Below, piece by piece: positions 1 to 64,000 of a stretch of DNA of 64,000 bases; the stretch's first letter is position 1; the number at the start of each line of letters is the position of its first letter. This DNA comes from Melissococcus plutonius ATCC 35311. GTDB lineage: Bacteria > Bacillota > Bacilli > Lactobacillales > Enterococcaceae. A program made the translations under genes and the position numbers. The stretch spans positions 1,779,501-1,843,500 of the forward strand of contig NC_015516.1 in the NCBI RefSeq assembly GCF_000270185.1, read 5' to 3'. The notes beneath the pieces were generated by a model that was not told the origin of the DNA, did no database searches, and worked only from the letters and a program-made list of their open reading frames with translations.

Positions 1-421
1 TTTCATCTGTAGCTAAAAAATTTTTTGAAGTTAATCGTCGTTTTTCATGTTTTGCTTTTGGCCAGGGATCAGAAAAATTTAGATAAATGCGATCAATCTC
101 ACCTTCTGCAAAATATTGTGTTAATGTTCTTCCATCCACATGTAATAATTGTAAATTAGGTAATGGGTTTTCAATCAATTTATCTAATGCCATTGATAAC
201 ACACTGACTTGCATATCAATCCCTATATAATTAATTTCTGGATGTAATCTTGCCATTTCAATAATAAATTGCCCTTTGCCTGTCCCTATCTCAATATGTA
301 TTGGATGATCATTTTTAAATCGTTCATACCATTTTCCTTGCCATTTTTCTGGTTCATTTGCCACAAATTGGGGATACTCAGCTAGAAGCTGAGCGGCTCC
401 CTGTCTATATCTTACACGCAT
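1..421 (-). CDS. trmB: tRNA (guanine-N7-)-methyltransferase, partial
   Basis: This gene would methylate guanine 46 of tRNA to m7G using S-adenosylmethionine. Only the N-terminal 140 residues are in the window; the 3' end lies beyond position 1. The translation starts [19 protein letters not shown] and contains the SAM-binding loop [10 protein letters not shown] near residue 50 and the family motif [15 protein letters not shown] near residues 118-132. The start ATG is at 421-419. It lies downstream of the phosphotransferase gene on the same strand, separated by a 20-bp perfect hairpin. The trmB/ytmP pairing is common in Bacilli, which supports both calls. Confidence 0.95.
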
Positions 422-480
422 CTTTTCTAAATTTCCTCTCTTATATAAGTATAACGTCAACATAGGATTAAACATTATTC

Positions 481-531
481 AAAAATAAATTATCAAAAAG
501 TATTTTTCATGCTTTTTGATAATTTATTTTT
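481..531 (-). terminator. 20-bp perfect hairpin between the phosphotransferase gene and trmB
   Basis: Positions 481-500 and 512-531 are exact reverse complements around an 11-nt loop. The stem is AT-rich with A/T runs at both ends. It begins two bases after the stop of the upstream gene. It could act as an intrinsic terminator or attenuator that lowers trmB expression, or as a bidirectional element. No strong separate trmB promoter is evident in the short remaining spacer. Confidence 0.6.
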
Positions 532-532
532 G

Positions 533-1312
533 TTAATGACCGAATATTTTCTTTAACTGGAGAATTTCCATGTTTGTTTCTTTTCTTTCACCAATTTTAT
601 AATGATGAAAAATTTCTTGTAAAAAACTAAATAATACATACCAATAAACGCGCTTCATTACTTTATCTGTAGGTCGTAATCCATAAGCTAGTAACCATTG
701 ATTCCAGTTTGCTTGTGAAACATGGTGTCCTAAGATCATCCCTAAGTCTATGGCTGGATCTGCCAGCATAACAGAATTCCAATCTACAAGATAGAGATAA
801 TTATTTGAAAGTAACCAATTCCTATAATTAACATCACCATGAACAACTCGGTAATCATCTGTAGAATAATCCGGTAAATTTTCTTCTAAATAATGAATAA
901 TTTTTAAAAGGTAAGAATTGTTTTTTAATCCCTTAGGTAAAAGTTTTCGATAGTTATCAAGCATTACTTGAGGTGTAACTATCTGACCACCAATTTTTCT
1001 TAACATTTCTTTTAACATATAAGAATGATGAAGATGATACAACACATCAATAACATCGTTTCGTTGTCCAATTTCATCCGTTTTTAATAACCGACCATCC
1101 AACCATTCTTGGGCCGTTAGAACATCACCATTAACTGTTCGTTTTGTCCAAACTAGCTTAGGAGCAATTCCTTCCTTGGATAGCGCTGCTAAGAGTGGAG
1201 AAGTATTTCGTTTAATGAACACTTTTTCTGTTGCTCGTGTTCCCATGTAGGCTTGACCAGTTGCTCCTTTTATTGGTTGTAACTGCCATTCATTATCCAG
1301 TTGAAATTCCAT
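533..1312 (-). CDS. ytmP: YtmP-like aminoglycoside phosphotransferase/choline kinase-fold protein
   Basis: This is a 259-residue soluble protein of the APH/choline kinase fold. The Brenner-type catalytic motif HGDVNYRN is at residues 158-165 and the metal-binding DW pair (YLVDWNS) is at 177-178, followed by DPAIDLG. These are the residues needed for ATP-dependent phosphotransfer. The substrate is unknown; the orthologue next to trmB in Bacillus is YtmP. The start ATG at 1312 has an AAGGGG ribosome binding site just upstream, and a near-consensus promoter lies at 1368-1396. Resistance to aminoglycosides should not be assumed from the fold. Confidence 0.88.
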   Translation of the reverse strand: MEFQLDNEWQLQPIKGATGQAYMGTRATEKVFIKRNTSPLLAALSKEGIAPKLVWTKRTVNGDVLTAQEWLDGRLLKTDEIGQRNDVIDVLYHLHHSYMLKEMLRKIGGQIVTPQVMLDNYRKLLPKGLKNNSYLLKIIHYLEENLPDYSTDDYRVVHGDVNYRNWLLSNNYLYLVDWNSVMLADPAIDLGMILGHHVSQANWNQWLLAYGLRPTDKVMKRVYWYVLFSFLQEIFHHYKIGERKETNMEILQLKKIFGH

Positions 1313-1367
1313 GGAAACTAACCCCTTATCCTACACTTTTATTAACTCTTTTATCGCAGCGTCTCTT

Positions 1368-1396
1368 ATTGTATCTTCCCTCTATTGCTACGTCAA
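1368..1396 (-). promoter_or_regulatory. sigma-A-type promoter for the phosphotransferase/trmB unit
   Basis: On the minus strand there is a -35 TTGACG (1396-1391), a 17-bp spacer and a -10 TACAAT (1373-1368). It sits about 55 bp upstream of the start codon at 1312. Confidence 0.75.
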
Positions 1397-1587
1397 GTTT
1401 ATACCAAATTCTTTTATAAATTTTGGTAACTTTTTATCTAGTATTTTTTATGAAACAACTTTTATAAATTTCTTCTACATTTATTATACTGACTAACTAT
1501 TTTTTTTGTAAAAAATAACTCTTAAAAGACCAATAAAATTTCAATTATTAAGATAAATTATTCTTATTTAATTGACCTGTCTATCAT

Positions 1588-2805
1588 TTAATCGTTGATT
1601 TTTTTTAATCGATAAGCCACATACCATTTAGAAAAAATTAAAACTTCAACTATTAAGAGACCGAAAATAAAGCATGCCTCTAGTTTATTCGCTAAGGCAA
1701 CCAATAGACAAATTCCAAACAAGATAACAGCTATTAATAAAAGTCCCGTAATTAATTGATTCACTGCCTTCTTTTTCTTCTCTAATGGAACAGGATACAA
1801 TTGTACCATTACCATATAGTCAAATTGAGTATAAATCGGAATTAACTGGAATCCAATCAAATAGATAAACAATAAAGAGACGCCAAGAGCAAACCAGAAT
1901 TCTTGAATGAAAAATAAAAGAATCATGCCAACAATGACTAAACGAATAAACAGTCCACTATAAGCCGAACGTCTAATAAAACTATGCATATACAAGTAAA
2001 GATAGGTATTCTTTGATTTTTGTTTTACTTGGTTAAGAAATGGGTCAAAGACCTTTCTTCGTTTTATACTACTTGTCACCTCAGGAACATCGGTAAACAG
2101 ATGAATAAATTGATAAATACGATAAATACGATTTTTCTCTTTTTGAATCATTTTTTCCCAATCTAGCAATACTTGATTTTGTGTTTTCTTCAATAAGAAA
2201 TAAAAAATGAATATTTGTAAAAAAGCCAGTAAATTTCCTATATATGGAAAAAGATATAAACTAAGAAAGATAGCTATTGTACTGATTATAAACCATAAAC
2301 TCCACCATATTCTATAATGAAATGAAGAAATTTGGTATAACCCATATTCCTGTAAAAATAAATGGCCTATTTTTAAACAAATAAACATAACTAAAAAGTA
2401 AAAGAACGTATCAAAAGTTAATTTGGTTGAAACAACAAGCAAAGGTAACATGATTCCACAACCAAATATGTACAAAATAAATGGAAAAATGAGTGAATAT
2501 TGACAAGCTTTCTTAAGATAGTCTGTCATTTTCTTTTCTTTTGGTAAAATAAATACTTCATCAGCTGCTTTTGCTAGCGTTACAAGCCGTCCAACTTGCA
2601 ACATCAACAACCAAACCACTAAAACAATAATTCTGCTCCAAAAAAAATTTTTTGGTAGTTGTTTTAAAATTTGTGAATAATAAAATCCAAAACCACCAAA
2701 TAAGAAAATGCAAACTAATACAAAATGGTCATTTAGTACATAACGCATATATTTCATCATATGTTTCAAATGATAGGATAGACGAGTGTTATAAAGATTT
2801 TTCAT
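1588..2805 (-). CDS. ecsB: EcsB-type ABC transporter permease
   Basis: This 405-residue polytopic membrane protein has many long hydrophobic segments (for example near residues 33-50, 110-165, 180-205 and 285-395). It is the membrane partner of the ATPase encoded immediately upstream; the two reading frames overlap by 17 bp, which implies translational coupling. In Bacillus, Ecs affects protein secretion, competence and intramembrane proteolysis by RasP. The transported substrate is not established. The assignment rests on topology, length and the ecsA-ecsB arrangement next to hit and prsA. Confidence 0.88.
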   Translation of the reverse strand: MKNLYNTRLSYHLKHMMKYMRYVLNDHFVLVCIFLFGGFGFYYSQILKQLPKNFFWSRIIVLVVWLLMLQVGRLVTLAKAADEVFILPKEKKMTDYLKKACQYSLIFPFILYIFGCGIMLPLLVVSTKLTFDTFFYFLVMFICLKIGHLFLQEYGLYQISSFHYRIWWSLWFIISTIAIFLSLYLFPYIGNLLAFLQIFIFYFLLKKTQNQVLLDWEKMIQKEKNRIYRIYQFIHLFTDVPEVTSSIKRRKVFDPFLNQVKQKSKNTYLYLYMHSFIRRSAYSGLFIRLVIVGMILLFFIQEFWFALGVSLLFIYLIGFQLIPIYTQFDYMVMVQLYPVPLEKKKKAVNQLITGLLLIAVILFGICLLVALANKLEACFIFGLLIVEVLIFSKWYVAYRLKKIND

Positions 2806-3547
2806 AGGTTTCTTTCTTCTCTCCTTCTTTTGTTAATGCAACATAAATATCATCAAGTGAAGAATTAGGTAAATTGAATTCATTTCTCAATCTATCAAGA
2901 GAACCAATTGCACGAATCTTTCCTTCATGTAAAACAATAAATCGATCACAATATTTTTCTGCTGTAGCTAAAATATGGGTAGACATTAGAATATCAGCTC
3001 CCTGTTTACGCATCTCATCCATTAATTCTAATAACGAACGAATAGCTAAAGGATCTAATCCCAAAAAAGGCTCATCAATGATATAAAGACTGGGCTTAAT
3101 TAGAAAGGCACAAAGAATCATAACCTTCTGCTTCATTCCCTTGGAAAAATTTGTTGGAAACCAATCCAATTTATCTTCAAGTCTAAAAGTCTCCAGTAAG
3201 GATTCTGCTCTTTTAAAAGCTTGATCTTTTGGTATATCATATGCCATTGCAGTAATTTCTATATGTTCACGTAATGTCAACTCTTCATATAATGCAGGGG
3301 TTTCTGGAATATAGCCAATTTTCTTTCGATAACTTTCTGGTTGTGTTTGCAATGTTTCTCCATCAATTGAAATTTTTCCTTTTTGAGGTGTCAACAAACC
3401 AATAATATTTTTAATTGTTGTACTTTTTCCAGCCCCATTTAATCCAATTAAACCAACCATTTCACCAGCATTCACTTCAAAATTAATATCTTTTAAAACA
3501 GGAATATGGCCATATCCACCTGTTAAGTGTTCTATTTGTAAACTCAT
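2789..3547 (-). CDS. ecsA: EcsA ABC transporter ATP-binding protein
   Basis: This is a 252-residue ABC ATPase. Visible motifs are Walker A GLNGAGKST (about 35-43), the signature region FSKGMKQ (134-140, a KGMKQ variant typical of Ecs-like exporters rather than LSGGQ), Walker B LYIIDEP (154-160) and the H-loop STHIL. It energises the EcsB permease encoded downstream with overlapping frames. It is transcribed divergently from hit; an extended -10 element lies about 35 bp upstream. Confidence 0.93.
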   Translation of the reverse strand: MSLQIEHLTGGYGHIPVLKDINFEVNAGEMVGLIGLNGAGKSTTIKNIIGLLTPQKGKISIDGETLQTQPESYRKKIGYIPETPALYEELTLREHIEITAMAYDIPKDQAFKRAESLLETFRLEDKLDWFPTNFSKGMKQKVMILCAFLIKPSLYIIDEPFLGLDPLAIRSLLELMDEMRKQGADILMSTHILATAEKYCDRFIVLHEGKIRAIGSLDRLRNEFNLPNSSLDDIYVALTKEGEKKETYEKSL

Positions 3548-3580
3548 TTTTTTCCTCCAAAGTTAAGCATACTTTTTTTT

Positions 3581-3589
3581 ATTATACCA
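3581..3589 (-). promoter_or_regulatory. Extended -10 promoter element for ecsAB
   Basis: The minus strand reads TGG-TATAAT (3589-3581), a perfect -10 hexamer preceded by an extended TGn. No good -35 lies 17 bp upstream, as is usual for extended -10 promoters. Confidence 0.5.
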
Positions 3590-3679
3590 TGAACATTTCT
3601 AGTCGTTTATATTTTTTCTCCCACTTATAAAACAAGTATGTTAAAGTAAAATAAATGGTAAAGAAAAGAGGTTTAATTA

Positions 3680-4114
3680 ATGGAAAATTGTATTTTTTGT
3701 AAAATTATTCAACAAGAAATTCCTGGCTATAAAATTTATGAAGATGATCAGGTATACGCCTTTTTAGATATTACCCAGGTAACAGAAGGACATACATTAT
3801 TAGTTCCTAAACAACATGTTTCTGATATTTTCAGTTATAATCAAGAAATGGCAGCTGCTATTTTCTCATGTCTGCCAAGGATTGCTAAAGCATTAGAAAA
3901 AACTTTCCCAACAATGAAGGGACTTAATATTCTTAACAATAATAAAGAATTGGCTTACCAAAGTGTTTTTCATTCTCATATTCATTTAATTCCTCGTTAT
4001 ACAGAAAAGGATGATTTTTCAATTCATTTTGGTAATCATCAAGAAGACTATACCCCTGATTTGATGACAAAAATTGCTGATTCTATTGCAAGCCAGGTAA
4101 TAAATGATGCGTAA
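3680..4114 (+). CDS. hit: HIT family nucleotide-binding hydrolase
   Basis: This 144-residue histidine-triad protein begins MENCIFCKIIQQEIPG, typical of Hit, and carries the triad HSHIHLIPR near residues 102-110. HIT proteins hydrolyse nucleoside phosphoramidates or adenylylated substrates. The GAGG ribosome site before the ATG is clear. The 3' end overlaps the following YtxH-domain gene by 11 bp, so the two are probably co-transcribed. The placement between ecsAB and prsA matches the order known in Bacilli. Confidence 0.95.
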   Translation: MENCIFCKIIQQEIPGYKIYEDDQVYAFLDITQVTEGHTLLVPKQHVSDIFSYNQEMAAAIFSCLPRIAKALEKTFPTMKGLNILNNNKELAYQSVFHSHIHLIPRYTEKDDFSIHFGNHQEDYTPDLMTKIADSIASQVINDA

Positions 4115-4442
4115 ATTAACTAGTGGATTATTATTCGGCTCAACTATTGGTACTATTACTGGTCTTTTTCTTGCTCCACACTCTGGCAAAGAAACTCGAA
4201 CAAACATTAGAAATAGTACAACTGATTTTATATATTCAGTTCAAGATACCCATGAAAAAATCATCAACGTACAAAAGGCAATTGGTGAAATAAAAGAGGT
4301 AAGCAAGACAACTATTCCTATTTTAACAAAAGAATTAACTAGAGATATCGAAAGATATCATTTTCAAATGGAACCACGTATACAACGGGCAACACAACAA
4401 GTTAAAAAGATTCAATCAGAATACCTAAATGTTGAAAAGTAA
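4104..4442 (+). CDS. YtxH-domain small membrane-associated protein
   Basis: This 112-residue protein has an N-terminal hydrophobic, glycine-rich segment (SGLLFGSTIGTITGLFLAP, residues 7-25) followed by the SGKETR turn typical of YtxH-domain proteins. The remainder is charged and helical. B. subtilis YhaH occupies the same position. The function is unknown; some family members are stress-induced. The start overlaps the end of hit by 11 bp. Confidence 0.8.
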   Translation: MMRKLTSGLLFGSTIGTITGLFLAPHSGKETRTNIRNSTTDFIYSVQDTHEKIINVQKAIGEIKEVSKTTIPILTKELTRDIERYHFQMEPRIQRATQQVKKIQSEYLNVEK

Positions 4443-4666
4443 CGTAATAATTAACAATATTGATAGTATAGAATTATTTTTATTAACAATATTTTAATAT
4501 TTAAATAATATCTTTTTTTAAAAAAACAAACTATTTTTTCGAAAAAATTTTAATTGAAGTATGAAGATTGTTTGAAACTATAGAAATTCACTTTCTTTTA
4601 TTAATTAAATTGTGGTATAGTTACTAATGTGAAAATTATTTAAAAAAACTAGGAGTGCTTAATAAA

Positions 4667-5650
4667 ATGAAGAAAAAATTAGTTTTAGCTGCTGCAGGCG
4701 TATTCAGTGTTTTTGCTCTCGCAGCGTGTTCATCATCTGATAAAAATGAAGATATCGCAACAATGAAAGGATCAACAATTACCGTTCAAGATTTTTATGA
4801 TCAAATCAAACATGAACAATCAAGTCAACAGCAAGTAATGCAAATGATTGTTTACAAAGTTTTTGATGATAAATATGGCAAAAAAGTATCTGACAAAGAT
4901 GTTGATAAACAATACGATGAGACTGCAAAAGCAGCAGAAGCGCAAGGAACTACTATTGAAGATTATTTAAAACAAAATGGTCAAACAGTAAAAGAATACA
5001 AAAAAACAATTAAACAAGGTTTAGCTTACCAAAAAGGTATAGAAGATCATATTAAAATCTCAAACAAAGATTTGAAAACAGCATGGAAATCATTCCATCC
5101 AGAAGTAGAAGCTCAAATTATCCAAATTCCTGCTGAAAAGGATGCTAAGGATATTAAGAAACAACTTACAGATGGTGGAGACTTTACAAAAATTGCAAAA
5201 GAGAAATCAACAGATAATCAAACCAAAAAAGACGGTGGTAAAATCAAATTTGATTCTCAAACTCAATCTATTCCTCAAGAAGTGAAAGATGCAGCATTCA
5301 AACTAAAAGATGGTGAAGTTTCTGAACCTATTCAAACAACAAACAGTTCTACTTACCAATCTTCTTATTATTTAGTTAAGATGAATAAAAACAAAGCTAA
5401 AGGCAATGATATGAAACCTTATAATAAAGAATTAAAGAAAATTGCCAAACAAACAAAAATGAATGACCAAGCATTTACTACAAAAGTCATTGGTGATGAA
5501 TTAAAAGATGCAAATGTCAAAATCAAAGATGATGCTTTCAAAAATATTTTAGCAAACTTCACAAAAACAAATGATTCATCAAACAAATCTTCAAATAACC
5601 AATCTAAAGATGTAAAAGACAACGCTAAAACAAAAAATTCTAATAAATAA
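4667..5650 (+). CDS. prsA: PrsA-type peptidyl-prolyl isomerase lipoprotein
   Basis: This extracytoplasmic foldase assists proteins after Sec export. The start chosen is the ATG at 4667, giving 327 residues. A GTG at 4655 is in frame but is part of the AGGAG ribosome site, so it is unlikely to be the start. The N-terminus MKKKLVLAAAGVFSVFALAAC is a lipoprotein signal with lipobox LAAC (Cys 21). A parvulin-type region follows at about residues 135-235 (DGGDFTKIAKEKS, DGGKIKFD, LKDGEVSEPI). The C-terminus is a low-complexity Asn/Ser/Lys tail. A TGG-TATAGT extended -10 is visible about 50 bp upstream. A strong terminator follows. Confidence 0.95.
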   Translation: MKKKLVLAAAGVFSVFALAACSSSDKNEDIATMKGSTITVQDFYDQIKHEQSSQQQVMQMIVYKVFDDKYGKKVSDKDVDKQYDETAKAAEAQGTTIEDYLKQNGQTVKEYKKTIKQGLAYQKGIEDHIKISNKDLKTAWKSFHPEVEAQIIQIPAEKDAKDIKKQLTDGGDFTKIAKEKSTDNQTKKDGGKIKFDSQTQSIPQEVKDAAFKLKDGEVSEPIQTTNSSTYQSSYYLVKMNKNKAKGNDMKPYNKELKKIAKQTKMNDQAFTTKVIGDELKDANVKIKDDAFKNILANFTKTNDSSNKSSNNQSKDVKDNAKTKNSNK

Positions 5651-5658
5651 GATTAAAT

Positions 5659-5695
5659 AAAAAATACAGAGAATAAATTATTCTCTGTATTTTTT
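5659..5695 (+). terminator. Intrinsic terminator of prsA
   Basis: A perfect 18-bp stem (5659-5676 with 5678-5695) encloses CAGAGAA/TTCTCTG, followed by a T-rich tract. It lies 9 bp after the prsA stop. Confidence 0.88.
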
Positions 5696-5868
5696 ATTTA
5701 TAATTTGTTAACCAATCATACATATAAACAATAACTTAGACAATCAACGTCTTAATCATTCAATAAAAATCCTACACTAAAAACAAAACCAAATTATGCT
5801 ATTTTTATAATTAATTTAGACAGTAGATCATTCATTAGTATTAACTATTTTATTCAAAGTTAAATTCT

Positions 5869-6813
5869 TCAAATCGTTTTAGGCACATAAAAACTGCGTT
5901 TGTCCATTCCAAAAATTCGTTCTGTATATTTACCAGGTTCTGTTTGTTGAATTGCCTGTTTCATCATTTGAATAGAAGCATCCATTGTGTCAATTTGATG
6001 TAGAACTTCAGCTTCCATAATTCTTGGACGTACTGGTGAACCATATTCTAAGAGTCCATGATGTGCTAGTACCATATGTCTTAAAAGAATAACGTCTTCT
6101 GTTGATTCATCAATTTTAAGTGAAATACATGCCTTTGCGATTTCTTCATCGACTAAAACCAAATGGCCAATCAAATTTCCAGATAAGGTATATTCGGTTG
6201 TCAGATTTCCAGATAATTCAATTACCTTACCTAAATCATGAAGAATAATTCCTGCATAAAGTAAGGAGGCATTTAGTATAGGATATTCATTGCAAATCGA
6301 TTTACCTAAACGAAGCATTGAGAGAGTATGATAAGCTAATCCACCAGTAAATGCATGATGATTTTTTTTAGCTGCTGGAAATTGATAAAATTCTTGCTGG
6401 TATTTTGTTAATAAATATCGAACAATGCGATTCCAATTCGGATTGGTAATTTCAAATAGTTGCTGATTAATTTCTTGCAGCATATCCTCCTTTTTCAAAG
6501 GGGATTGTTCCATGTAAGACTCCGGTTGGTTCGGCTCATCTGAATGTGCTAAGCGCATATGTATAATCTTTATCTGTGGTCTTCCTTGATAATTCTCTCT
6601 TTTACCATTCAACAATACTACCTGTCCAGAAACAAAATGATTGATTTCTTCCTCTGAAGCATCCCAATATTTTCCATCAATTGTGCCAGAGGTGTCTTGA
6701 AATGTAAATGCGATAAATTTTTTGCCATTTTTAGCTACACGTATTTCGGCCACTTTAATCAATACATAGGATTCAAACAATTCGTCTACACTTAATTCAT
6801 GAAGTTTTTTCAT
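5869..6813 (-). CDS. yhaM: YhaM family 3'-5' exoribonuclease
   Basis: This 314-residue protein has an N-terminal OB-fold nucleic-acid binding domain (about 15-90, VAEIRVAKNGKKFIAFTFQD) and an HD-type metal-dependent domain. The latter shows HHAFTGGLAYHT (about 152-163), ILHDLGK (about 190-196) and LAHHG. YhaM enzymes trim RNA and single-stranded DNA 3' ends. The frame overlaps the end of yhaN by 17 bp, indicating one yhaO-yhaN-yhaM operon read on the minus strand. Confidence 0.92.
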   Translation of the reverse strand: MKKLHELSVDELFESYVLIKVAEIRVAKNGKKFIAFTFQDTSGTIDGKYWDASEEEINHFVSGQVVLLNGKRENYQGRPQIKIIHMRLAHSDEPNQPESYMEQSPLKKEDMLQEINQQLFEITNPNWNRIVRYLLTKYQQEFYQFPAAKKNHHAFTGGLAYHTLSMLRLGKSICNEYPILNASLLYAGIILHDLGKVIELSGNLTTEYTLSGNLIGHLVLVDEEIAKACISLKIDESTEDVILLRHMVLAHHGLLEYGSPVRPRIMEAEVLHQIDTMDASIQMMKQAIQQTEPGKYTERIFGMDKRSFYVPKTI

Positions 6814-9516
6814 TTTTTTCTCCTTCTAGATAAATAATTGGTTGACTTAACTCTTGATAATAGCTTAACATTTCTTGATCAGAAGAAAAACAAATGATTT
6901 GATATTTTCTCCCAAATTCTTTAAATAACATTGCTAATTGATATTTTCTAGTTTCATCATAATGTAACCAACCATCATCAATAATGATTGGGCAAAGAGG
7001 TTTTTCTTGTAAGGATAAAAAAGCAAATCGAACAGCCATAATTAATTGATCTTTTGTTCCAGATGAAAGATCATAAATAGTAAAATATTGTGAATTTTTG
7101 TCAATAACATAAATTACATTATCAATTATTTGTACAGTTTGATAGTTATCGGCAGTTAATAATTGAAAATAATAGGAAGTTTGCTTCATCAATGCAGGCA
7201 ATTGTTTATCTGATAGCTCTGTTAACAGATCCATCAATAATTGACCCGCTAATTGATTAATGGTCCATTCCTGTGCCAATTCATCTATTTCTGCTTTTAA
7301 ATCTGCTTGTTGCTGATAAAGTTCATCCAAAGAACCATTTGTTAGAAATTGTTGTTTAGCATAAAGTAGTTTTTGTTCATCTTTTCTTAAATCTTGTGTT
7401 TGATTGATTAACTCGTTCAATTCCCCGTTTAAACGTTCAAACTCAGTAGCTAACTCTTCTTTTGTTATGATTTCTTTCTTTTCAAAAATTCCTGTCACCA
7501 TAGATTCTAATTCTAATTGATGTCTTTTTTGTGCTTGTCGTTTACGCAAATATTTTAACTTAGATTCAATCATAGTTACAGAAGAAATATGATAGCGAAT
7601 CAATAAAGGCTGCAATGAATCTAATAACTCTTGTTTTTGATTTTTCAATTCATTTATTGTATGTTTTTTAATTTATCTAATTGATCATCTTCAGCTATAC
7701 GAAAACTTTCCATCTGCTCAGCAAAATTATTAATAAATTCTAATTGTTCATCTAATGACTTACCTTGAAGTGGTAAATAATCGGTTAGCTGATTGATCTG
7801 TTTGATAAACTGTTGAACAAAGGCTGCATTCTCTTTACGTTGGATCGTTAAATCATCAATGGTATGTATCAGAAAATGATAGCGTTCAATATCTTGTTTT
7901 TGATTTATCCAAAAATCAAGCTGATCCATTCTCCCTAAATGATTTGCTTTTGCCTGTTGTTTAATATTATGCATTAATTGTTTTTCTTTTTCTTTAATAA
8001 GTTGTAATTGTTCCTGTAAGACGTGTAATTGTTCATTTAAATAATCAATTTGCGAAAGTTTTTCCTGCCATTGTTTTTTTTCCTCTTTTAACAGATTCTT
8101 TGTTTTCATTTTAAATGTATATAAAATAAACATAATAGGAAATATTTCAACGATTAAGCCAAAATACTTGATTGGATTTGGCAATAAAAAACTAATAAAA
8201 AGAATACAAATAACACCAAAAATTCCCAAAAAATAATATTTTTTCTGCTTGTTTGTTATGATTTTTGGATGAAACATTTCTTGATGTTCAGCTTCAAAAA
8301 TAGTTAAACTATTTTCCTTGACATTAAGTTCTTCTTTTTTTATTTCTAGTTGATTTTGTAACTGTTGTGCATGTTTTTTATATTCAGATAACTGTTTTTT
8401 TAAATTTTGAATTCCTTCCACGTTCATTGTTAATTGGGGAGGATATGCTCGACTCCACTGCCAACATTTTTCTAAAGATTCTATTTCTTTTTGATGTTTA
8501 ATACAAGATTGCTCTAACCATTCCTGATCTAAAATTAACTGTTTGATCAACTTTTTTTGTGACAAAAAAGATTGAATTGTCTCTTCTTCTTTTAAATAAA
8601 ATTGGTAATCATCAATTAATTTTTTATCTACTTCTTTTTTGACTTCTTTTTGCTCAAGTTCCAATAACTGACTGGTTAAAAATTGATATTTCTGATAGCC
8701 TTCTTCTAATTGATGCCAATCTTGCTTATTAATAGTTATTGGTTCATCAAGAGATTTCAACGTTTGAAGCTCTTTATAAATAGCAAAATTTTGTTTCTTA
8801 CTTTCTACCTTAGCTAGCTCTTGTTTCTTTTTAGTAATCAACTGTTGGTTATTTTGGATAAGCGTTTGTTTTTCTTTAATATTCTTTGTTATTTGTTGAA
8901 ATGAATATTGCTGTTCTTCTTGTTGGTTAATTTTTTCTTGCAATTGTTGATAATTCTTCAACTGTTGATTTAAGGGTGGTTGAATTCCTTTTCCACGATA
9001 AATCATTTGTGCTGTCTTAAGATATTCAGCTTTTTTTATTAATAGATTCTGACTACCTGAGATACCAAGAGCTAACAACGATGTCTGCAATTGTTCTTCT
9101 GTTAATTTTCCTAATTCGTTTAACTGTTCTTGCTGAAAAGTAAAGACTTCTTGAAAGAGTTCTTTTGTAAGTGGATAAAGGATTTCTTCTAACTTTTTCT
9201 CATCCCCTACCTGTCCATTATAATAAACTTTTGCTTGTCCTTTATTTTTGTCTTTAAAACGTTCAATCTGGATAATTCCATAAGTAGTATGTTTAATCCA
9301 TAATCTACCACCATAAGCACCACCATTTTTGGGCAAAAATTCTCTCTTTTTTTTTCCTCTTGCAGGAAATCCAAATAGAATGGTTTGGATAAATTGATAA
9401 ATAGTCGATTTTCCCGCTTCATTTTTTCCATTTACAAGTTGGTTGTTTTCAGTAAAATTAATTTTTTTTTGCTGCCATTTACCAAAGCCCACAATCTCGA
9501 TTGCTGTTATCTTCAT
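6797..9516 (-). pseudogene. yhaN: YhaN-like Rad50/SMC-type ATPase, split by a one-base frameshift
   Basis: This would be the large ATPase partner of the YhaO nuclease. The 5' part (9516-7654, 620 aa) starts MKITAIEIVGFGKW and holds Walker A NGKNEAGKST, long coiled coils and a hydrophobic hairpin (FLGIFGVICILFISFLL). The 3' part (7648-6797, 283 aa, TTG start) holds a coiled coil, the ABC-type signature LSSGTKDQ and a Walker-B-like PIIIDDGW. The frame is lost in an A6 run (minus strand; T6 at 7664-7669). One extra A would join them through DKLKKHTINELKNQ into about 906 aa, close to known YhaN. The start at 9516 has AGGAGG and overlaps the yhaO stop as ATGA. If the break is real, no ATPase with both nucleotide-binding halves is made. 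Confidence 0.85.
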
Positions 9517-10745
9517 GAAGGATCCTCCTGAATAATAAAATCCTCTGAAATTTTTTTGTATGTTTGATCCACACATTGTTGTCGCCATTTTTCATCAATC
9601 GTAAGAATTTTTGATCCTACTGGATTTTCTGTTAACTCTCTTGTTATATCTGAAAAAATTGTTGGTTGCAAATAATTTTTTGCGAGTTGGTGAATTAACT
9701 CAGAAGTTGCATTAAGGTAATATTTATCATCTTTTTGGTTATTATTAATAACAACATCTGTAATCCATAAATTATTCAATTGATTTTGTAACAATGCCTC
9801 ATGCAGATAACTTAAAAGTTCTTTATTTTTTATTGCTATTTGAAATGTTTCATTAAGGTGCTCGATATGGTTAATCTGCAATTCTACCAAACAGAATTGT
9901 TCAATATCTATAAATTTTTGTGCTAAATAATTCATTAAAAAAGACAATACTTCTTGAAGACTTTGACATGTTTCCAATGAACAATTGCATTTATGCCAAC
10001 AAACTTCAGCCACCGACTCAAACTTGAGAGTTGGTTTTGCTTGATTAAATTCAACAATTGCAATTCCCTTGACATCTCGCTCTTTTTTTGTATGTCCTTG
10101 TGGTGTGCCTGAATAGGCAATCAGTGGTTTTGTGCTGAGAATTTGTGGTTGATGGATATGCCCAAGTGCCCAATAATCATATCCCTTAGCTTTCATCTCA
10201 CTTAAAGAAAAGGGAGCATATCTTTGTTCACTGCCTCTTATTGAATCACCATGATAAATACCAATATGAATAGCTGCTTTTGAATCTCTTATTGGAAAAT
10301 TTGTTAATTTATCTTCATTAATCCAAGGATGTTCATAACTAAAACCAGAAATTGCAATTGTTTCCTTTTGTTTGCTTAATAAATGAATTGTTTCTACCTG
10401 TTCACTAGCAAATACGAAAACATTTTCAGGAAAAGCAAACCAATAACGATCCTTATTATAATAATCATGATTACCAAAAGTTAATACTACAGGTATATTG
10501 ACTTCCTCTAGTCGCTTTAACTCATTAATGAACAATGATTGCATCTGAATAGACGTAAGGCTTTGATGAAAATTATCGCCAGCAAAAATAACTAAATCAA
10601 CATCTAAAGCTATTGCCTTATTAACAATTTTTGTTATCAATGTCTGATTTGCCTGCTGTAATTTTTTTATAATGACTTCAGGAAGATTTTTCAATCCTTC
10701 AAATGTACGATCCATATGAAGATCTGCTGTATGTAAAATTCTCAT
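9513..10745 (-). CDS. yhaO: YhaO metallophosphoesterase, SbcD/Mre11-like DNA repair exonuclease
   Basis: This is a calcineurin-type nuclease of about 410 residues. Its metal-binding motifs are in order: HTADLHMD near the N-terminus, FAGDNFH (about 55-61), FGNHDYY (about 92-98) and GHIHQP (about 195-200). By analogy with Mre11-Rad50 it should work with the ATPase encoded by yhaN. The ATG at 10745 is preferred; a GTG 12 bp upstream is in frame but appears to be part of the ribosome site. The stop overlaps the yhaN ATG (ATGA), so the pair is translationally coupled. Confidence 0.9.
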   Translation of the reverse strand: MRILHTADLHMDRTFEGLKNLPEVIIKKLQQANQTLITKIVNKAIALDVDLVIFAGDNFHQSLTSIQMQSLFINELKRLEEVNIPVVLTFGNHDYYNKDRYWFAFPENVFVFASEQVETIHLLSKQKETIAISGFSYEHPWINEDKLTNFPIRDSKAAIHIGIYHGDSIRGSEQRYAPFSLSEMKAKGYDYWALGHIHQPQILSTKPLIAYSGTPQGHTKKERDVKGIAIVEFNQAKPTLKFESVAEVCWHKCNCSLETCQSLQEVLSFLMNYLAQKFIDIEQFCLVELQINHIEHLNETFQIAIKNKELLSYLHEALLQNQLNNLWITDVVINNNQKDDKYYLNATSELIHQLAKNYLQPTIFSDITRELTENPVGSKILTIDEKWRQQCVDQTYKKISEDFIIQEDPS

Positions 10746-11031
10746 AATTTTTCTCACAATCGTTTGAACTTTTTTCTATTTTATCATTTTCTATTGAATT
10801 GGTTAAGTAAATATACGAAAATTCGTTCGTGCATTTTTTATTTGTAATTCATTTATTCTAATCTAACTTACTTATAAAACATTTCCTTTCAATTATCTCA
10901 TGAATAATAACTATTTTATAGTATTATTTATCTATATATATTAAACAATATATAAATATATTATAGACAATTTTAATAAGATATAATCATATAGCTATCT
11001 AACAAACAACAGATTAAATGTCTCTATAAAT

Positions 11032-11066
11032 AAAGTGAACAAATCTGCTAAACAGTTGTTCACTTT
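11032..11066 (-). terminator. Perfect 11-bp stem-loop downstream of the formate/nitrite channel gene
   Basis: AAAGTGAACAA (11032-11042) pairs exactly with TTGTTCACTTT (11056-11066). On the minus strand the stem is followed by a moderately T-rich run. It is a second, more distal terminator or a relic of a lost gene. Confidence 0.5.
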
Positions 11067-11160
11067 AATCGTATAAATAATGATAGTTTATCCTAAGTAA
11101 CATTTCTATATAAATATTTTTCAGTATTGAATATTACCTTCTATATTTATATTAAAAAAT

Positions 11161-11183
11161 TCCATAGTTGTTTAGACTATGGA
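11161..11183 (-). terminator. Intrinsic terminator of the formate/nitrite channel gene
   Basis: TCCATAGT (11161-11168) pairs with ACTATGGA (11176-11183). On the minus strand the stem is followed by ATTTTTTAAT. It lies 13 bp past the stop codon. Confidence 0.8.
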
Positions 11184-11195
11184 AAAAGTAAAGTA

Positions 11196-11957
11196 TTAAT
11201 GCTTTTTATAACTTAAATAGTAAAAACCTGATACAAAAATACTACCGCCAATAATATTACCAATATAAACAAAAATAAAATTTTGTATAAAACGAAGCCA
11301 ACTTAAATCTCCCTCAAAAATAGCAGCTGGAATAACAAATGCATTTGCTACACTATGTTGAAATCCAATGGCTACAAAGATCATGACTGGAAACCAAATT
11401 CCTAGCAATTTTCCCGCTGCATCTTTTGCGCCATAGCAGAGCCATAAAGCAAGACCAACGAACCAATTACAGCCAATTCCTGATATAATTGCTTGTCCCC
11501 ATGAAGCTTCCACCTTGTGTTCTGCTAAGGATCGAACTTGATTAAGATAGACACCAGTATGTGTTAATCCTAAAATATGACCAAAAAAATAAGCAACAAA
11601 AAGTGCACCAACAATATTAGCAAAAGTAATTGTAAACCAGTTTATTATCAAATCTTTTAAAGAAATTTTCTTGCCCATATAAGCACAGCTAACTGCCATC
11701 ATATTTCCTGTAATTAACTCTCCACCAGCCATTAAAATGACAATCAATCCGATTGGAAAGACAGAAGACCCAATTAATGCTTGAATGCTTGCTAGATTTG
11801 CTGGAATGGAAGCAGACACACGAATATAGGCTAAATAACCTAATGAAATCATTGCGCCACCAATAAAACCTAAAATCAATTTAGCTAGTAGCGGTTTTTC
11901 AATTTTTTTCTTTCCATTATCAATACTAATTTCTAAAATTTCATATGGTGTAAACAC
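11196..11957 (-). CDS. Formate/nitrite transporter (FNT) family channel
   Basis: This 253-residue integral membrane protein has about six hydrophobic segments and the glycine/asparagine-rich repeats of the FocA/NirC family (GGELITGNMMAV near 80-91, ANIVGALFVAYFFG near 112-125, GCNWFVGLALW near 162-172). These channels pass formate, nitrite or related small anions. It stands alone without pflB or a nitrite reductase, so the substrate cannot be told. The GTG start at 11957 has a GGAGAGAG ribosome site. Confidence 0.9.
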   Translation of the reverse strand: MFTPYEILEISIDNGKKKIEKPLLAKLILGFIGGAMISLGYLAYIRVSASIPANLASIQALIGSSVFPIGLIVILMAGGELITGNMMAVSCAYMGKKISLKDLIINWFTITFANIVGALFVAYFFGHILGLTHTGVYLNQVRSLAEHKVEASWGQAIISGIGCNWFVGLALWLCYGAKDAAGKLLGIWFPVMIFVAIGFQHSVANAFVIPAAIFEGDLSWLRFIQNFIFVYIGNIIGGSIFVSGFYYLSYKKH

Positions 11958-12285
11958 TATTCTCTCTCCTCTATTATTCCTTCTCCTATCACTTTACCGT
12001 GAAAAAAAAATAATGCAAGATGTTTATTGGTTTTAACAACGCTTACAATCAAATTTTTTCTGATACTTAGTAATTTTTAATTAATTATTCTTAAATATTT
12101 AATAAAAATAATCCATTTAAGAATAAAATTCCTAAATCTTATCTCTGATCTATAATTAGCTGAAATAAAATAATTTTTCATGATTAATAATAAAAAATTT
12201 CTCTTACCTCAATGGATAAGAGAAGAACAATCTATTAATATATCTATCTTACTTCAGCAAAACTAAAAACGGCAAATCTAAAATG
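11958..12285. other. Intergenic region between prfC and the FNT gene
   Basis: It contains the prfC terminator near 12199-12224 and AT-rich sequence. No gene or RNA was recognised. Confidence 0.6.
12199..12224 (-). terminator. Intrinsic terminator of prfC
   Basis: TTCTCTTA (12199-12206) pairs with TAAGAGAA (12217-12224), with an inner CC/GG pair. On the minus strand it is followed by ATTTTTTATT. Confidence 0.78.
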
Positions 12286-13860
12286 TTACATCAAACTTTT
12301 TAGTTCTACCTTTGGATATTTATCTGCAAACCAACACATGGCAAATTCATTTTCAAATAAGAATAAGGGTTGATCAAACCGATCTTTTACTAAAATATTA
12401 CGACTAGAACTCATTCTTTCATCTAAATCAGCCGGTGAAATCCAACGAGCAATCTTATTTCCCATTGGTGTCATAATAACTTCTGCATTATATTCATTCA
12501 ACATACGATAGCGGAAGACTTCAAATTGTAGTTGACCAACGGCTCCAATAATGTATTCATCAGTTAAATAAGTTTTATATAATTGGATAGCTCCTTCTTG
12601 TACAAGTTGATGAATGCCTTTATGGAAAGATTTTTGTTTCATCACATTTTTTGCTGTTACTTTCATAAATAATTCAGGTGTAAATAAAGGCAATGGTTCG
12701 TATTCAACATTTAATTTTCCTTGGTATAACGTATCACCAATTTGATAGTTACCTGTATCATAGATACCAATAATATCACCTGCAACTGCTTGATCAACCG
12801 TTTGTCTTGCATCAGCCATAAATTGAGTGACATTACTTAATTTAATTTTCTTATCGGTACGCTCAAGTGTAACATCCATTCCTCTTTCAAAAGTTCCTGA
12901 ACAGATTCGGACAAAAGCAATCCGATCACGATGAGCGGGATTCATATTTGCTTGGATTTTAAATACAAAACCAGAAAAATCCTTCTCATATGGACTAATC
13001 TCCTTGCCAGTTGTAGTCTTATGCGAATAAGGAGCAGGTGCAAACTTTAAAAATGTTTCTAAAAAGGTTTGTACACCAAAATTAGTTAAAGCAGAACCAA
13101 AAAATACTGGTGTCTGCTCACCCTTAGCAATTTTTTCTTCATTAAAAGCATCGCCTGCCTCAACAAGCAATTCAATATCTTCTAATGCTTGTTGATATAC
13201 ACTGTCTTGATGAAGAGGTAAATCACTAGCAATATCACCATTTTTTAAGGGAATAAACCGTTCATTATTACTTGTTTCTGGACGATAAATTTCTATTCTT
13301 TGATTATAAATATCATAAATACCTTTAAATCCTTTTCCCATGCCGATTGGCCAATTCATTGGATAAGATTCAATATCTAAAAGTTCTTCTAATTCTTCTA
13401 ACAATTCTAAAGGTTCTCTTCCATCACGATCAAGCTTATTAATAAAAGTAAAGATCGGAATCCCTCTTTTTTTCACTACTTGAAATAGTTTTTTTGTCTG
13501 TGCTTCTATTCCTTTAGCGCTATCAATAACCATAACTACACTATCAACGGCCATTAATGTACGATAGGTATCTTCTGAAAAATCTTCATGTCCTGGAGTA
13601 TCCAAAATATTGATATGTTTTCCTTGATAGGCAAACTGCATAACAGAACTAGTTACCGAAATCCCACGTTGCTTTTCAATTTCCATCCAATCAGATTTTG
13701 CAAAATTACCAGTTTTTTTGCCTTTAACAGTTCCAGCTTGACGAATTGCGCCACCAAATAATAATAATTGTTCAGTCATTGTTGTTTTTCCGGCATCTGG
13801 ATGAGAGATAATAGCGAAAGTTCTTCTGCTGTCTACTTCATTGTTTTGATCTATACTCAT
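12286..13860 (-). CDS. prfC: Peptide chain release factor 3
   Basis: This 524-residue GTPase recycles RF1/RF2 from the ribosome after termination. The translational GTPase motifs are clear: SHPDAGKTT (G1, about 19-27), the switch region [24 protein letters not shown] (G3), and NKLDRDG (G4). The length is normal for RF3. The start ATG ([15 protein letters not shown]) is preceded by GGAG. A TGC-TATACT extended -10 lies about 105 bp upstream. The gene looks intact. Confidence 0.96.
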
Positions 13861-13902
13861 TTTTTTCTCCTTATATAAATGGTTTAAAATAAAAAATTTA
13901 AT

Positions 13903-13930
13903 AATCGTTCATTTTTAATCGTTCATTTTT
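13903..13930. repeat. Perfect 14-bp tandem duplication upstream of prfC
   Basis: AATCGTTCATTTTT occurs twice head to tail (13903-13916 and 13917-13930), in the leader between the putative -10 and the prfC start. Confidence 0.85.
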
Positions 13931-13963
13931 GTTATGAAAGTGCAACTATTTTCAACTCTTGCT

Positions 13964-13972
13964 AGTATAGCA
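13964..13972 (-). promoter_or_regulatory. Extended -10 element for prfC
   Basis: The minus strand reads TGC-TATACT (13972-13964). There is no good -35, consistent with an extended -10 promoter. Confidence 0.45.
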
Positions 13973-14236
13973 TGAGTTAAAAATAGAATAAAGAAAACTC
14001 AGTATTTAAAATATAACTCTTTTAATTAACTTTTCTGAAATAAGCGAATTAAATAAAAAACTCAAAAAGAGACTGAGGTATTAATACTCAGTCTGACATT
14101 TTATAAATGAGAACAAGAAGATAACCCAATAACTTTTCTCAATATTAAGAATGATGCAAATATTAACTATTTGTTTTTCTATTTATCGATGGATAAAACC
14201 TGCCATCTAAATATGTTCTACATTCTCTTGATACTT
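13973..14236. other. Intergenic region between the CNNM gene and prfC
   Basis: It contains the terminator of the CNNM gene at 14070-14094. Otherwise it is AT-rich, with no supported gene. Confidence 0.55.
14070..14094 (-). terminator. Intrinsic terminator of the CNNM/CBS gene
   Basis: AGACTGAG (14070-14077) pairs with CTCAGTCT (14087-14094), and the loop itself contains TATTAATA. On the minus strand it is followed by CTTTTTGAGTTTTTT. It lies about 140 bp past the stop. Confidence 0.8.
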
Positions 14237-15574
14237 CTAGCGATGATTTTCCCCAGGTTCTTCATCGACATTATGATCATGAAAAATAACTCTTAAAACA
14301 AGTAACCGTGTACCTTCCACCTGTTCAGAAGTTAGCGTTAAATTATTGACATTAAAAGAAAGCTTTTCTTTTTCATCTGGAATAGTTCCTAAAGCAGTGA
14401 TTAGATAACCTGCCATTGTATCTACATCATTCATATGGAGATCTGTTTTAAACACTTCATTAAATTCGTCAATTAACATTCTCCCTTGGATAAGGTACTC
14501 ATGTTCATTTACCTTTGAATAAAGATTTGCAATTTCATCGGATTCATCATCAATTTCACCGACAATTTCTTCAAGCAAATCTTCCAAGGTCACTGTACCA
14601 ACTACACCACCATATTCATCTAGTAAAATAGCCATTTGGTTTTGTGTTCGTTTTAACTCATAGAGTAAATCATCAATAAAGACAGTTTCAGGAACAAATA
14701 AGGGTTCTTGTAAAAGTTTCCTTAAATCGATATTCGCAAATCCATCTTTATAAGCCGCTTTTAATAAATTGTTGGTATGTAATATACCAACAATCTTATC
14801 TTTATCTTCTTTGTAAACAGGAATTCTTGAATAATTTTCAGTTAAAATTGCATTAAGAACTTTTGGCACATTATCCTGAATATCAACCATGAAGGTATCA
14901 GTTCTTGGCACCATTACTTCCCGAGCAACCTTTGTATCCAAAGAAAATATTCCTTGAAGCATCTCAATTTCATCGTTATCCAAACTACTTTCTGTTTCAA
15001 GCATATATCGAATTTCTTCTCTAGATAGTTTTGGATTTTCATCAGTAAATGTTATCGGTGTTATTCGTGTCAATAAGTCTGTAGAAACAGACAGTAACCA
15101 AACAAATGGTTGTGTAAAGAATCCAAGCACTGTAATCAATATAGAAGTGAAATTCAATACTTCTTCAGGTCGATTTAATGCGATTTTTTTAGGATACAAT
15201 TCTCCAAATACAATTGCTATATATGTCAATAATACTAAAATAAAAATGCTTGAAAGACTTTTAGCAAGTGGCGTATTACCAAAAACAACTGCCAATCGAC
15301 CAGATAGCGATTCTGTCAATGACGCTCCCGATACAATGGTCACTAAAGTAATACCTATTTGTGTCGTTGATAAATAATTAATTGGATTTTTAAGAATACC
15401 CAATAGTTTTTTTGCCTTTACATTTCCCTCTTCTGCTTTTTGCTCAATACGGTTCCGATTTACAGAAGCTACAGCTAATTCAGAAGCTGACAAAAGAGCA
15501 TTGAATAAAGTAAAAATAATTAATAATAAAATTTGTAAAATAAGCGACTGACTATCAGGGTCAGCATTGTTCAT
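14237..15574 (-). CDS. CNNM/CorC-type transmembrane protein with CBS domains (hemolysin-like)
   Basis: This 445-residue protein has an N-terminal DUF21 membrane domain (about 1-190, several hydrophobic helices), two CBS motifs (about 210-330, [11 protein letters not shown] and [25 protein letters not shown]) and a C-terminal CorC/HlyC domain (about 345-430). Such proteins are linked to magnesium or divalent cation efflux; the hemolysin name is historical. It has its own promoter at 15641-15669, overlapping nothing coding. Confidence 0.9.
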
Positions 15575-15640
15575 AATTTTTTCTCTCCTTAAAAGTAATA
15601 AACGATAGCAATGTAACTGTTTTTATGCAGTCACGGTGAA

Positions 15641-15669
15641 ATCGTACCATAGTTAACCAACAAATTCAA
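15641..15669 (-). promoter_or_regulatory. Promoter of the CNNM/CBS gene
   Basis: On the minus strand, -35 TTGAAT (15669-15664), a 17-bp spacer and -10 TACGAT (15646-15641), about 70 bp before the start codon. Confidence 0.55.
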
Positions 15670-15672
15670 TTA

Positions 15673-16824
15673 TTATTCATCACTTTGTTTTTTCCCAATT
15701 AGCTGGTTTTCATTACCAGTAAATTCAGAAGTTACTTTTTCTAATCGACTTGTTTTTACTACATTAAATAAATAAATAAAAACAATTCTACAAATTGCAT
15801 AAAAAGGAACACCAAGAAAAATTCCTAATAACCCTGCTAGATTACCTGCAACCAATAGAATTAAAATGATTGTAAGTGGATGAATTTTTAGTGACTTTCC
15901 AATTACATTTGGATAAATAACATTCCCATCAATTTGCTGAATAATAATAACAACTATACAACATAAGATAGCTTTAAATGGTTCACTAAACACTGTAACC
16001 AAAACAGCTGGTGCAAGTCCAAGATAGGGACCTATATAGGGAATAAGATTTGTCAATCCAGCAATAATCCCAAATAAGAAAGCATAACGAACTCCCAATA
16101 GAGAATAACCAATAATAGTAAATGTACCTACAAAAAGACATTCAATGACCTGTCCACTAATATAATGTGCCAAGGTTTCATTCATTTGATCTAAAAGTTG
16201 GATAAGTTCATCGCGCCGCTTGGACGGTAAAAAATGACGTATGCTTGGAATTACCCGATTACTATCTCTTAACATATAAAATAAGATAAATGGAACAGTT
16301 ATAATTGTAATGGTCGTTGAGGTCACTGTAGAAACAATCATACCTAAACGACTGGATAATCCACTTAAAAATTGTTGAATAATTTTTCCATAGGAAATGT
16401 TTAATTTATCAATATAACTCGTTAAATTGACCTGTCTAAAAATTGGTAAACCAGCAATATGATATACCCATGTCTTTACCTGAGCAAAAAAATCAGGCAT
16501 ATTTGTAGCCAAACTAGCAAGTTGCTTGGCCAAACTTGGAATAATACTCACCAAAGCAAAAAGAATAATAACAAATAAAAGCAAGAAAACCAAAAGAATA
16601 GCATAAAGACGTTTTATTCGCATTTTCACCAATATATTTACAATTGGATTCAAAACATAATAAAAGAAACCAGCAATTAAAATTGGTGCAAATAAAGTTG
16701 AAAAAAATGTGCCAATTGGTTCAAACAAAAAATTCAAATTTGTTAAAATAAAAATAAAGGCAGCAATAATTAATAACTCTAAAGACCAAAAAAACAATTT
16801 AGATTTTCTCAATTGATCAAGCAA
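15673..16824 (-). CDS. AI-2E family (PerM-type) transporter
   Basis: This 383-residue polytopic membrane protein has about eight transmembrane helices and the family pattern GTFTIIGYSLLGVRYAFLFG plus LIPYIGPYLGLAPA. Members include TqsA (autoinducer-2 export) and ion antiporters, so the substrate is uncertain. The start is TTG at 16824 with a GGGGG-rich ribosome site 8 bp upstream; the next in-frame TTG would drop four residues. It is transcribed divergently from the acetyltransferase locus. Confidence 0.87.
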   Translation of the reverse strand: MLDQLRKSKLFFWSLELLIIAAFIFILTNLNFLFEPIGTFFSTLFAPILIAGFFYYVLNPIVNILVKMRIKRLYAILLVFLLLFVIILFALVSIIPSLAKQLASLATNMPDFFAQVKTWVYHIAGLPIFRQVNLTSYIDKLNISYGKIIQQFLSGLSSRLGMIVSTVTSTTITIITVPFILFYMLRDSNRVIPSIRHFLPSKRRDELIQLLDQMNETLAHYISGQVIECLFVGTFTIIGYSLLGVRYAFLFGIIAGLTNLIPYIGPYLGLAPAVLVTVFSEPFKAILCCIVVIIIQQIDGNVIYPNVIGKSLKIHPLTIILILLVAGNLAGLLGIFLGVPFYAICRIVFIYLFNVVKTSRLEKVTSEFTGNENQLIGKKQSDE

Positions 16825-16998
16825 TCAATAATCCCCCCTATAATAAATAACATCGGTTAGAATAAATCTATTTCTTCATTCAATAGATAGTTTTTTCTAA
16901 TCTATTTCATCTATTTTTAAATGAATAATATTTTTTTCTATCTTTATTTCATGTATAGCTAAGTTGTCAAACAAAAACTAGAAAGAAGGTTGCTCTAT

Positions 16999-17432
16999 AT
17001 GAAAGTAGTTCATACAAAAGATACAACTAGTGATACCTATATAGATGCCTTAAAAATAAGGCAGCACGTTTTTATAAATGAACAACATATAGCTAAAGCT
17101 ATCGAAATAGATAAATATGAAGCAATCAGTATTCATTTTGTGCTTTATTTGAGTAACAAGAAAGCAATAGCTACCTGTAGATTACGCCCATTGGAAGATG
17201 GAAAAATCAAATTAGAAAGAGTCGCAGTGGAAACCAACTATCGAAAAAAAATTATGGGACTATTTTAATTAAAGCAGCTGAAACATTTGCCAAAGAACAA
17301 GGCTATCATCAAATCACTTTAAACGCTCAGCTACCAGTAGTTAATTTTTATCATCAGTTAGATTATCAACAAATGGGTAAAGCTTTCTTAGAAGCAGGTA
17401 TCAAGCATCTACCGATGGAAAAAAATTTATAA
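16999..17432 (+). pseudogene. GNAT family acetyltransferase, frameshifted
   Basis: A GNAT N-acetyltransferase of about 144 residues when restored, close to the usual length of YjcF/ElaA-like members. The N-terminal part (to 17268) shows RQHVFINEQHI and TCRLRPLEDGKIKLERVAV. It then reads off frame to a stop at 17266. The C-terminal part (GTILIKAAETFAKEQGYHQI, VVNFYHQLDY) lies in the next frame up to the TAA at 17430-17432. The break is in an A8 run at 17244-17251: a ninth A would give RKKNYGTILI, matching the acetyl-CoA binding motif that is cut by the lesion. The ATG at 16999 has AAGAAGG upstream and is preferred over TTG at 16990. Confidence 0.88.
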
Positions 17433-17442
17433 ATAATTGAAA

Positions 17443-17486
17443 TGATAAAAGTGAAAGAGAAAAAAATCTCTCTTTCACTTTTATCA
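17443..17486. terminator. 18-bp bidirectional terminator
   Basis: A perfect 18-bp stem (17443-17460 with 17469-17486) lies between the convergent acetyltransferase and ntdP genes, with A/T runs on both sides. It can serve both strands. Confidence 0.88.
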
Positions 17487-17502
17487 AACTACATCACATC
17501 AA

Positions 17503-18036
17503 TCATCGCTTTAATAACTGTTGATAACGCTGATACCAAATATCTACGTAAGCATCTGAGAATGGTCCTAAATGATTATCCATCCAACTGACTAAAATTT
17601 TGACATTTTCTTTAAGAATGATATCAATTTCCTTTGGATAGTTCATTCGTTCACTATGAAATTCATATTCATCAACATCCAACAATCTTTTTTCACCATC
17701 TGGAAATATCTTAATGTCTAAATCATAATCAATATACTTTAAGGCTTCTTCATCTAATAAATAAGGTGAAGCCAAGTTACAATAATACGAAATTCCTCTT
17801 TCTCGAATCATCGCTATGATGTTAAACCAATATTTTTGATGGAAATAAACAATTGCTGGTTCACGAGTTACCCATCTTCGACCATCAGATTCAGTTACTA
17901 ATGTATGATCGTTTACACCAATCAAAGAATACTCACTAGTTTTTAGTACCATTGTGTCACGCCATGTTCGATGTAAATGTCCATCATGTTTATAACTTTG
18001 AATAGTTATAAACTCGCCTTCCTTTGGAACTCCCAT
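17503..18036 (-). CDS. ntdP: DUF402 nucleoside tri-/diphosphate phosphatase
   Basis: This family (S. aureus Ntdp) hydrolyses nucleoside tri- and diphosphates. The sequence keeps the conserved blocks [43 protein letters not shown] and [21 protein letters not shown]. The chosen ATG at 18036 ([11 protein letters not shown]) gives 177 residues, the usual family length. An open frame continues upstream to 18114 but that extension ([15 protein letters not shown]) has no counterpart in the family. Confidence 0.88.
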
Positions 18037-18210
18037 AAATATCCCAACTTTCCCCATAAGCAGAAATAATTGGTCGGGTCTTCTCTGCATTGGTATCATG
18101 TATAAGTATATCATACTTTTTAACTTTGCATACTAGGGAGTTTATTTTATTTATATTTACTTTTTATTCAATAAATAATTCAATTTATTTCTAATATAAT
18201 ATATTGATTT

Positions 18211-19388
18211 TTATTTCTTTTGCTTTTTTAATAACTCAATCATTTTTTTTTGAGATTTAGGAAACACAAAGTCATTAAATTGTTGTTCCGTCACAAATAA
18301 TTGATTATCCTCATTAGAATTTGATCCTATTAGTCGACCATAAAAAACTAGAATATGCCATTTTAGATGACTAAAAACATGAGTAACCTCTCCTAAAGAA
18401 CGTTTTTGCCAAACTACTTGTGTTTTTTTCGCTAAAATTTCTGGTATAATTTCTTCAGCTACCAAAATATCTTCCTCTTTATCGATAGACAAAGTTAGTT
18501 GTTCCACAGTCTCTTTCACCCAATTTTTTTGAAGAAACGTAAATTGTTGTTTTGATATTTCTTCAATTGGAAAAAGCCACATATTCGCTAGCAATCCTTC
18601 TGAACCACGTTGTTCTATTAAAAATTCTTTATTTTTATTTTCAATAATTGTACCTATATAATAAACATCTTTTGGTTTACTTTTTTAGTTTTGACTGGAT
18701 AGTTTAACATTGATTGATCTTTAAATCCAAAGCAGTAAGCTTGAATAGGACAACTTTCACATTTAGGTGTTTTTGGTGTACAAATAGCAGATCCTAAATC
18801 CATCATTGCTTGATTAAAGTCACCAGGTCTTTCCTTATCCATAATTGTCCGCATGGCTTCATCAAATATTTTTCGACTATTTGCTTTTGTAATATCAGCA
18901 TCAATTTTAAAAAGTCGACTCACTACTCTCATGATATTTCCATCAATTGCTGGTTCTGGTAAATGATAAGCGATACTTCCAATAGCGCCTGCAGTATAAG
19001 GTCCTATTCCTTTTAGTTTACGGATTTCATCTATTGAATCAGGCATTTTGCCATCATAGTCAGTTAAAATTTGTTGGGCAGCTATCTTTAAATTTCTTGC
19101 TCTTGAATAATAACCCAGCCCCTCCCAAGCTTTTAACAATTTATCATCTGGCGCATTGGCTAAGTCATAAATAGTAGGAAACCAATCCATAAATCGATAA
19201 AAATAATCAATAACTGTATCTACTCTTGTTTGCTGAAGCATAATTTCTGATATCCAAATACGGTAAGGATCTAAATTGACTCGCCAAGGTAAATTCCTTT
19301 TCTCCAATTCATACCAATGTAGAAAATCTGATTGAAAATGATCAATTGTCGAATGATTCCATGTTTTCCATAATGCTTTATTCATCAT
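18211..19388 (-). pseudogene. mutY: A/G-specific adenine glycosylase MutY, frameshifted
   Basis: MutY removes adenine mispaired with 8-oxoguanine. The N-terminal piece (19388-18654, 244 aa) is a complete catalytic core: SEIMLQQTRV, helix-hairpin-helix LKGIGPYTAGA, catalytic Asp in AIDGNIMRV, and the iron-sulfur cysteines CX6CX2CX5C at the end. The C-terminal NUDIX-like domain that recognises 8-oxoguanine lies in another frame (to 18211; LLANMWLFPIEE, VTHVFSHLKWHI). The break is in an A4 run (minus strand; T4 at 18670-18673). One extra A restores QKDVYYIGTIIENKN and a protein of about 392 aa. The start overlaps the recX stop by 11 bp. Confidence 0.9.
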
Positions 19389-20187
19389 TCTCTTCCTCTA
19401 ATTCTTTTTCATTTATATAGGTTTGGATTAATTCATAATCAAATCCCTTTCGAAATAATCCTTGCTTGACCTTTATTTGTTGTTTTGCTAATCCAAGTTT
19501 CCGACTTTTTTCCCATAACTGATCACCATATTTTTTTAGCAATTTCTTTTCTTGTTCTTCATCTTTTTCAAGCTGAAAATTATCCATAACTAAATCAATA
19601 ATTTCACTTTTGAATCCTCGCTGAAACAAATAAACTTTTATTTTTTGAATGGCTTCTTTAAAACTCTTATTCTGATAACGTTTAATAGATTTTTCTACAA
19701 TATGATTTGCAATACTTATTTGTTCATCTGGTGTAAAAATAAATAGTGCCTGTTGAATGAGTGTTTCATCTATTCCTTTCTTTTTTAAATATTGTTGAAT
19801 GAGTTGTGGTCCCTTCTCACACATTTGAATAGCTGTTCTTACATAGCTTTCGCTATACGTTTTATCATTAATCAATTGTAATTGTTTTAATCGTTCAATA
19901 ATTTTTTGACAATCAGTCACTGAATATTCTTTTTGTCTTAAATAATCAAAAATTTCTTTTTCAGAACGTAATTGATAACTTAAATAATTAAGTGCCAATT
20001 CCAACCCACTATCAAAGTGATTAGATTTTTCAATATGATTGATCAATTCATCAGATATCTCTTGTCCTTTTAATAAAAGATAATTAATCAACGTATCTTC
20101 CGATACGTGTAAAATCTTTCCAGAAGAAAGAGTTAGTAAATAAAATGGTGGTTTGTCCTTTGTAATATGTGTAATTGTATCCGTCAT
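19378..20187 (-). CDS. recX: Recombination regulator RecX
   Basis: This is an alpha-helical protein of about 269 residues made of three-helix repeats, typical of RecX, which binds and modulates RecA filaments. Recognisable segments are LNYLSYQLRSEKEIFDYL (repeat 1), VRTAIQMCEKGPQLIQQYL and VYLFQRGFKSEIIDLVMD. The ATG at 20187 is preferred; the GTG at 20196 overlaps a GGGGTGAG ribosome site. The last codons overlap the mutY start, so the two are one operon. It is divergent from rlmD. Confidence 0.9.
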   Translation of the reverse strand: MTDTITHITKDKPPFYLLTLSSGKILHVSEDTLINYLLLKGQEISDELINHIEKSNHFDSGLELALNYLSYQLRSEKEIFDYLRQKEYSVTDCQKIIERLKQLQLINDKTYSESYVRTAIQMCEKGPQLIQQYLKKKGIDETLIQQALFIFTPDEQISIANHIVEKSIKRYQNKSFKEAIQKIKVYLFQRGFKSEIIDLVMDNFQLEKDEEQEKKLLKKYGDQLWEKSRKLGLAKQQIKVKQGLFRKGFDYELIQTYINEKELEEENDE

Positions 20188-20303
20188 CTGTCTCACCCCG
20201 GTATAAGAACATACATTCTACTATATCATAGAATCCTTTAAAGCTAAACTAGTAAAATTATGTTAAAATAAAAAAAACAAAAGAAAAAAGGAAGAAATCA
20301 ATA

Positions 20304-21671
20304 GTGCAACAACTAAAAATTGATCAAATTATTCGATTAAAAATCAAACGTCTAGGTATTAATGGAGAAGGTATCGGTTACTATAAACAATTTATTGTCT
20401 TTGTGCCAAATGCTTTACCAAAAGAGGAAGTTGATGTTAGGATCGTTGTCATCACTCCAAAATTTGCAGAGGGAATCATTAAAAAAATACATAAAAATTC
20501 ACCAGAACGCATAACACCGGATTGTCCAGTTTATGAAACATGTGGAGGTTGTCAGCTCCAACATTTATCTTATGAAGCACAATTAATTTTCAAACGAGAT
20601 TTATTGAAGCAAGCTTTGGCAAAATTTAAACCAGAAAATTATTCTAATTACCCACTTCATAAAACACTTGGAATGAAAAATCCTTGGAATTATCGAAATA
20701 AAGCACAATTCCAATTAGCACAAACAAACAATAAAATTTATAGTGGTTTATATCAAGCAGGATCGCATCAAATTGTAGCTATTGACAATTGTCCAGTACA
20801 ACAAACTGTTATTAACGACATAATACAAAAAATTATCAAAATTCTAAACAATTATAATCTCCCTATTTATAATGAACAAAAAAACAGTGGAATTTTTAAA
20901 ACTTTAATGGTTCGTAATAGTATACAAACAGGTAAAGTTCAAGTTGTCTTTATTACTCAGTCAAAAAAATTTCCAAATAAATTAGCAATTATACAAGAAA
21001 TCATTCAAAAATGACCAGAGGTTATCTCGATAATGCAAAATATTCAAAATGAGAAAACTTCAGTTGTCATGGGTGAGGAAACTATTCACCTTTGGGGAGA
21101 ACATCAAATTGAGGAAAAAATCAATCAAGTAACGTTTAGGCTTTCTTCACGAGCTTTTTTCCAATTAAATCCTAAACAAACAGAAATTTTATATGGTGAG
21201 GCAATTAAGGCATTAGATCCTCTTCCAAGTGATAAAATTATTGATGCTTATTGTGGTGTTGGTACTATTGGAATAAGTATTGCTAGGAAGGTAAAAGAGG
21301 TACGTGGAATGGATACTATTCCACAAGCTATAGAAGATGCTAAACAAAATGCAAAAAAAGTTAATGCAACAAATACTTATTATGAAGTTGGAAATGCAGA
21401 AAAGCTATTACCTAAGTGGTTAGAACAGGGATTTATACCAGATGGTATCATTGTTGATCCACCAAGAGTTGGTTTAGATAAAAAGTTGCTTCAAACAATC
21501 TTGAATTTTCCACCTAAAAAACTTGTATATATTTCTTGTAATGTTTCTACATTGGCAAGAGATTTGGTAAGCTTGACCAAAGTTTTTAAGGTTGATTATC
21601 TTCAATCTATTGATATGTTTCCACAAACCGCACGTTGTGAAGTTGTTGCCAAACTTACAAGAAAAAAATAA
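20304..21671 (+). pseudogene. rlmD: 23S rRNA (uracil-C5)-methyltransferase (RlmD/RumA family), internal stop
   Basis: This SAM-dependent enzyme makes 5-methyluridine in 23S rRNA. The 5' part (20304-21014, 236 aa, GTG start with AAAAGGAAG) holds the TRAM domain and iron-sulfur cysteines (CPVYETCGGCQL, and a later DNCPV). The 3' part (same frame, to 21671) holds the SAM loop DAYCGVGTIG, VDPPRVGLD and the catalytic cysteine in YISCNVSTLARDL. They are separated by one in-frame TGA at 21012-21014 (codon 237), where relatives have a sense codon before PEVISIMQNI. Restored length is about 455 aa, normal for the family. If the stop is real the product lacks the whole catalytic domain. Confidence 0.9.
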
Positions 21672-22013
21672 ATTTCCATTTAAAATCTTTATAGAAAGTT
21701 CAATTACATCACCTAATACTATTATAATAAGTATTTGTTACTGTTACCAATTATAAATATATAGTACAAAATTTTGATAGTTAACAAAATTTTATAGCTT
21801 TGTATATTGTAAATTTGTTGATCTTTACTACTTTAATTATTTAGCTGAATTTTTATAAAAACAAATATAGGACCTAAATTTATTAATTTAAGTCCTATCT
21901 TTGTTTTTGATTTAAATAAATGATATTATGCAATAGTTTTTTAGCCAAAATACAAAAATTTTTGTTTTAAAATCTATCTATTTTCTTTTCTTATTTCTTC
22001 ATCTTTAAAGCTG
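21672..22013. other. Intergenic region between convergent rlmD and dps
   Basis: It holds the terminator at 21857-21908. No coding or RNA gene was recognised in the rest. Confidence 0.6.
21857..21908. terminator. Bidirectional terminator between rlmD and dps
   Basis: AAAAACAAA (21857-21865) pairs with TTTGTTTTT (21900-21908), and ATAGGAC (21867-21873) pairs with GTCCTAT (21892-21898), with further pairing inside. T tracts exist on both strands. Confidence 0.8.
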
Positions 22014-22490
22014 TTATTTTGTATCTGGATCAATTTCTGGTGCTTTTCCTAATTTTGCCTGCAACATCCAGATATTTTTCTCCAGAGCAGCCTTATGTGC
22101 AATTAGTATATCCTGTGTAGATAAATCATTTTCATTACCTGAAACTTCAATACCTTTTTCATATAAACCTTCTAAATAACGATAACCTGCTACCAAGTTT
22201 TCCATTCGTTCTGGAATGGTACGATTCCAATTACCAATTTCATCTTTGATTTTAGTATTATCAGCAAACTCTTTCAAGGTGGCATAAGGGGAACCATCAA
22301 GAGTAATTAAACGTTCTGCTACATCATCAAGTTGTGCATTGATTTCAGCCATATAATCATCCATTTTTGGATGAAGAGTAAGGAATTCTGGGCCACGCAT
22401 ATACCAATGAGTTTGATGAATAACCACAGCAAATTGACTCAAATCAGCAACCAATTGATTTAAAATTTTTTTCGTTTGTGTATATTTCAT
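22014..22490 (-). CDS. dps: Dps-family ferritin-like DNA-protection protein
   Basis: This is a 158-residue Dps/mini-ferritin that would oxidise and store iron and protect DNA in stationary phase or under peroxide. The inter-subunit ferroxidase motif is visible: HQTHWYMRGPEF (His 25 and His 29 region) followed by HPKMDDYMAEI and LDDVAERLITLDGSP. The length is typical. It lies alone, on the minus strand, facing rlmD. A TATAAT-like hexamer lies about 30 bp before the ribosome site. Confidence 0.93.
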   Translation of the reverse strand: MKYTQTKKILNQLVADLSQFAVVIHQTHWYMRGPEFLTLHPKMDDYMAEINAQLDDVAERLITLDGSPYATLKEFADNTKIKDEIGNWNRTIPERMENLVAGYRYLEGLYEKGIEVSGNENDLSTQDILIAHKAALEKNIWMLQAKLGKAPEIDPDTK

Positions 22491-22714
22491 TCTATATCAT
22501 CTCCTATAATTTACTAACCAAATTATAGTATGAATAGATGAAAAAGTATAATTAAATCATTTAATTTAAATAAATTTTAATTAAAACTTATTTTAATTGA
22601 AATTTTACAAGATAAATTTAGAATAATCATTTATCAATTCACTTCAACTTTACTTAGTTTAAGCATATTTAAAAAATAAAATAAACAATTTTACGTAATT
22701 TACTGTTAAGGAGG

Positions 22715-23425
22715 TTGATAATTATTTCGTTTAATTATTATTGTTTTATATTTATTTTTGGTTGTTGCTTAGGTTCTGCAAGTGGTGTTATCGCAGAACG
22801 ATTACCTATGAAACAACCAATATTTTTTACTCATTCACAATGTATTCATTGCAAAAAAAAGCTTGCATTTATTGATCTAATTCCTATAATTTCATGTTTA
22901 ATTCAAGGTTTTCACTGTCGTTATTGCCTTAAACAATTGCCCAGTATCTATTTAGTAGAAGAATTATTAGGTGGATTTTTTTCCTTGCTAGTCTTAAAAA
23001 ATGGTATTGATTTTTCTTCCTTTTATATATATATTTTTTTGCTTCAGGCTTTTTTATTATCACTAACTGACTTTTTATATTGGAAGGTAGAACCAAAAAT
23101 CCTCTATCCACTATTCTTATTTTTATTAAGCTTACACCTGTTTTTAAATCAAACACTATTTTGGAAAACGGGTATTGGTATCTTTCTTTTATTTACTTGT
23201 TTTACCTATTTTACTAACAACAGTATGGGATATGGAGATGTTATTTTACTCAGTTGCTGGAGTATCCTATTAGGTCATATAGCCATCCTTCATATTATTT
23301 TTTTAGCCAGTATTAATGGACTACTCTTTTGTATTATTAATAAATTATTATTTAAAAAAAATTATCGAAAAATTCCATTTGTGCCTTTTTTAAGTATAGG
23401 TTTATTTTTTTATTTGTATATATAA
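22715..23425 (+). CDS. comC: Type IV prepilin peptidase (ComC/GspO family)
   Basis: This membrane aspartyl protease cleaves and N-methylates prepilins of the competence pseudopilus. It keeps the N-terminal LGSASGVIAERLP, two CXXC zinc pairs (CIHC near residue 45, CRYC near 71), and both catalytic aspartates (LTDFLYW near 127, GYGDVIL near 171). Several membrane helices follow and the length (about 236) is normal. The start is unclear: an AAGGAGG site ends at 22714, directly against TTG at 22715. The well-spaced codons are ATT at 22721 or 22724, and there is no ATG or GTG before the first motif. No other com genes lie nearby. Confidence 0.85.
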   Translation: MIIISFNYYCFIFIFGCCLGSASGVIAERLPMKQPIFFTHSQCIHCKKKLAFIDLIPIISCLIQGFHCRYCLKQLPSIYLVEELLGGFFSLLVLKNGIDFSSFYIYIFLLQAFLLSLTDFLYWKVEPKILYPLFLFLLSLHLFLNQTLFWKTGIGIFLLFTCFTYFTNNSMGYGDVILLSCWSILLGHIAILHIIFLASINGLLFCIINKLLFKKNYRKIPFVPFLSIGLFFYLYI

Positions 23426-23567
23426 TTTAATTTAAAGTAAATAGATAAATAAGAAATTAAGTTTATTTAAAAAAGCAAAAATTTTAACAATTATTGCCTA
23501 AATTTACACAGTTTATCTAATTATGCTTAAATAAATTATTGTTATCATGTTCATTTTTACGAATTAA

Positions 23568-23609
23568 AACTGTCGGAACGTAAATCCCATTGATTTTATT
23601 CCGACAGTT
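23568..23609 (-). terminator. Intrinsic terminator of msrA
   Basis: AACTGTCGGAA (23568-23578) pairs exactly with TTCCGACAGTT (23599-23609). On the minus strand it is followed by TTAATTCG, with extra T from the stem. It lies 18 bp past the msrA stop and also faces comC. Confidence 0.82.
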
Positions 23610-23626
23610 CTAAATAATTTTTATTT

Positions 23627-24169
23627 TTAATCTTCTTTGTTAGTTTTCCAATTTTTACGAATAAATCTTGCTCTTCCAGATCCTTCTCTATACATATTGT
23701 AGTGTAATGAATTTTTTTTATAGTAATCTTGATGATAGTCTTCCGCTGGATAGAATGTTTTAGCTGGTTCAATTTGTGTCACAATTTGTTTATCAAAACG
23801 ACCACTTTTTTGTAATTTTTCTTTTGATTTTTCTGCTATTTCTTTTTGTTGCTCATTATTATAATAAATAACTGGACGATAAGAATCTCCTCTATCAGCA
23901 AATTGACCAAATTCATCTGTTGGATCTGTCTGTTGCCAATAAATGTCAACTAATTGTTCATATGAAATAATTGATGGATCGTAAGTAATCTCAACTGCTT
24001 CTGTATGTCCAGTCGTACCAGTTGTCACTTGTTCGTACGTTGGATTTGACACATCACCACCGGTATATCCAGACACAACTGCAAGAATTCCAGGTTGTGT
24101 ATCAAAAGGTTTTACCATACACCAAAAACAACCACCAGCAAAAATTGCTTTTTCATAATCTTTTGCCAT
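23627..24169 (-). CDS. msrA: Peptide methionine sulfoxide reductase A
   Basis: This 180-residue enzyme reduces methionine-S-sulfoxide in oxidised proteins. The catalytic motif [11 protein letters not shown] is at residues 12-22. Downstream are [15 protein letters not shown], the [17 protein letters not shown] block and AEDYHQDY. The protein is the usual length. No msrB is fused or adjacent. Confidence 0.95.
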
Positions 24170-24397
24170 TATTCTTCCTCCCTTATATTACAGTTTTTAC
24201 CATTATTCTTAACTTTATCATAAATTCTTACAAGAAAAAATTAATTAATTTTGAACAAATAAAAATGATTCATCAATAAATTAAGCAACATTCTATTAAT
24301 CAAATTAAAAATAGGCTAGTTTGTTATACATGAATTGCTAAAATAAATATATAATCAAAGTTAACTTTATCTATATCTAATCATTTTTATTGTTAAT
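24170..24397. other. Intergenic region between rpoC and msrA
   Basis: AT-rich sequence upstream of msrA. No gene was recognised. Confidence 0.5.
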
Positions 24398-24446
24398 AAA
24401 AAAACAAGTTAGTAAAACTAGTAAAGTTTTACAACTTGTTTTTTTT
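24398..24446 (-). terminator. Intrinsic terminator of the rpoBC operon
   Basis: AAAAAAACAAGTT pairs with AACTTGTTTTTTT, with inner GTAAAAC/GTTTTAC. It begins 6 bp after the rpoC stop and has long A/T runs on both sides. Confidence 0.88.
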
Positions 24447-24451
24447 AAAAA

Positions 24452-27400
24452 TTATTTATTTAACTCATTTAAAGCATCTTCAGCTGCCATTTGTGCTTCA
24501 ATATCAGAAATGCTATACACATTTTTACTTGTTTCTTTTACTTCTTTTGGTTCCATGTTCCGGTAACGAGCCATTCCTGTGCCAGCAGGAATGATTTTAC
24601 CAATAATTACATTTTCTTTCAAACCAAGCAACGGATCTTTCTTTCCACGAATTGCTGCATCTGTCAATACACGTGTTGTTTCCTGGAAAGAAGCTGCTGA
24701 TAAGAAGCTATTTGTTTCTAATGAAGCTTTAGTAATACCTAATAATACTGGACGACTTGTTGCTGGTATACCACCAACAATTAATGTATCATAATTACGA
24801 TCTTTAAATTCTGATATATCCATTAAAGTACCTGGTAAGATTTCGGTATCACCTGGATCCATAATACGAACTTTTCTCAACATTTGACGAACCATTACTT
24901 CAATATGCTTATCACCAATTTCCACACCTTGCATGCGGTAAACTCGTTGTACTTCACGCAATAAGTAATTTTCAACTGAAAGAACATCACGTACTTGTAA
25001 TAATTGTTTTGGATCGATGGATCCTTCAGTTAATGGTGTTCCACGATGAATATTATCTCCTTCAGCAACCTTCATACGTGCTGTGTAAGGGACAGTATAA
25101 GTTCTTGTATCTGTATCGCCTTTAATTGTTACTTCTTTCGTACGAGTTGCTGGGTCCTCAGTAATTGCAATAACTTCACCGGTAACTTCAGTAATTACAG
25201 CTTGACCTTTTGGATTACGTGCTTCAAAAATTTCTTGAATACGAGGTAACCCTTGAGTAATATCATCTCCAGCAACTCCGCCTGTATGGAAAGTACGCAT
25301 AGTCAACTGTGTACCTGGTTCACCGATAGACTGAGCTGCAATTGTTCCAACTGCTTCACCAACCTCAACATCAGAACCGGTTGCCAAATTACGTCCATAA
25401 CAATGATGACAAACACCGTGTTTAGTATTACAGGTAAATACAGAGCGAATTGTTACTTTTTCAATGCCAGCATCAATAATTTCTCTAGCAATGTCTTCAG
25501 AGATCAATTGATTTTCACCAATAATTACCTTTTTAGTTTCTGGATGGATCACTGATTTTCTCGTGTAACGCCCAATTAAACGTTCTTCTAAGGATTCAAT
25601 AATCTCGTTTCCTTCACGAATTGCCTGAATTTCAAGACCTCGATCTGTACCACAATCATCTTCACGAATAATAACATCTTGAGCAACATCGACTAGACGA
25701 CGTGTCAAATATCCAGAATCGGCTGTTTTAAGTGCCGTATCTGTCATTCCTTTACGAGCACCATGAGTTGAGATGAACATTTCTAATACGGATAGTCCCT
25801 CACGGAAATTAGAAATAATTGGTAATTCCATAATCTGTCCATTAGGAGCTGCCATCAATCCACGCATCCCAGCAAGCTGAGTAAAGTTAGAAATATTACC
25901 ACGAGCACCAGAATCAGACATCATAAAGATTGGATTTTTAGCATCCAAACTTTCCATCAATTCCTGTTGAATTTCATCTTTTGAAGCATTCCATACAGCA
26001 ATAACTCTCTCGTAACGTTCAGTGTTTGTAATTAATCCACGACGAAATTGTTTTGTTATGATGACATCAACTTGCTTATGAGCTTCATCGATAATTGCTT
26101 GTTTTTCATGTAAAACCATGATATCAGCAATCCCAACTGTCATTCCAGCATAGGTTGAATGTTTATATCCTAAATCCTTCATTCGATCCAGCATTTTAGA
26201 TGTTTCCGTGACATGGAATCGTTTGAAGACTTCTGAGATGATATTTCCTAGATTTTTCTTCTTAAACGGCAGAATTAATTCCTGTTCTTTAATATGGGCA
26301 GGAATGTCTACCCCTGCTTCAACAAAGTATTTATCTGGAGTTTGAACAGTCAGATTATAATCTGTTGGTTCATTTAAATAAGGAAATTCCATTGGCATGA
26401 TTTCATTGAAAATAATTTTTCCAACGGTTGTAATTAAAATACGTTCTTTTTGCCATTCAGTAAATGGTTTTTCGCCTAATAATGTTGTTTGAACACCAAT
26501 TCTTGAATGCAAATGCACATAACCATTCTGCCAAGCTAATACTGCTTCATTCATATCACGGAAGATCATTCCTTCGCCTTCACGATCTTTTTCTTCCATT
26601 GTCAAATAATAATTTCCTAAAACCATATCTTGTGACGGCGTAACAACTGGTTTTCCATCCTTAGGATTTAGAATATTTTGAGCAGCTAACATTAACATTC
26701 TTGCTTCTGCTTGAGCTTCTTCATTCAACGGTACGTGTACCGCCATTTGGTCACCATCAAAGTCAGCATTATAAGCTTCACACGCTAATGGATGCAACCG
26801 AATGGCACGTCCTTCAACCAATACTGGTTCAAATGCCTGAATACCTAATCTGTGCAGTGTAGGTGCCCGGTTTAATAAAACCGGATGTTCTTGAATAACT
26901 TCTTCCAAAATATCCCAAACTTCATCTTCTTGACGTTCAATTTTTCGTTTAGCATTTTTGATATTCGTAGCAATTTCACGCTGAACCAACTCACGCATCA
27001 CAAATGGTTTGAATAATTCAAGTGCCATTTCTTTTGGTAGTCCACACTGATACATTTTTAAAAATGGACCAACAACAATAACTGAACGACCCGAATAATC
27101 AACACGTTTTCCTAATAAGTTTTGACGGAAACGACCTTGCTTTCCTTTCAACATATGTGATAAGGACTTTAATGGACGATTCCCTGGTCCAGTTACCGGA
27201 CGACCACGTCTACCATTGTCAATCAATGCATCTACCGCTTCTTGTAACATACGTTTTTCATTTTGAACAATAATGTTCGGTGCATTTAAATCTAATAATC
27301 GTTTTAACCGATTATTTCGGTTAATTACACGTCGATATAAATCATTCAAATCAGAAGTAGCGAAACGTCCACCTTCAAGCTGAACCATTGGTCGTAAATC

Positions 27401-28108
27401 AGGTGGAATAACAGGAATAACGTCCATAATCATCCAACTTAATTGATTACCAGAAGATCGAAATGCTTCAAGTATATCCAAACGACGAATAGCACGTGTC
27501 CGTTTTTGTCCTTGTGCTGTTTTCAACTCTTCTTTTAATTCAGCTACTTCACCTTCAACATCAACATTGTCAAGTAACTGCTTAATTGCTTCTGCACCCA
27601 TCGCAGCAGTGAATTCTTGTCCATATTGCTCACGTTTTTCTCTATATTCACGTTCTGTCAATAATTGTTTCTTTTCAAGTGATGTATTTCCAGGCTCAAT
27701 AACTACATAAGAGGCAAAATAGATAATTTCTTCCAAAGCACGCGGACTCATATCTAAAACTAGACCCATTCGTGAAGGAATTCCTTTAAAGTACCAAATA
27801 TGTGATACAGGTGCTGCTAGTTCAATATGTCCCATTCTCTCACGACGTACCTTAGAACGAGTAACTTCAACGCCACAGCGATCACAAACAATGCCTTTAT
27901 AACGAATTCTCTTGTACTTCCCACAGGCACATTCCCAGTCTTTCGTTGGTCCAAAGATTCGCTCACAAAACAAACCTTCACGCTCTGGTTTTAGTGTTCG
28001 ATAATTAATAGTCTCAGGTTTTTTTACTTCACCATATGACCAGCTTCTAATTTTTTCTGGAGAAGCTAATCCAATTTGCATACTTTCAAAATTATTTACA
28101 TCGATCAA
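24452..28108 (-). CDS. rpoC: DNA-directed RNA polymerase subunit beta'
   Basis: This 1218-residue subunit forms the catalytic cleft of RNA polymerase with beta. It has the N-terminal zinc ribbon ([13 protein letters not shown] with CDRCGVEV), the catalytic triad [12 protein letters not shown] near residue 450, the bridge-helix/trigger-loop region ([36 protein letters not shown]) and the second zinc site [13 protein letters not shown]. The start is TTG at 28108 with GGAGGG 8 bp upstream. It follows rpoB after a 173-bp spacer. Confidence 0.98.
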
Positions 28109-28281
28109 AAGGAATTCCCTCCATTTCCTTGATTGTCAGATGTTCAAAATAATTCCTTTACTATGAAAAATCTGTATTAAAATAAACAGCTATTTATTTT
28201 TACAGATCTTTCATATCTGGCGGGAAAATATTTTTAAACTTCTTATCGCTTTGCTTTGCTTTTTTAAAACAATTGACGTAT

Positions 28282-31200
28282 CTATTTATCTAAATCATCT
28301 TCGGCTGTTTCAAATTTTTGAATTGTATCATCTGCTTCATCATCATTTAAAGCATATGCTTCTTGTTCCAATTGTTTTGCCGATTGCTGCTCAGCAAATT
28401 TTGTTAATGCATCAACAGTGATCAAATCGTCATCATCATCATCCATGTCTCTTAACTCAATTTCTTTTTCGTCAATATTTAATACACGCATGTTCAAACC
28501 TAAGGCTTGGAGTTCTTTGACCAGTACTCGGAATGATTCAGGAACACCTGGTTTTGGAATTGGCTCATTTTTGACAATAGCTTCGTAAGTTTTTACACGA
28601 CCAACTACGTCATCAGATTTGTAGGTTAAGATTTCTTGTAAAGTATAAGCTGCACCATAAGCTTCCAATGCCCATACTTCCATTTCACCAAATCGTTGTC
28701 CACCAAATTGTGCTTTCCCACCTAGAGGTTGTTGAGTAACTAATGAATAAGGTCCAATTGAACGAGCATGTAATTTATCATCGACCATATGTGCTAATTT
28801 AATCATGTACATGACACCAACAGATATACGATTATCAAACGGTTCACCGGTACGCCCATCATATAAAATAGTCTTAGCATCACTAGCCATACCTGCTTCA
28901 CGAACAGTTTCCCAAACATCTTCATCAATTGCTCCATCAAAGACTGGTGTAGCAACATGAATACCTAATTGACGGGCAGCCATTCCTAAATGAAGTTCTA
29001 ACACTTGTCCAATATTCATACGTGATGGCACACCTAAAGGATTTAACATAATATCAATTGGTGTTCCATCTGGAAGAAACGGCATATCTTCTTCCGGCAT
29101 AATTCTAGACACAACCCCTTTATTTCCATGACGACCAGCCATTTTATCTCCTTCGTGGATTTTCCGTTTTTGAACAATGTATACACGAACAAGAATATTG
29201 ACACCTGGAGATAATTCATCGCCCGCTTCACGAGTGAAAATCTTGACATCATGAACAATGCCACCACCGCCATGTGGTACACGAAGTGATGTATCACGTA
29301 CCTCACGTGCTTTTTCACCAAAAATCGCATGCAATAAACGTTCTTCTGCTGAAAGTTCTGTTACGCCTTTAGGAGTTACCTTACCAACTAATAGATCCCC
29401 ATCATGAACTTCAGCACCGATTCGAATAATTCCCATTTCATCTAGGTCTTTTAACGCATCTTCTCCTACATTAGGAATTTCACGAGTAATTTCTTCTGGT
29501 CCTAATTTTGTATCTCGTGCTTCAGATTCATATTCTTCAATATGAATAGAAGTGTATACATCATCTTTAACCAAACGTCGACTCATAATAACCGCGTCTT
29601 CATAGTTATAGCCTTCCCAAGTCATAAAAGCGACCAAGACATTTTGTCCTAAAGCCATTTCTCCTTCTTCCATCGAAGGACCATCAGCTAAAATATCCCC
29701 TTTTTCAACTTTTTCACCTAAATGGATAATTGGACGTTGATTATAACTTGTTCCTGAGTTTGAGCGACGGAATTTTGTTACCATATATTTGTCTAAAGCA
29801 CCATTATTTCTTCGAACACGAATCTCAGATGCATCAACATATTCAACTACACCATCATATTTACATAATAAGGAAGCACCTGAGTCATGAGCTGATTTGT
29901 ATTCCATCCCAGTACCAACAAGCGGTGAATGTGGTGAAACCAATGGAACAGCCTGACGTTGCATGTTTGCTCCCATTAAAGCTCGGTTGGAGTCATCATT
30001 TTCTAAGAAAGGAATACATGCAGTAGCTACTGCAACTACTTGTTTTGGTGAAACATCCATGTAATCCACTTTCTCAACAGCAACTTCTAAGTTTTCGCTT
30101 TGAAGACGAGCCATAACAACATCCTCAGCGAAGGTACCATCTTCATTTAATGGTGAATTTGCCTGAGCAACAATATAATGGTCTTCAATATCAGCAGTTA
30201 GATAGTCTACTTGATTTGTTACTTGGCTTGTTTCACGATTCACTCGTCGATAAGGTGTCTCAATAAAGCCAAATTTATTTACCTTTGCATAGCTAGATAA
30301 GCTATTGATCAATCCAATATTTGGACCTTCGGGTGTTTCAATTGGACACATACGTCCATAGTGAGAGTAATGAACATCTCGCACTTCATAACCAGCACGA
30401 TCACGTGTTAGTCCACCAGGTCCTAAAGCAGATAAACGACGTTTATGTGTCAATTCACCTAGCGGATTTGTTTGATCCATAAATTGTGATAATTGTGAAG
30501 AACCGAAAAATTCTTTAATACTAGCTACTACAGGGCGAATATTAATCAACAATTGAGGTGTTAGTGTTTCAGTGTCTTGGATAGACATCCGTTCACGAAC
30601 GACACGCTCCATTCTTGCCAAACCAATGCGAAATTGATTTTGTAATAATTCACCAACCGAACGAATTCGGCGATTTCCTAAATGGTCAATATCATCAACA
30701 TTACCAATACCTTCCATCAAGTTGAAGAAATAACTCATTGATGCAATAATATCAGCTGGTTGAATTGTTTTTACATCATTTGTTGGATAATTATTTCCCA
30801 CTACATTAATTACTCGTTCTGGATCTTTAGGCGAAACAACCTTAATTGTCTGAACTGTTACAGGTTCAGTCGCTACACCATCCTCACTTGGATAGTAAGT
30901 AATGCTGTTTAGGCCATGATCAAGGGCATCATTCAATGTTTCTATTACTTGATGAGTTAGGATTGTTTCCTTCTCAGCAAGAATTTCACCTGTTTCTGGA
31001 TCAACAAGGGTTTCACCTAATGTTAGATTTAATAAACGAGTCTTTAAATCTAATTTTTTATTTACTTTATAACGACCCACACTTGCTAGATCATACCGTT
31101 TTGGATCAAAAAAGCGAGCATTTAATAAGTTACGTGAACTGTCCGCTGTTTTTGGTTCACCTGGACGTAAACGTTCATAAATATCTTTTAATCCTTCTTC

Positions 31201-31902
31201 AGTACGTGAATCATTTGTATTTTTATGTAAATCTTTTTCAATTGTATTACGTAAACTTTCACTATCTCCAAAGATTTCAAAAATCGTATCATCTGATCCA
31301 AATCCTAAAGCACGAACAAGAACAGTCAATGGAATTTTACGTGTACGGTCAATCCTTACATAAGAAATATCTTTTGCGTCCGTTTCTAACTCTAGCCAAG
31401 CACCACGGTTTGGAATAACAGTTGAACCAAAACCTTCTTTGCCATTTTTATCAACCTTGCCATGAAAATAAACACCCGGGGAACGAACTAACTGTGAAAC
31501 AATTACCCGTTCTGCTCCATTAATAATGAACGTACCCATTTCAGTCATTAAAGGAAAATCACCAAAGAAAACTTCTTGTGATTTTATTTCACCCGTCTCA
31601 CGATTGGTTAAGCGTAAGGTAACATGAAGGGGGGCAGAGTAGTTTGCATCATGCGCACGTGCTTCTTCTACTGTATATTTTGGCTCTTTTAGTTCATAAT
31701 CAACAAACTCTAAAGAAAGCTTTCCTTGAAAATCTTCAATAGGTAAAATGTCCTCGAACATTTCTCGTAATCCTTCATCTAAAAACCATTGATAAGAGTC
31801 TGTTTGGATTTCGATTAAATTTGGTAATTCTAGCACTTCACTGATACGTGCGAAACTTCTACGTTCGCGATGTTTTCCGTATTTTACTACGTGTCCAGCC
31901 AA
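28282..31902 (-). CDS. rpoB: DNA-directed RNA polymerase subunit beta
   Basis: This subunit is about 1206 residues. The rifampicin-binding cluster [18 protein letters not shown] then [11 protein letters not shown] is of the sensitive type. Other landmarks are [25 protein letters not shown] and [15 protein letters not shown]. The start is placed at TTG 31902 ([12 protein letters not shown]), 6 bp after a GGGGTG site; a GTG at 31911 is in frame but is part of that site. A 240-nt leader with two terminator-like hairpins separates it from a strong promoter at 32144-32172. Confidence 0.97.
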
Positions 31903-32011
31903 GTTCTTCACCCCTTTGAGTATATTTCTACCAAAACTGACCTAAAAAATTACATTTAAGTTACTTTGATTATAATTACGTAACAAAAAGCATTTTTTGC
32001 GGTTTTTAGGC

Positions 32012-32070
32012 AAAAAAAACCAAAAATAGAACATGCCCTCAAGACTAATTTTCATGAGTTTCTATTTTTG
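32012..32070 (-). terminator. Terminator-like hairpin A in the rpoB leader
   Basis: CAAAAATAGA (32021-32030) pairs with TCTATTTTTG (32061-32070), with further CTCA/TGAG or CATG/CATG pairing in the loop. On the minus strand the stem is followed by G then T8 (32019-32012), the form of an intrinsic terminator. It is about 110 nt before the rpoB start, downstream of the rpoB promoter. Confidence 0.68.
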
Positions 32071-32080
32071 TTTTCCATAT

Positions 32081-32109
32081 AAAAACCGGAACGGACAATA
32101 TTTCGTTCC
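32081..32109 (-). terminator. Terminator-like hairpin B in the rpoB leader
   Basis: On the minus strand GGAACG (32109-32104) pairs with CGTTCC (32093-32088), followed by GG and TTTTT. It lies between the rpoB promoter and hairpin A. Confidence 0.6.
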
Positions 32110-32143
32110 TGCTTTAATATTTTAGATAGTTTTCGCATTCTTC

Positions 32144-32172
32144 ATTCTACTATAGCTTATATAATTTGTCAA
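32144..32172 (-). promoter_or_regulatory. rpoBC promoter
   Basis: On the minus strand, a consensus -35 TTGACA (32172-32167), a 17-bp spacer and -10 TAGAAT (32149-32144). This is the best promoter match in the window. It would start transcription near 32137. Confidence 0.82.
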
Positions 32173-32539
32173 CTGTTTTGATGCATTTTATGCGGTGTTA
32201 TTATTGGAATTTATTAAAAACGTGAATAATCATTAATAAAATATAAAACAATATGAAAGCTACCAAACATTTAATGAAAGAATAACGCTAACCGCCTTTA
32301 TGGTTATCTATATTTATGAAAATTGCATTGTAATAACAAAAATTATTTATTTTTAACCTTATCAAGCAACAAAAATAGGATGTAGCTATTACTTAGAAAG
32401 TCAAAATAGGATTAACAGTGATTCGATTAATAGAATGGTTTCATAGAAGTAGTCACTAATTTACTAGAAGAACAATTCATTTTTAAAATGAATTTATGAT
32501 TTGTTTCTCTCCACATCTCTATCTTATAAGTTCAAAATA

Positions 32540-32570
32540 AAAAAATAATTGCCCTACTCAATTATTTTTT
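32540..32570. terminator. Orphan 12-bp terminator-like hairpin upstream of birA
   Basis: AAAAAATAATTG (32540-32551) pairs with CAATTATTTTTT (32559-32570). It has T runs in both directions. No gene ends just upstream, so its transcript is unknown. Confidence 0.55.
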
Positions 32571-32691
32571 CTATTGTCTTATTCATTAATTGCTGATAAG
32601 ATTTGAATAATCCACACATACAAAAAGTAAATAAAGCAATCATGGGATCAATGCTAAAAATTTTTAACGGTTTATTATTTAAGGAGTTCTT

Positions 32692-33666
32692 ATGTCTACA
32701 AAAAATGATGTCTTAGCCTTTCTTATGAAACATGCACCTGAACGTGTATCAGGGGAATACATGGCAAATGAATTAACCATTTCTCGAACTGCTATTTGGA
32801 AAGCTATTAACCAATTACGGAAAAGTAGTTTTTCAATTGAAAGTAACTCACAAGGTTATCTTTATAAAGAGACTAACCTGCTATCTATTCCTGGTATAAA
32901 TGCCAATCTTTGCTCTACTGCACCTACCTTAACAATAAAAAAAATGGCGAATTCTGAATCAACTATGAAAGATGCAAAATTAGCGATTTTAGATCAGACA
33001 CCTGCACACACTTTATTGGTCGCTGATATGCAAAAATTTTCAGTTGGGCGCTTTGGCCGTCCATTTTTTGCAAAGCCAGGTGCAGGTATTTATATGAGTT
33101 TAATCCTTCATCCAAATCAAAAATTTAGTGAAATTACAAATTATACCATTATTACTGCTGTTGCAGTTGTACGCGCATTAAATAAGCTATTAGATATTTC
33201 TCCAAAAATTAAGTGGGTTAATGATATTTATATAAATGATAAAAAGGTCTGTGGCATTCTTACTGAGGCGATCAGTGATATGGAAGCAGGTCAAATTTCT
33301 AGCATTATTATTGGTATTGGATTAAATTTTTCTATTAAACAAATTGAATTTCCAGATGAATTACAATCAAAAGTTACTTCTTTATTTCCAAATGGTCAAT
33401 ATACCGTTACAAGAAATGAATTAATTGCAGAAATTTGGAATCAATTTTACAAAATATTAGTCCATTCAACGAATGAGCAAATCATCGATGAATATAAAAA
33501 ATATTCATTGGTCTTAGGAAAAAAAGTTTCTTTTATGCAAAATAAAAAAGAATACACAGGATTGGCAGAAACGATTAATTTAAAAGGTGAGTTAGTCGTT
33601 CGATTAGTAGATGGCACTAAAAAATTGCTCTGTTCTGGCGAAATTAGCTTACAAGCAATTTATTAG
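32692..33666 (+). CDS. birA: Biotin--protein ligase / biotin operon repressor
   Basis: This 324-residue protein attaches biotin to carboxylases and can repress biotin genes. It has an N-terminal winged helix (about 1-60, VSGEYMANELTISRTAIWKAI), a central ligase domain (about 85-265) and a C-terminal SH3-like domain (about 275-322). KWVNDIYI and KVCGILTEA are normal. The biotin-loop motif, usually AGRGRFGRPF in relatives, reads FSVGRFGRPF (residues 116-125): the second GR of GRGR is kept, the first is replaced by SV. The start has AAGGAG. It is divergent from rpoB. Confidence 0.92.
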   Translation: MSTKNDVLAFLMKHAPERVSGEYMANELTISRTAIWKAINQLRKSSFSIESNSQGYLYKETNLLSIPGINANLCSTAPTLTIKKMANSESTMKDAKLAILDQTPAHTLLVADMQKFSVGRFGRPFFAKPGAGIYMSLILHPNQKFSEITNYTIITAVAVVRALNKLLDISPKIKWVNDIYINDKKVCGILTEAISDMEAGQISSIIIGIGLNFSIKQIEFPDELQSKVTSLFPNGQYTVTRNELIAEIWNQFYKILVHSTNEQIIDEYKKYSLVLGKKVSFMQNKKEYTGLAETINLKGELVVRLVDGTKKLLCSGEISLQAIY

Positions 33667-33709
33667 TATGTGTCTTTTATTTAAAATAGAAAAAGAATTA
33701 GGTAGTCTT

Positions 33710-34333
33710 TCAGCTATAGACACTAAAATGTTGGTTAGGATATTGGTTATTCTCAATTTCATCTACCATAGCACGTGCATAATCACCATAACTAATATAG
33801 CTATTTCCATCTTGATTATAAGTCAGTTCATCACCAGCTGTAAAATAATGACCAGTGACCTCTCCATTTGCATCAAAGGTTTTTGCTGGACTAATATATG
33901 TCCAATGAACATCTTTTGATTTTTCTAGTAATAATAAACTCTCAACCATGGCATTTCCTATTTGATAGGTAGTTTTTGGAAAATCAGGTGTATCTTTTAA
34001 TCGTTCTGTATGTTCGGAGTTAACAAATAAACTACTAGCACCACCAACAACAATTAATCTTGTCTTTTGCCCAGTTAAAATAGTGATCAAATGCTCCATA
34101 GAAGTTGAAAATTGTTGAAAATTTTCCCAAAATCCTAAAGCACTTACCAACACATCAAATTTTTGAATATCTTCTGTTGTTAATTGGTAAACATTTTTTT
34201 CTAGGATAGGAACATCATTAGTTATTTTTTGTCTATCTCTCACAATAGCTGTAACGTTTAAATTTCGTTGTTTTGCTTCTTTCAAAATGAGAGAACCTAC
34301 TCTACCACTTGCACCTACAATAGCTATTTTCAT
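33710..34333 (-). CDS. NAD(P)-binding Rossmann protein (NmrA/YwnB-like)
   Basis: This 207-residue atypical short-chain dehydrogenase-like protein begins MKIAIVGASGRVGSLIL, with the nucleotide loop GASGRVG at residues 7-13. It lacks the Tyr-x-x-x-Lys catalytic pair of classical SDRs. YTYISPAKTFD-like and SYGDYARAMVDEIE segments match the NAD(P)H-binding family of YwnB/NmrA regulators or reductases. The substrate is unknown. It faces birA, with a 43-bp gap. Confidence 0.82.
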   Translation of the reverse strand: MKIAIVGASGRVGSLILKEAKQRNLNVTAIVRDRQKITNDVPILEKNVYQLTTEDIQKFDVLVSALGFWENFQQFSTSMEHLITILTGQKTRLIVVGGASSLFVNSEHTERLKDTPDFPKTTYQIGNAMVESLLLLEKSKDVHWTYISPAKTFDANGEVTGHYFTAGDELTYNQDGNSYISYGDYARAMVDEIENNQYPNQHFSVYS

Positions 34334-34456
34334 TGTTATTTCTCCATTCTTAGTGAAAAAACAAATTTTATATATTTATGATTTTGTCCTATATCAAAAT
34401 CAATAGCAACCACCCTTATCCAAGACTTAGGATAAAAATTTCTATTTAATTTATAA

Positions 34457-34738
34457 TTACATAAAACGACTAACTTTTTTTAGTTCATCTGTTACTGAAA
34501 TAGATACAATATTTTCTACACCACAAAATGGACAATTATAAAATAAATTTAATTTATTATCTAATATTGTTTCTTTGCTTTGTAATTCAACTTCATTATT
34601 TCCTAATTGTAATGTTTCAAATGGAATATTTATTCGATAATTTCCTTTACTATCTGTTCGGATGTTTAACAAAAATCTACCTATGATGTCTTTTGAACAT
34701 CCTTTACATGTTAAGTTTAAAATTATCTCTTTATCCAT
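34457..34738 (-). CDS. Small CXXC zinc-ribbon-like protein of unknown function
   Basis: This 93-residue protein carries two CXXC pairs, CKGCSK near residue 11 and CPFCGV near residue 73, which could together hold one zinc ion. The region between is rich in beta-type sequence. The ATG at 34738 has a GGGAGAG ribosome site; an upstream in-frame ATG (34768) lacks one. I do not recognise the family. It belongs to a small accessory patch between birA and rplL. Confidence 0.6.
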   Translation of the reverse strand: MDKEIILNLTCKGCSKDIIGRFLLNIRTDSKGNYRINIPFETLQLGNNEVELQSKETILDNKLNLFYNCPFCGVENIVSISVTDELKKVSRFM

Positions 34739-35061
34739 AATTATCTCTCCCTCATTTTCCTTCTTCAAGAAGTCTACACATATTAAATTTTAGATGATTT
34801 TTATAAAAATTACGATTGATACGACTTATGATAGGTTTTTAGGTAGTTAACAAAATTATTTCAATAACAGAAATTATCTTTTTCAATGAATCACTAAATT
34901 TATTTAATCAATAAAAATCAATTGCATTGATTTGTTTATTCAATAGCCATCTATCAAAATTTCTTTGTTATATTTGCTTTAAAGTTTGATAATTATACCA
35001 ATAAAAAAATAAGACTAAAATTTTCATAAGAATCTACAACCGAATAGTTATCAACAAATTT
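34739..35061. other. Intergenic region in the accessory patch
   Basis: AT-rich sequence upstream of the small CXXC protein gene and downstream of the lyase terminator. No feature was recognised. Confidence 0.5.
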
Positions 35062-35091
35062 AAAAGAGAGTTATCTAGATAACTCTCTTTT
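35062..35091 (-). terminator. Perfect 30-bp palindromic terminator
   Basis: AAAAGAGAGTTATC pairs with its mirror arm around CTAG (35062-35091). On the minus strand it ends in a T run. It is downstream of the rhamnogalacturonan lyase locus. Confidence 0.82.
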
Positions 35092-35120
35092 AATAATAAG
35101 CAATGGTTCATTTTCTATTT

Positions 35121-35160
35121 TTCTATTTATTCTTCAATCTTTCTATTCATTCTTCAATCT
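35121..35160. repeat. 20-bp tandem duplication at the lyase stop codon
   Basis: Two 20-bp units (35121-35140 and 35141-35160) differ at one position. The unit at 35141-35160 contains the last codons and stop of the lyase gene; the other copy lies just past it. Confidence 0.85.
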
Positions 35161-36799
35161 CTAATTTAATCATATCATATGCAACATAACCATTTGTTTG
35201 AAAATGAATAACATTGTTATCTATTAATTGTTCAGCTGATATTTTCATTTGTAATTTTTGGGTACGTCCACCTGTTACACTTGAACGATAAGCGCTTCTG
35301 TCATTTTCAAAAGTATACGTATTCAAAATTGTATCATTTAATTTCACTGTGTATTTTATATCTGTTCCTGCTTGTTCACTACTTGCTTGATAGGACGTTC
35401 CAGCTAAGCAAACGGTTAACAAGTAATTTTTAGCTGTTTGTTTAGGCTTTTTAAACTGAATCATCCATTCTCCGCGATTACTTTGCAGATAGTACCAATC
35501 ATCTTTACTACCAATTCGATAGTTAAGAGTTGCAGGTGTTAAATCTTTCCAAATATGATTACGTAATTGATCGCCAAATTTAAATGATTCAGTTGTTTTG
35601 GAATAGCCACCTATTTTCCAAATTAATGGTTTCTCTTTGTAATCAACGATTAATTTATCTAGATTTAAATTTTTATTAATCTTATAACTACCTAAATAAA
35701 ATTCTTCTGAAATACCTGTATGACGAATATATGCATACATATAATAAGTGTCCGGCTGGATGTGATTCATTGTAAAGTGATTACTTTTCTTTGTTTCTGC
35801 ATAATAGATGTGTCCTGCATTATGATTATAGTAGTCTCCTTTTTCATTAGTTAAAACAACCATCCAATCATAAGTTTTATCTTCCTGATTCAGTTGAAGA
35901 TTACCTGTTAAAGTAAATACTTGTTTTGGATAGTTTTTCTCCTTTGATGATAACCAAGTGTTAGGAAAATGTACTTATTCCTGTGCAACTCTTTTCTTTA
36001 CATCGGTTATTTTATCATTTCCATCATTTATATAGATACACCAAGGTCCATATAATTTTTGCCAATTCGGTGAGGCGTTAAATGAATCTACACCATAATG
36101 TGATCCACTTAAACAATTTAGTGTAATTCCATCATAATGAACCAATAAATCTTGTCTTAAAGGACCGGAGGCATACCCACTTTTATCAATTGGAATAAAC
36201 CAAAAACCGTATTTTTCACCATAATGTCCCCAAAAATCATTGTCTTTGAAATATCCAGAGTAATCATATTTAGAATAAATATTACTATTCGAGTATTTCC
36301 CACTATCAGGTAATTTAAATGTTTCATCTTGAAGCTTTTCATGTTTAGCCAAATATTTTTAAGAAGGTTGCAGTCCTTGACGTTCATGATTATAGGCAAT
36401 TGGAAACAATGTTCTATTCACCCGATAAACAGTTCTAAATTGGCCAATTTCATGCCCTACATCTTTTGTCGAAGCAATAACATAGCCATAGATGGCTGGG
36501 TCATTGTTTTTAACAAGTAAATGATACTCTAGATTTACTGGTGTTTTATCATCAATATAGGCAATGTGTATCCAGTTATTATTGTTTTCAATTACTTTTA
36601 ATTCTGTTGGTGTGACGCCATGAAGTTGTCCATCAAAATAATCGCAATAAAAACTATTTCCTTCTTTAGGACTATTTTTGACATCAATCATTTCTTTTCC
36701 TTTATATAATAGTGAAGTTGCTCTCACTTTTGAAGAAAAGGTAATCTCTATTAGTTGGTTTTTTATTTTACAAGCAAATCCATTAACAATTAATTCCAT
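35147..36799 (-). pseudogene. Rhamnogalacturonan lyase (polysaccharide lyase family 4), two internal stops
   Basis: PL4 enzymes cleave the rhamnogalacturonan I backbone of pectin by beta-elimination. One frame of 550 codons is interrupted by TAA at 36359-36361 (codon 147) and TAA at 35975-35977 (codon 275). In order it holds an N-terminal beta-sandwich catalytic domain (about 1-270), an fn3-like domain (about 285-360) and a C-terminal carbohydrate-binding-like domain ending YDMIKLEI. Lys 177 in YSKYDYS and His 234 in GSHYG match the spacing of the PL4 catalytic Lys/His pair. There is no signal peptide, so the intact enzyme would be intracellular and act on imported oligomers. The start ATG at 36799 has GAGGTGA. 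The family call comes from motif recognition only. Confidence 0.75.
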
Positions 36800-37577
36800 T
36801 CTTTCACCTCATTCAATTTCTTATGTTTCATTCAAATAATAAGTAGCTAAATGATTATTTTCTGTATCAATATTTATTGAAAAATTAGTTTTATATCAAA
36901 CTAGTTTATGAGATATTTTCATTCAATCCATCAAGTATAATCATTCTAGCTAGTTTCATTGATAGATAGATTTTTTGATCATAATACTGAAAAGTTGATT
37001 TTCTTATCTATTCAACAGTTTGATCCATTATTTCATTAATTCAGTAAACAATATAAGTAATGTGCATTTACGCTTTATAATTCCTCATTTTTATCAACTT
37101 ATCTAAACAATTTATCTTTTATATGCGCTTTCCTCCCTTCTTCTATTAGATTTTCTATTTATACGTTTACTGTGTACGAAATACTTAAAAATAAACCCAT
37201 CAAGAAAGACAAAAAAGCATTTAATATTTTTTAAATAATTTTATTTTACTAATAATATTTATTTTATAATTTAAAAAATAAATAATAATCTTATTTTTTT
37301 CCAAATTATTTTTTTCTAATGCAATTAAATAATTATAAAGATACTTATTTTGTTAAAAATCTATCATTCAATCCATTTCAATTGATTTTAATTAGAATAA
37401 TTTGTTTTTAAATAAACTAGTAAATGAATTAATTTTAGAAATGAATATGGCAAAATTAAATTATCAATTATTAAATAATATTTTAAAATATAAAAAATAT
37501 TATTTTAAAGATAGAATTGTCTTACTTTTTCTTATTCTTATTATTGCGAATAAGAAATAATATTTTTATATAAAAAA
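36800..37577. other. About 780 bp of AT-rich intergenic sequence
   Basis: This is the longest non-coding run in the window. I see no coding frame with a ribosome site and no RNA gene. On the minus strand near 37130-37140 there is an orphan GGGAGG site followed by no usable start codon, which could be a relic of a lost gene. Confidence 0.5.
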
Positions 37578-37613
37578 AAGACTAAAATCCTTAAAAATAA
37601 GGATTTTAGTCTT
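37578..37613 (-). terminator. Intrinsic terminator of rplJL
   Basis: A perfect 13-bp stem AAGACTAAAATCC/GGATTTTAGTCTT (37578-37590 with 37601-37613), followed on the minus strand by a T8 run. Confidence 0.9.
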
Positions 37614-37629
37614 AAGCAATGTTATTTAA

Positions 37630-37992
37630 TTATTTTACAGTTACTGATGCGCCAACTTCTTCTAAAGCTGTTTTTAATGCATCGGCTTCGTCTTTAGGAA
37701 TATTTTCTTTAACTGGTGCAGGTGCGCCATCAACAACAGCTTTTGCTTCTTTCAATCCTAAACCAGTTGCTTCACGGACTGCTTTAATAACTTTCACTTT
37801 TTGATCACCAGCAGAAGTTAATTCAACAGTAAATTCAGTTTGTTCTTCTGCTGCTGCTGGACCTGCTGCTGCTGCAACTGGTGCTGCTGCTGATACGTTA
37901 AATTCTTCTTCAATAGCTTTAACTAAGTCGTTTAATTCTAAAATTGTCGCACCCTTTAATTCTTCGACAATATTTTCAATGTTCAATGCCAT
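37630..37992 (-). CDS. rplL: 50S ribosomal protein L7/L12
   Basis: This 120-residue stalk protein has the N-terminal dimerisation domain ([20 protein letters not shown]), an Ala-rich hinge ([18 protein letters not shown]) and the C-terminal domain with [23 protein letters not shown]. It follows rplJ in the usual order. Expression is tied to L10 through the leader upstream of rplJ. Confidence 0.98.
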
Positions 37993-38051
37993 TTTGTATT
38001 TCCTCCAATTTTATTGTTCTTTATTAATTTAATGAATTTATGCTGCTAAAA

Positions 38052-38552
38052 TTAAGCAACATCTTCTTTGCTGTCTGATACTGCCTTGACAGCATAAGCC
38101 ACATTGCGTACAGGTGCTTGTAGCACAGATAGCAACATAGATAATAATCCTTCGCGATTTGGAAGTTTTGCCAAAGCAACGATTTCTTCAACTGAAGAAA
38201 TTTTACCTTCAATAATGCCACCTTTAATTTCCAATGCACTTGCTTCGTTTGCAAATGTATCGATAATTTTTGCAGGTGCTACGATATCCTCATTACTAAA
38301 TGCAACTGCCGTTGGTCCAGTAAATACTTCTTCCAATCCTTCTAAGCCAGCTTTTTGTGCTGCTCGTGAAAGAATCGAATTTTTGATTACTTTCATTTCA
38401 ACGTTTGCCTCACGCAATTGTTTACGTAAATTGGTAACTTCTTCAACAGTTAAACCACGATAATCAACAATAACTACTGATGCAGCTTGGTTAAATTTTT
38501 CAGTTGTTTCATCAACTAAACTTGCTTTTTTTGCAATTGCTGCTTCACTCAT
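38052..38552 (-). CDS. rplJ: 50S ribosomal protein L10
   Basis: L10 anchors the L7/L12 dimers to the ribosome. The ATG at 38552 ([16 protein letters not shown]) has AGGAGGTGA just upstream and gives 166 residues, the usual length. An open frame extends upstream to 38594 but crosses the ribosome site. A structured leader with a terminator lies upstream. Confidence 0.97.
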
Positions 38553-38628
38553 TTCTTTCACCTCCTGATTGATGATACGGAATTTTTTCATCATTGCTTA
38601 AACGAATCATTTAAAGTTTAACTCTCGA

Positions 38629-38752
38629 ATAAATAAAAAAACTCCATGTCACCGTAGACATAGAGAACGACTGATTATTGTTAACAATCATGATTGTCCT
38701 CGGTAGGAATGATTAAGGCAATCGCCACCTACTGTCTTCGGTACATTACTAT
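38629..38752 (-). ncRNA. L10 leader (rplJ-rplL attenuator)
   Basis: On the minus strand a structured leader runs from about 38752 (GTACCGAAGACAGTAGGTGG) to an intrinsic terminator CTCTATGTC/GACATGGAG followed by T7 (38665-38629). The conserved stretch CCTACCGAGGACAATCATG matches Firmicutes L10 leaders. Established role: free L10-L12 complex binds the leader and favours termination, balancing stalk protein supply. Confidence 0.85.
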
Positions 38753-38755
38753 TTA

Positions 38756-38795
38756 GCTTTACTCATCATATCATACATAATATGATGAGTAAAGC
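38756..38795 (-). terminator. 16-bp perfect hairpin between rplA and the L10 leader
   Basis: GCTTTACTCATCATAT (38756-38771) pairs exactly with ATATGATGAGTAAAGC (38780-38795). No long T run follows on the minus strand, so it may be an RNase processing or 3'-stabilising hairpin, or a weak terminator of rplKA. Confidence 0.65.
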
Positions 38796-38859
38796 CGAAA
38801 TTTCAATAAATGGATATAGAATTTCTTTTCAAAATTCTAAGTATTCTTATTTCATTAAA

Positions 38860-39549
38860 TTAAAATGAAAATTGATCAACGTGAATACCTGGTCCAAAAG
38901 TTGTTGTAACTGAGATGTTTTTGATATATTGTCCCTTAGCTGTTGATGGTTTTGCTTTTAACAAAGTATCATTAATTGTATTAAAGTTTTCAATTAATTT
39001 TTCTGCGTCAAAAGATACCTTACCAATTGGTACATGAACATTTCCAGCTTTATCTACACGATAAGTTACCTTACCGGCTTTTACTTCATTTATTGCTTTT
39101 GTTACATCCATTGTTACAGTACCAGTTTTTGGATTAGGCATTAATCCTTTAGGTCCTAATACTCGACCTAATTTACCAACTTCAGCCATCATATCAGGTG
39201 TAGCGACTACAACATCAAATCCAAACCAACCGTCTTGAATTTTCTGTACCATGTCTGCTTCACCAACATAATCAGCTCCAGCTGCTTCTGCTTCTTTTGC
39301 TTTTTCACCTTTGGCAAATACTAAAACAGTTTGTGTTTTACCTGTACCATTAGGAAGAACAACAGCACCACGAATTTGCTGATCCGCTTTTTTAGGGTCA
39401 ACGTTTAATCGATAAGCTACTTCAACTGTTGCATCGAATTTTGCTGTGTTTGTTTCTTTTGCTAAAGCCACAGCTTCTGTAACTGAGTAAACTTTTGTTA
39501 TATCAACTTTTTTTAATGCATCTTGCATCTTTTTGCTTTTTTTAGCCAT
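38860..39549 (-). CDS. rplA: 50S ribosomal protein L1
   Basis: This 229-residue L1-stalk protein carries [19 protein letters not shown] and the conserved C-terminal GPGIHVD region. It follows rplK with a 103-bp spacer. That spacer holds a bipartite element (39567-39593) also found before rplK. Confidence 0.98.
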
Positions 39550-39566
39550 TTTGTTTCCTCCTTGAT

Positions 39567-39593
39567 TGTGGTTATAACGGTCGAACCTCCCAC
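39567..39593 (-). promoter_or_regulatory. GTGGGAGG...TAACCACA element before rplA
   Basis: On the minus strand GTGGGAGG (39593-39586) and TAACCACA (39574-39567) are separated by 11 nt and lie just upstream of the ribosome site. GTGG and CCAC can pair. The same two half-motifs occur before rplK. Confidence 0.5.
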
Positions 39594-39652
39594 GTAATTC
39601 ATATTTTTCAATATGAAATAAACAGAGAAGCTACTTCCCAAGATTACTAAAA

Positions 39653-40075
39653 TTATTCTACAGTAATCCCCATGCTTCGTGCAGTTCCTTCAACCATGCG
39701 CATTGCTGACTCAACGTTAGCAGCGTTTAGGTCTGCCATTTTTAATTCAGCGATTTCTTTTACTTGATCACTGGTTACTTTGGCAACTTTCGTTTTATTT
39801 GGTTCACCTGAACCCTTATCGACTTTTGCTGCTTTTTTTAATAAAACTGCAGCAGGTGGCGTTTTTGTTACAAAGGTAAATGAACGATCTTCATAAACAG
39901 AAATAACTACAGGAATAATAAGACCTGCTTGGTCTGCTGTACGTGCATTAAATTCCTTTGTAAATCCCATAATATTAATACCTGCTTGACCTAATGCTGG
40001 TCCAACTGGTGGAGCTGGTGTTGCCTTTCCTGCTGGAATTTGCAACTTAACGATTTTTTCTACTTTTTTTGCCAC
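39653..40075 (-). CDS. rplK: 50S ribosomal protein L11
   Basis: This 140-residue protein of the GTPase-associated centre starts with GTG at 40075 ([18 protein letters not shown]) after AAGGAGG. The block [22 protein letters not shown] and the C-terminal [13 protein letters not shown] are typical. It is the first gene of rplKA; nusG and secE lie further upstream, separated by two unrelated genes. Confidence 0.98.
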
Positions 40076-40100
40076 GAGACATACCTCCTTAAGTCCGTGA

Positions 40101-40134
40101 TGTGGTTAATGGAGAGTCAGATTTCTCCTCCCAC
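40101..40134 (-). promoter_or_regulatory. GTGGGAGG...TAACCACA element before rplK
   Basis: On the minus strand GTGGGAGG (40134-40127) and TAACCACA (40108-40101) are separated by 18 nt that contain a further GGAG/CTCC pairing. They precede the rplK ribosome site. Confidence 0.5.
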
Positions 40135-40219
40135 CTTTATAGTATAGTCTAAAACAAAAATGTTTTATGCATACATAGATTATTCTAACAAACAAGGAAA
40201 AATTTGCAAGACTTTTTTG

Positions 40220-41083
40220 CTATCTCCATAGGAAATCAATGATTTCCTGATCTATTTTTGGGTTCTCATGAAGTTGACTATGTTGCGTTTGTTTTCCTTT
40301 GTAAACGTGCTGTTTGATAGTTATACCTTGATTTCTTAGCAATGAAAAAACAGCTAAACTACTAGATAAAGGTACCCGGCCATCTGTTAACTCTTTCCGG
40401 CTCAATTGATCAGCTAGTAAATCAACCTGCATTGTTTGAGGATAATTTTCTTTCATAGATATGTAATCTAAATATCTTGGTGATTGTTCATTCGGTCCAT
40501 TCTGTAATAAATTTTTTAGTGATTGTTTGGACTCGATAAATTCATTAAAAGGCGCAGCAATTGCAATAAATTTACCTATCTTTGGTAAATTTTGATCTTT
40601 TCCATAGTTCCCGAGGTAACGTAAAGTACTGACTCCACCCATCGAGTGACCAACAATATTTACTTCCCTAACTTGATCATTTTTTTCTAGGTAAACAAGT
40701 ATTTGATGAATCCACTCAGCTTGATTCCATTCATGACTTTTATTATTAGAAAATAATACCTGAATCATCGGATTATTTTTTTCTTTCCAATTCCCCTGAC
40801 TATGAATACTACCATCATCATCGATAGTTAAAGTTAGCGCCTGTTTTGCAGCACCTGTTTTTTCAATCCGCTGAATCATATGTCCAAAAGAAGATTTTCC
40901 ACCCGCATATCCATGAATAAACAAAGTAGGTATGGATTTTTGTTTATAGAGAGGAGCAGAATGTTCAATTGCTGTAGAATGTTTAGGTAACTTGGCTGTA
41001 TTTTTGTCATATTCATTTTTACTACAACCCACACAACTAATGATAATACATAAAGAAATCAGGAAAACGACTAATTTTCGCAC
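40220..41083 (-). CDS. DUF915-type alpha/beta hydrolase lipoprotein
   Basis: This 287-residue surface protein starts with a lipoprotein signal (MRKLVVFLISLCIIISCVGC, lipobox CVGC). The alpha/beta-hydrolase fold is seen in TLFIHGYAGGKSSF (oxyanion region), the nucleophile elbow GHSMGG and a late His in the HSQLHENP segment. It matches cell-surface DUF915 hydrolases of Listeria and enterococci. The substrate is unknown. Confidence 0.85.
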   Translation of the reverse strand: MRKLVVFLISLCIIISCVGCSKNEYDKNTAKLPKHSTAIEHSAPLYKQKSIPTLFIHGYAGGKSSFGHMIQRIEKTGAAKQALTLTIDDDGSIHSQGNWKEKNNPMIQVLFSNNKSHEWNQAEWIHQILVYLEKNDQVREVNIVGHSMGGVSTLRYLGNYGKDQNLPKIGKFIAIAAPFNEFIESKQSLKNLLQNGPNEQSPRYLDYISMKENYPQTMQVDLLADQLSRKELTDGRVPLSSSLAVFSLLRNQGITIKQHVYKGKQTQHSQLHENPKIDQEIIDFLWR

Positions 41084-41393
41084 AACAATTCATTCTTTCT
41101 ATCTTTTATTTTTTGTTAAATTTAATAATTAGTTATTAAATAACCATTATTATAAAAAGGAACAAATAAAAATATTCAGTAAAATAAATTTTACTGAACT
41201 AAAAACTTGTATAAAATTTTTGAAGATAATCTAAAGTTGCTTATATTCGATTTAAAAATTGCTTCACATTTAAATAACAAAATAAGAAAATTTAGAGTGT
41301 TATCTTAATTCTTTGAAATCAATCAATTCAATCTATAAAAAGGAAGTAAACTTAAAGGTATATAATTTGCTATTAATTTTTTGGCCAACTATT
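41084..41393. other. Intergenic region upstream of the DUF915 gene
   Basis: It contains a terminator at 41175-41198. Otherwise it is AT-rich, with no supported gene. Confidence 0.5.
41175..41198 (-). terminator. Intrinsic terminator downstream of the SdaAB-like gene
   Basis: TTCAGTAAAA (41175-41184) pairs with TTTTACTGAA (41189-41198) around a 4-nt loop. On the minus strand it is followed by TATTTTTATTTG. It is about 195 bp past the stop. Confidence 0.75.
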
Positions 41394-42086
41394 TTAATCA
41401 AAAGATAGCACCTGTTTAACAAATGTTAGCGCCCGAATTTTTTCTATTTGTTGTTTATCCAATTCGTTTGTTTTAACGATCATAATCGCTTGTTTATCAT
41501 CGATCAAATGACTTAATGGTAATTCTTTTTTATTTATTTTTTTCCCAGTTAACAATTTTTGTAATTGATTTGTTTCATTAATTTCACCTTGATAAATAAT
41601 TGATGTAGTAGCATGTTCTAGAGGAAGTGTCAATTCTATTCCTTGTTTTTGTTTTGAAATAACCAATTGAACATTTTCAATTTCTCCCAATTTACCTTTA
41701 ATTGTTAAATTTTGATCCATTTTACTAATTTTCAACCATGAATTATTAGTTGTAGTAAGTGTATGATCTTCCTTATGCTTATCCTTTTGGATAAATAATA
41801 CTTCTACTCCCTTTTCATAAGCAGCCTTCAAAGTATTATCTATCCCGGAATCATTTAAATCGATTGCCAATATACCACCAATTAGAGCAAAATTTCTACT
41901 TGTTGTCTGGTAGGTAATATTAGCCATAGATTCATATAAATACACATCAATTGTATCTGGTTGACTAGCTAAAATTGCACGTGCAATTTTACCAATTTGA
42001 ATAAATTTGGCGGTATTTGGATTACTTTTAATACCAGTTCCTGGACTAATAACATCAAATACACTATGATAATTTTCATCTTTCAT
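41394..42086 (-). CDS. Orphan L-serine dehydratase beta-chain-like protein, motif degenerate
   Basis: This 230-residue protein resembles SdaAB, the beta chain of iron-sulfur L-serine dehydratase. The shared features are YHSVFDVI at the start, IGKIARAIL, the FALIGGILAIDLND block, and a C-terminal ACT-like domain (about 155-230, AIMIVKTNELDKQQIEKIRAL). The family's signature GPSSSHTAGA is replaced by KSNPNTAKF at residues 20-28. No alpha chain (sdaAA) is adjacent. It may be a regulatory relic or an enzyme losing function. The ATG at 42086 has GGAG 7 bp upstream; an upstream in-frame extension to 42116 is less likely. Confidence 0.7.
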   Translation of the reverse strand: MKDENYHSVFDVISPGTGIKSNPNTAKFIQIGKIARAILASQPDTIDVYLYESMANITYQTTSRNFALIGGILAIDLNDSGIDNTLKAAYEKGVEVLFIQKDKHKEDHTLTTTNNSWLKISKMDQNLTIKGKLGEIENVQLVISKQKQGIELTLPLEHATTSIIYQGEINETNQLQKLLTGKKINKKELPLSHLIDDKQAIMIVKTNELDKQQIEKIRALTFVKQVLSFD

Positions 42087-42116
42087 AATCATTCTCCATT
42101 TTAGTTTATTTAACAA

Positions 42117-42532
42117 GCAACGATAACCGTAGAAATTTCAAAGCAACTAAAAAGCAGAAATTTTTTATCTACTAGCAAGTAAATTAAACCAGACTATTCA
42201 TTTTACTTGCAGTCTTTTGACATTATAAATAAAGCAGCAAATTGTCTATAATTAAATATTTTTACAAAATAAATTAAACGGTATATTCTTTCTAAGTTTA
42301 CAGGTTATTCATACTATATAAATATTTACTATTCTTTTCTTCTATTTAAAAATAGCATTCTTTTATTCAATTAACCTGTTATTGTGCTATTGATAAAAGC
42401 TTATCTCATTAAAAGTAAGATAAACATTTAAAATAATATAAAAAATATAAAGGAGCAACTAATTGAGTAATGACAAAATTGTAAGCATGCATTTCTTTTA
42501 ATGAAGCCTGATTTAATTACTGATTGTTAATG
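42117..42532. other. Intergenic region between nusG and the SdaAB-like gene
   Basis: AT-rich, with no supported gene. On the plus strand AAAGGAG is followed by a TTG at 42464 opening only 12 codons, probably chance or a relic. Confidence 0.5.
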
Positions 42533-43078
42533 CTAATCAATTTCATCTATTTGTTCAAAGTCTAGCTCAGTGCTTGTTTCTCGACCAAACATATTAATAT
42601 TAACTTTTAGTTTTTGTTTTTCTTCTTCTACTTCAGTTACTTCTCCTTCTAATCCAGAAAAAGCTCCCTCAATAATCTGAACCATATCACCAACAGCTAC
42701 CTTTAAATCACTTTGATGTGTACTCATACCGATCGAACGTAAAATATGATTAATTTCTTCGGTTAAAAGTGGTGCCGGTTTACTTCCTGCTCCATGAGAA
42801 CCAACAAATCCTGTTACACCTGGTGTATTACGAACAATATACCAAGAATCATCTGTCATAACCATTTCAATTAAAACATATCCAGGAAATGTTTTGTGAA
42901 TTGTTTCCTTTTCTTTACCATTTTTAATTTCTTTTTCGGTTTCTTCAGGAACAACTACTCGAAAAATATAGTCATCCATCCCCATACTTTGTGCACGTGA
43001 TTCAATATTTGCTTTTACCTTATTTTCATATCCAGAATAAGTATGTAATACATACCAATTTTTTTCAAAAGTTTCCAT
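42533..43078 (-). CDS. nusG: Transcription termination/antitermination protein NusG
   Basis: This 181-residue protein has the N-terminal NGN domain (WYVLHTYSGYENKVKANIE, then FPGYVLIEM and VRNTPGVTGFVG) and the C-terminal KOW motif (GDMVQIIEGAFSGLEGEV). It follows secE in the usual secE-nusG order. Length is normal. Confidence 0.97.
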   Translation of the reverse strand: METFEKNWYVLHTYSGYENKVKANIESRAQSMGMDDYIFRVVVPEETEKEIKNGKEKETIHKTFPGYVLIEMVMTDDSWYIVRNTPGVTGFVGSHGAGSKPAPLLTEEINHILRSIGMSTHQSDLKVAVGDMVQIIEGAFSGLEGEVTEVEEEKQKLKVNINMFGRETSTELDFEQIDEID

Positions 43079-43201
43079 ACTATTAATATACTCCCTTAAT
43101 GTTATTTCTGTTTATTCTTCAACAAAATAAAAAACCTCAGATTGCCCGAAGTTTTTCTCTTTGTTATTATATCATTACCATTTATAAATTACCAACAAAA
43201 A

Positions 43202-43372
43202 CTAACCTAGAATCCAACCAAAGACCGTTTGAATTGCTGTGTCCACTACAAAGAAAAATACAGCAAAAATTACAGATGTTTCAATTACAATCAATGTATC
43301 TTTTCGTAATTGTTTTTTTGAAGGCCAGGCAACCTTTTTCATTTCTTGATAAACATTACGTAAGAATTTCAC
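43202..43372 (-). CDS. secE: Preprotein translocase subunit SecE
   Basis: This short 56-residue subunit of the SecYEG channel starts with GTG at 43372 after AGGAGG. The translation is MKFLRNVYQEMKKVAWPS, then KKQLRKDT and a single transmembrane helix (about 28-50). The EMKKVAWPS motif is diagnostic. It lies between rpmG and nusG. Confidence 0.95.
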   Translation of the reverse strand: MKFLRNVYQEMKKVAWPSKKQLRKDTLIVIETSVIFAVFFFVVDTAIQTVFGWILG

Positions 43373-43386
43373 TGTAAATGCCTCCT

Positions 43387-43539
43387 TTATTTTGTCTCTT
43401 TATGTAATGTATGTTTTTGACAATATTTACAGAACTTCTTAATTGTTAGTCGTTCATTACGGTTTCCTTCACTAATTGACTTGGAATAATTTCTGGAGCC
43501 ACAAACAGAACAAGCAAGTGCTGCTTTTTTTACACCCAT
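43387..43539 (-). CDS. rpmG: 50S ribosomal protein L33
   Basis: This 50-residue protein starts [18 protein letters not shown] and has two CXXC pairs (CSVC near 10, CKYC near 37), so it is the zinc-binding L33 form. It ends [13 protein letters not shown] lies upstream, and the stop is 14 bp before the secE start. The rpmG-secE-nusG order is standard in Bacilli. Confidence 0.95.
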
Positions 43540-43685
43540 ATGTTCTTCGACCTCCTTACCAAAGACTTACTAATTAACAGTATCATTAATTTAAAATTAT
43601 GTCAATAAGTCATAGAACAAACTATAGTTTTCAATGAATCTATGATATGATAAAGTTGTTAACAAATCTAATTGGAGGAAAAAAT

Positions 43686-44336
43686 ATGCTAGTAAAGTCT
43701 GTTATTAATAAAAAGAAAGACCTAACAATTGTTAATGAATCTTGTACATTAGAAGAGGCTTTAAAAATTCTTGAAGATTCAGGTTATCGTTGTGTGCCAA
43801 TTTTAGATGAATCAGGTCAAATATTTCGTGGAAATATTTATAAAATGCATATTTATCGTCATAAAGCAAATGGTGGTTCAATGGACTTGCCTGTTACCTA
43901 TTTATTAAAAAATGCAACAAAATTTATTTTTACAAATACGTCCTTTTTTAAAGTTTTCTTTACTATAAAGGAATTACCTTATATTGCCGTTTTAGATGAA
44001 AATAATCATTTTTATGGTATTTTAACTCATAATAAATTGCTTAATCTCTTAGCTCAATCTTGGAATATTGAACAAGGTAGTTATGTTTTAACGATTGCCT
44101 CTCCCGGTACACAAGGGCATCTAGCTACCATTACAAAAATTATTTCTCGCTATAGCGATATTTCCAGATGCATTACTTTGGATAATCAAACCGATGAAGT
44201 TGTAAGAAGAATTTTAATTACTCTACCATCAGAAATAACAGAAGAAACCTGCGCAACGATTGTTGAAAATTTAGAACACAAGAATTTTAAGGTGATCGAA
44301 ATTGAAGATTTAAAAAATAACACAAGTAACTATTAA
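43686..44336 (+). CDS. cbpA: CBS/ACT-domain cyclic-di-AMP-binding protein, CbpA-like
   Basis: This 216-residue protein has two CBS motifs (about 1-140: TLEEALKILEDSGYRCVPILD, and ELPYIAVLDENNHFYGILTHN) and a C-terminal ACT-like domain (about 145-210). The architecture equals CbpA, a c-di-AMP binding protein described in Listeria. The ATG at 43686 has TTGGAGG; the open frame begins earlier at 43647 but lacks a ribosome site. No enzyme is fused to it. Confidence 0.8.
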   Translation: MLVKSVINKKKDLTIVNESCTLEEALKILEDSGYRCVPILDESGQIFRGNIYKMHIYRHKANGGSMDLPVTYLLKNATKFIFTNTSFFKVFFTIKELPYIAVLDENNHFYGILTHNKLLNLLAQSWNIEQGSYVLTIASPGTQGHLATITKIISRYSDISRCITLDNQTDEVVRRILITLPSEITEETCATIVENLEHKNFKVIEIEDLKNNTSNY

Positions 44337-44660
44337 GGTTAATGAATAAAAGAAAAAATAAAATCTAATACACCTGGATATATTATGAGTAGTAACTACT
44401 CATAATATAAATAGATTCAGTTATTTTAAAAAAATTAATCAATAATACTTAATCATAAATAGATTATTTATACCTAGTTTGTGCTTGTAATAAAACTTAT
44501 TCTCTCCTAATTTTTTATTTTTAATAGGATGATTTTATTTAGAATTTATTCTAGTTGTCTAATTATCAATGCTCTCCTAGATTGATTTGTATTAATGGGT
44601 CAATCATTCTATAGTGCTTAATTTGATTAAAATAAATCATTTATTTATCAGAACAAATTA
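44337..44660. other. Intergenic region between convergent cbpA and murB
   Basis: It holds a near-perfect 31-bp palindrome (44379-44409). No gene was recognised. Confidence 0.55.
44379..44409. terminator. 31-bp palindrome between cbpA and murB
   Basis: TATATTATGAGTAGT (44379-44393) is the exact reverse complement of 44395-44409 around one base. No T run follows on the plus strand. It could be a weak bidirectional terminator or a protein-binding site. Confidence 0.5.
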
Positions 44661-45569
44661 TTAATCCTTGGTCTTTTCTCCAATAATTTGAACTTCGGTT
44701 TGCAAAGAAACATCAAATTTTTTCTGAATGACAGACTGAATATGTTCAATTAGTTCTAAATAGTCTGTTGCTGTAGCATTATTAATATTCACAATAAAAC
44801 CAGCATGCTTTTCAGAAATTTGGGCACCTCCCCATTTTAATCCCTGAAGACCTGCTTCCTGAATTAATTTTCCAGTAAAATAGCCGGTTGGTCGCTTAAA
44901 TACACTACCACAAGATGGGTATTCTAGTGGCTGTTTTAATTGACGAAGTTCAGTTAACTCTTCCATTCGTTGCTCTATTTTTTGATGATTTCCTTTTCTT
45001 AGAGCAAATGTTGCTTGCAGAATAATGCCATGTATTTCTTGCATACGACTATGACGATAAGAAAAATTCATCTCTTCCTTTGAAATATTTTTTATACTGC
45101 CATCAGCCATCATAAACCTTGCCGATTCAAAAATATTTTGGATTTCACCATCATAAGCACCTGCATTCATATACACAGCACCACCAATACTACCAGGAAT
45201 TCCACAAGCAAATTCAAAACCTGTCAATTGGTGTTCTAAAGCTGCATAGGTGGCATCAATTAATTTAGCGCCTGCATCTACAATCAGTTTATCATTGTTT
45301 ATATGTATTTCATTCATTTCTGTTAAAATAATAACCATACCACGAATGCCACCATCTCGAACAATCAAATTACTCGCATTGCCTAAGACAGTCCATGACA
45401 AATTTTGTGTGCGGCAATACTTAATGAGTCGTTGTACTTCATCTTGCGTTTTAGGTAATGCCAAAATATCTGCAGGTCCACCTGTTTTTGTAAATGTAAC
45501 ATTCATTAATGGTTCATCAAAAAGTAGGGTAATCCCATTTAATTGCTTGGTTATCTCTTCTTTATTCAT
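44661..45569 (-). CDS. murB: UDP-N-acetylenolpyruvoylglucosamine reductase
   Basis: This 302-residue FAD enzyme makes UDP-MurNAc for peptidoglycan. It has the FAD-binding LGNASNLIVRDGGIRG (about 61-76), GIPGSIGGAVYMNAGAY (about 122-138), the catalytic FSYRHS, the proton-donor serine in SCGSVFKRP, and a C-terminal SEKHAGFIVN. All key residues appear present. A TGC-TAGAAT extended -10 lies about 35 bp upstream. Confidence 0.97.
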   Translation of the reverse strand: MNKEEITKQLNGITLLFDEPLMNVTFTKTGGPADILALPKTQDEVQRLIKYCRTQNLSWTVLGNASNLIVRDGGIRGMVIILTEMNEIHINNDKLIVDAGAKLIDATYAALEHQLTGFEFACGIPGSIGGAVYMNAGAYDGEIQNIFESARFMMADGSIKNISKEEMNFSYRHSRMQEIHGIILQATFALRKGNHQKIEQRMEELTELRQLKQPLEYPSCGSVFKRPTGYFTGKLIQEAGLQGLKWGGAQISEKHAGFIVNINNATATDYLELIEHIQSVIQKKFDVSLQTEVQIIGEKTKD

Positions 45570-45601
45570 AATAGTATCCCTTTCCTTCTAAACATCTTTT
45601 T

Positions 45602-45610
45602 ATTCTAGCA
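45602..45610 (-). promoter_or_regulatory. Extended -10 element for murB
   Basis: The minus strand reads TGC-TAGAAT (45610-45602), about 35 bp before the murB start. Confidence 0.45.
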
Positions 45611-45811
45611 TGGTCGGTAAAAACTTGCTAGTTATATATAGGTAAATTTGGTTTTAATGATTTAAAATTAATTAGCATAAAACAATTGACACATTTTCAA
45701 AATAACGACCTTTTATTGTTTTTATTTCACCAGTATTAATTTTTTATTTCATATTTATCTAAAAAGCATTAAAATAAATTATATTACAGATTTAAAAGGA
45801 GTTTATCTATA

Positions 45812-46576
45812 ATGAAATGTATCTCTTGGAATGTCAATGGTCTTCGTGCAATTGTTAAAAAAAACTTTATATACGTCTTTAATGAATTAGATGCCGACTT
45901 TTTTTGTGTTCAAGAAACTAAATTACAAGATGGGCAAATTGATTTAGAATTACCTGGTTATCATCAATATTGGGATTATGCGATAAAAAAAGGCTATTCT
46001 GGTGTTGCCGTTTTTGCTAAAGAAGCCGCCCAAAAAGTTTATTATGGTCTCAATATGGAAGAACATGATCAGGAAGGGCGTCTACTTACTTTAGAATATC
46101 CAAACTTTTACTTGGTCAATTGCTATACACCAAATTCACAACCGGAATTAAAAAGACTTGCTTATCGTATGACATGGGAAAACGCTTTTCGTGACTATTT
46201 AATTAAATTAAAATCAAAAAAACAAGTGATCCTATGTGGTGATCTGAATGTTGCTCATCAACCAATTGATTTAAAAAATTGGCGAACCAATCAGCACAGT
46301 GCAGGTTTTTCACCTGAAGAAAGAGAAAAAATGACTAAATTACTCGATAATGGTTTTATTGATACCTATCGTTATTTTTATCCAGACAAAGAAGGTGTCT
46401 ATTCTTGGTGGAGTTATCGATTTAATGCCAGAAAGAATAATGCTGGTTGGCGCATTGATTATTTTATTGTTTCAGATAATTTAAAACCCACTTTAAAAGA
46501 AGCGACTATTTATACTGAAATTACAGGCAGTGATCATTGTCCCGTTGGTGTTGAACTTGATTTATCTTACAAATAA
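45812..46576 (+). CDS. exoA: Exodeoxyribonuclease III / AP endonuclease
   Basis: This 254-residue enzyme cuts DNA at abasic sites. Motifs in order: MKCISWNVNGLRA, CVQETKLQD, VNCYTPNS, LCGDLNVAH, YSWWSYR, WRIDYFIVS and GSDHCPV. These are all metal and catalytic residues of the exonuclease III family. The ATG has AAAAGGAG upstream. A terminator follows near 46686-46732. Confidence 0.97.
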   Translation: MKCISWNVNGLRAIVKKNFIYVFNELDADFFCVQETKLQDGQIDLELPGYHQYWDYAIKKGYSGVAVFAKEAAQKVYYGLNMEEHDQEGRLLTLEYPNFYLVNCYTPNSQPELKRLAYRMTWENAFRDYLIKLKSKKQVILCGDLNVAHQPIDLKNWRTNQHSAGFSPEEREKMTKLLDNGFIDTYRYFYPDKEGVYSWWSYRFNARKNNAGWRIDYFIVSDNLKPTLKEATIYTEITGSDHCPVGVELDLSYK

Positions 46577-46901
46577 AATAAATTCTGTTTTTATACAATC
46601 GACTTATAGAAGCAAAGATAATATAATTAATAAAATCAATTGCTTTTATTAATTACTTATACAATAACCTTAATAAAAAATTTTATTTAAAATTAATCAA
46701 TTTTCTACTTGGTTAATTTTAAATTTTTTTTAATTAATGAATGAGTCATAGAAAATAACTATTTATTTATTATAATTATATAGTATTATTAATAATATTA
46801 CATAAAAATTAAAACATCTATAGTTTAAAAATTGATTGATTTTTTATTCTAATCTTATTTTTAGTAGTCACTCATAGATATGATATAAGCGAGGAATCTT
46901 T
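46577..46901. other. Intergenic region between exoA and the DnaQ-like gene
   Basis: It contains the exoA terminator and the AT-rich promoter region of the next gene. Nothing else was seen. Confidence 0.5.
46686..46732 (+). terminator. Intrinsic terminator of exoA
   Basis: A 15-bp stem (46686-46700 with 46709-46723, one wobble) is followed by a T8 run on the plus strand. Confidence 0.78.
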
Positions 46902-47432
46902 ATGAATTTCATAGCAATGGATTTTGAAACAGCTAGTCATGAAAGGCATAGTGCTTGTTCACTGGCTTTAGTAAAGGTCGAAAATAGTCGAATCGTTGAT
47001 GAATATTACACACTCATTCAACCTGAAACTCAATTCTTCTGGAAAAATATTCAAATTCATGGCATTCATCCAGAAGATGTAACCGATGCACCAAAATTTC
47101 CAGAAATTTGGCAAGGAATACAATTATTTTTCCAACTGAATCAATTAATTGTTGCCCACAATGCAGCTTTTGATTGCAATGTATTAGCCAGTTGTTTAAA
47201 TTATTATAAACTTCCACAACCAAATTATTTATCTTTATGTACGGTAAAAACTAGTCGAAAATTTTTTCGAGAATTGCCTAATCATAAGTTAGATACTATT
47301 TGCCGTGCACTCAATATTCCATTAAATCATCATAATGCTTTGGACGATAGTCGAGCCTGTGCTAAAATTTTACTTTATCAAGAGAAAAATTTTGGCATAA
47401 CACCACTAAAACAACTAATTACAATAAAATGA
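46902..47432 (+). CDS. DnaQ-like 3'-5' exonuclease (DEDDh)
   Basis: This 176-residue stand-alone exonuclease shows FIAMDFETAS (DxE of ExoI), QLIVAHNAAFDCNVL (ExoII Asp) and HHNALDDSRACAKIL (ExoIII His/Asp). It resembles the proofreading exonuclease fold of PolC/DnaQ. The role may be DNA repair or RNA trimming. The start has GCGAGGAA upstream. Confidence 0.9.
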   Translation: MNFIAMDFETASHERHSACSLALVKVENSRIVDEYYTLIQPETQFFWKNIQIHGIHPEDVTDAPKFPEIWQGIQLFFQLNQLIVAHNAAFDCNVLASCLNYYKLPQPNYLSLCTVKTSRKFFRELPNHKLDTICRALNIPLNHHNALDDSRACAKILLYQEKNFGITPLKQLITIK

Positions 47433-47480
47433 ATCCTCCAGAAAATAATTGATGGATTTAAAAATGATAAATATGAAAAT

Positions 47481-47522
47481 ATCCTTAGAGATAAGAGTTA
47501 ATTCATCTATATCTCTAAGGAT
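47481..47522. terminator. 13-bp hairpin between convergent genes
   Basis: ATCCTTAGAGATA (47481-47493) pairs exactly with TATCTCTAAGGAT (47510-47522). T runs are weak on both sides, so it may be bidirectional. Confidence 0.65.
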
Positions 47523-47720
47523 TATAAAATTAGGTATTTGTTATTACTGAATAGCTTGATTGTTAAAATTTAATGTAAAAATTCTAACTTTAGTAGTCAA
47601 ACTTCATAAGAGATAATATTTTATAATTGGAAATGCAACTAATCGGCCCAGCTATCTAAACTATTAATAATTAATGGACATAATCATTAATATCTCAAAA
47701 AAATCAATAAATTAATTCTT

Positions 47721-49433
47721 TTAACTACCAGCCAAAACATTCTTCGTTAAAATTTCTACAATTTCTTCCATGTTCTTTGAACCGAAGATAATTTCTTCAT
47801 CATCAATTACCATAGCTGGTACACTCATAATTTTCTTTTCTTGTTTTAATTCTGGGAAAAGAGCTGTATCAATCATCTCAGCTTCAACTTGATGATTGAT
47901 TGAAGCAATCCGTTGACAGATCGCTACAACATCTGGACAGAAATGGCAACTCAAAGAAACAAAAATTTGTATTTTTTTCTTAGGTAACTCTGCAATTTTT
48001 TCTTGTAATTCAATTGGTACAGATTGACCTTCACTACCAATATTATAAACAGCTAGAACAAGTGAATTTACTTCATGACCACTTGGAATTCCACTAAATT
48101 TAATTCCCGTATACTGATTTGCATCATCCAAAATCACTACACATGGCATTTTATCAACATGATAACTTGCTTCTAACTTCTTATCCGTATCCTTGATGAT
48201 AGATTTTAATACAATCTTGTCATTCATGGCAGCAAATTCTGTTAAAAATGCATTTAATTCTAAGGATTTTTCTTCTTTTTCATCTATAAATTGACATAAA
48301 GTAACTTTTTTTGTTAATTTATTAAAAATAGTGCTTAATTGTTTTTGCATTTCTTCCGGGAACCAACTATGTTTACTTGTTGTCTTAACAGATTCAACGT
48401 TTGTTGAATTTGTTGTTTGTTCATTTTCTAATTCTTTTGATCGATTAGCCAAACGTTGTTCCAATCTTTCATTGATAAGCGGTAAGTTTTGACGATTTTT
48501 TTCATTTGTTACATACTTCTGTGCATTTGTTGCAGCAATGGCACCATCTGCTACAGACGTAACAATTTGACGTAATTCTTTAATGCGTAGATCACCTGCT
48601 GCATAAATACCAGCAATATTGGTTTCCATATTTTCATTAGTTGGTATATAACCTCTATCTAAAACAATCTTATCTTCAAATATTTTAGTATTTGGTTGAC
48701 TTCCTGCAAAGACAAACATACCAAACGTACTGTTTTCTGGCGCTTCATAGGTAGTTTCTTCGCCCGTTAGATTATTAATAAAAACTGCTTTTTGCACAAA
48801 ATCTTTTCCTGTAACTTCCTTGACCTCTGTATTATAAACAATTTTAATATTGGGGTGTTGTTTTGCTGCTTCTGCCGTTAATTTTGCACAGGTAAAATCA
48901 GGTTCACGAATAATCATTGTTACTGATTTTCCATAACGAGTAAGATAAACAGCTTCTTCTGCCGCTGCAAAGCCACCACCAATAACAAAAATATCTAGTC
49001 CTTGGAAAAATTCGCCATCACAAGTAGAACAATAAGCAATTCCTCTCCCAACAAATTCTTTTTCACCGGGAAAACCAATCTGACGATGTGAAGCACCTGT
49101 TGCAATAATAACTGCATAAGCCTGATAGGTTTTGTTCATTGATTTGATAATTTTAATTGGTTGATTAAAATCAACATCGATGATTTCATCATTAGTAAAT
49201 TCAACACCAAAGTCTAAGGCCTGCTCATACATATCTTCCATTAACTTTGGCCCAGTAGTTGAACGAATCGCTGGATAATTGACAATTTCTGATGTTGTTA
49301 TTGCCTGTCCACCAATTTTATCTTTTTCGATAATTAGAGTATCTAACATTGCACGGCCCGCATAAATACCAGCAGACAAAGCAGCCGAACCACCACCAAT
49401 TACAATAACATCATAAATTTCTTCTTGACTCAT
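47721..49433 (-). CDS. ahpF: AhpF-like flavin disulfide reductase with C-terminal glutaredoxin-like domains
   Basis: This 570-residue reductase supplies electrons to AhpC, encoded upstream. The N-terminal part (about 1-310) is thioredoxin-reductase-like: FAD loop GGGSAALSAGIYAGRA, redox CSTCDG near residue 137, NAD(P)H loop GGGFAAAEEA. A linker (about 330-365) leads to tandem thioredoxin-fold domains with the redox CHFCPD near residue 497. In classic AhpF the thioredoxin-fold part is N-terminal, so the order here is reversed, as in some Firmicutes homologues. The start has GGAGG. Confidence 0.88.
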   Translation of the reverse strand: MSQEEIYDVIVIGGGSAALSAGIYAGRAMLDTLIIEKDKIGGQAITTSEIVNYPAIRSTTGPKLMEDMYEQALDFGVEFTNDEIIDVDFNQPIKIIKSMNKTYQAYAVIIATGASHRQIGFPGEKEFVGRGIAYCSTCDGEFFQGLDIFVIGGGFAAAEEAVYLTRYGKSVTMIIREPDFTCAKLTAEAAKQHPNIKIVYNTEVKEVTGKDFVQKAVFINNLTGEETTYEAPENSTFGMFVFAGSQPNTKIFEDKIVLDRGYIPTNENMETNIAGIYAAGDLRIKELRQIVTSVADGAIAATNAQKYVTNEKNRQNLPLINERLEQRLANRSKELENEQTTNSTNVESVKTTSKHSWFPEEMQKQLSTIFNKLTKKVTLCQFIDEKEEKSLELNAFLTEFAAMNDKIVLKSIIKDTDKKLEASYHVDKMPCVVILDDANQYTGIKFSGIPSGHEVNSLVLAVYNIGSEGQSVPIELQEKIAELPKKKIQIFVSLSCHFCPDVVAICQRIASINHQVEAEMIDTALFPELKQEKKIMSVPAMVIDDEEIIFGSKNMEEIVEILTKNVLAGS

Positions 49434-49456
49434 TTGTTGTCCCTCCTATATTGAAA

Positions 49457-49489
49457 GAGTGCAGGATTCGAACAAATGATCCTACACTC
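49457..49489 (-). terminator. 11-bp hairpin between ahpC and ahpF
   Basis: GAGTGTAGGAT and ATCCTGCACTC on the minus strand (49489-49479 and 49467-49457; one G-U pair) form a stem directly before the ahpF ribosome site. There is no long U run. It may cut read-through, stabilise ahpC RNA or limit ahpF translation. Confidence 0.5.
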
Positions 49490-49615
49490 AATTTTATTTT
49501 ATTTAATTAACTGACTAAGTATGTTACCTGTCATTGATTCTTATATTATGAATTTTTATTTAAGATTTATTCTTATTTGAGAAATCAATGATGTTCATGT
49601 AAAAATCTCAATGAA

Positions 49616-50179
49616 TTAAATTTTACCTACTAAATCTAAACTTGGTGCAATTGTTTCTTCACCTGGTTTCCATTTTGCTGGGCAAACTTGATCTCCATGT
49701 TCTGCTACAAATTGAGAAGCCTCTAATTTACGGATTAATTCATCTGCATTTCGGCCAACGCCCATGTCATTGATCTCATAAGATTTAATTTCACCTTCTG
49801 GGCTAACAATGAAAGTTGCACGGTAAGTCTGACCTAAATTCTCATTTAGTACACCGAAAAAGCGACCCAATTTGCCAATTGGATCAGCAAGCATTGTATA
49901 TTTAATTTTACCAATTGTATCAGTTGCATCTGCCCATGCTTTATGTACAAAATGGCTGTCTTCTGATACTGAGTAAATTTCACAATTTAATTCTTTTAGG
50001 TGGTCGTAGTGATCTTGCATATCGCCTAATTCTGTTGGACAAACAAATGAAAAATCAGCTGGATAAAAGAAGAAAATTCCCCATTTTCCTAAAACATCCT
50101 TTGTTGAAACTTCAATAAATTCGCCATCCTTATAGGCATCACATTTAAAATCAAGTAATTTTGTATTAATCATATTCAT
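49616..50179 (-). CDS. ahpC: Alkyl hydroperoxide reductase C (peroxiredoxin)
   Basis: This 187-residue 2-Cys peroxiredoxin reduces peroxides. It has the peroxidatic cysteine in ADFSFVCPTEL (near residue 50) and the resolving cysteine in DQVCPAKW (near residue 168). It is immediately upstream of the reductase gene on the same strand. The start at 50179 has AGGAGG, and a PerR-like box overlaps the promoter region. Confidence 0.96.
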   Translation of the reverse strand: MNMINTKLLDFKCDAYKDGEFIEVSTKDVLGKWGIFFFYPADFSFVCPTELGDMQDHYDHLKELNCEIYSVSEDSHFVHKAWADATDTIGKIKYTMLADPIGKLGRFFGVLNENLGQTYRATFIVSPEGEIKSYEINDMGVGRNADELIRKLEASQFVAEHGDQVCPAKWKPGEETIAPSLDLVGKI

Positions 50180-50217
50180 CGATAATTCCTCCTATAAATT
50201 AAATCTTTTATATGTTT

Positions 50218-50246
50218 AGAGTAGCAGTTTAAAACAACTTCGTCAA
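50218..50246 (-). promoter_or_regulatory. Putative ahpC promoter
   Basis: On the minus strand, -35 TTGACG (50246-50241), 17-bp spacer, -10-like TACTCT (50223-50218, poor match). It lies about 40 bp before the ahpC start. Confidence 0.5.
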
Positions 50247-50260
50247 TAGAATTATTATAA
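50246..50260 (-). promoter_or_regulatory. PerR-like operator upstream of ahpC
   Basis: The plus strand reads ATAGAATTATTATAA, matching 13 of 15 positions of the PerR consensus TTATAATTATTATAA. It touches the -35 of the ahpC promoter. PerR control of ahpCF is established in Bacilli; the site here is inferred. Confidence 0.6.
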
Positions 50261-50461
50261 ATAAATAGTCTTATACTTACTATTTATCTCATTTAATTGA
50301 GAAAAACACGATTATATTATCAATTAAAATAAAATTCCTATTGCTGTTCTTTTATTAAAGAATAATTCGTAAAAAAAATACAGCATTTTTTATTATTAAG
50401 ATTAGTAGGTATTCTTCTACTTATGATTAAAAAAGGTCGATAAAATGCTATTCAATGCTCT

Positions 50462-51202
50462 TTATTTTTCATTATTATCTTTTTCGCTTATTTGGATGCT
50501 TTCTTTGTCTTTCGTTATTAAAATTAAACCATCACCTAAAGGAAGTAGCGTTGATGTTAAACCTGGATGATGCATGACAACCTCTAAAAATCTGTTTAAA
50601 TTGCTATGAATTGCTCGATTGCCACGTGAAATTTTATCCTTCGTTTCTAAAATTGTCCCACCTTGAAATATATCATCAACCATTAAAATGCCACCTATAG
50701 GTAATAAACGTAAACACTCAGGTAAAAATTCAATATATTTTGCTTTGGCACTGTCCATAAAAATAAAATCATAGGTTTCTGTGAGTGTTGGTAAAATCTC
50801 AGCTGCTTGTCCTTCTAATAAGGTGATTTTTTCAGTTAAACCTAAACGTTTATATGTCTGTTGTGCTTTTTTTATCATTAGATCATACCGATCAATTGTT
50901 GTTACGTGCCCGTTTTTTTCAATCAATTGTGCCATTAAACTAGAAGAAAAACCAATAGCTGTACCAACTTCTAAAATATTTTTAGGTTTTAGTTGTTTTA
51001 AAAAAAATTGCAAGAATACAACTGTTTCATGTGGAATAATCGGAATCCCATCTTTATGTGCCTCTTCTTCAATTTTTCCTATTTCACCCATTAATGGTTT
51101 TTGTTTTGTTCGCATAAAATTAAGCAATTCAGGTTTTACTATTGGTCGGTGCATCATTTCATTTTGCATAATAGATTCAACTGGATTCCTTTCCATCTTC
51201 AT
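50462..51202 (-). CDS. SAM-dependent O-methyltransferase
   Basis: This protein of up to 246 residues is of the caffeoyl-CoA/catechol O-methyltransferase type. The SAM loop LEVGTAIGFSSSLMA is near residue 77, followed by VTTIDRYDLM and YDFIFMDSAKAKY (acidic metal-binding region). The natural substrate is unknown. The start is uncertain: 51202 has no strong ribosome site, and an internal ATG at the MQNEMMHRP segment is also possible. It sits behind the lplA terminator. Confidence 0.85.
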   Translation of the reverse strand: MKMERNPVESIMQNEMMHRPIVKPELLNFMRTKQKPLMGEIGKIEEEAHKDGIPIIPHETVVFLQFFLKQLKPKNILEVGTAIGFSSSLMAQLIEKNGHVTTIDRYDLMIKKAQQTYKRLGLTEKITLLEGQAAEILPTLTETYDFIFMDSAKAKYIEFLPECLRLLPIGGILMVDDIFQGGTILETKDKISRGNRAIHSNLNRFLEVVMHHPGLTSTLLPLGDGLILITKDKESIQISEKDNNEK

Positions 51203-51226
51203 TCTGTAATTTATGTATTTTTAAAT

Positions 51227-51260
51227 AAAGAGCAGATTCCTTATAAAGAATCTGCTCTTT
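51227..51260 (-). terminator. Intrinsic terminator of lplA
   Basis: AAAGAGCAGATTC (51227-51239) pairs exactly with GAATCTGCTCTTT (51248-51260), followed by ATTTAAAAAT on the minus strand. Confidence 0.85.
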
Positions 51261-51278
51261 ATTATACAATAAAAGCAA

Positions 51279-52283
51279 TTAATATAATAATTGTACAAAG
51301 GTTTCCTTTTCAAGTGCACCAAAATATTTTCCAATATCAATCTTATCTACTATAGTTTCTATTACTTCTTTCTTATACTGGATGCCTGTCAAAATTTTCT
51401 CAACATCTTGAATATCTCCTAAGCCAAAGAAATCACCATAAATTTTTACATCATTAATAAAACCTTCAACAATATTCAAACGTACATCAATAGAACCAAC
51501 TGGAAAGCGCTGATGGCGCTCTAAATTAAAAGCAGGTGACTTTCCATAATTCCAGTTCCAATTACGATAATATTGATCAGCTATTTCATTGATTCGTTGC
51601 CAATCTTTTTCAGTTAAGTCATATGTTTTAACTTGTTCAATGGCTTTCACACCAAAAATTTTTAATAAAATTTCTTGTTTAAACTCTTCAATTGTCATTG
51701 TCTGTTTTTCTTTTGGTAAAAAAGGTTTTATATTTGTTACACGCGATCGGATAGATTTAATGCCTTTTGATTCAATTTTATCCTTACGAACTTTTAGCGT
51801 ATTGACGACTTCATCGATGTCACTATCAAACAAAAGTGTTCCATGTGCAAACATTCTTCCCTGTGTTGCATACATTGCATTGCCAGAAAATTTTTTATCA
51901 TCAATCACTAGATCATTTCTTCCTTTTAATTTAGCTTTTGAGATCCCCATATCATGTAAGGAATCAATGACTGGTTGTGTTAATTTTGCGAAATCTCTAA
52001 ATGAATGGCCATCATCAGGGAGGATAAAACTAAAATTTAAATTTCCATAATCATGATAAACGGCACCACCACCACTTAATCTGCGAACAACATGAATACC
52101 GCTTTCTTCAACATAAGATTGGTTAATTTCTTCAATTGTATTTTGATTTCTACCAATAATAATAGAAGGTTCATTAATATAAAAAAGGAGAATAGGTTCA
52201 TTGATTTCCTTTTCTCTTAATAGATAGGTTTCTATTGCTAAATTAACTCTAGGATCATGCTTATCATTTGGTACAAAAATCAT
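51279..52283 (-). CDS. lplA: Lipoate--protein ligase A
   Basis: This 334-residue enzyme activates lipoate with ATP and attaches it to 2-oxoacid dehydrogenase or glycine-cleavage subunits. The motif RRLSGGGAVYHDYGNLNFSF (residues 71-90), GRNDLVIDDKKFSGNAMY with the catalytic lysine, and HGTLLFD are typical. The C-terminal accessory domain is present. Length is normal. Confidence 0.95.
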   Translation of the reverse strand: MIFVPNDKHDPRVNLAIETYLLREKEINEPILLFYINEPSIIIGRNQNTIEEINQSYVEESGIHVVRRLSGGGAVYHDYGNLNFSFILPDDGHSFRDFAKLTQPVIDSLHDMGISKAKLKGRNDLVIDDKKFSGNAMYATQGRMFAHGTLLFDSDIDEVVNTLKVRKDKIESKGIKSIRSRVTNIKPFLPKEKQTMTIEEFKQEILLKIFGVKAIEQVKTYDLTEKDWQRINEIADQYYRNWNWNYGKSPAFNLERHQRFPVGSIDVRLNIVEGFINDVKIYGDFFGLGDIQDVEKILTGIQYKKEVIETIVDKIDIGKYFGALEKETFVQLLY

Positions 52284-52313
52284 TCTCTAAATACTTCCTT
52301 CTTTATTTATAAT

Positions 52314-53057
52314 TTATTCTATCTCTAAAACAAGATTTCTTTTTGCAACCAGAACAGGGAGTACATAATCTGCTGCTAGTTCTGCTTGTTCTTTTAATTC
52401 TTTTAAGGAACCTTGTTGTGGTAAATGGGTTAAGACTAATTTTTTTACACTAGCCGCCATTGCTAATTCCCCAGCTTCTTTCGAAGTCATGTGTGCTTGA
52501 TGATGCTCATTTCCAGCAAATAAATATGTATCTACTAGAAAAACATCTGCATTTTGAGCAAATTCAACAAATTCATTCATATAACCAGAGTCACCAGTAT
52601 AAACTAAAATTTTTCCAGTTTTTTCTTCAACAATCCGCATAGCATAACAAGGTGCTGGATGGATTGTTCTCATGAAAGTGATCAAAAATGGTCCTAATTT
52701 TAATTCTTCAGCTTCAAAATACGGGATAGCTTGTGTGACACCTTCCATTGTCAGTTCTTCAAAATGATTTTGATCTTCCGTATGACCATAAATAGGCAAA
52801 ACTGGTGTTGGGTTCATTGCAGGATAAAGTTGTCTATAATATTTAAGTACACCTATATCTGCAATATGATCATAATGGTAATGGGAAAGGATTGCAGCAT
52901 CTAAGGTTAAAGGATTTAAATGATTTTCTAAATTGATTAGTGTAGCACTGCCTGCATCGATTAATAAATGAAAATTCTCAGACTCTAATAAATAAGAGCT
53001 TGTTCCCTCATTATTGTAAGGATAAGCACCAAGACAACCCAAGACAGTTAGTTTCAT
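52314..53057 (-). CDS. yhfI: Metallo-beta-lactamase-fold hydrolase (YhfI-like)
   Basis: This 247-residue protein has the metal-binding LSHYHYDHIADIG (HxHxDH near residues 58-65), HPAPCYAMRI, the YTGDSGY aspartate and a late THLPQQG histidine. It resembles RNase Z/YhfI-type hydrolases. The substrate is unknown. It follows lplA, in the same order as the lplA-yhfI neighbourhood of Bacillus. Confidence 0.88.
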   Translation of the reverse strand: MKLTVLGCLGAYPYNNEGTSSYLLESENFHLLIDAGSATLINLENHLNPLTLDAAILSHYHYDHIADIGVLKYYRQLYPAMNPTPVLPIYGHTEDQNHFEELTMEGVTQAIPYFEAEELKLGPFLITFMRTIHPAPCYAMRIVEEKTGKILVYTGDSGYMNEFVEFAQNADVFLVDTYLFAGNEHHQAHMTSKEAGELAMAASVKKLVLTHLPQQGSLKELKEQAELAADYVLPVLVAKRNLVLEIE

Positions 53058-53227
53058 TTTATCACCTTCCTTGATTGTTATTATTATAATCGATAAACGA
53101 TCTAGAATAAATACAAATTAGCTATTTTCTTATCAAATGGTAAGATTGGAATAGCTGAATTTTGTTCTGTTTTTCTCTATATTTTTCAATATTTATAATT
53201 CATTATAAGTTATAAAGTAAAGCATTT

Positions 53228-54022
53228 TTAGGCAACTGCTTGTCCTTTTTCTTCACGAGCTGTTTTATAAAAGCTACTAATAGCCACGTTATGATAGGGA
53301 ACTATCCATAAAAGACCAATCCCAATGGTTAAAAAACCAACAATATACCAACCAACAAAGGAAAATTGCAACCAAACATATTGCCAAAAACGTCCTTTCA
53401 TTAGATATAAAGCATTTTTGAATATTTCATTGATATTAGCCGTCATATCATCAAATTTTAACCATACAGAAAATTGAAAAATACCTTTTATAAAGATACT
53501 AATACAAATTAGTATTACTAGATATAAGAGGATAAAAATAACAAGCAAAGCCATGTTTGTGTAGTTAGGAAAATGTGTTGGAACTTTTTCAATTTGTGGT
53601 CGATTAAACATAATAAAAGCAAAATAAGCATTACTACCTAGGATTAAAAAAACAGGCAATAATGTAATTAAAGAAAGAAGCTTTTCAACAAAAAACTGAA
53701 TTAAATTTATTAGAAATAGAGGACCATAAAACTTCTTATCAAAAACAGCCATCAACATATTGGGCATAACCCTTTTTCCCTTAATTACCTGTAGAGCACA
53801 AAAATAGGTACCATAAGTAATGGCAAAAAAGATAAATAGCCCACATAAAATGTTTATAATACTGCTTCCAAAAGATCTTATAAATAATTGATTAATCAAA
53901 AACCCAATACATCCAGGAATAAAAAAACTCAAAAATGTTATCCAAGCCATCATTCCCCATTGATTTTGTAGAAATTCTCGTGCTTGTTTACGGTGTTGTG
54001 AATTTGAGATAGCACTTTTCAT
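53228..54022 (-). CDS. DUF975 integral membrane protein
   Basis: This polytopic protein of 264 residues has about five to six hydrophobic helices, and the N-terminal segment SQHRKQAREFLQNQWG typical of DUF975 members. The ATG at 54022 is preferred; the GTG at 54031 overlaps the AGGAG site. The function is unknown. Confidence 0.82.
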   Translation of the reverse strand: MKSAISNSQHRKQAREFLQNQWGMMAWITFLSFFIPGCIGFLINQLFIRSFGSSIINILCGLFIFFAITYGTYFCALQVIKGKRVMPNMLMAVFDKKFYGPLFLINLIQFFVEKLLSLITLLPVFLILGSNAYFAFIMFNRPQIEKVPTHFPNYTNMALLVIFILLYLVILICISIFIKGIFQFSVWLKFDDMTANINEIFKNALYLMKGRFWQYVWLQFSFVGWYIVGFLTIGIGLLWIVPYHNVAISSFYKTAREEKGQAVA

Positions 54023-54055
54023 TTCTTCCACTCCTATTCCTATACAAGATATTTT

Positions 54056-55138
54056 TTAATAACTTTTTAAATTATTGACAGTTTTTTTATCTAATTGCTT
54101 AATCACTTCTGTTACCAACTTAACTGTATTTAAATAATCATCTTCATGGATCATTGAAGTATGTGAATGTAAATAACGTGTTGGAATCGTAATGGCAAGA
54201 GATGGAATTCCATCTTTGGTTAAATGCATTTTGCCAGCATCTGTTCCACCACCAGAAATTGTTGTATATTGGAAAGGAATCTGTTTTTCTTCTGCTATAC
54301 TAATTACAAAGTCTCTAAGTTTTTTATGAGGAACCATACTTGCATCATAAATGATAATCTGAGGTCCCTTACCAAGTTTTGAATCTGCCTCTTCTGGCTT
54401 GATTCCAGGTGTATCCCCTGCTGTTCCTGTATCTAGTGCAAAAGCTAAGTCTGGATTAATTAGATGTGTACTTGTTTGTGCACCACGTAGGCCAACTTCT
54501 TCCTGAACATCACTACCTGCAAATAAAATATTCGGATGTCCAGTTTTAGCTAAATTTTTTAAAACTTCAAGTGACACAGCAGTACCAATTCGATTATCCC
54601 AAGCTTTTGCCAACAAAAATTTTGTACCATTCATTCGACGATATTCAATATATGGTGTAATCATATCTCCAGGTCGAATTCCCCAAGCCATTACTTCATC
54701 ATTTGTAGAAGCACCTATATCAATAAACATATCTTCAATTTTATAAGGCTCATTCCGAGATTTTGGAGATAAGATATGAGGAGGTTTTGACCCGATAACA
54801 CCATGAAAAATTTTTCCCTGACCTGTTTTGATTTCGACCTGCTGAGCTAGCATAACTTGTCCCCACCAACCACCAATTGGCTGAAATTTAATAAAACCAC
54901 TATCTGTGACTCTCGTTACCATAAACCCAACTTCATCTAAATGTCCAGAAATAAAGATTTTAGGTCCTGTTGTATCCCCTTCATGTTTAGCAATAATACT
55001 ACCTAATCCATCATATACTATTTCATCTGCATAAGGATTTGCATAATTTTTAAATAACTCACGTACTTCATCTTCATTGCCAGCAATTCCTCTAGCATAG
55101 GTTAATTGTATTAACATTTCTTCTTTATCTTTATTCAA
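54056..55138 (-). CDS. pepA: M42 family glutamyl/deblocking aminopeptidase
   Basis: This 360-residue cytoplasmic zinc peptidase has [10 protein letters not shown] (first zinc His, near residue 67), [10 protein letters not shown] (bridging Asp near 181), [10 protein letters not shown] (catalytic Glu pair near 213) and [11 protein letters not shown]. It matches PepA/YsdC-type enzymes that make large dodecameric rings. The start is TTG at 55138 with GGAG 8 bp upstream. Confidence 0.92.
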
Positions 55139-55272
55139 TTATTTAGCTCCTCTCTGCCTATTATTTTTTCTATTATAACATTTTTTAAAAAGAAAAAATA
55201 ACTAAATGAAAAATTTGACCGACTAATATAGAGAAAATTCTAAATATTTATAGTAATTTATGAATAAAAAAT

Positions 55273-55311
55273 AATAAAGGTGCCTTGTTTATTACACAAG
55301 GCACCTTTATT
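55273..55311 (-). terminator. 15-bp perfect terminator of the DUF2798 gene
   Basis: AATAAAGGTGCCTTG (55273-55287) pairs with CAAGGCACCTTTATT (55297-55311), followed by ATTTTTTATT on the minus strand. Confidence 0.88.
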
Positions 55312-55406
55312 GAACAAGTGATTAAAAATCATAATATAATTAAAATCATAACAGCATAACTGATTTTAACATATATTATTAATTATTTACCATTTATAAT
55401 CATCTA

Positions 55407-55868
55407 TTAAGCAATTGATTTTGCTTGAATAGTCTTTAAAATATTACGTGAAATAGGTCCAACAATGAAAAATTGTAGAGGAAAAGCACAAATTGCATTT
55501 GTTAAAACTGTTTTAAAATACTGCATTAATATGTGATCTGAAAAATTATGTTGCATAACCATACCAAATACAGACATACATAAAACCATTCCACAAACCA
55601 TGCAGCCAGGAATAGCAAAAATTTTATGTAATTGCTTTTCTTTATTGATTGGCAATTTGAATGCTACTTTTTTCGCATTAGGTCCAACTAAAAATATATC
55701 AAGTAACAAGGCAACAATAAATCCTGGTATAAAACCGATACAAGTATTGATCAAAAGATGTGATTGGATACCATTATGTAAAATTTCATTATAAAGACTC
55801 ATGAAAAAAACCATTAAAGCACACATGGTTATTGTAAAAATGATACCTTCTTTTTTATTCGTCGGCAT
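55407..55868 (-). CDS. DUF2798 duplicated membrane protein
   Basis: This 153-residue protein consists of two similar halves, each of two helices (about 8-65 and 85-145). The ends PGFIVALLLDIFLVGPNAKK and AFPLQFFIVGPISRN are alike and indicate an internal duplication. The ATG at 55868 (MPTNKKEGIIF) has AAGGAGG. The function is unknown. Confidence 0.82.
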   Translation of the reverse strand: MPTNKKEGIIFTITMCALMVFFMSLYNEILHNGIQSHLLINTCIGFIPGFIVALLLDIFLVGPNAKKVAFKLPINKEKQLHKIFAIPGCMVCGMVLCMSVFGMVMQHNFSDHILMQYFKTVLTNAICAFPLQFFIVGPISRNILKTIQAKSIA

Positions 55869-56028
55869 ACAAAATTCCTCCTTAAATTTAAATAACGAAT
55901 AGTATAGTAGCATAAAAAATTTTTTTCGTAAGCTTTTTTCAATAATTTACTGAAAATTATCAATTAATAGTAGAGATTTGATTAAAATTTATATTGTTAT
56001 TTTATCAACTTTCTTCTTTTTAATTAAA

Positions 56029-56066
56029 AAAGAAGAAAGTTAGATATACATCTAACTTTCTTCTTT
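56029..56066 (-). terminator. Terminator of tig with an alternative upstream arm
   Basis: A perfect 17-bp stem (56029-56045 with 56050-56066) ends on the minus strand in T6. A second copy of the arm at 56008-56021 can pair with 56027-56040 instead, so two exclusive hairpins are possible. Confidence 0.85.
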
Positions 56067-56114
56067 AAATGAAGTTTATTGATTAAAAATCCTATCTAAA
56101 AACCAAAAGAATTT

Positions 56115-57398
56115 TTATTCTTCAACTGCTGTTTCTGTAATAGCATCAACCGCTTTTTTCATACGAATATCATGTTTTAACATGTCTTCAGTTAAAATGC
56201 TACGTACTTGTTCTTCTGGCATATTGTATTGTTCAGACAGATCTTTAATTTCTCCATCAATTTCTTCTTGAGGAATTTCAATTTTTTCTTGAGCTGCAAT
56301 GGCTTCAATTACAAGATTTGTTTTTACACGCGTTTCAGCATCTTCTTCAAATTGTTTACGTAAATCCTCTTCTGTAGTATTGGTTAATTTATAGTAAGTA
56401 TCCGGTTCAATTCCTTGACGTTTCATATTATTTAAAAACTCATCCATTGAACGATTGATTTCTTCATGAACCATGACTTCTGGAAGTTCAACAATTTCCG
56501 CATTTTCTACTGCTTTATGAATAGCTTCCTCATTTTTAGCTTCATCAGCAGATGTTTCTTTGGCTTCTTTTAGTTCTTTACGATATTTTTCTTTTAATTC
56601 TGCTAAGTTATCAACAGAATCATCAATATCCTTTGCAAATTCATCGTCTAATTCTGGAACTTCTTTAACTTTTACTTCATGAACAACTACTTTAAAGTTT
56701 GCTTCTTTTCCAGCTAAATCTTTTGCTTGATAATCTTCAGGGAAAGTAACATTTACATCAACATGATCGCCAGCGCTTTTTCCGATTAGTTGATCTTCAA
56801 AACCAGGAATAAATGAATTAGAACCTAATTCTAGGGAATAATTTTCTCCCTTGCCACCTTCAAATTCTTTTCCATCCAAGAATCCTTCAAAATCAATAAC
56901 AACTGTATTTCCTGATTCAGCTGGTTCGTCTTCTTTAATAACCAATTCAGCTTGATTTTCTTGTTCACGTTTTAAACGATCTTCGATGTCTTGGTCTGTG
57001 ATTTCACGGTCCTGTTTAGCTATCTTTAATCCTTTGTAATCACCTAATTTTACTTCAGGTTTTACAGTTACAGTAGCTGTAATTACCCAGTCTTCATCTT
57101 TCTTCATGCTTTCAACGTCAATCTTAGGTTGTGAAACTGGTTCGATTTTTGCTTCTTTTACAGCATTTTCATATATTTCTGGTAAGACTGCATTTAACGC
57201 ATCTTCATATAATACTTCTTCACCATACATACGATTAAAAACCTGACGTGATACCTTTCCTTTTCGAAAACCAGGTACATTTAGATTTTTTTTCACTTTA
57301 TTAAATGCTTGTGTTAACCCTTTTTCAATTTCTGAACGTTCAATTGAAAAAGTCAAGACACCATCATTTGTGCCCTTTTTTTCCCATTTCACAGACAT
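56115..57398 (-). CDS. tig: Trigger factor
   Basis: This 427-residue ribosome-bound chaperone has the N-terminal ribosome docking motif GFRKGKVSR (residues 44-52), the FKBP-like PPIase domain (about 160-245, [17 protein letters not shown] and [12 protein letters not shown]) and a long helical C-terminal arm. The promoter at 57457-57485 has near-consensus spacing. Confidence 0.97.
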
Positions 57399-57773
57399 TT
57401 GTTTCCCTCCGAGTAGTTTTAATTTTATATAGCATTAATCTGATGCATACCCTTAAATAGTACACTATCGTTAGAAAAATGTAAACATTTTAAGCAAGAA
57501 GAGTACAGAAGAAGCATAATTCCTTGCTATTTATTACTTTTTAAAATGAACTTATTAAACGAATAGTTATCCACTAAATTTTTTATTATAATAAATATTA
57601 TTTTTCATGTTATTTAATGAACTTTAAACGAAAATAAATTAATTAAAAATATCATTGGATAATTAAACATAATGTTCATTAGAAAATTAATCGTTAAATA
57701 ATTATTTCCCTAAAAATTATCTTATTGTTCAATAGTATATTCCAACAGGTAATACAGATAACTGAAAAACTTT
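57399..57773. other. Intergenic region upstream of tig
   Basis: It contains the tig promoter at 57457-57485. The remaining sequence is AT-rich, with no supported gene. Confidence 0.55.
57457..57485 (-). promoter_or_regulatory. tig promoter
   Basis: On the minus strand, -35 TTTACA (57485-57480), 17-bp spacer, -10 TACTAT (57462-57457), about 60 bp before the start codon. Confidence 0.65.
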
Positions 57774-58310
57774 CTAATATGCCTCTTCCGGCATCAAAGA
57801 GTTCTTTTTCTGTTTTTCTAATTCTTTTTTGATTTTTGCTTCTGGTGCATATTTTTCTTCCCAATCTCCTGGTTTCAACACCTTATGAGTTATAGGATGA
57901 TAATGTGGTTTTCCATCTGGAAATAGCTTGCCCATATTTGCTTGATGAACAATTGAAAAAATCTCTGTTGGGTCAACACCCATCATTAAAAAGGATCCAT
58001 AAGTAAAATAAAGCAAATCGGTAAGCGCATCTACTTCATCCACCAGTGGATCTGTCACAGGCATTTGTTTATTTATTATTTTTTCTTCCGCTTGGTCAAT
58101 TGCAACTTTGAATGTTTCTACCAATTGATGAAATACTTGTTGATCATTATTCGCTGCACCATACAAAAATTCTACTAATTCTTCGGCTTTAAATTCTGCA
58201 CGATTGATAGCCTCTTGTGGTGAAAATGGTGTTGGTGTATTCGATTTTGCTGGTGCAAATACATTATGAAATTCTTCTACTAATTTGAAAGGATTTGTTA
58301 TTTTTTCCAT
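57774..58310 (-). CDS. PRA-PH/MazG-like all-alpha nucleotide pyrophosphohydrolase
   Basis: This 178-residue helical protein has acidic helices (RAEFKAEELVEFLYGA and DEVDALTDLLYFTYG) of the MazG/phosphoribosyl-ATP pyrophosphatase fold. The C-terminal tail HQANMGKLFPDGKPHYHP is characteristic of one subgroup. It probably hydrolyses a nucleotide or related metabolite. The ATG at 58310 (MEKITNPFKLVEEFH) follows a GAGG site; an upstream ATG at 58328 lacks one. Confidence 0.8.
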   Translation of the reverse strand: MEKITNPFKLVEEFHNVFAPAKSNTPTPFSPQEAINRAEFKAEELVEFLYGAANNDQQVFHQLVETFKVAIDQAEEKIINKQMPVTDPLVDEVDALTDLLYFTYGSFLMMGVDPTEIFSIVHQANMGKLFPDGKPHYHPITHKVLKPGDWEEKYAPEAKIKKELEKQKKNSLMPEEAY

Positions 58311-58494
58311 CTTTCCTGTCCTCTTCATATTATAAAAACCAAAGTGATAAATAATTTAAAAATTTTTGATTGTTTACTTTAAAAATAAACTTGCTATCAA
58401 TGAATAATTATTTATTTTTTATACTTAATTTTCTTCAATCAATTCCTCAATCGAAAGTCGTCTATTTTTCATTAAAAAAATATCCTTTCATTTT

Positions 58495-59337
58495 TTAGTC
58501 AAATAGACCAAGTTGTTTGGGATGATTTAATTGATTATTATGCTGCAAGTTTAACCTAGCTTTCATTGCTAGAACATTATCCGCTGCATCGCCACCAGAG
58601 TTATTATTAAATATTACGCCAACTTCTTCTGACTCAAGAGATAATGCTTTTACTGTATCACTCAATTCTGAAATTTCTTTTGAATCATAACGATAAAGTG
58701 TCCTTTTTTTACGCCAGTCTTTATCGTTAGCTAGCCATCCTGTAGCATTACGTCCATGAAATCGAAACAAAACTTTTTCCTTATTTGTTATATAGGGAAA
58801 GAAGGGCACAGGATTCGTTGGGATTTGTGGCTCGTCAACAATTACTAGAGAAAAATTTTTTTCTTTCATGAAAGATAGCATAGATTCTTTGTAATTCTCT
58901 GAATACCAAGTACTATTCCTTAATTCAATTGCAACAGGATATCCGATAAACCATTGATGAATTTTCTCCAAATAATTAACATTTTCTTTCGTACAAGTAA
59001 ATGTACCAGGAAATTGAATTAAAAATGCAAATAGCTTTCCTGAATTTACCATCGGTTCCATATTTTTTAAAAAGGTAGTTATCATTTCGTGTTCGCTGCT
59101 AAAATATTGATCCCATTTCCCTTGACAACTAATACCACTATAGACTTTCATTACAAAACGAAAATCATTTGGCACAGCATCTGTCCAAGTCTGCACTCTC
59201 TCTTTTTTTGGAATGGCATAATAAGCTGTACCCATTTCAACCAGGGATAAATAATTTGCATATTCATGTAAAGTAGCGCGTTTTTTACCTGTCAATGTTT
59301 CATGCTCGCTAAAAGAAGTTAAGCCTAACCGAATCAT
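58495..59337 (-). CDS. DUF72 family protein (YecE/YunF-like)
   Basis: This 280-residue TIM-barrel-type protein shows the family features: an N-terminal MIRLGLTSFSEHE, FLIQFPGTF, PVAIELRNSTWY, FRFHGRNATGW and VIFNNNSGGDAADN. The function of DUF72 is not known. Length is normal. Confidence 0.88.
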   Translation of the reverse strand: MIRLGLTSFSEHETLTGKKRATLHEYANYLSLVEMGTAYYAIPKKERVQTWTDAVPNDFRFVMKVYSGISCQGKWDQYFSSEHEMITTFLKNMEPMVNSGKLFAFLIQFPGTFTCTKENVNYLEKIHQWFIGYPVAIELRNSTWYSENYKESMLSFMKEKNFSLVIVDEPQIPTNPVPFFPYITNKEKVLFRFHGRNATGWLANDKDWRKKRTLYRYDSKEISELSDTVKALSLESEEVGVIFNNNSGGDAADNVLAMKARLNLQHNNQLNHPKQLGLFD

Positions 59338-59546
59338 CTTGCAATCACTTCTTTCTATTATAAAAGTGTTTATTAATTTGAAGCATGTATTATTTTATAA
59401 TAAAATGCAAATAAGTAAAAATCTCTGAACTTTAAAATAAAAGCTAAAGAAAAAACAAGAAAATCAATTTATTTTTTAATTTTATATTATGATAAAATAA
59501 TTAGTAAAAGTGCATTGGGTAAATTAATCATTATTTTTTAAAGTAT

Positions 59547-60293
59547 TTAATCATGTATCTTCCAAAAAATATTTGCCGTACAGCATGTCTGCTGGCCAAT
59601 TCGAATTTCGTGTTTTGTTATCTTTTCTGTTTCATTCTCTTCTATTTCATAATGACTTTCAATTTCTTGACCGTATTCTACCTCTTTATCAAATCGAATA
59701 TTAATTTTGGTTGGTTGATAATTCATTAAAAAATCATAATCAAGTACATCTAATAACCAATTGAAATAAATAGCATTATTTACATGCTTATTTCCATCAA
59801 TATCAAAAAAGCGAACTTTATAAAATGAAGATGAGGAATGATCATTTCTTATTTTTTGAATTTTTTCTCCTCGATAAATATTTTTAATTTTTTCACATTC
59901 GAAAGGTTCGATTAATTCTGGCAAAACATTATGCATTTTTCGATTCTTTTGATCCATCAATACAAATGTTGATTTAACGAACACACATTCATTTCCTAGC
60001 TCATCATGAATCCAAAAATTTCGATAACAGAAATACTTGTTATAGGCAGTCGCTTGTGTAGTAATTGCTATTTTTTCACCAGATTTTGGTATTCGACTGA
60101 TTTGAATTTCATAATTTGTAATAATCCATCCTAACCCAAAAGAGGCGACAAAATCTTCTCCACAACCCAATAGATCACATTGATCTTCTGATGTTTTAAT
60201 GATTACTGACAACATAGAAGGAATTTTCATTGAACGGGTCACATCAACATCATAGTAAGCCACTTCATAATAATTTGTAAACTTTTTTGACAT
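59547..60293 (-). CDS. Acyl-ACP thioesterase (FatA/FatB-like)
   Basis: This 248-residue protein has two hot-dog folds. The catalytic segment is in the second half: DGNKHVNNAIYFNWLLDVL, with the Asn/His pair of the plant and bacterial FatA/B family near residue 170. The first half has YYEVAYYDVDVTRSM and LGWIITNYEI. It releases free fatty acids from acyl carrier protein. Homologues are common in lactic acid bacteria. The gene is monocistronic. Confidence 0.87.
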   Translation of the reverse strand: MSKKFTNYYEVAYYDVDVTRSMKIPSMLSVIIKTSEDQCDLLGCGEDFVASFGLGWIITNYEIQISRIPKSGEKIAITTQATAYNKYFCYRNFWIHDELGNECVFVKSTFVLMDQKNRKMHNVLPELIEPFECEKIKNIYRGEKIQKIRNDHSSSSFYKVRFFDIDGNKHVNNAIYFNWLLDVLDYDFLMNYQPTKINIRFDKEVEYGQEIESHYEIEENETEKITKHEIRIGQQTCCTANIFWKIHD

Positions 60294-60350
60294 TTTATCT
60301 CCTTCTCGACTTTATACTTTAATTCTACTTATTGTTTTTTATTTACTATA

Positions 60351-60408
60351 AAAACGTGTGGCCGAACTTCTTAATAATGGAAAAGAGAAGTTTTACCACA
60401 CGCTTTTT
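60351..60408 (-). terminator. Bidirectional terminator downstream of pepC
   Basis: CGTGTGG (60355-60361) pairs with CCACACG (60396-60402), and GAACTTC/GAAGTTT add a second stem segment. T and A runs flank both sides. It also lies upstream of the thioesterase gene. Confidence 0.75.
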
Positions 60409-60526
60409 AATGGCCATACTATTTATGCATTATTTTTAATAAAATAGCTGTCTAAAACGAAAAATCACTATCCGCTTATCCTTATTCATTTAGATTTATC
60501 TTAACCATTGTGTAAAGTAAAAATAA

Positions 60527-61855
60527 TTAAGCCAAAGCTCCCATTGGATCCCATGGAGCTAAAACAGTTGGTTTTTGTTCCCATGCTTTTTGTAGTTCAA
60601 GTGACAATAGATCTTTTCTAACAACAATTTGGTAAGTATATTGATCCATCCAAGCATCACTCATAACAAAGAAACCCTTGTTCCCAACTTTTTCTCCCCA
60701 GCTGTTCTCTACTTTCCATTTTTTTGTCTGGCCATCTATAACATCAACGCCTGTAAGTACCATGGCATGTGTCATTAGACTTTCTCCATAATCCAAGCGT
60801 TCTGCCTTTGTCATTGTAAAATCATTATCAAACAAATCGTTTGTATCAAAGACATCTAAAGCCATAATGCCCGTATCTCTAGTTGATGATTGACCAACAT
60901 CACAACCAAACCAAACAGATTCGCCTTGTTCTAATTGTGCTTTAGCCAGTTTTTTTAATATAGGCATCTCTACGTTCAAATATTTCACTTGCTTACCACC
61001 AACAACATTACCTAACATGTCAACTGTATAGGTTTGATTAAAAGGTTTGTCTGTTGTTGGTGCATTAATTACACTAACATAATTATTTAAATCAACACCC
61101 AAATATTTTTCATAAAATTTTTGAGGTGTCAAATTTTGATCAATATAATAATTTTTATCGTCATCACGATATTCAAAATCAAATGTTTCAGGAGGTGTGC
61201 CTAAAGAAATAGCCAACAGATTATAAATTCCTTTTAGCATATCTTCTTTAGCTTTTTGTACTTCTTCTTCAGGATGTCCATCAGTAATCATACCACGTAA
61301 AATTGCTGCATCTTTTCTTAATTTTTTATTTAAATACTCATTTAAAGAGCTTGAGTTTGAACTATTACTTGCTTCAGGCATAGCTGATTTAGGAACTACA
61401 CCATACTTTTGAAAGAGAGAGACGATCATATCCCATTGTCCACCATCTTGTTGAGGTGTTGCTAATAAAAAGCTAACTTCACGACTGGTTAATGGCTTAC
61501 CCACTGTAGCAATGATATTTTCATAGAAATAATTTGCTTTTTCATATTTATCCCAGAAAAATGTATAGTTTTGTGATAATTCAAAGTCTTTTAATTTAAA
61601 TCCATTTAATATTTTGTGACGAAATGTGTTCAATGCAGCAAACATCCAACAACGTCCACTTTGTTTTTGATTGGCTACCTTTCCAGTAGATAAATCAATC
61701 GAAAAAACTGGTGTATTTTCTGAATAAGCCATCTGGTTTTCAGCAGAAGCTAAAATTCCATTTTTTACTACACTACGTTGAACAGCCATTTGCTTATTAT
61801 TCTTTAAAAATGCTTGACGGAATGATGCAGTCATAGCAGGATCAATTTTTGACAT
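60527..61855 (-). CDS. pepC: Aminopeptidase C (bleomycin hydrolase family)
   Basis: This 442-residue cysteine aminopeptidase (C1B) has the active-site cysteine in KQSGRCWMFAALN (near residue 70), the histidine in LMTHAMVLTGV (near 363) and the asparagine in KVENSWG (near 385). These enzymes form hexameric rings in the cytoplasm and release amino acids from peptides, a typical lactic-acid-bacterium trait. Length is normal. Confidence 0.96.
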   Translation of the reverse strand: MSKIDPAMTASFRQAFLKNNKQMAVQRSVVKNGILASAENQMAYSENTPVFSIDLSTGKVANQKQSGRCWMFAALNTFRHKILNGFKLKDFELSQNYTFFWDKYEKANYFYENIIATVGKPLTSREVSFLLATPQQDGGQWDMIVSLFQKYGVVPKSAMPEASNSSNSSSLNEYLNKKLRKDAAILRGMITDGHPEEEVQKAKEDMLKGIYNLLAISLGTPPETFDFEYRDDDKNYYIDQNLTPQKFYEKYLGVDLNNYVSVINAPTTDKPFNQTYTVDMLGNVVGGKQVKYLNVEMPILKKLAKAQLEQGESVWFGCDVGQSSTRDTGIMALDVFDTNDLFDNDFTMTKAERLDYGESLMTHAMVLTGVDVIDGQTKKWKVENSWGEKVGNKGFFVMSDAWMDQYTYQIVVRKDLLSLELQKAWEQKPTVLAPWDPMGALA

Positions 61856-62168
61856 TTTCCCATCTCCTCTAATTTTCTATAAAAGCTTCTTTTTATTATT
61901 ATAAGCTTCTCTTTCAGTTCTCTCAACATTTAATTATTATTTTATTTTTTATTAATCAAAATAGCTAAATTTCAATTATCTCTTTAGTTATTTCATAGAA
62001 AAGCACTGATTCGTTCATTAATTTCTATAATAAATTCAAATAAAATTTGAAAATGAAGTGTTTACTTTTATATATAAAAGATTCACATAAAATTTGAATA
62101 TATTCTCATCATTTTCTTATTAAATATTTTTTAAAATAACTAAATAATTTAAGTCAATAGAAGATTTT
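61856..62168. other. Intergenic region between copZ and pepC
   Basis: About 310 bp of AT-rich sequence. No gene, terminator with T run or RNA was recognised. Confidence 0.5.
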
Positions 62169-62378
62169 CTACTTATCTATTACTTTATATTTTGTATCTT
62201 TTAATGCATTTTTTAATTCATTCGTTGAAATTTCTACTTCACTAATAATTGTAACTTCCTTTTTATCTAGATCTGTCTTAACTTCCTTAACAGAAGCCAG
62301 ATGATTAAATTTTTCTTTGATGGTTTTTGCACATCCATCACATTTCATACCATCAATTGTAATAACTTTTTTAAACAT
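62169..62378 (-). CDS. copZ: Copper chaperone CopZ
   Basis: This 69-residue HMA-domain protein carries the metal-binding GMKCDGCAKTI (residues 10-20). It delivers Cu(I) to the CopA pump or the CopY repressor. It lies 41 bp downstream of copA on the same strand. Confidence 0.94.
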   Translation of the reverse strand: MFKKVITIDGMKCDGCAKTIKEKFNHLASVKEVKTDLDKKEVTIISEVEISTNELKNALKDTKYKVIDK

Positions 62379-62419
62379 ACTAATATCTTCCCTTCATTTA
62401 TTATTCTACTTTATATTAC

Positions 62420-64000
62420 TTATTTTGCATGGGGCTTAAATCTTTTTAAGCGTAAGGCATTCAACACTACAGAAATAGAACTAAAGCTCATTGCTGCACC
62501 TGCTACCATTGGATTTAAAAGTGGGCCACCAAATAAGTAGAGAATGCCCATAGCTATTGGTACTCCTAAAATATTGTAAATAAATGCCCAAAAAAGATTT
62601 TCTTTAATATTTTTAATCGTTGCCTTGCTCAACAAAATGGCAGTTTGAACATCAAGCAGATCACTATTCATCAGAATAATTTCGGCTGATTCGATCGCAA
62701 TATCGGTGCCAGAGCCGATAGCAATACCTATATCGACTTGTGCTAAGGCAGGTGCATCATTTATACCATCACCGACCATTGCAATTTTTTTTTCTTTATT
62801 TTGTAACTGTTTGATCGTTTCCGCCTTATTTTCAGGCAATACTCCACTTACAACTTGATCAATCCCTACCTGCTTTGCAATTGCCTGAGCAGTTGCTTGA
62901 TTATCTCCTGTTAGCATAATTGTATTTATTTTCATTTTATGGAGTTGTTCAATAGCTTCTCTACTTGTTGTTTTAACCGGATCTGCTACTGCAATAATTC
63001 CTAATAATTGTTGTCCTTTTGCCACATACATTGGTGTTTTTCCTTTTTTGGCTAATTGATCAAAAATTTGATTGAATTCCTGACTATCAATAGAAAATTT
63101 AGTCATCAATGCCTGATTTCCCAATAATAAATTTTGTTCATTAATGATAGCCTGAATGCCATTTCCAGGAATTGCTTTAAAATTAGAAGCAGAGAGAAGA
63201 GAGAGCTTCTTTTCCTTAGCATATTGAACAATTGCCTCTCCAAGTGGATGTTCGGAGTAATTTTCTGCAGTCGCTGCAAATCTCAAGAGTTCATCTTGAG
63301 TAATTGATTGTGTTGTTATAATATCTGTGACTCTAGGTTTTCCCTCTGTAATTGTTCCGGTTTTATCCAAAACAATTGTTTGAATTTTGTAAGCTGCTTC
63401 TAGTGCATTCCCACTTTTAATTAGTATACCATTTTCTGCACCTTTTCCAGTACCAACCATGATAGCAGTAGGTGTAGCAAGTCCTAAAGCACAAGGACAA
63501 GCAATTACTAACACCGAGATTGTAATCGTTAATGAGAAAATCCAAGATTCATTTCCAAAAAAATACCATGCCATACCAGACAAGAGAGCTATAGCAATAA
63601 TAATTGGTACAAATACACCAGAAATTTTATCTGCTAATCTAGCAATTGGTGCTTTGAAATTTTGTGCCTCTTCAACAAGTTTAATAATTTGAGATAAAGC
63701 CGTCTCTTTTCCTACTTTTGTTGCTTTAAACTGAAAACTACCATTTTGATTAAGACTAGCACCAATAACTAGATCTCCCACCTGTTTTTTTACAGGCATA
63801 CTTTCTCCTGTTAGCATAGATTCGTCAACAGAAGAATTTCCGGTTGTTAACACACCATCTACCGGTATCTTCTCACCTGGCTTTACAAGTAAAACATCAC
63901 CTAAATTAACAGAGGTGACAGGAACTTCTAACTCCTGATTATTCTTAATCACACGGGCAGTTTTCGGAGAAAGATCTATTAATTTTTTAATTGCTTCTGA
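62420..64000 (-). CDS. copA: Copper-exporting P1B-type ATPase, partial
   Basis: The window holds 526 residues of the C-terminal part; the 5' end lies beyond position 64000. Motifs are: the GEKIPVDG actuator loop, TGES, the membrane CPC ([13 protein letters not shown]), the phosphorylation site [24 protein letters not shown] and [11 protein letters not shown]. These identify a Cu(I)-type P1B-1 pump. Reading continues open to the window edge from codon [18 protein letters not shown], so the GTG at 63952 is internal. N-terminal metal-binding domains are not visible. Confidence 0.95.

Follow-up and report, generated by a model that had tools for sequence, protein, structure and literature searches.

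A conserved terminator-like hairpin behind the Lacto-rpoB element suggests attenuation of rpoBC transcription in Lactobacillales

Ahead of rpoB in Melissococcus plutonius ATCC 35311 and, as our comparisons indicate, across the Lactobacillales, a promoter, the Lacto-rpoB hairpin (Rfam RF01709; its hairpin is called P2 below) and a terminator-like hairpin are conserved as one unit, with compensatory changes in the stems. The most plausible role of this unit is attenuation of rpoBC transcription, with read-through set by the state of RNA polymerase or by a factor that binds the P2 loop and not by alternative pairing within the leader; we put the probability of this reading at roughly 0.6. The leader family itself is already known. 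What sequence comparison adds to the Rfam model, which ends at 58 positions and contains neither, are the putative attenuator and a closing helix, P1. Coordinates (Table 1) are positions in the window, the whole stretch of 64,000 nucleotides that was analysed (NC_015516.1, positions 1,779,501 to 1,843,500).

Table 1. Features of the rpoB leader in the order in which they would be transcribed
Feature	Position	Strand	Basis or remark
rpoB promoter TTGACA-17-TAGAAT	32144..32172	minus	11/12 consensus match
P1 closing helix, 5' strand (mRNA 5' end)	32115..32137	minus	pairing probability and cognate test
Hairpin 1, Lacto-rpoB (P2)	32088..32109	minus	RF01709 match and covariation
P4, 5' strand, flanks attenuator	32080..32087	minus	partner 32008-32001
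Hairpin 2, intrinsic-terminator-like putative attenuator	32012..32070	minus	kept in 149/149 loop-bearing relatives
P4, 3' strand, beyond U tract	32001..32008	minus	partner 32080-32087
TGTWA-type repeats	31949..31985	minus	TGTTAC 31985, AGTAAC 31965, TGTAAT 31954
P1 closing helix, 3' strand, just upstream of ribosome site	31929..31952	minus	pairing probability and cognate test
Ribosome site AAGGGG and rpoB start codon TTG (most likely start, 31902-31900)	31900..31917	minus	shared with most relatives

A sequence-only reading of this DNA had placed a near-consensus promoter and a leader of about 235 nt with two terminator-like hairpins in front of rpoBC, with birA divergent. The promoter is indeed present, and of 149 relatives, 146 have an equivalent (at least 9 of 12 positions) at fixed spacing, 20-60 nt upstream of the loop. 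From its position, transcription is predicted to start at about 32138-32136 on the minus strand. Since the TTG codon behind the AAGGGG ribosome site is most likely the rpoB start and +1 falls at about 32137, the leader would measure about 235 nt, in agreement with the earlier estimate. The gene itself is identified as rpoB by TIGR02013, and NCBIfam models also identify rpoC and birA, the latter at 32692 and divergent as had been claimed. The leader as a whole folds better than its shuffles (z -2.6). Candidates for a second promoter 3' of the terminator (TTGTWA-17) were rejected, as by eye they are not conserved between families.

Hairpin 2 was described in that reading as ending in T8, and this description holds. 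Eleven perfect pairs (32070-32060 with 32031-32021, minus strand) stand before U8 at 32019-32012, the stable hairpin directly before a U tract that is typical of an intrinsic terminator. A strict terminator pattern (loop 3-8 nt) detected neither hairpin of the leader, and it missed hairpin 2 because of the 28-nt internal part. In an RNA that ends at the U tract, hairpins 1 and 2 are predicted to form together with a probability near 1. A terminator-like hairpin is found in 149/149 loop-bearing rpoB leaders, a count that gives the frequency of the terminator together with the loop and not its share among rpoB genes, since the leaders were picked for carrying the loop (they comprise this one, 80 named loci that are nearly all from Enterococcaceae, streptococci, and diverse genera of other families). 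The U tract begins 55-89 nt past the loop, the folding energy ranges from dG -9.3 to -19.0, and only 10 of 1080 dinucleotide shuffles reach the observed energy with a U tract. A run of 5-9 U directly 3' of the hairpin is common to all families although the arms differ; those of the streptococcal terminator, AGCAGUUAAAUC/GAUUUAGCUGCU-UUUUUG, are wholly different, and its 5' arm corresponds to the conserved 3' tail of RF01709. We therefore regard hairpin 2 as a conserved terminator-like attenuator from which an RNA of about 125 nt would be expected, and its A/U-rich stem may terminate weakly.

Hairpin 1 consists of a 6-bp stem, GGAACG/CGTTCC (32109-32104 with 32093-32088, minus strand), the conserved loop AAAUAUUGUC at 32103-32094 and a T5 run. 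It carries the RF01709 loop GAAAUAUUGUCC in the 5' leader of rpoB in a member of the Lactobacillales, the order to which that family is confined, and an E-value search with Rfam models matched RF01709 over 32122-32068 with 38.2 bits (E 6.5e-5). The match goes unseen in a standard annotation run because it falls narrowly below the gathering score of 40 bits; near relatives within the Enterococcaceae score up to 43 bits at the same place. Lacto-rpoB was classed as a likely cis-regulatory RNA in the paper that first described it (Weinberg et al., 2010, PMC2864571), an Enterococcus RNA map reports its expression within an E. faecium 5'UTR (PMC7724050), and a survey of group B Streptococcus notes promoter and terminator signals at the element in at least one strain (PMC6064168). 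The passages of these three papers that deal with Lacto-rpoB assign it no mechanism, and in the literature that we found no function has been assigned since 2010.

Both hairpins are kept by compensation. In an alignment of 58 sequences, double-sided changes are seen at 10 of the 11 P2 pairs and at 6 of the 11 pairs of the terminator arms; the P2 stem covaries while its loop is nearly invariant. Taken together, P2 and the terminator arms have 83.8% paired cells against 64.1% after shuffling, and a covariation score of 0.544 against 0.200 (0/500 shuffles) and at most 0.194 when slid, figures to be read with the proviso that the alignments were made by MAFFT and that shuffles and cognate tests remove relatedness only in part. 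Covariation among Enterococcaceae, which the sequence-only reading had named as a check, is confirmed for these arms and extends across the order. We built a covariance model, R1, that spans P2 and the terminator. At E <= 0.01 it finds a match in 213 of 295 genomes of the Lactobacillales and in 71 of 75 genera; the present leader, with 83.2 bits (E 6e-13), gives the sole match in its genome. RF01709 matches 182 of the 295 genomes at E <= 0.1, including many streptococci that R1 misses. Among 228 genomes of the class outside Lactobacillales, RF01709 has no match at E <= 0.01 and R1 has five weak ones (E 8e-4 to 7e-3), about chance level, two of which (G302 and G310, where the position of rpoB is known) sit away from rpoB. 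In the listed genomes of one family (f7), which we take to be the Listeriaceae, RF01709 has no match and R1 a single marginal one (E 0.008). The spacing to the gene varies within the order: in several streptococci (leaders L005, L016 and L019) the stretch from attenuator to rpoB is longer, with about 280 nt from loop to start.

How might read-through be decided? The sequence-only reading had mentioned anti-termination, and for anti-termination by an alternative pairing we find no comparative support. In a scan of 57 leaders, each divided into 12 segments, all 66 segment pairs were compared for pairing of a leader's own segments against that of segments crossed between families. The P2 arms (mean rank 0.033), the terminator arms (0.089) and the pair formed by the 5' end and the stretch just ahead of the ribosome site (0.24) stand out. 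The remaining pairs lie at 0.395-0.575, with no conserved antiterminator among them. Kissing of the P2 loop with the AAUAUUU after the terminator gave no signal either (P2loop-elem, rank 0.487). Because no competing pairing is conserved, read-through is presumably not set by an alternative RNA fold. In the leader of B. subtilis L10, L10(L12)4 binds and acts through a competing antiterminator fold. The rpoB leader differs in that its 66-pair scan reveals no such conserved fold, which speaks against control by a switch of the riboswitch or L10 type. The L10 leader nevertheless offers a Gram-positive example of a machinery gene under transcription attenuation (PMC4538822).

A more appealing scenario is that the polymerase itself, or a factor at the P2 loop, makes the decision. 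RNA polymerase would start at about 32137 and first form P2; about 125 nt into the transcript the 11-bp hairpin with U8 would form, upon which part of the polymerases would release an RNA of about 125 nt while the others continue into rpoB. Read-through could be governed by the polymerase (its speed, Nus factors) or by a hypothetical factor that recognises the near-invariant P2 loop, as a conserved loop on a stem that is free to change suggests a bound partner. We infer that termination occurs and is partial, and infer likewise its efficiency and any signal. Attenuation of RNA polymerase synthesis, as the sequence-only reading had suggested, is the reading that best fits a conserved terminator-like hairpin 2, and the Lacto-rpoB leader probably lets these bacteria set the amount of RNA polymerase before the gene is read. 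In phage HK022, nascent put RNA hairpins near the promoter alter how polymerase handles downstream terminators; put may serve as a working analogy for P2, although P2 is not known to contact polymerase. It is conceivable, if doubtful, that the P2 loop binds RNA polymerase or an elongation factor, such that free or modified polymerase shifts read-through of the terminator some 60-90 nt downstream in an autogenous, put-like manner. If so, a whole bacterial order would share this form of RNA-based control over the synthesis of beta and beta'.

The leading alternative, which we consider unlikely, is that hairpin 2 is a fixed, unregulated partial terminator that holds RNA polymerase in constant ratio to other products, with P2 as a stabilising 5' hairpin. 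The E. coli attenuator between rplL and rpoB is thought to set just such a constant product ratio. The lack of a conserved antiterminator pairing is compatible with this view, and so is the presence of terminator-like hairpins before rpoB in Bacilli that lack P2: such a hairpin occurs in 26 of 46 rpoB leaders (L183-L228, the 260 nt ahead of the gene) of Listeriaceae-like and other Bacilli, against 23% of shuffles, a count that includes possible terminators of upstream genes and near-duplicate leaders. Some of these hairpins take the form GAAAATGAG...CTCGTTTTC-TTTTTGTC, and the genomes of these 46 leaders yield no RF01709 match. The rpoB attenuator may therefore be older than Lacto-rpoB. However, a mere stabiliser would not need a near-invariant loop on a freely changing stem.

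The leader contains a further helix that bears on the fate of the mRNA. In the full-leader fold the two strands of P1 pair with a probability near 1, leaving the 5' end fully paired. Cognate P1 segments outpair non-cognate ones across families, and shuffling the 3' segment lowers the expected number of pairs from 9.6 to 4.5 (53 leaders; mean rank 0.206); this support is statistical, as 15 of the 53 leaders have fewer than six expected pairs. Composition cannot by itself account for this, as the same segments give no signal in their other pairings. By this comparative evidence P1 is a third conserved helix besides P2 and the terminator. As P1 forms only after read-through, it cannot decide termination; in the read-through mRNA it would bring the 5' end into pairing with the stretch just upstream of the ribosome site and probably protect that end. 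It could be argued from the compensated P1 and the wholly paired 5' end that P1, P2 and hairpin 2 control stability, RNase III/J processing or translation of the rpoBC mRNA, with little termination. We think this improbable, as a run of 5-9 U kept in all families would be needless for a processing site. A helix flanking the attenuator, P4, has a probability of about 0.8 in the full-leader fold and is paired in most Enterococcaceae; as an order-wide element it was rejected, as the signal is seen within that family only and is absent across families (link-post, 0.455).

The sequence-only reading had counted two terminators, which in series would yield RNAs of about 60 and 120 nt. The GGAACG/CGTTCC hairpin and its T5 are present in this genome as it had said, but the terminator role assigned to them does not stand: a T-run (at least 5 T in 8 nt) follows hairpin 1 in just 34 of the 149 leaders, and comparison identifies the hairpin as Lacto-rpoB, a recognition-type element, leaving hairpin 2 as the only terminator-like one. 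An RNA of about 60 nt is accordingly not expected, and serial termination is very improbable. Equally remote is a role of the terminated RNA of about 125 nt as a trans-acting small RNA, for which the conserved single-stranded loop might pair with other transcripts, since the genome holds no second R1 copy and the three further exact loop matches in M. plutonius all lie outside hairpins. Copies of the loop in phages were also set aside: of about 240 matches in viral contigs, the few with a stem resemble, by eye, chance or protein-coding sequence.

For attenuation with read-through set by polymerase or a loop-binding factor, the closest functional parallel is the rpoBC attenuator of E. coli, a terminator before rpoB that lets part of transcription through. 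It lies between rplL and rpoB of one operon and is not known to have a P2, whereas the putative attenuator of M. plutonius directly follows rpoB's own promoter and is coupled to a conserved hairpin. In E. coli, more of the transcription passes the attenuator under rifampicin (Newman et al., 1982, cited in PMC6181997). Control of the amount of RNA polymerase core is poorly known in Gram-positives, and we found no direct study of their rpoB leaders. Lacto-rpoB with its putative attenuator and closing helix, present in nearly all Lactobacillales genera, offers a concrete, testable attenuation system, for which easy hosts such as Lactococcus lactis exist; a control search detects Lacto-rpoB in L. 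lactis.

Several other features of the window deserve mention. The TGTWA-type repeats 3' of the attenuator resemble an OmpR/PhoB-family box (WalR: TGTWAH-N5-TGTWAH). Across Lactobacillales, half-sites at spacings of 11, 20 and 31 form 34, 23 and 19 pairs, respectively, where 0.2-0.3 would be expected. The repeats belong to the part of the leader that is transcribed, no promoter is obvious downstream of them, and they are a candidate DNA or RNA element. At 35147-36799 (minus strand), three adjacent ORFs resemble pieces of one broken gene; two have no Pfam match and the 3' piece matches PF14683 (E 8e-18) and PF14686, domains of polysaccharide lyase family 4. A ribosomal protein L10 leader (RF00557, 83.7 bits) lies at 38759-38626 on the minus strand, before rplJ-rplL.
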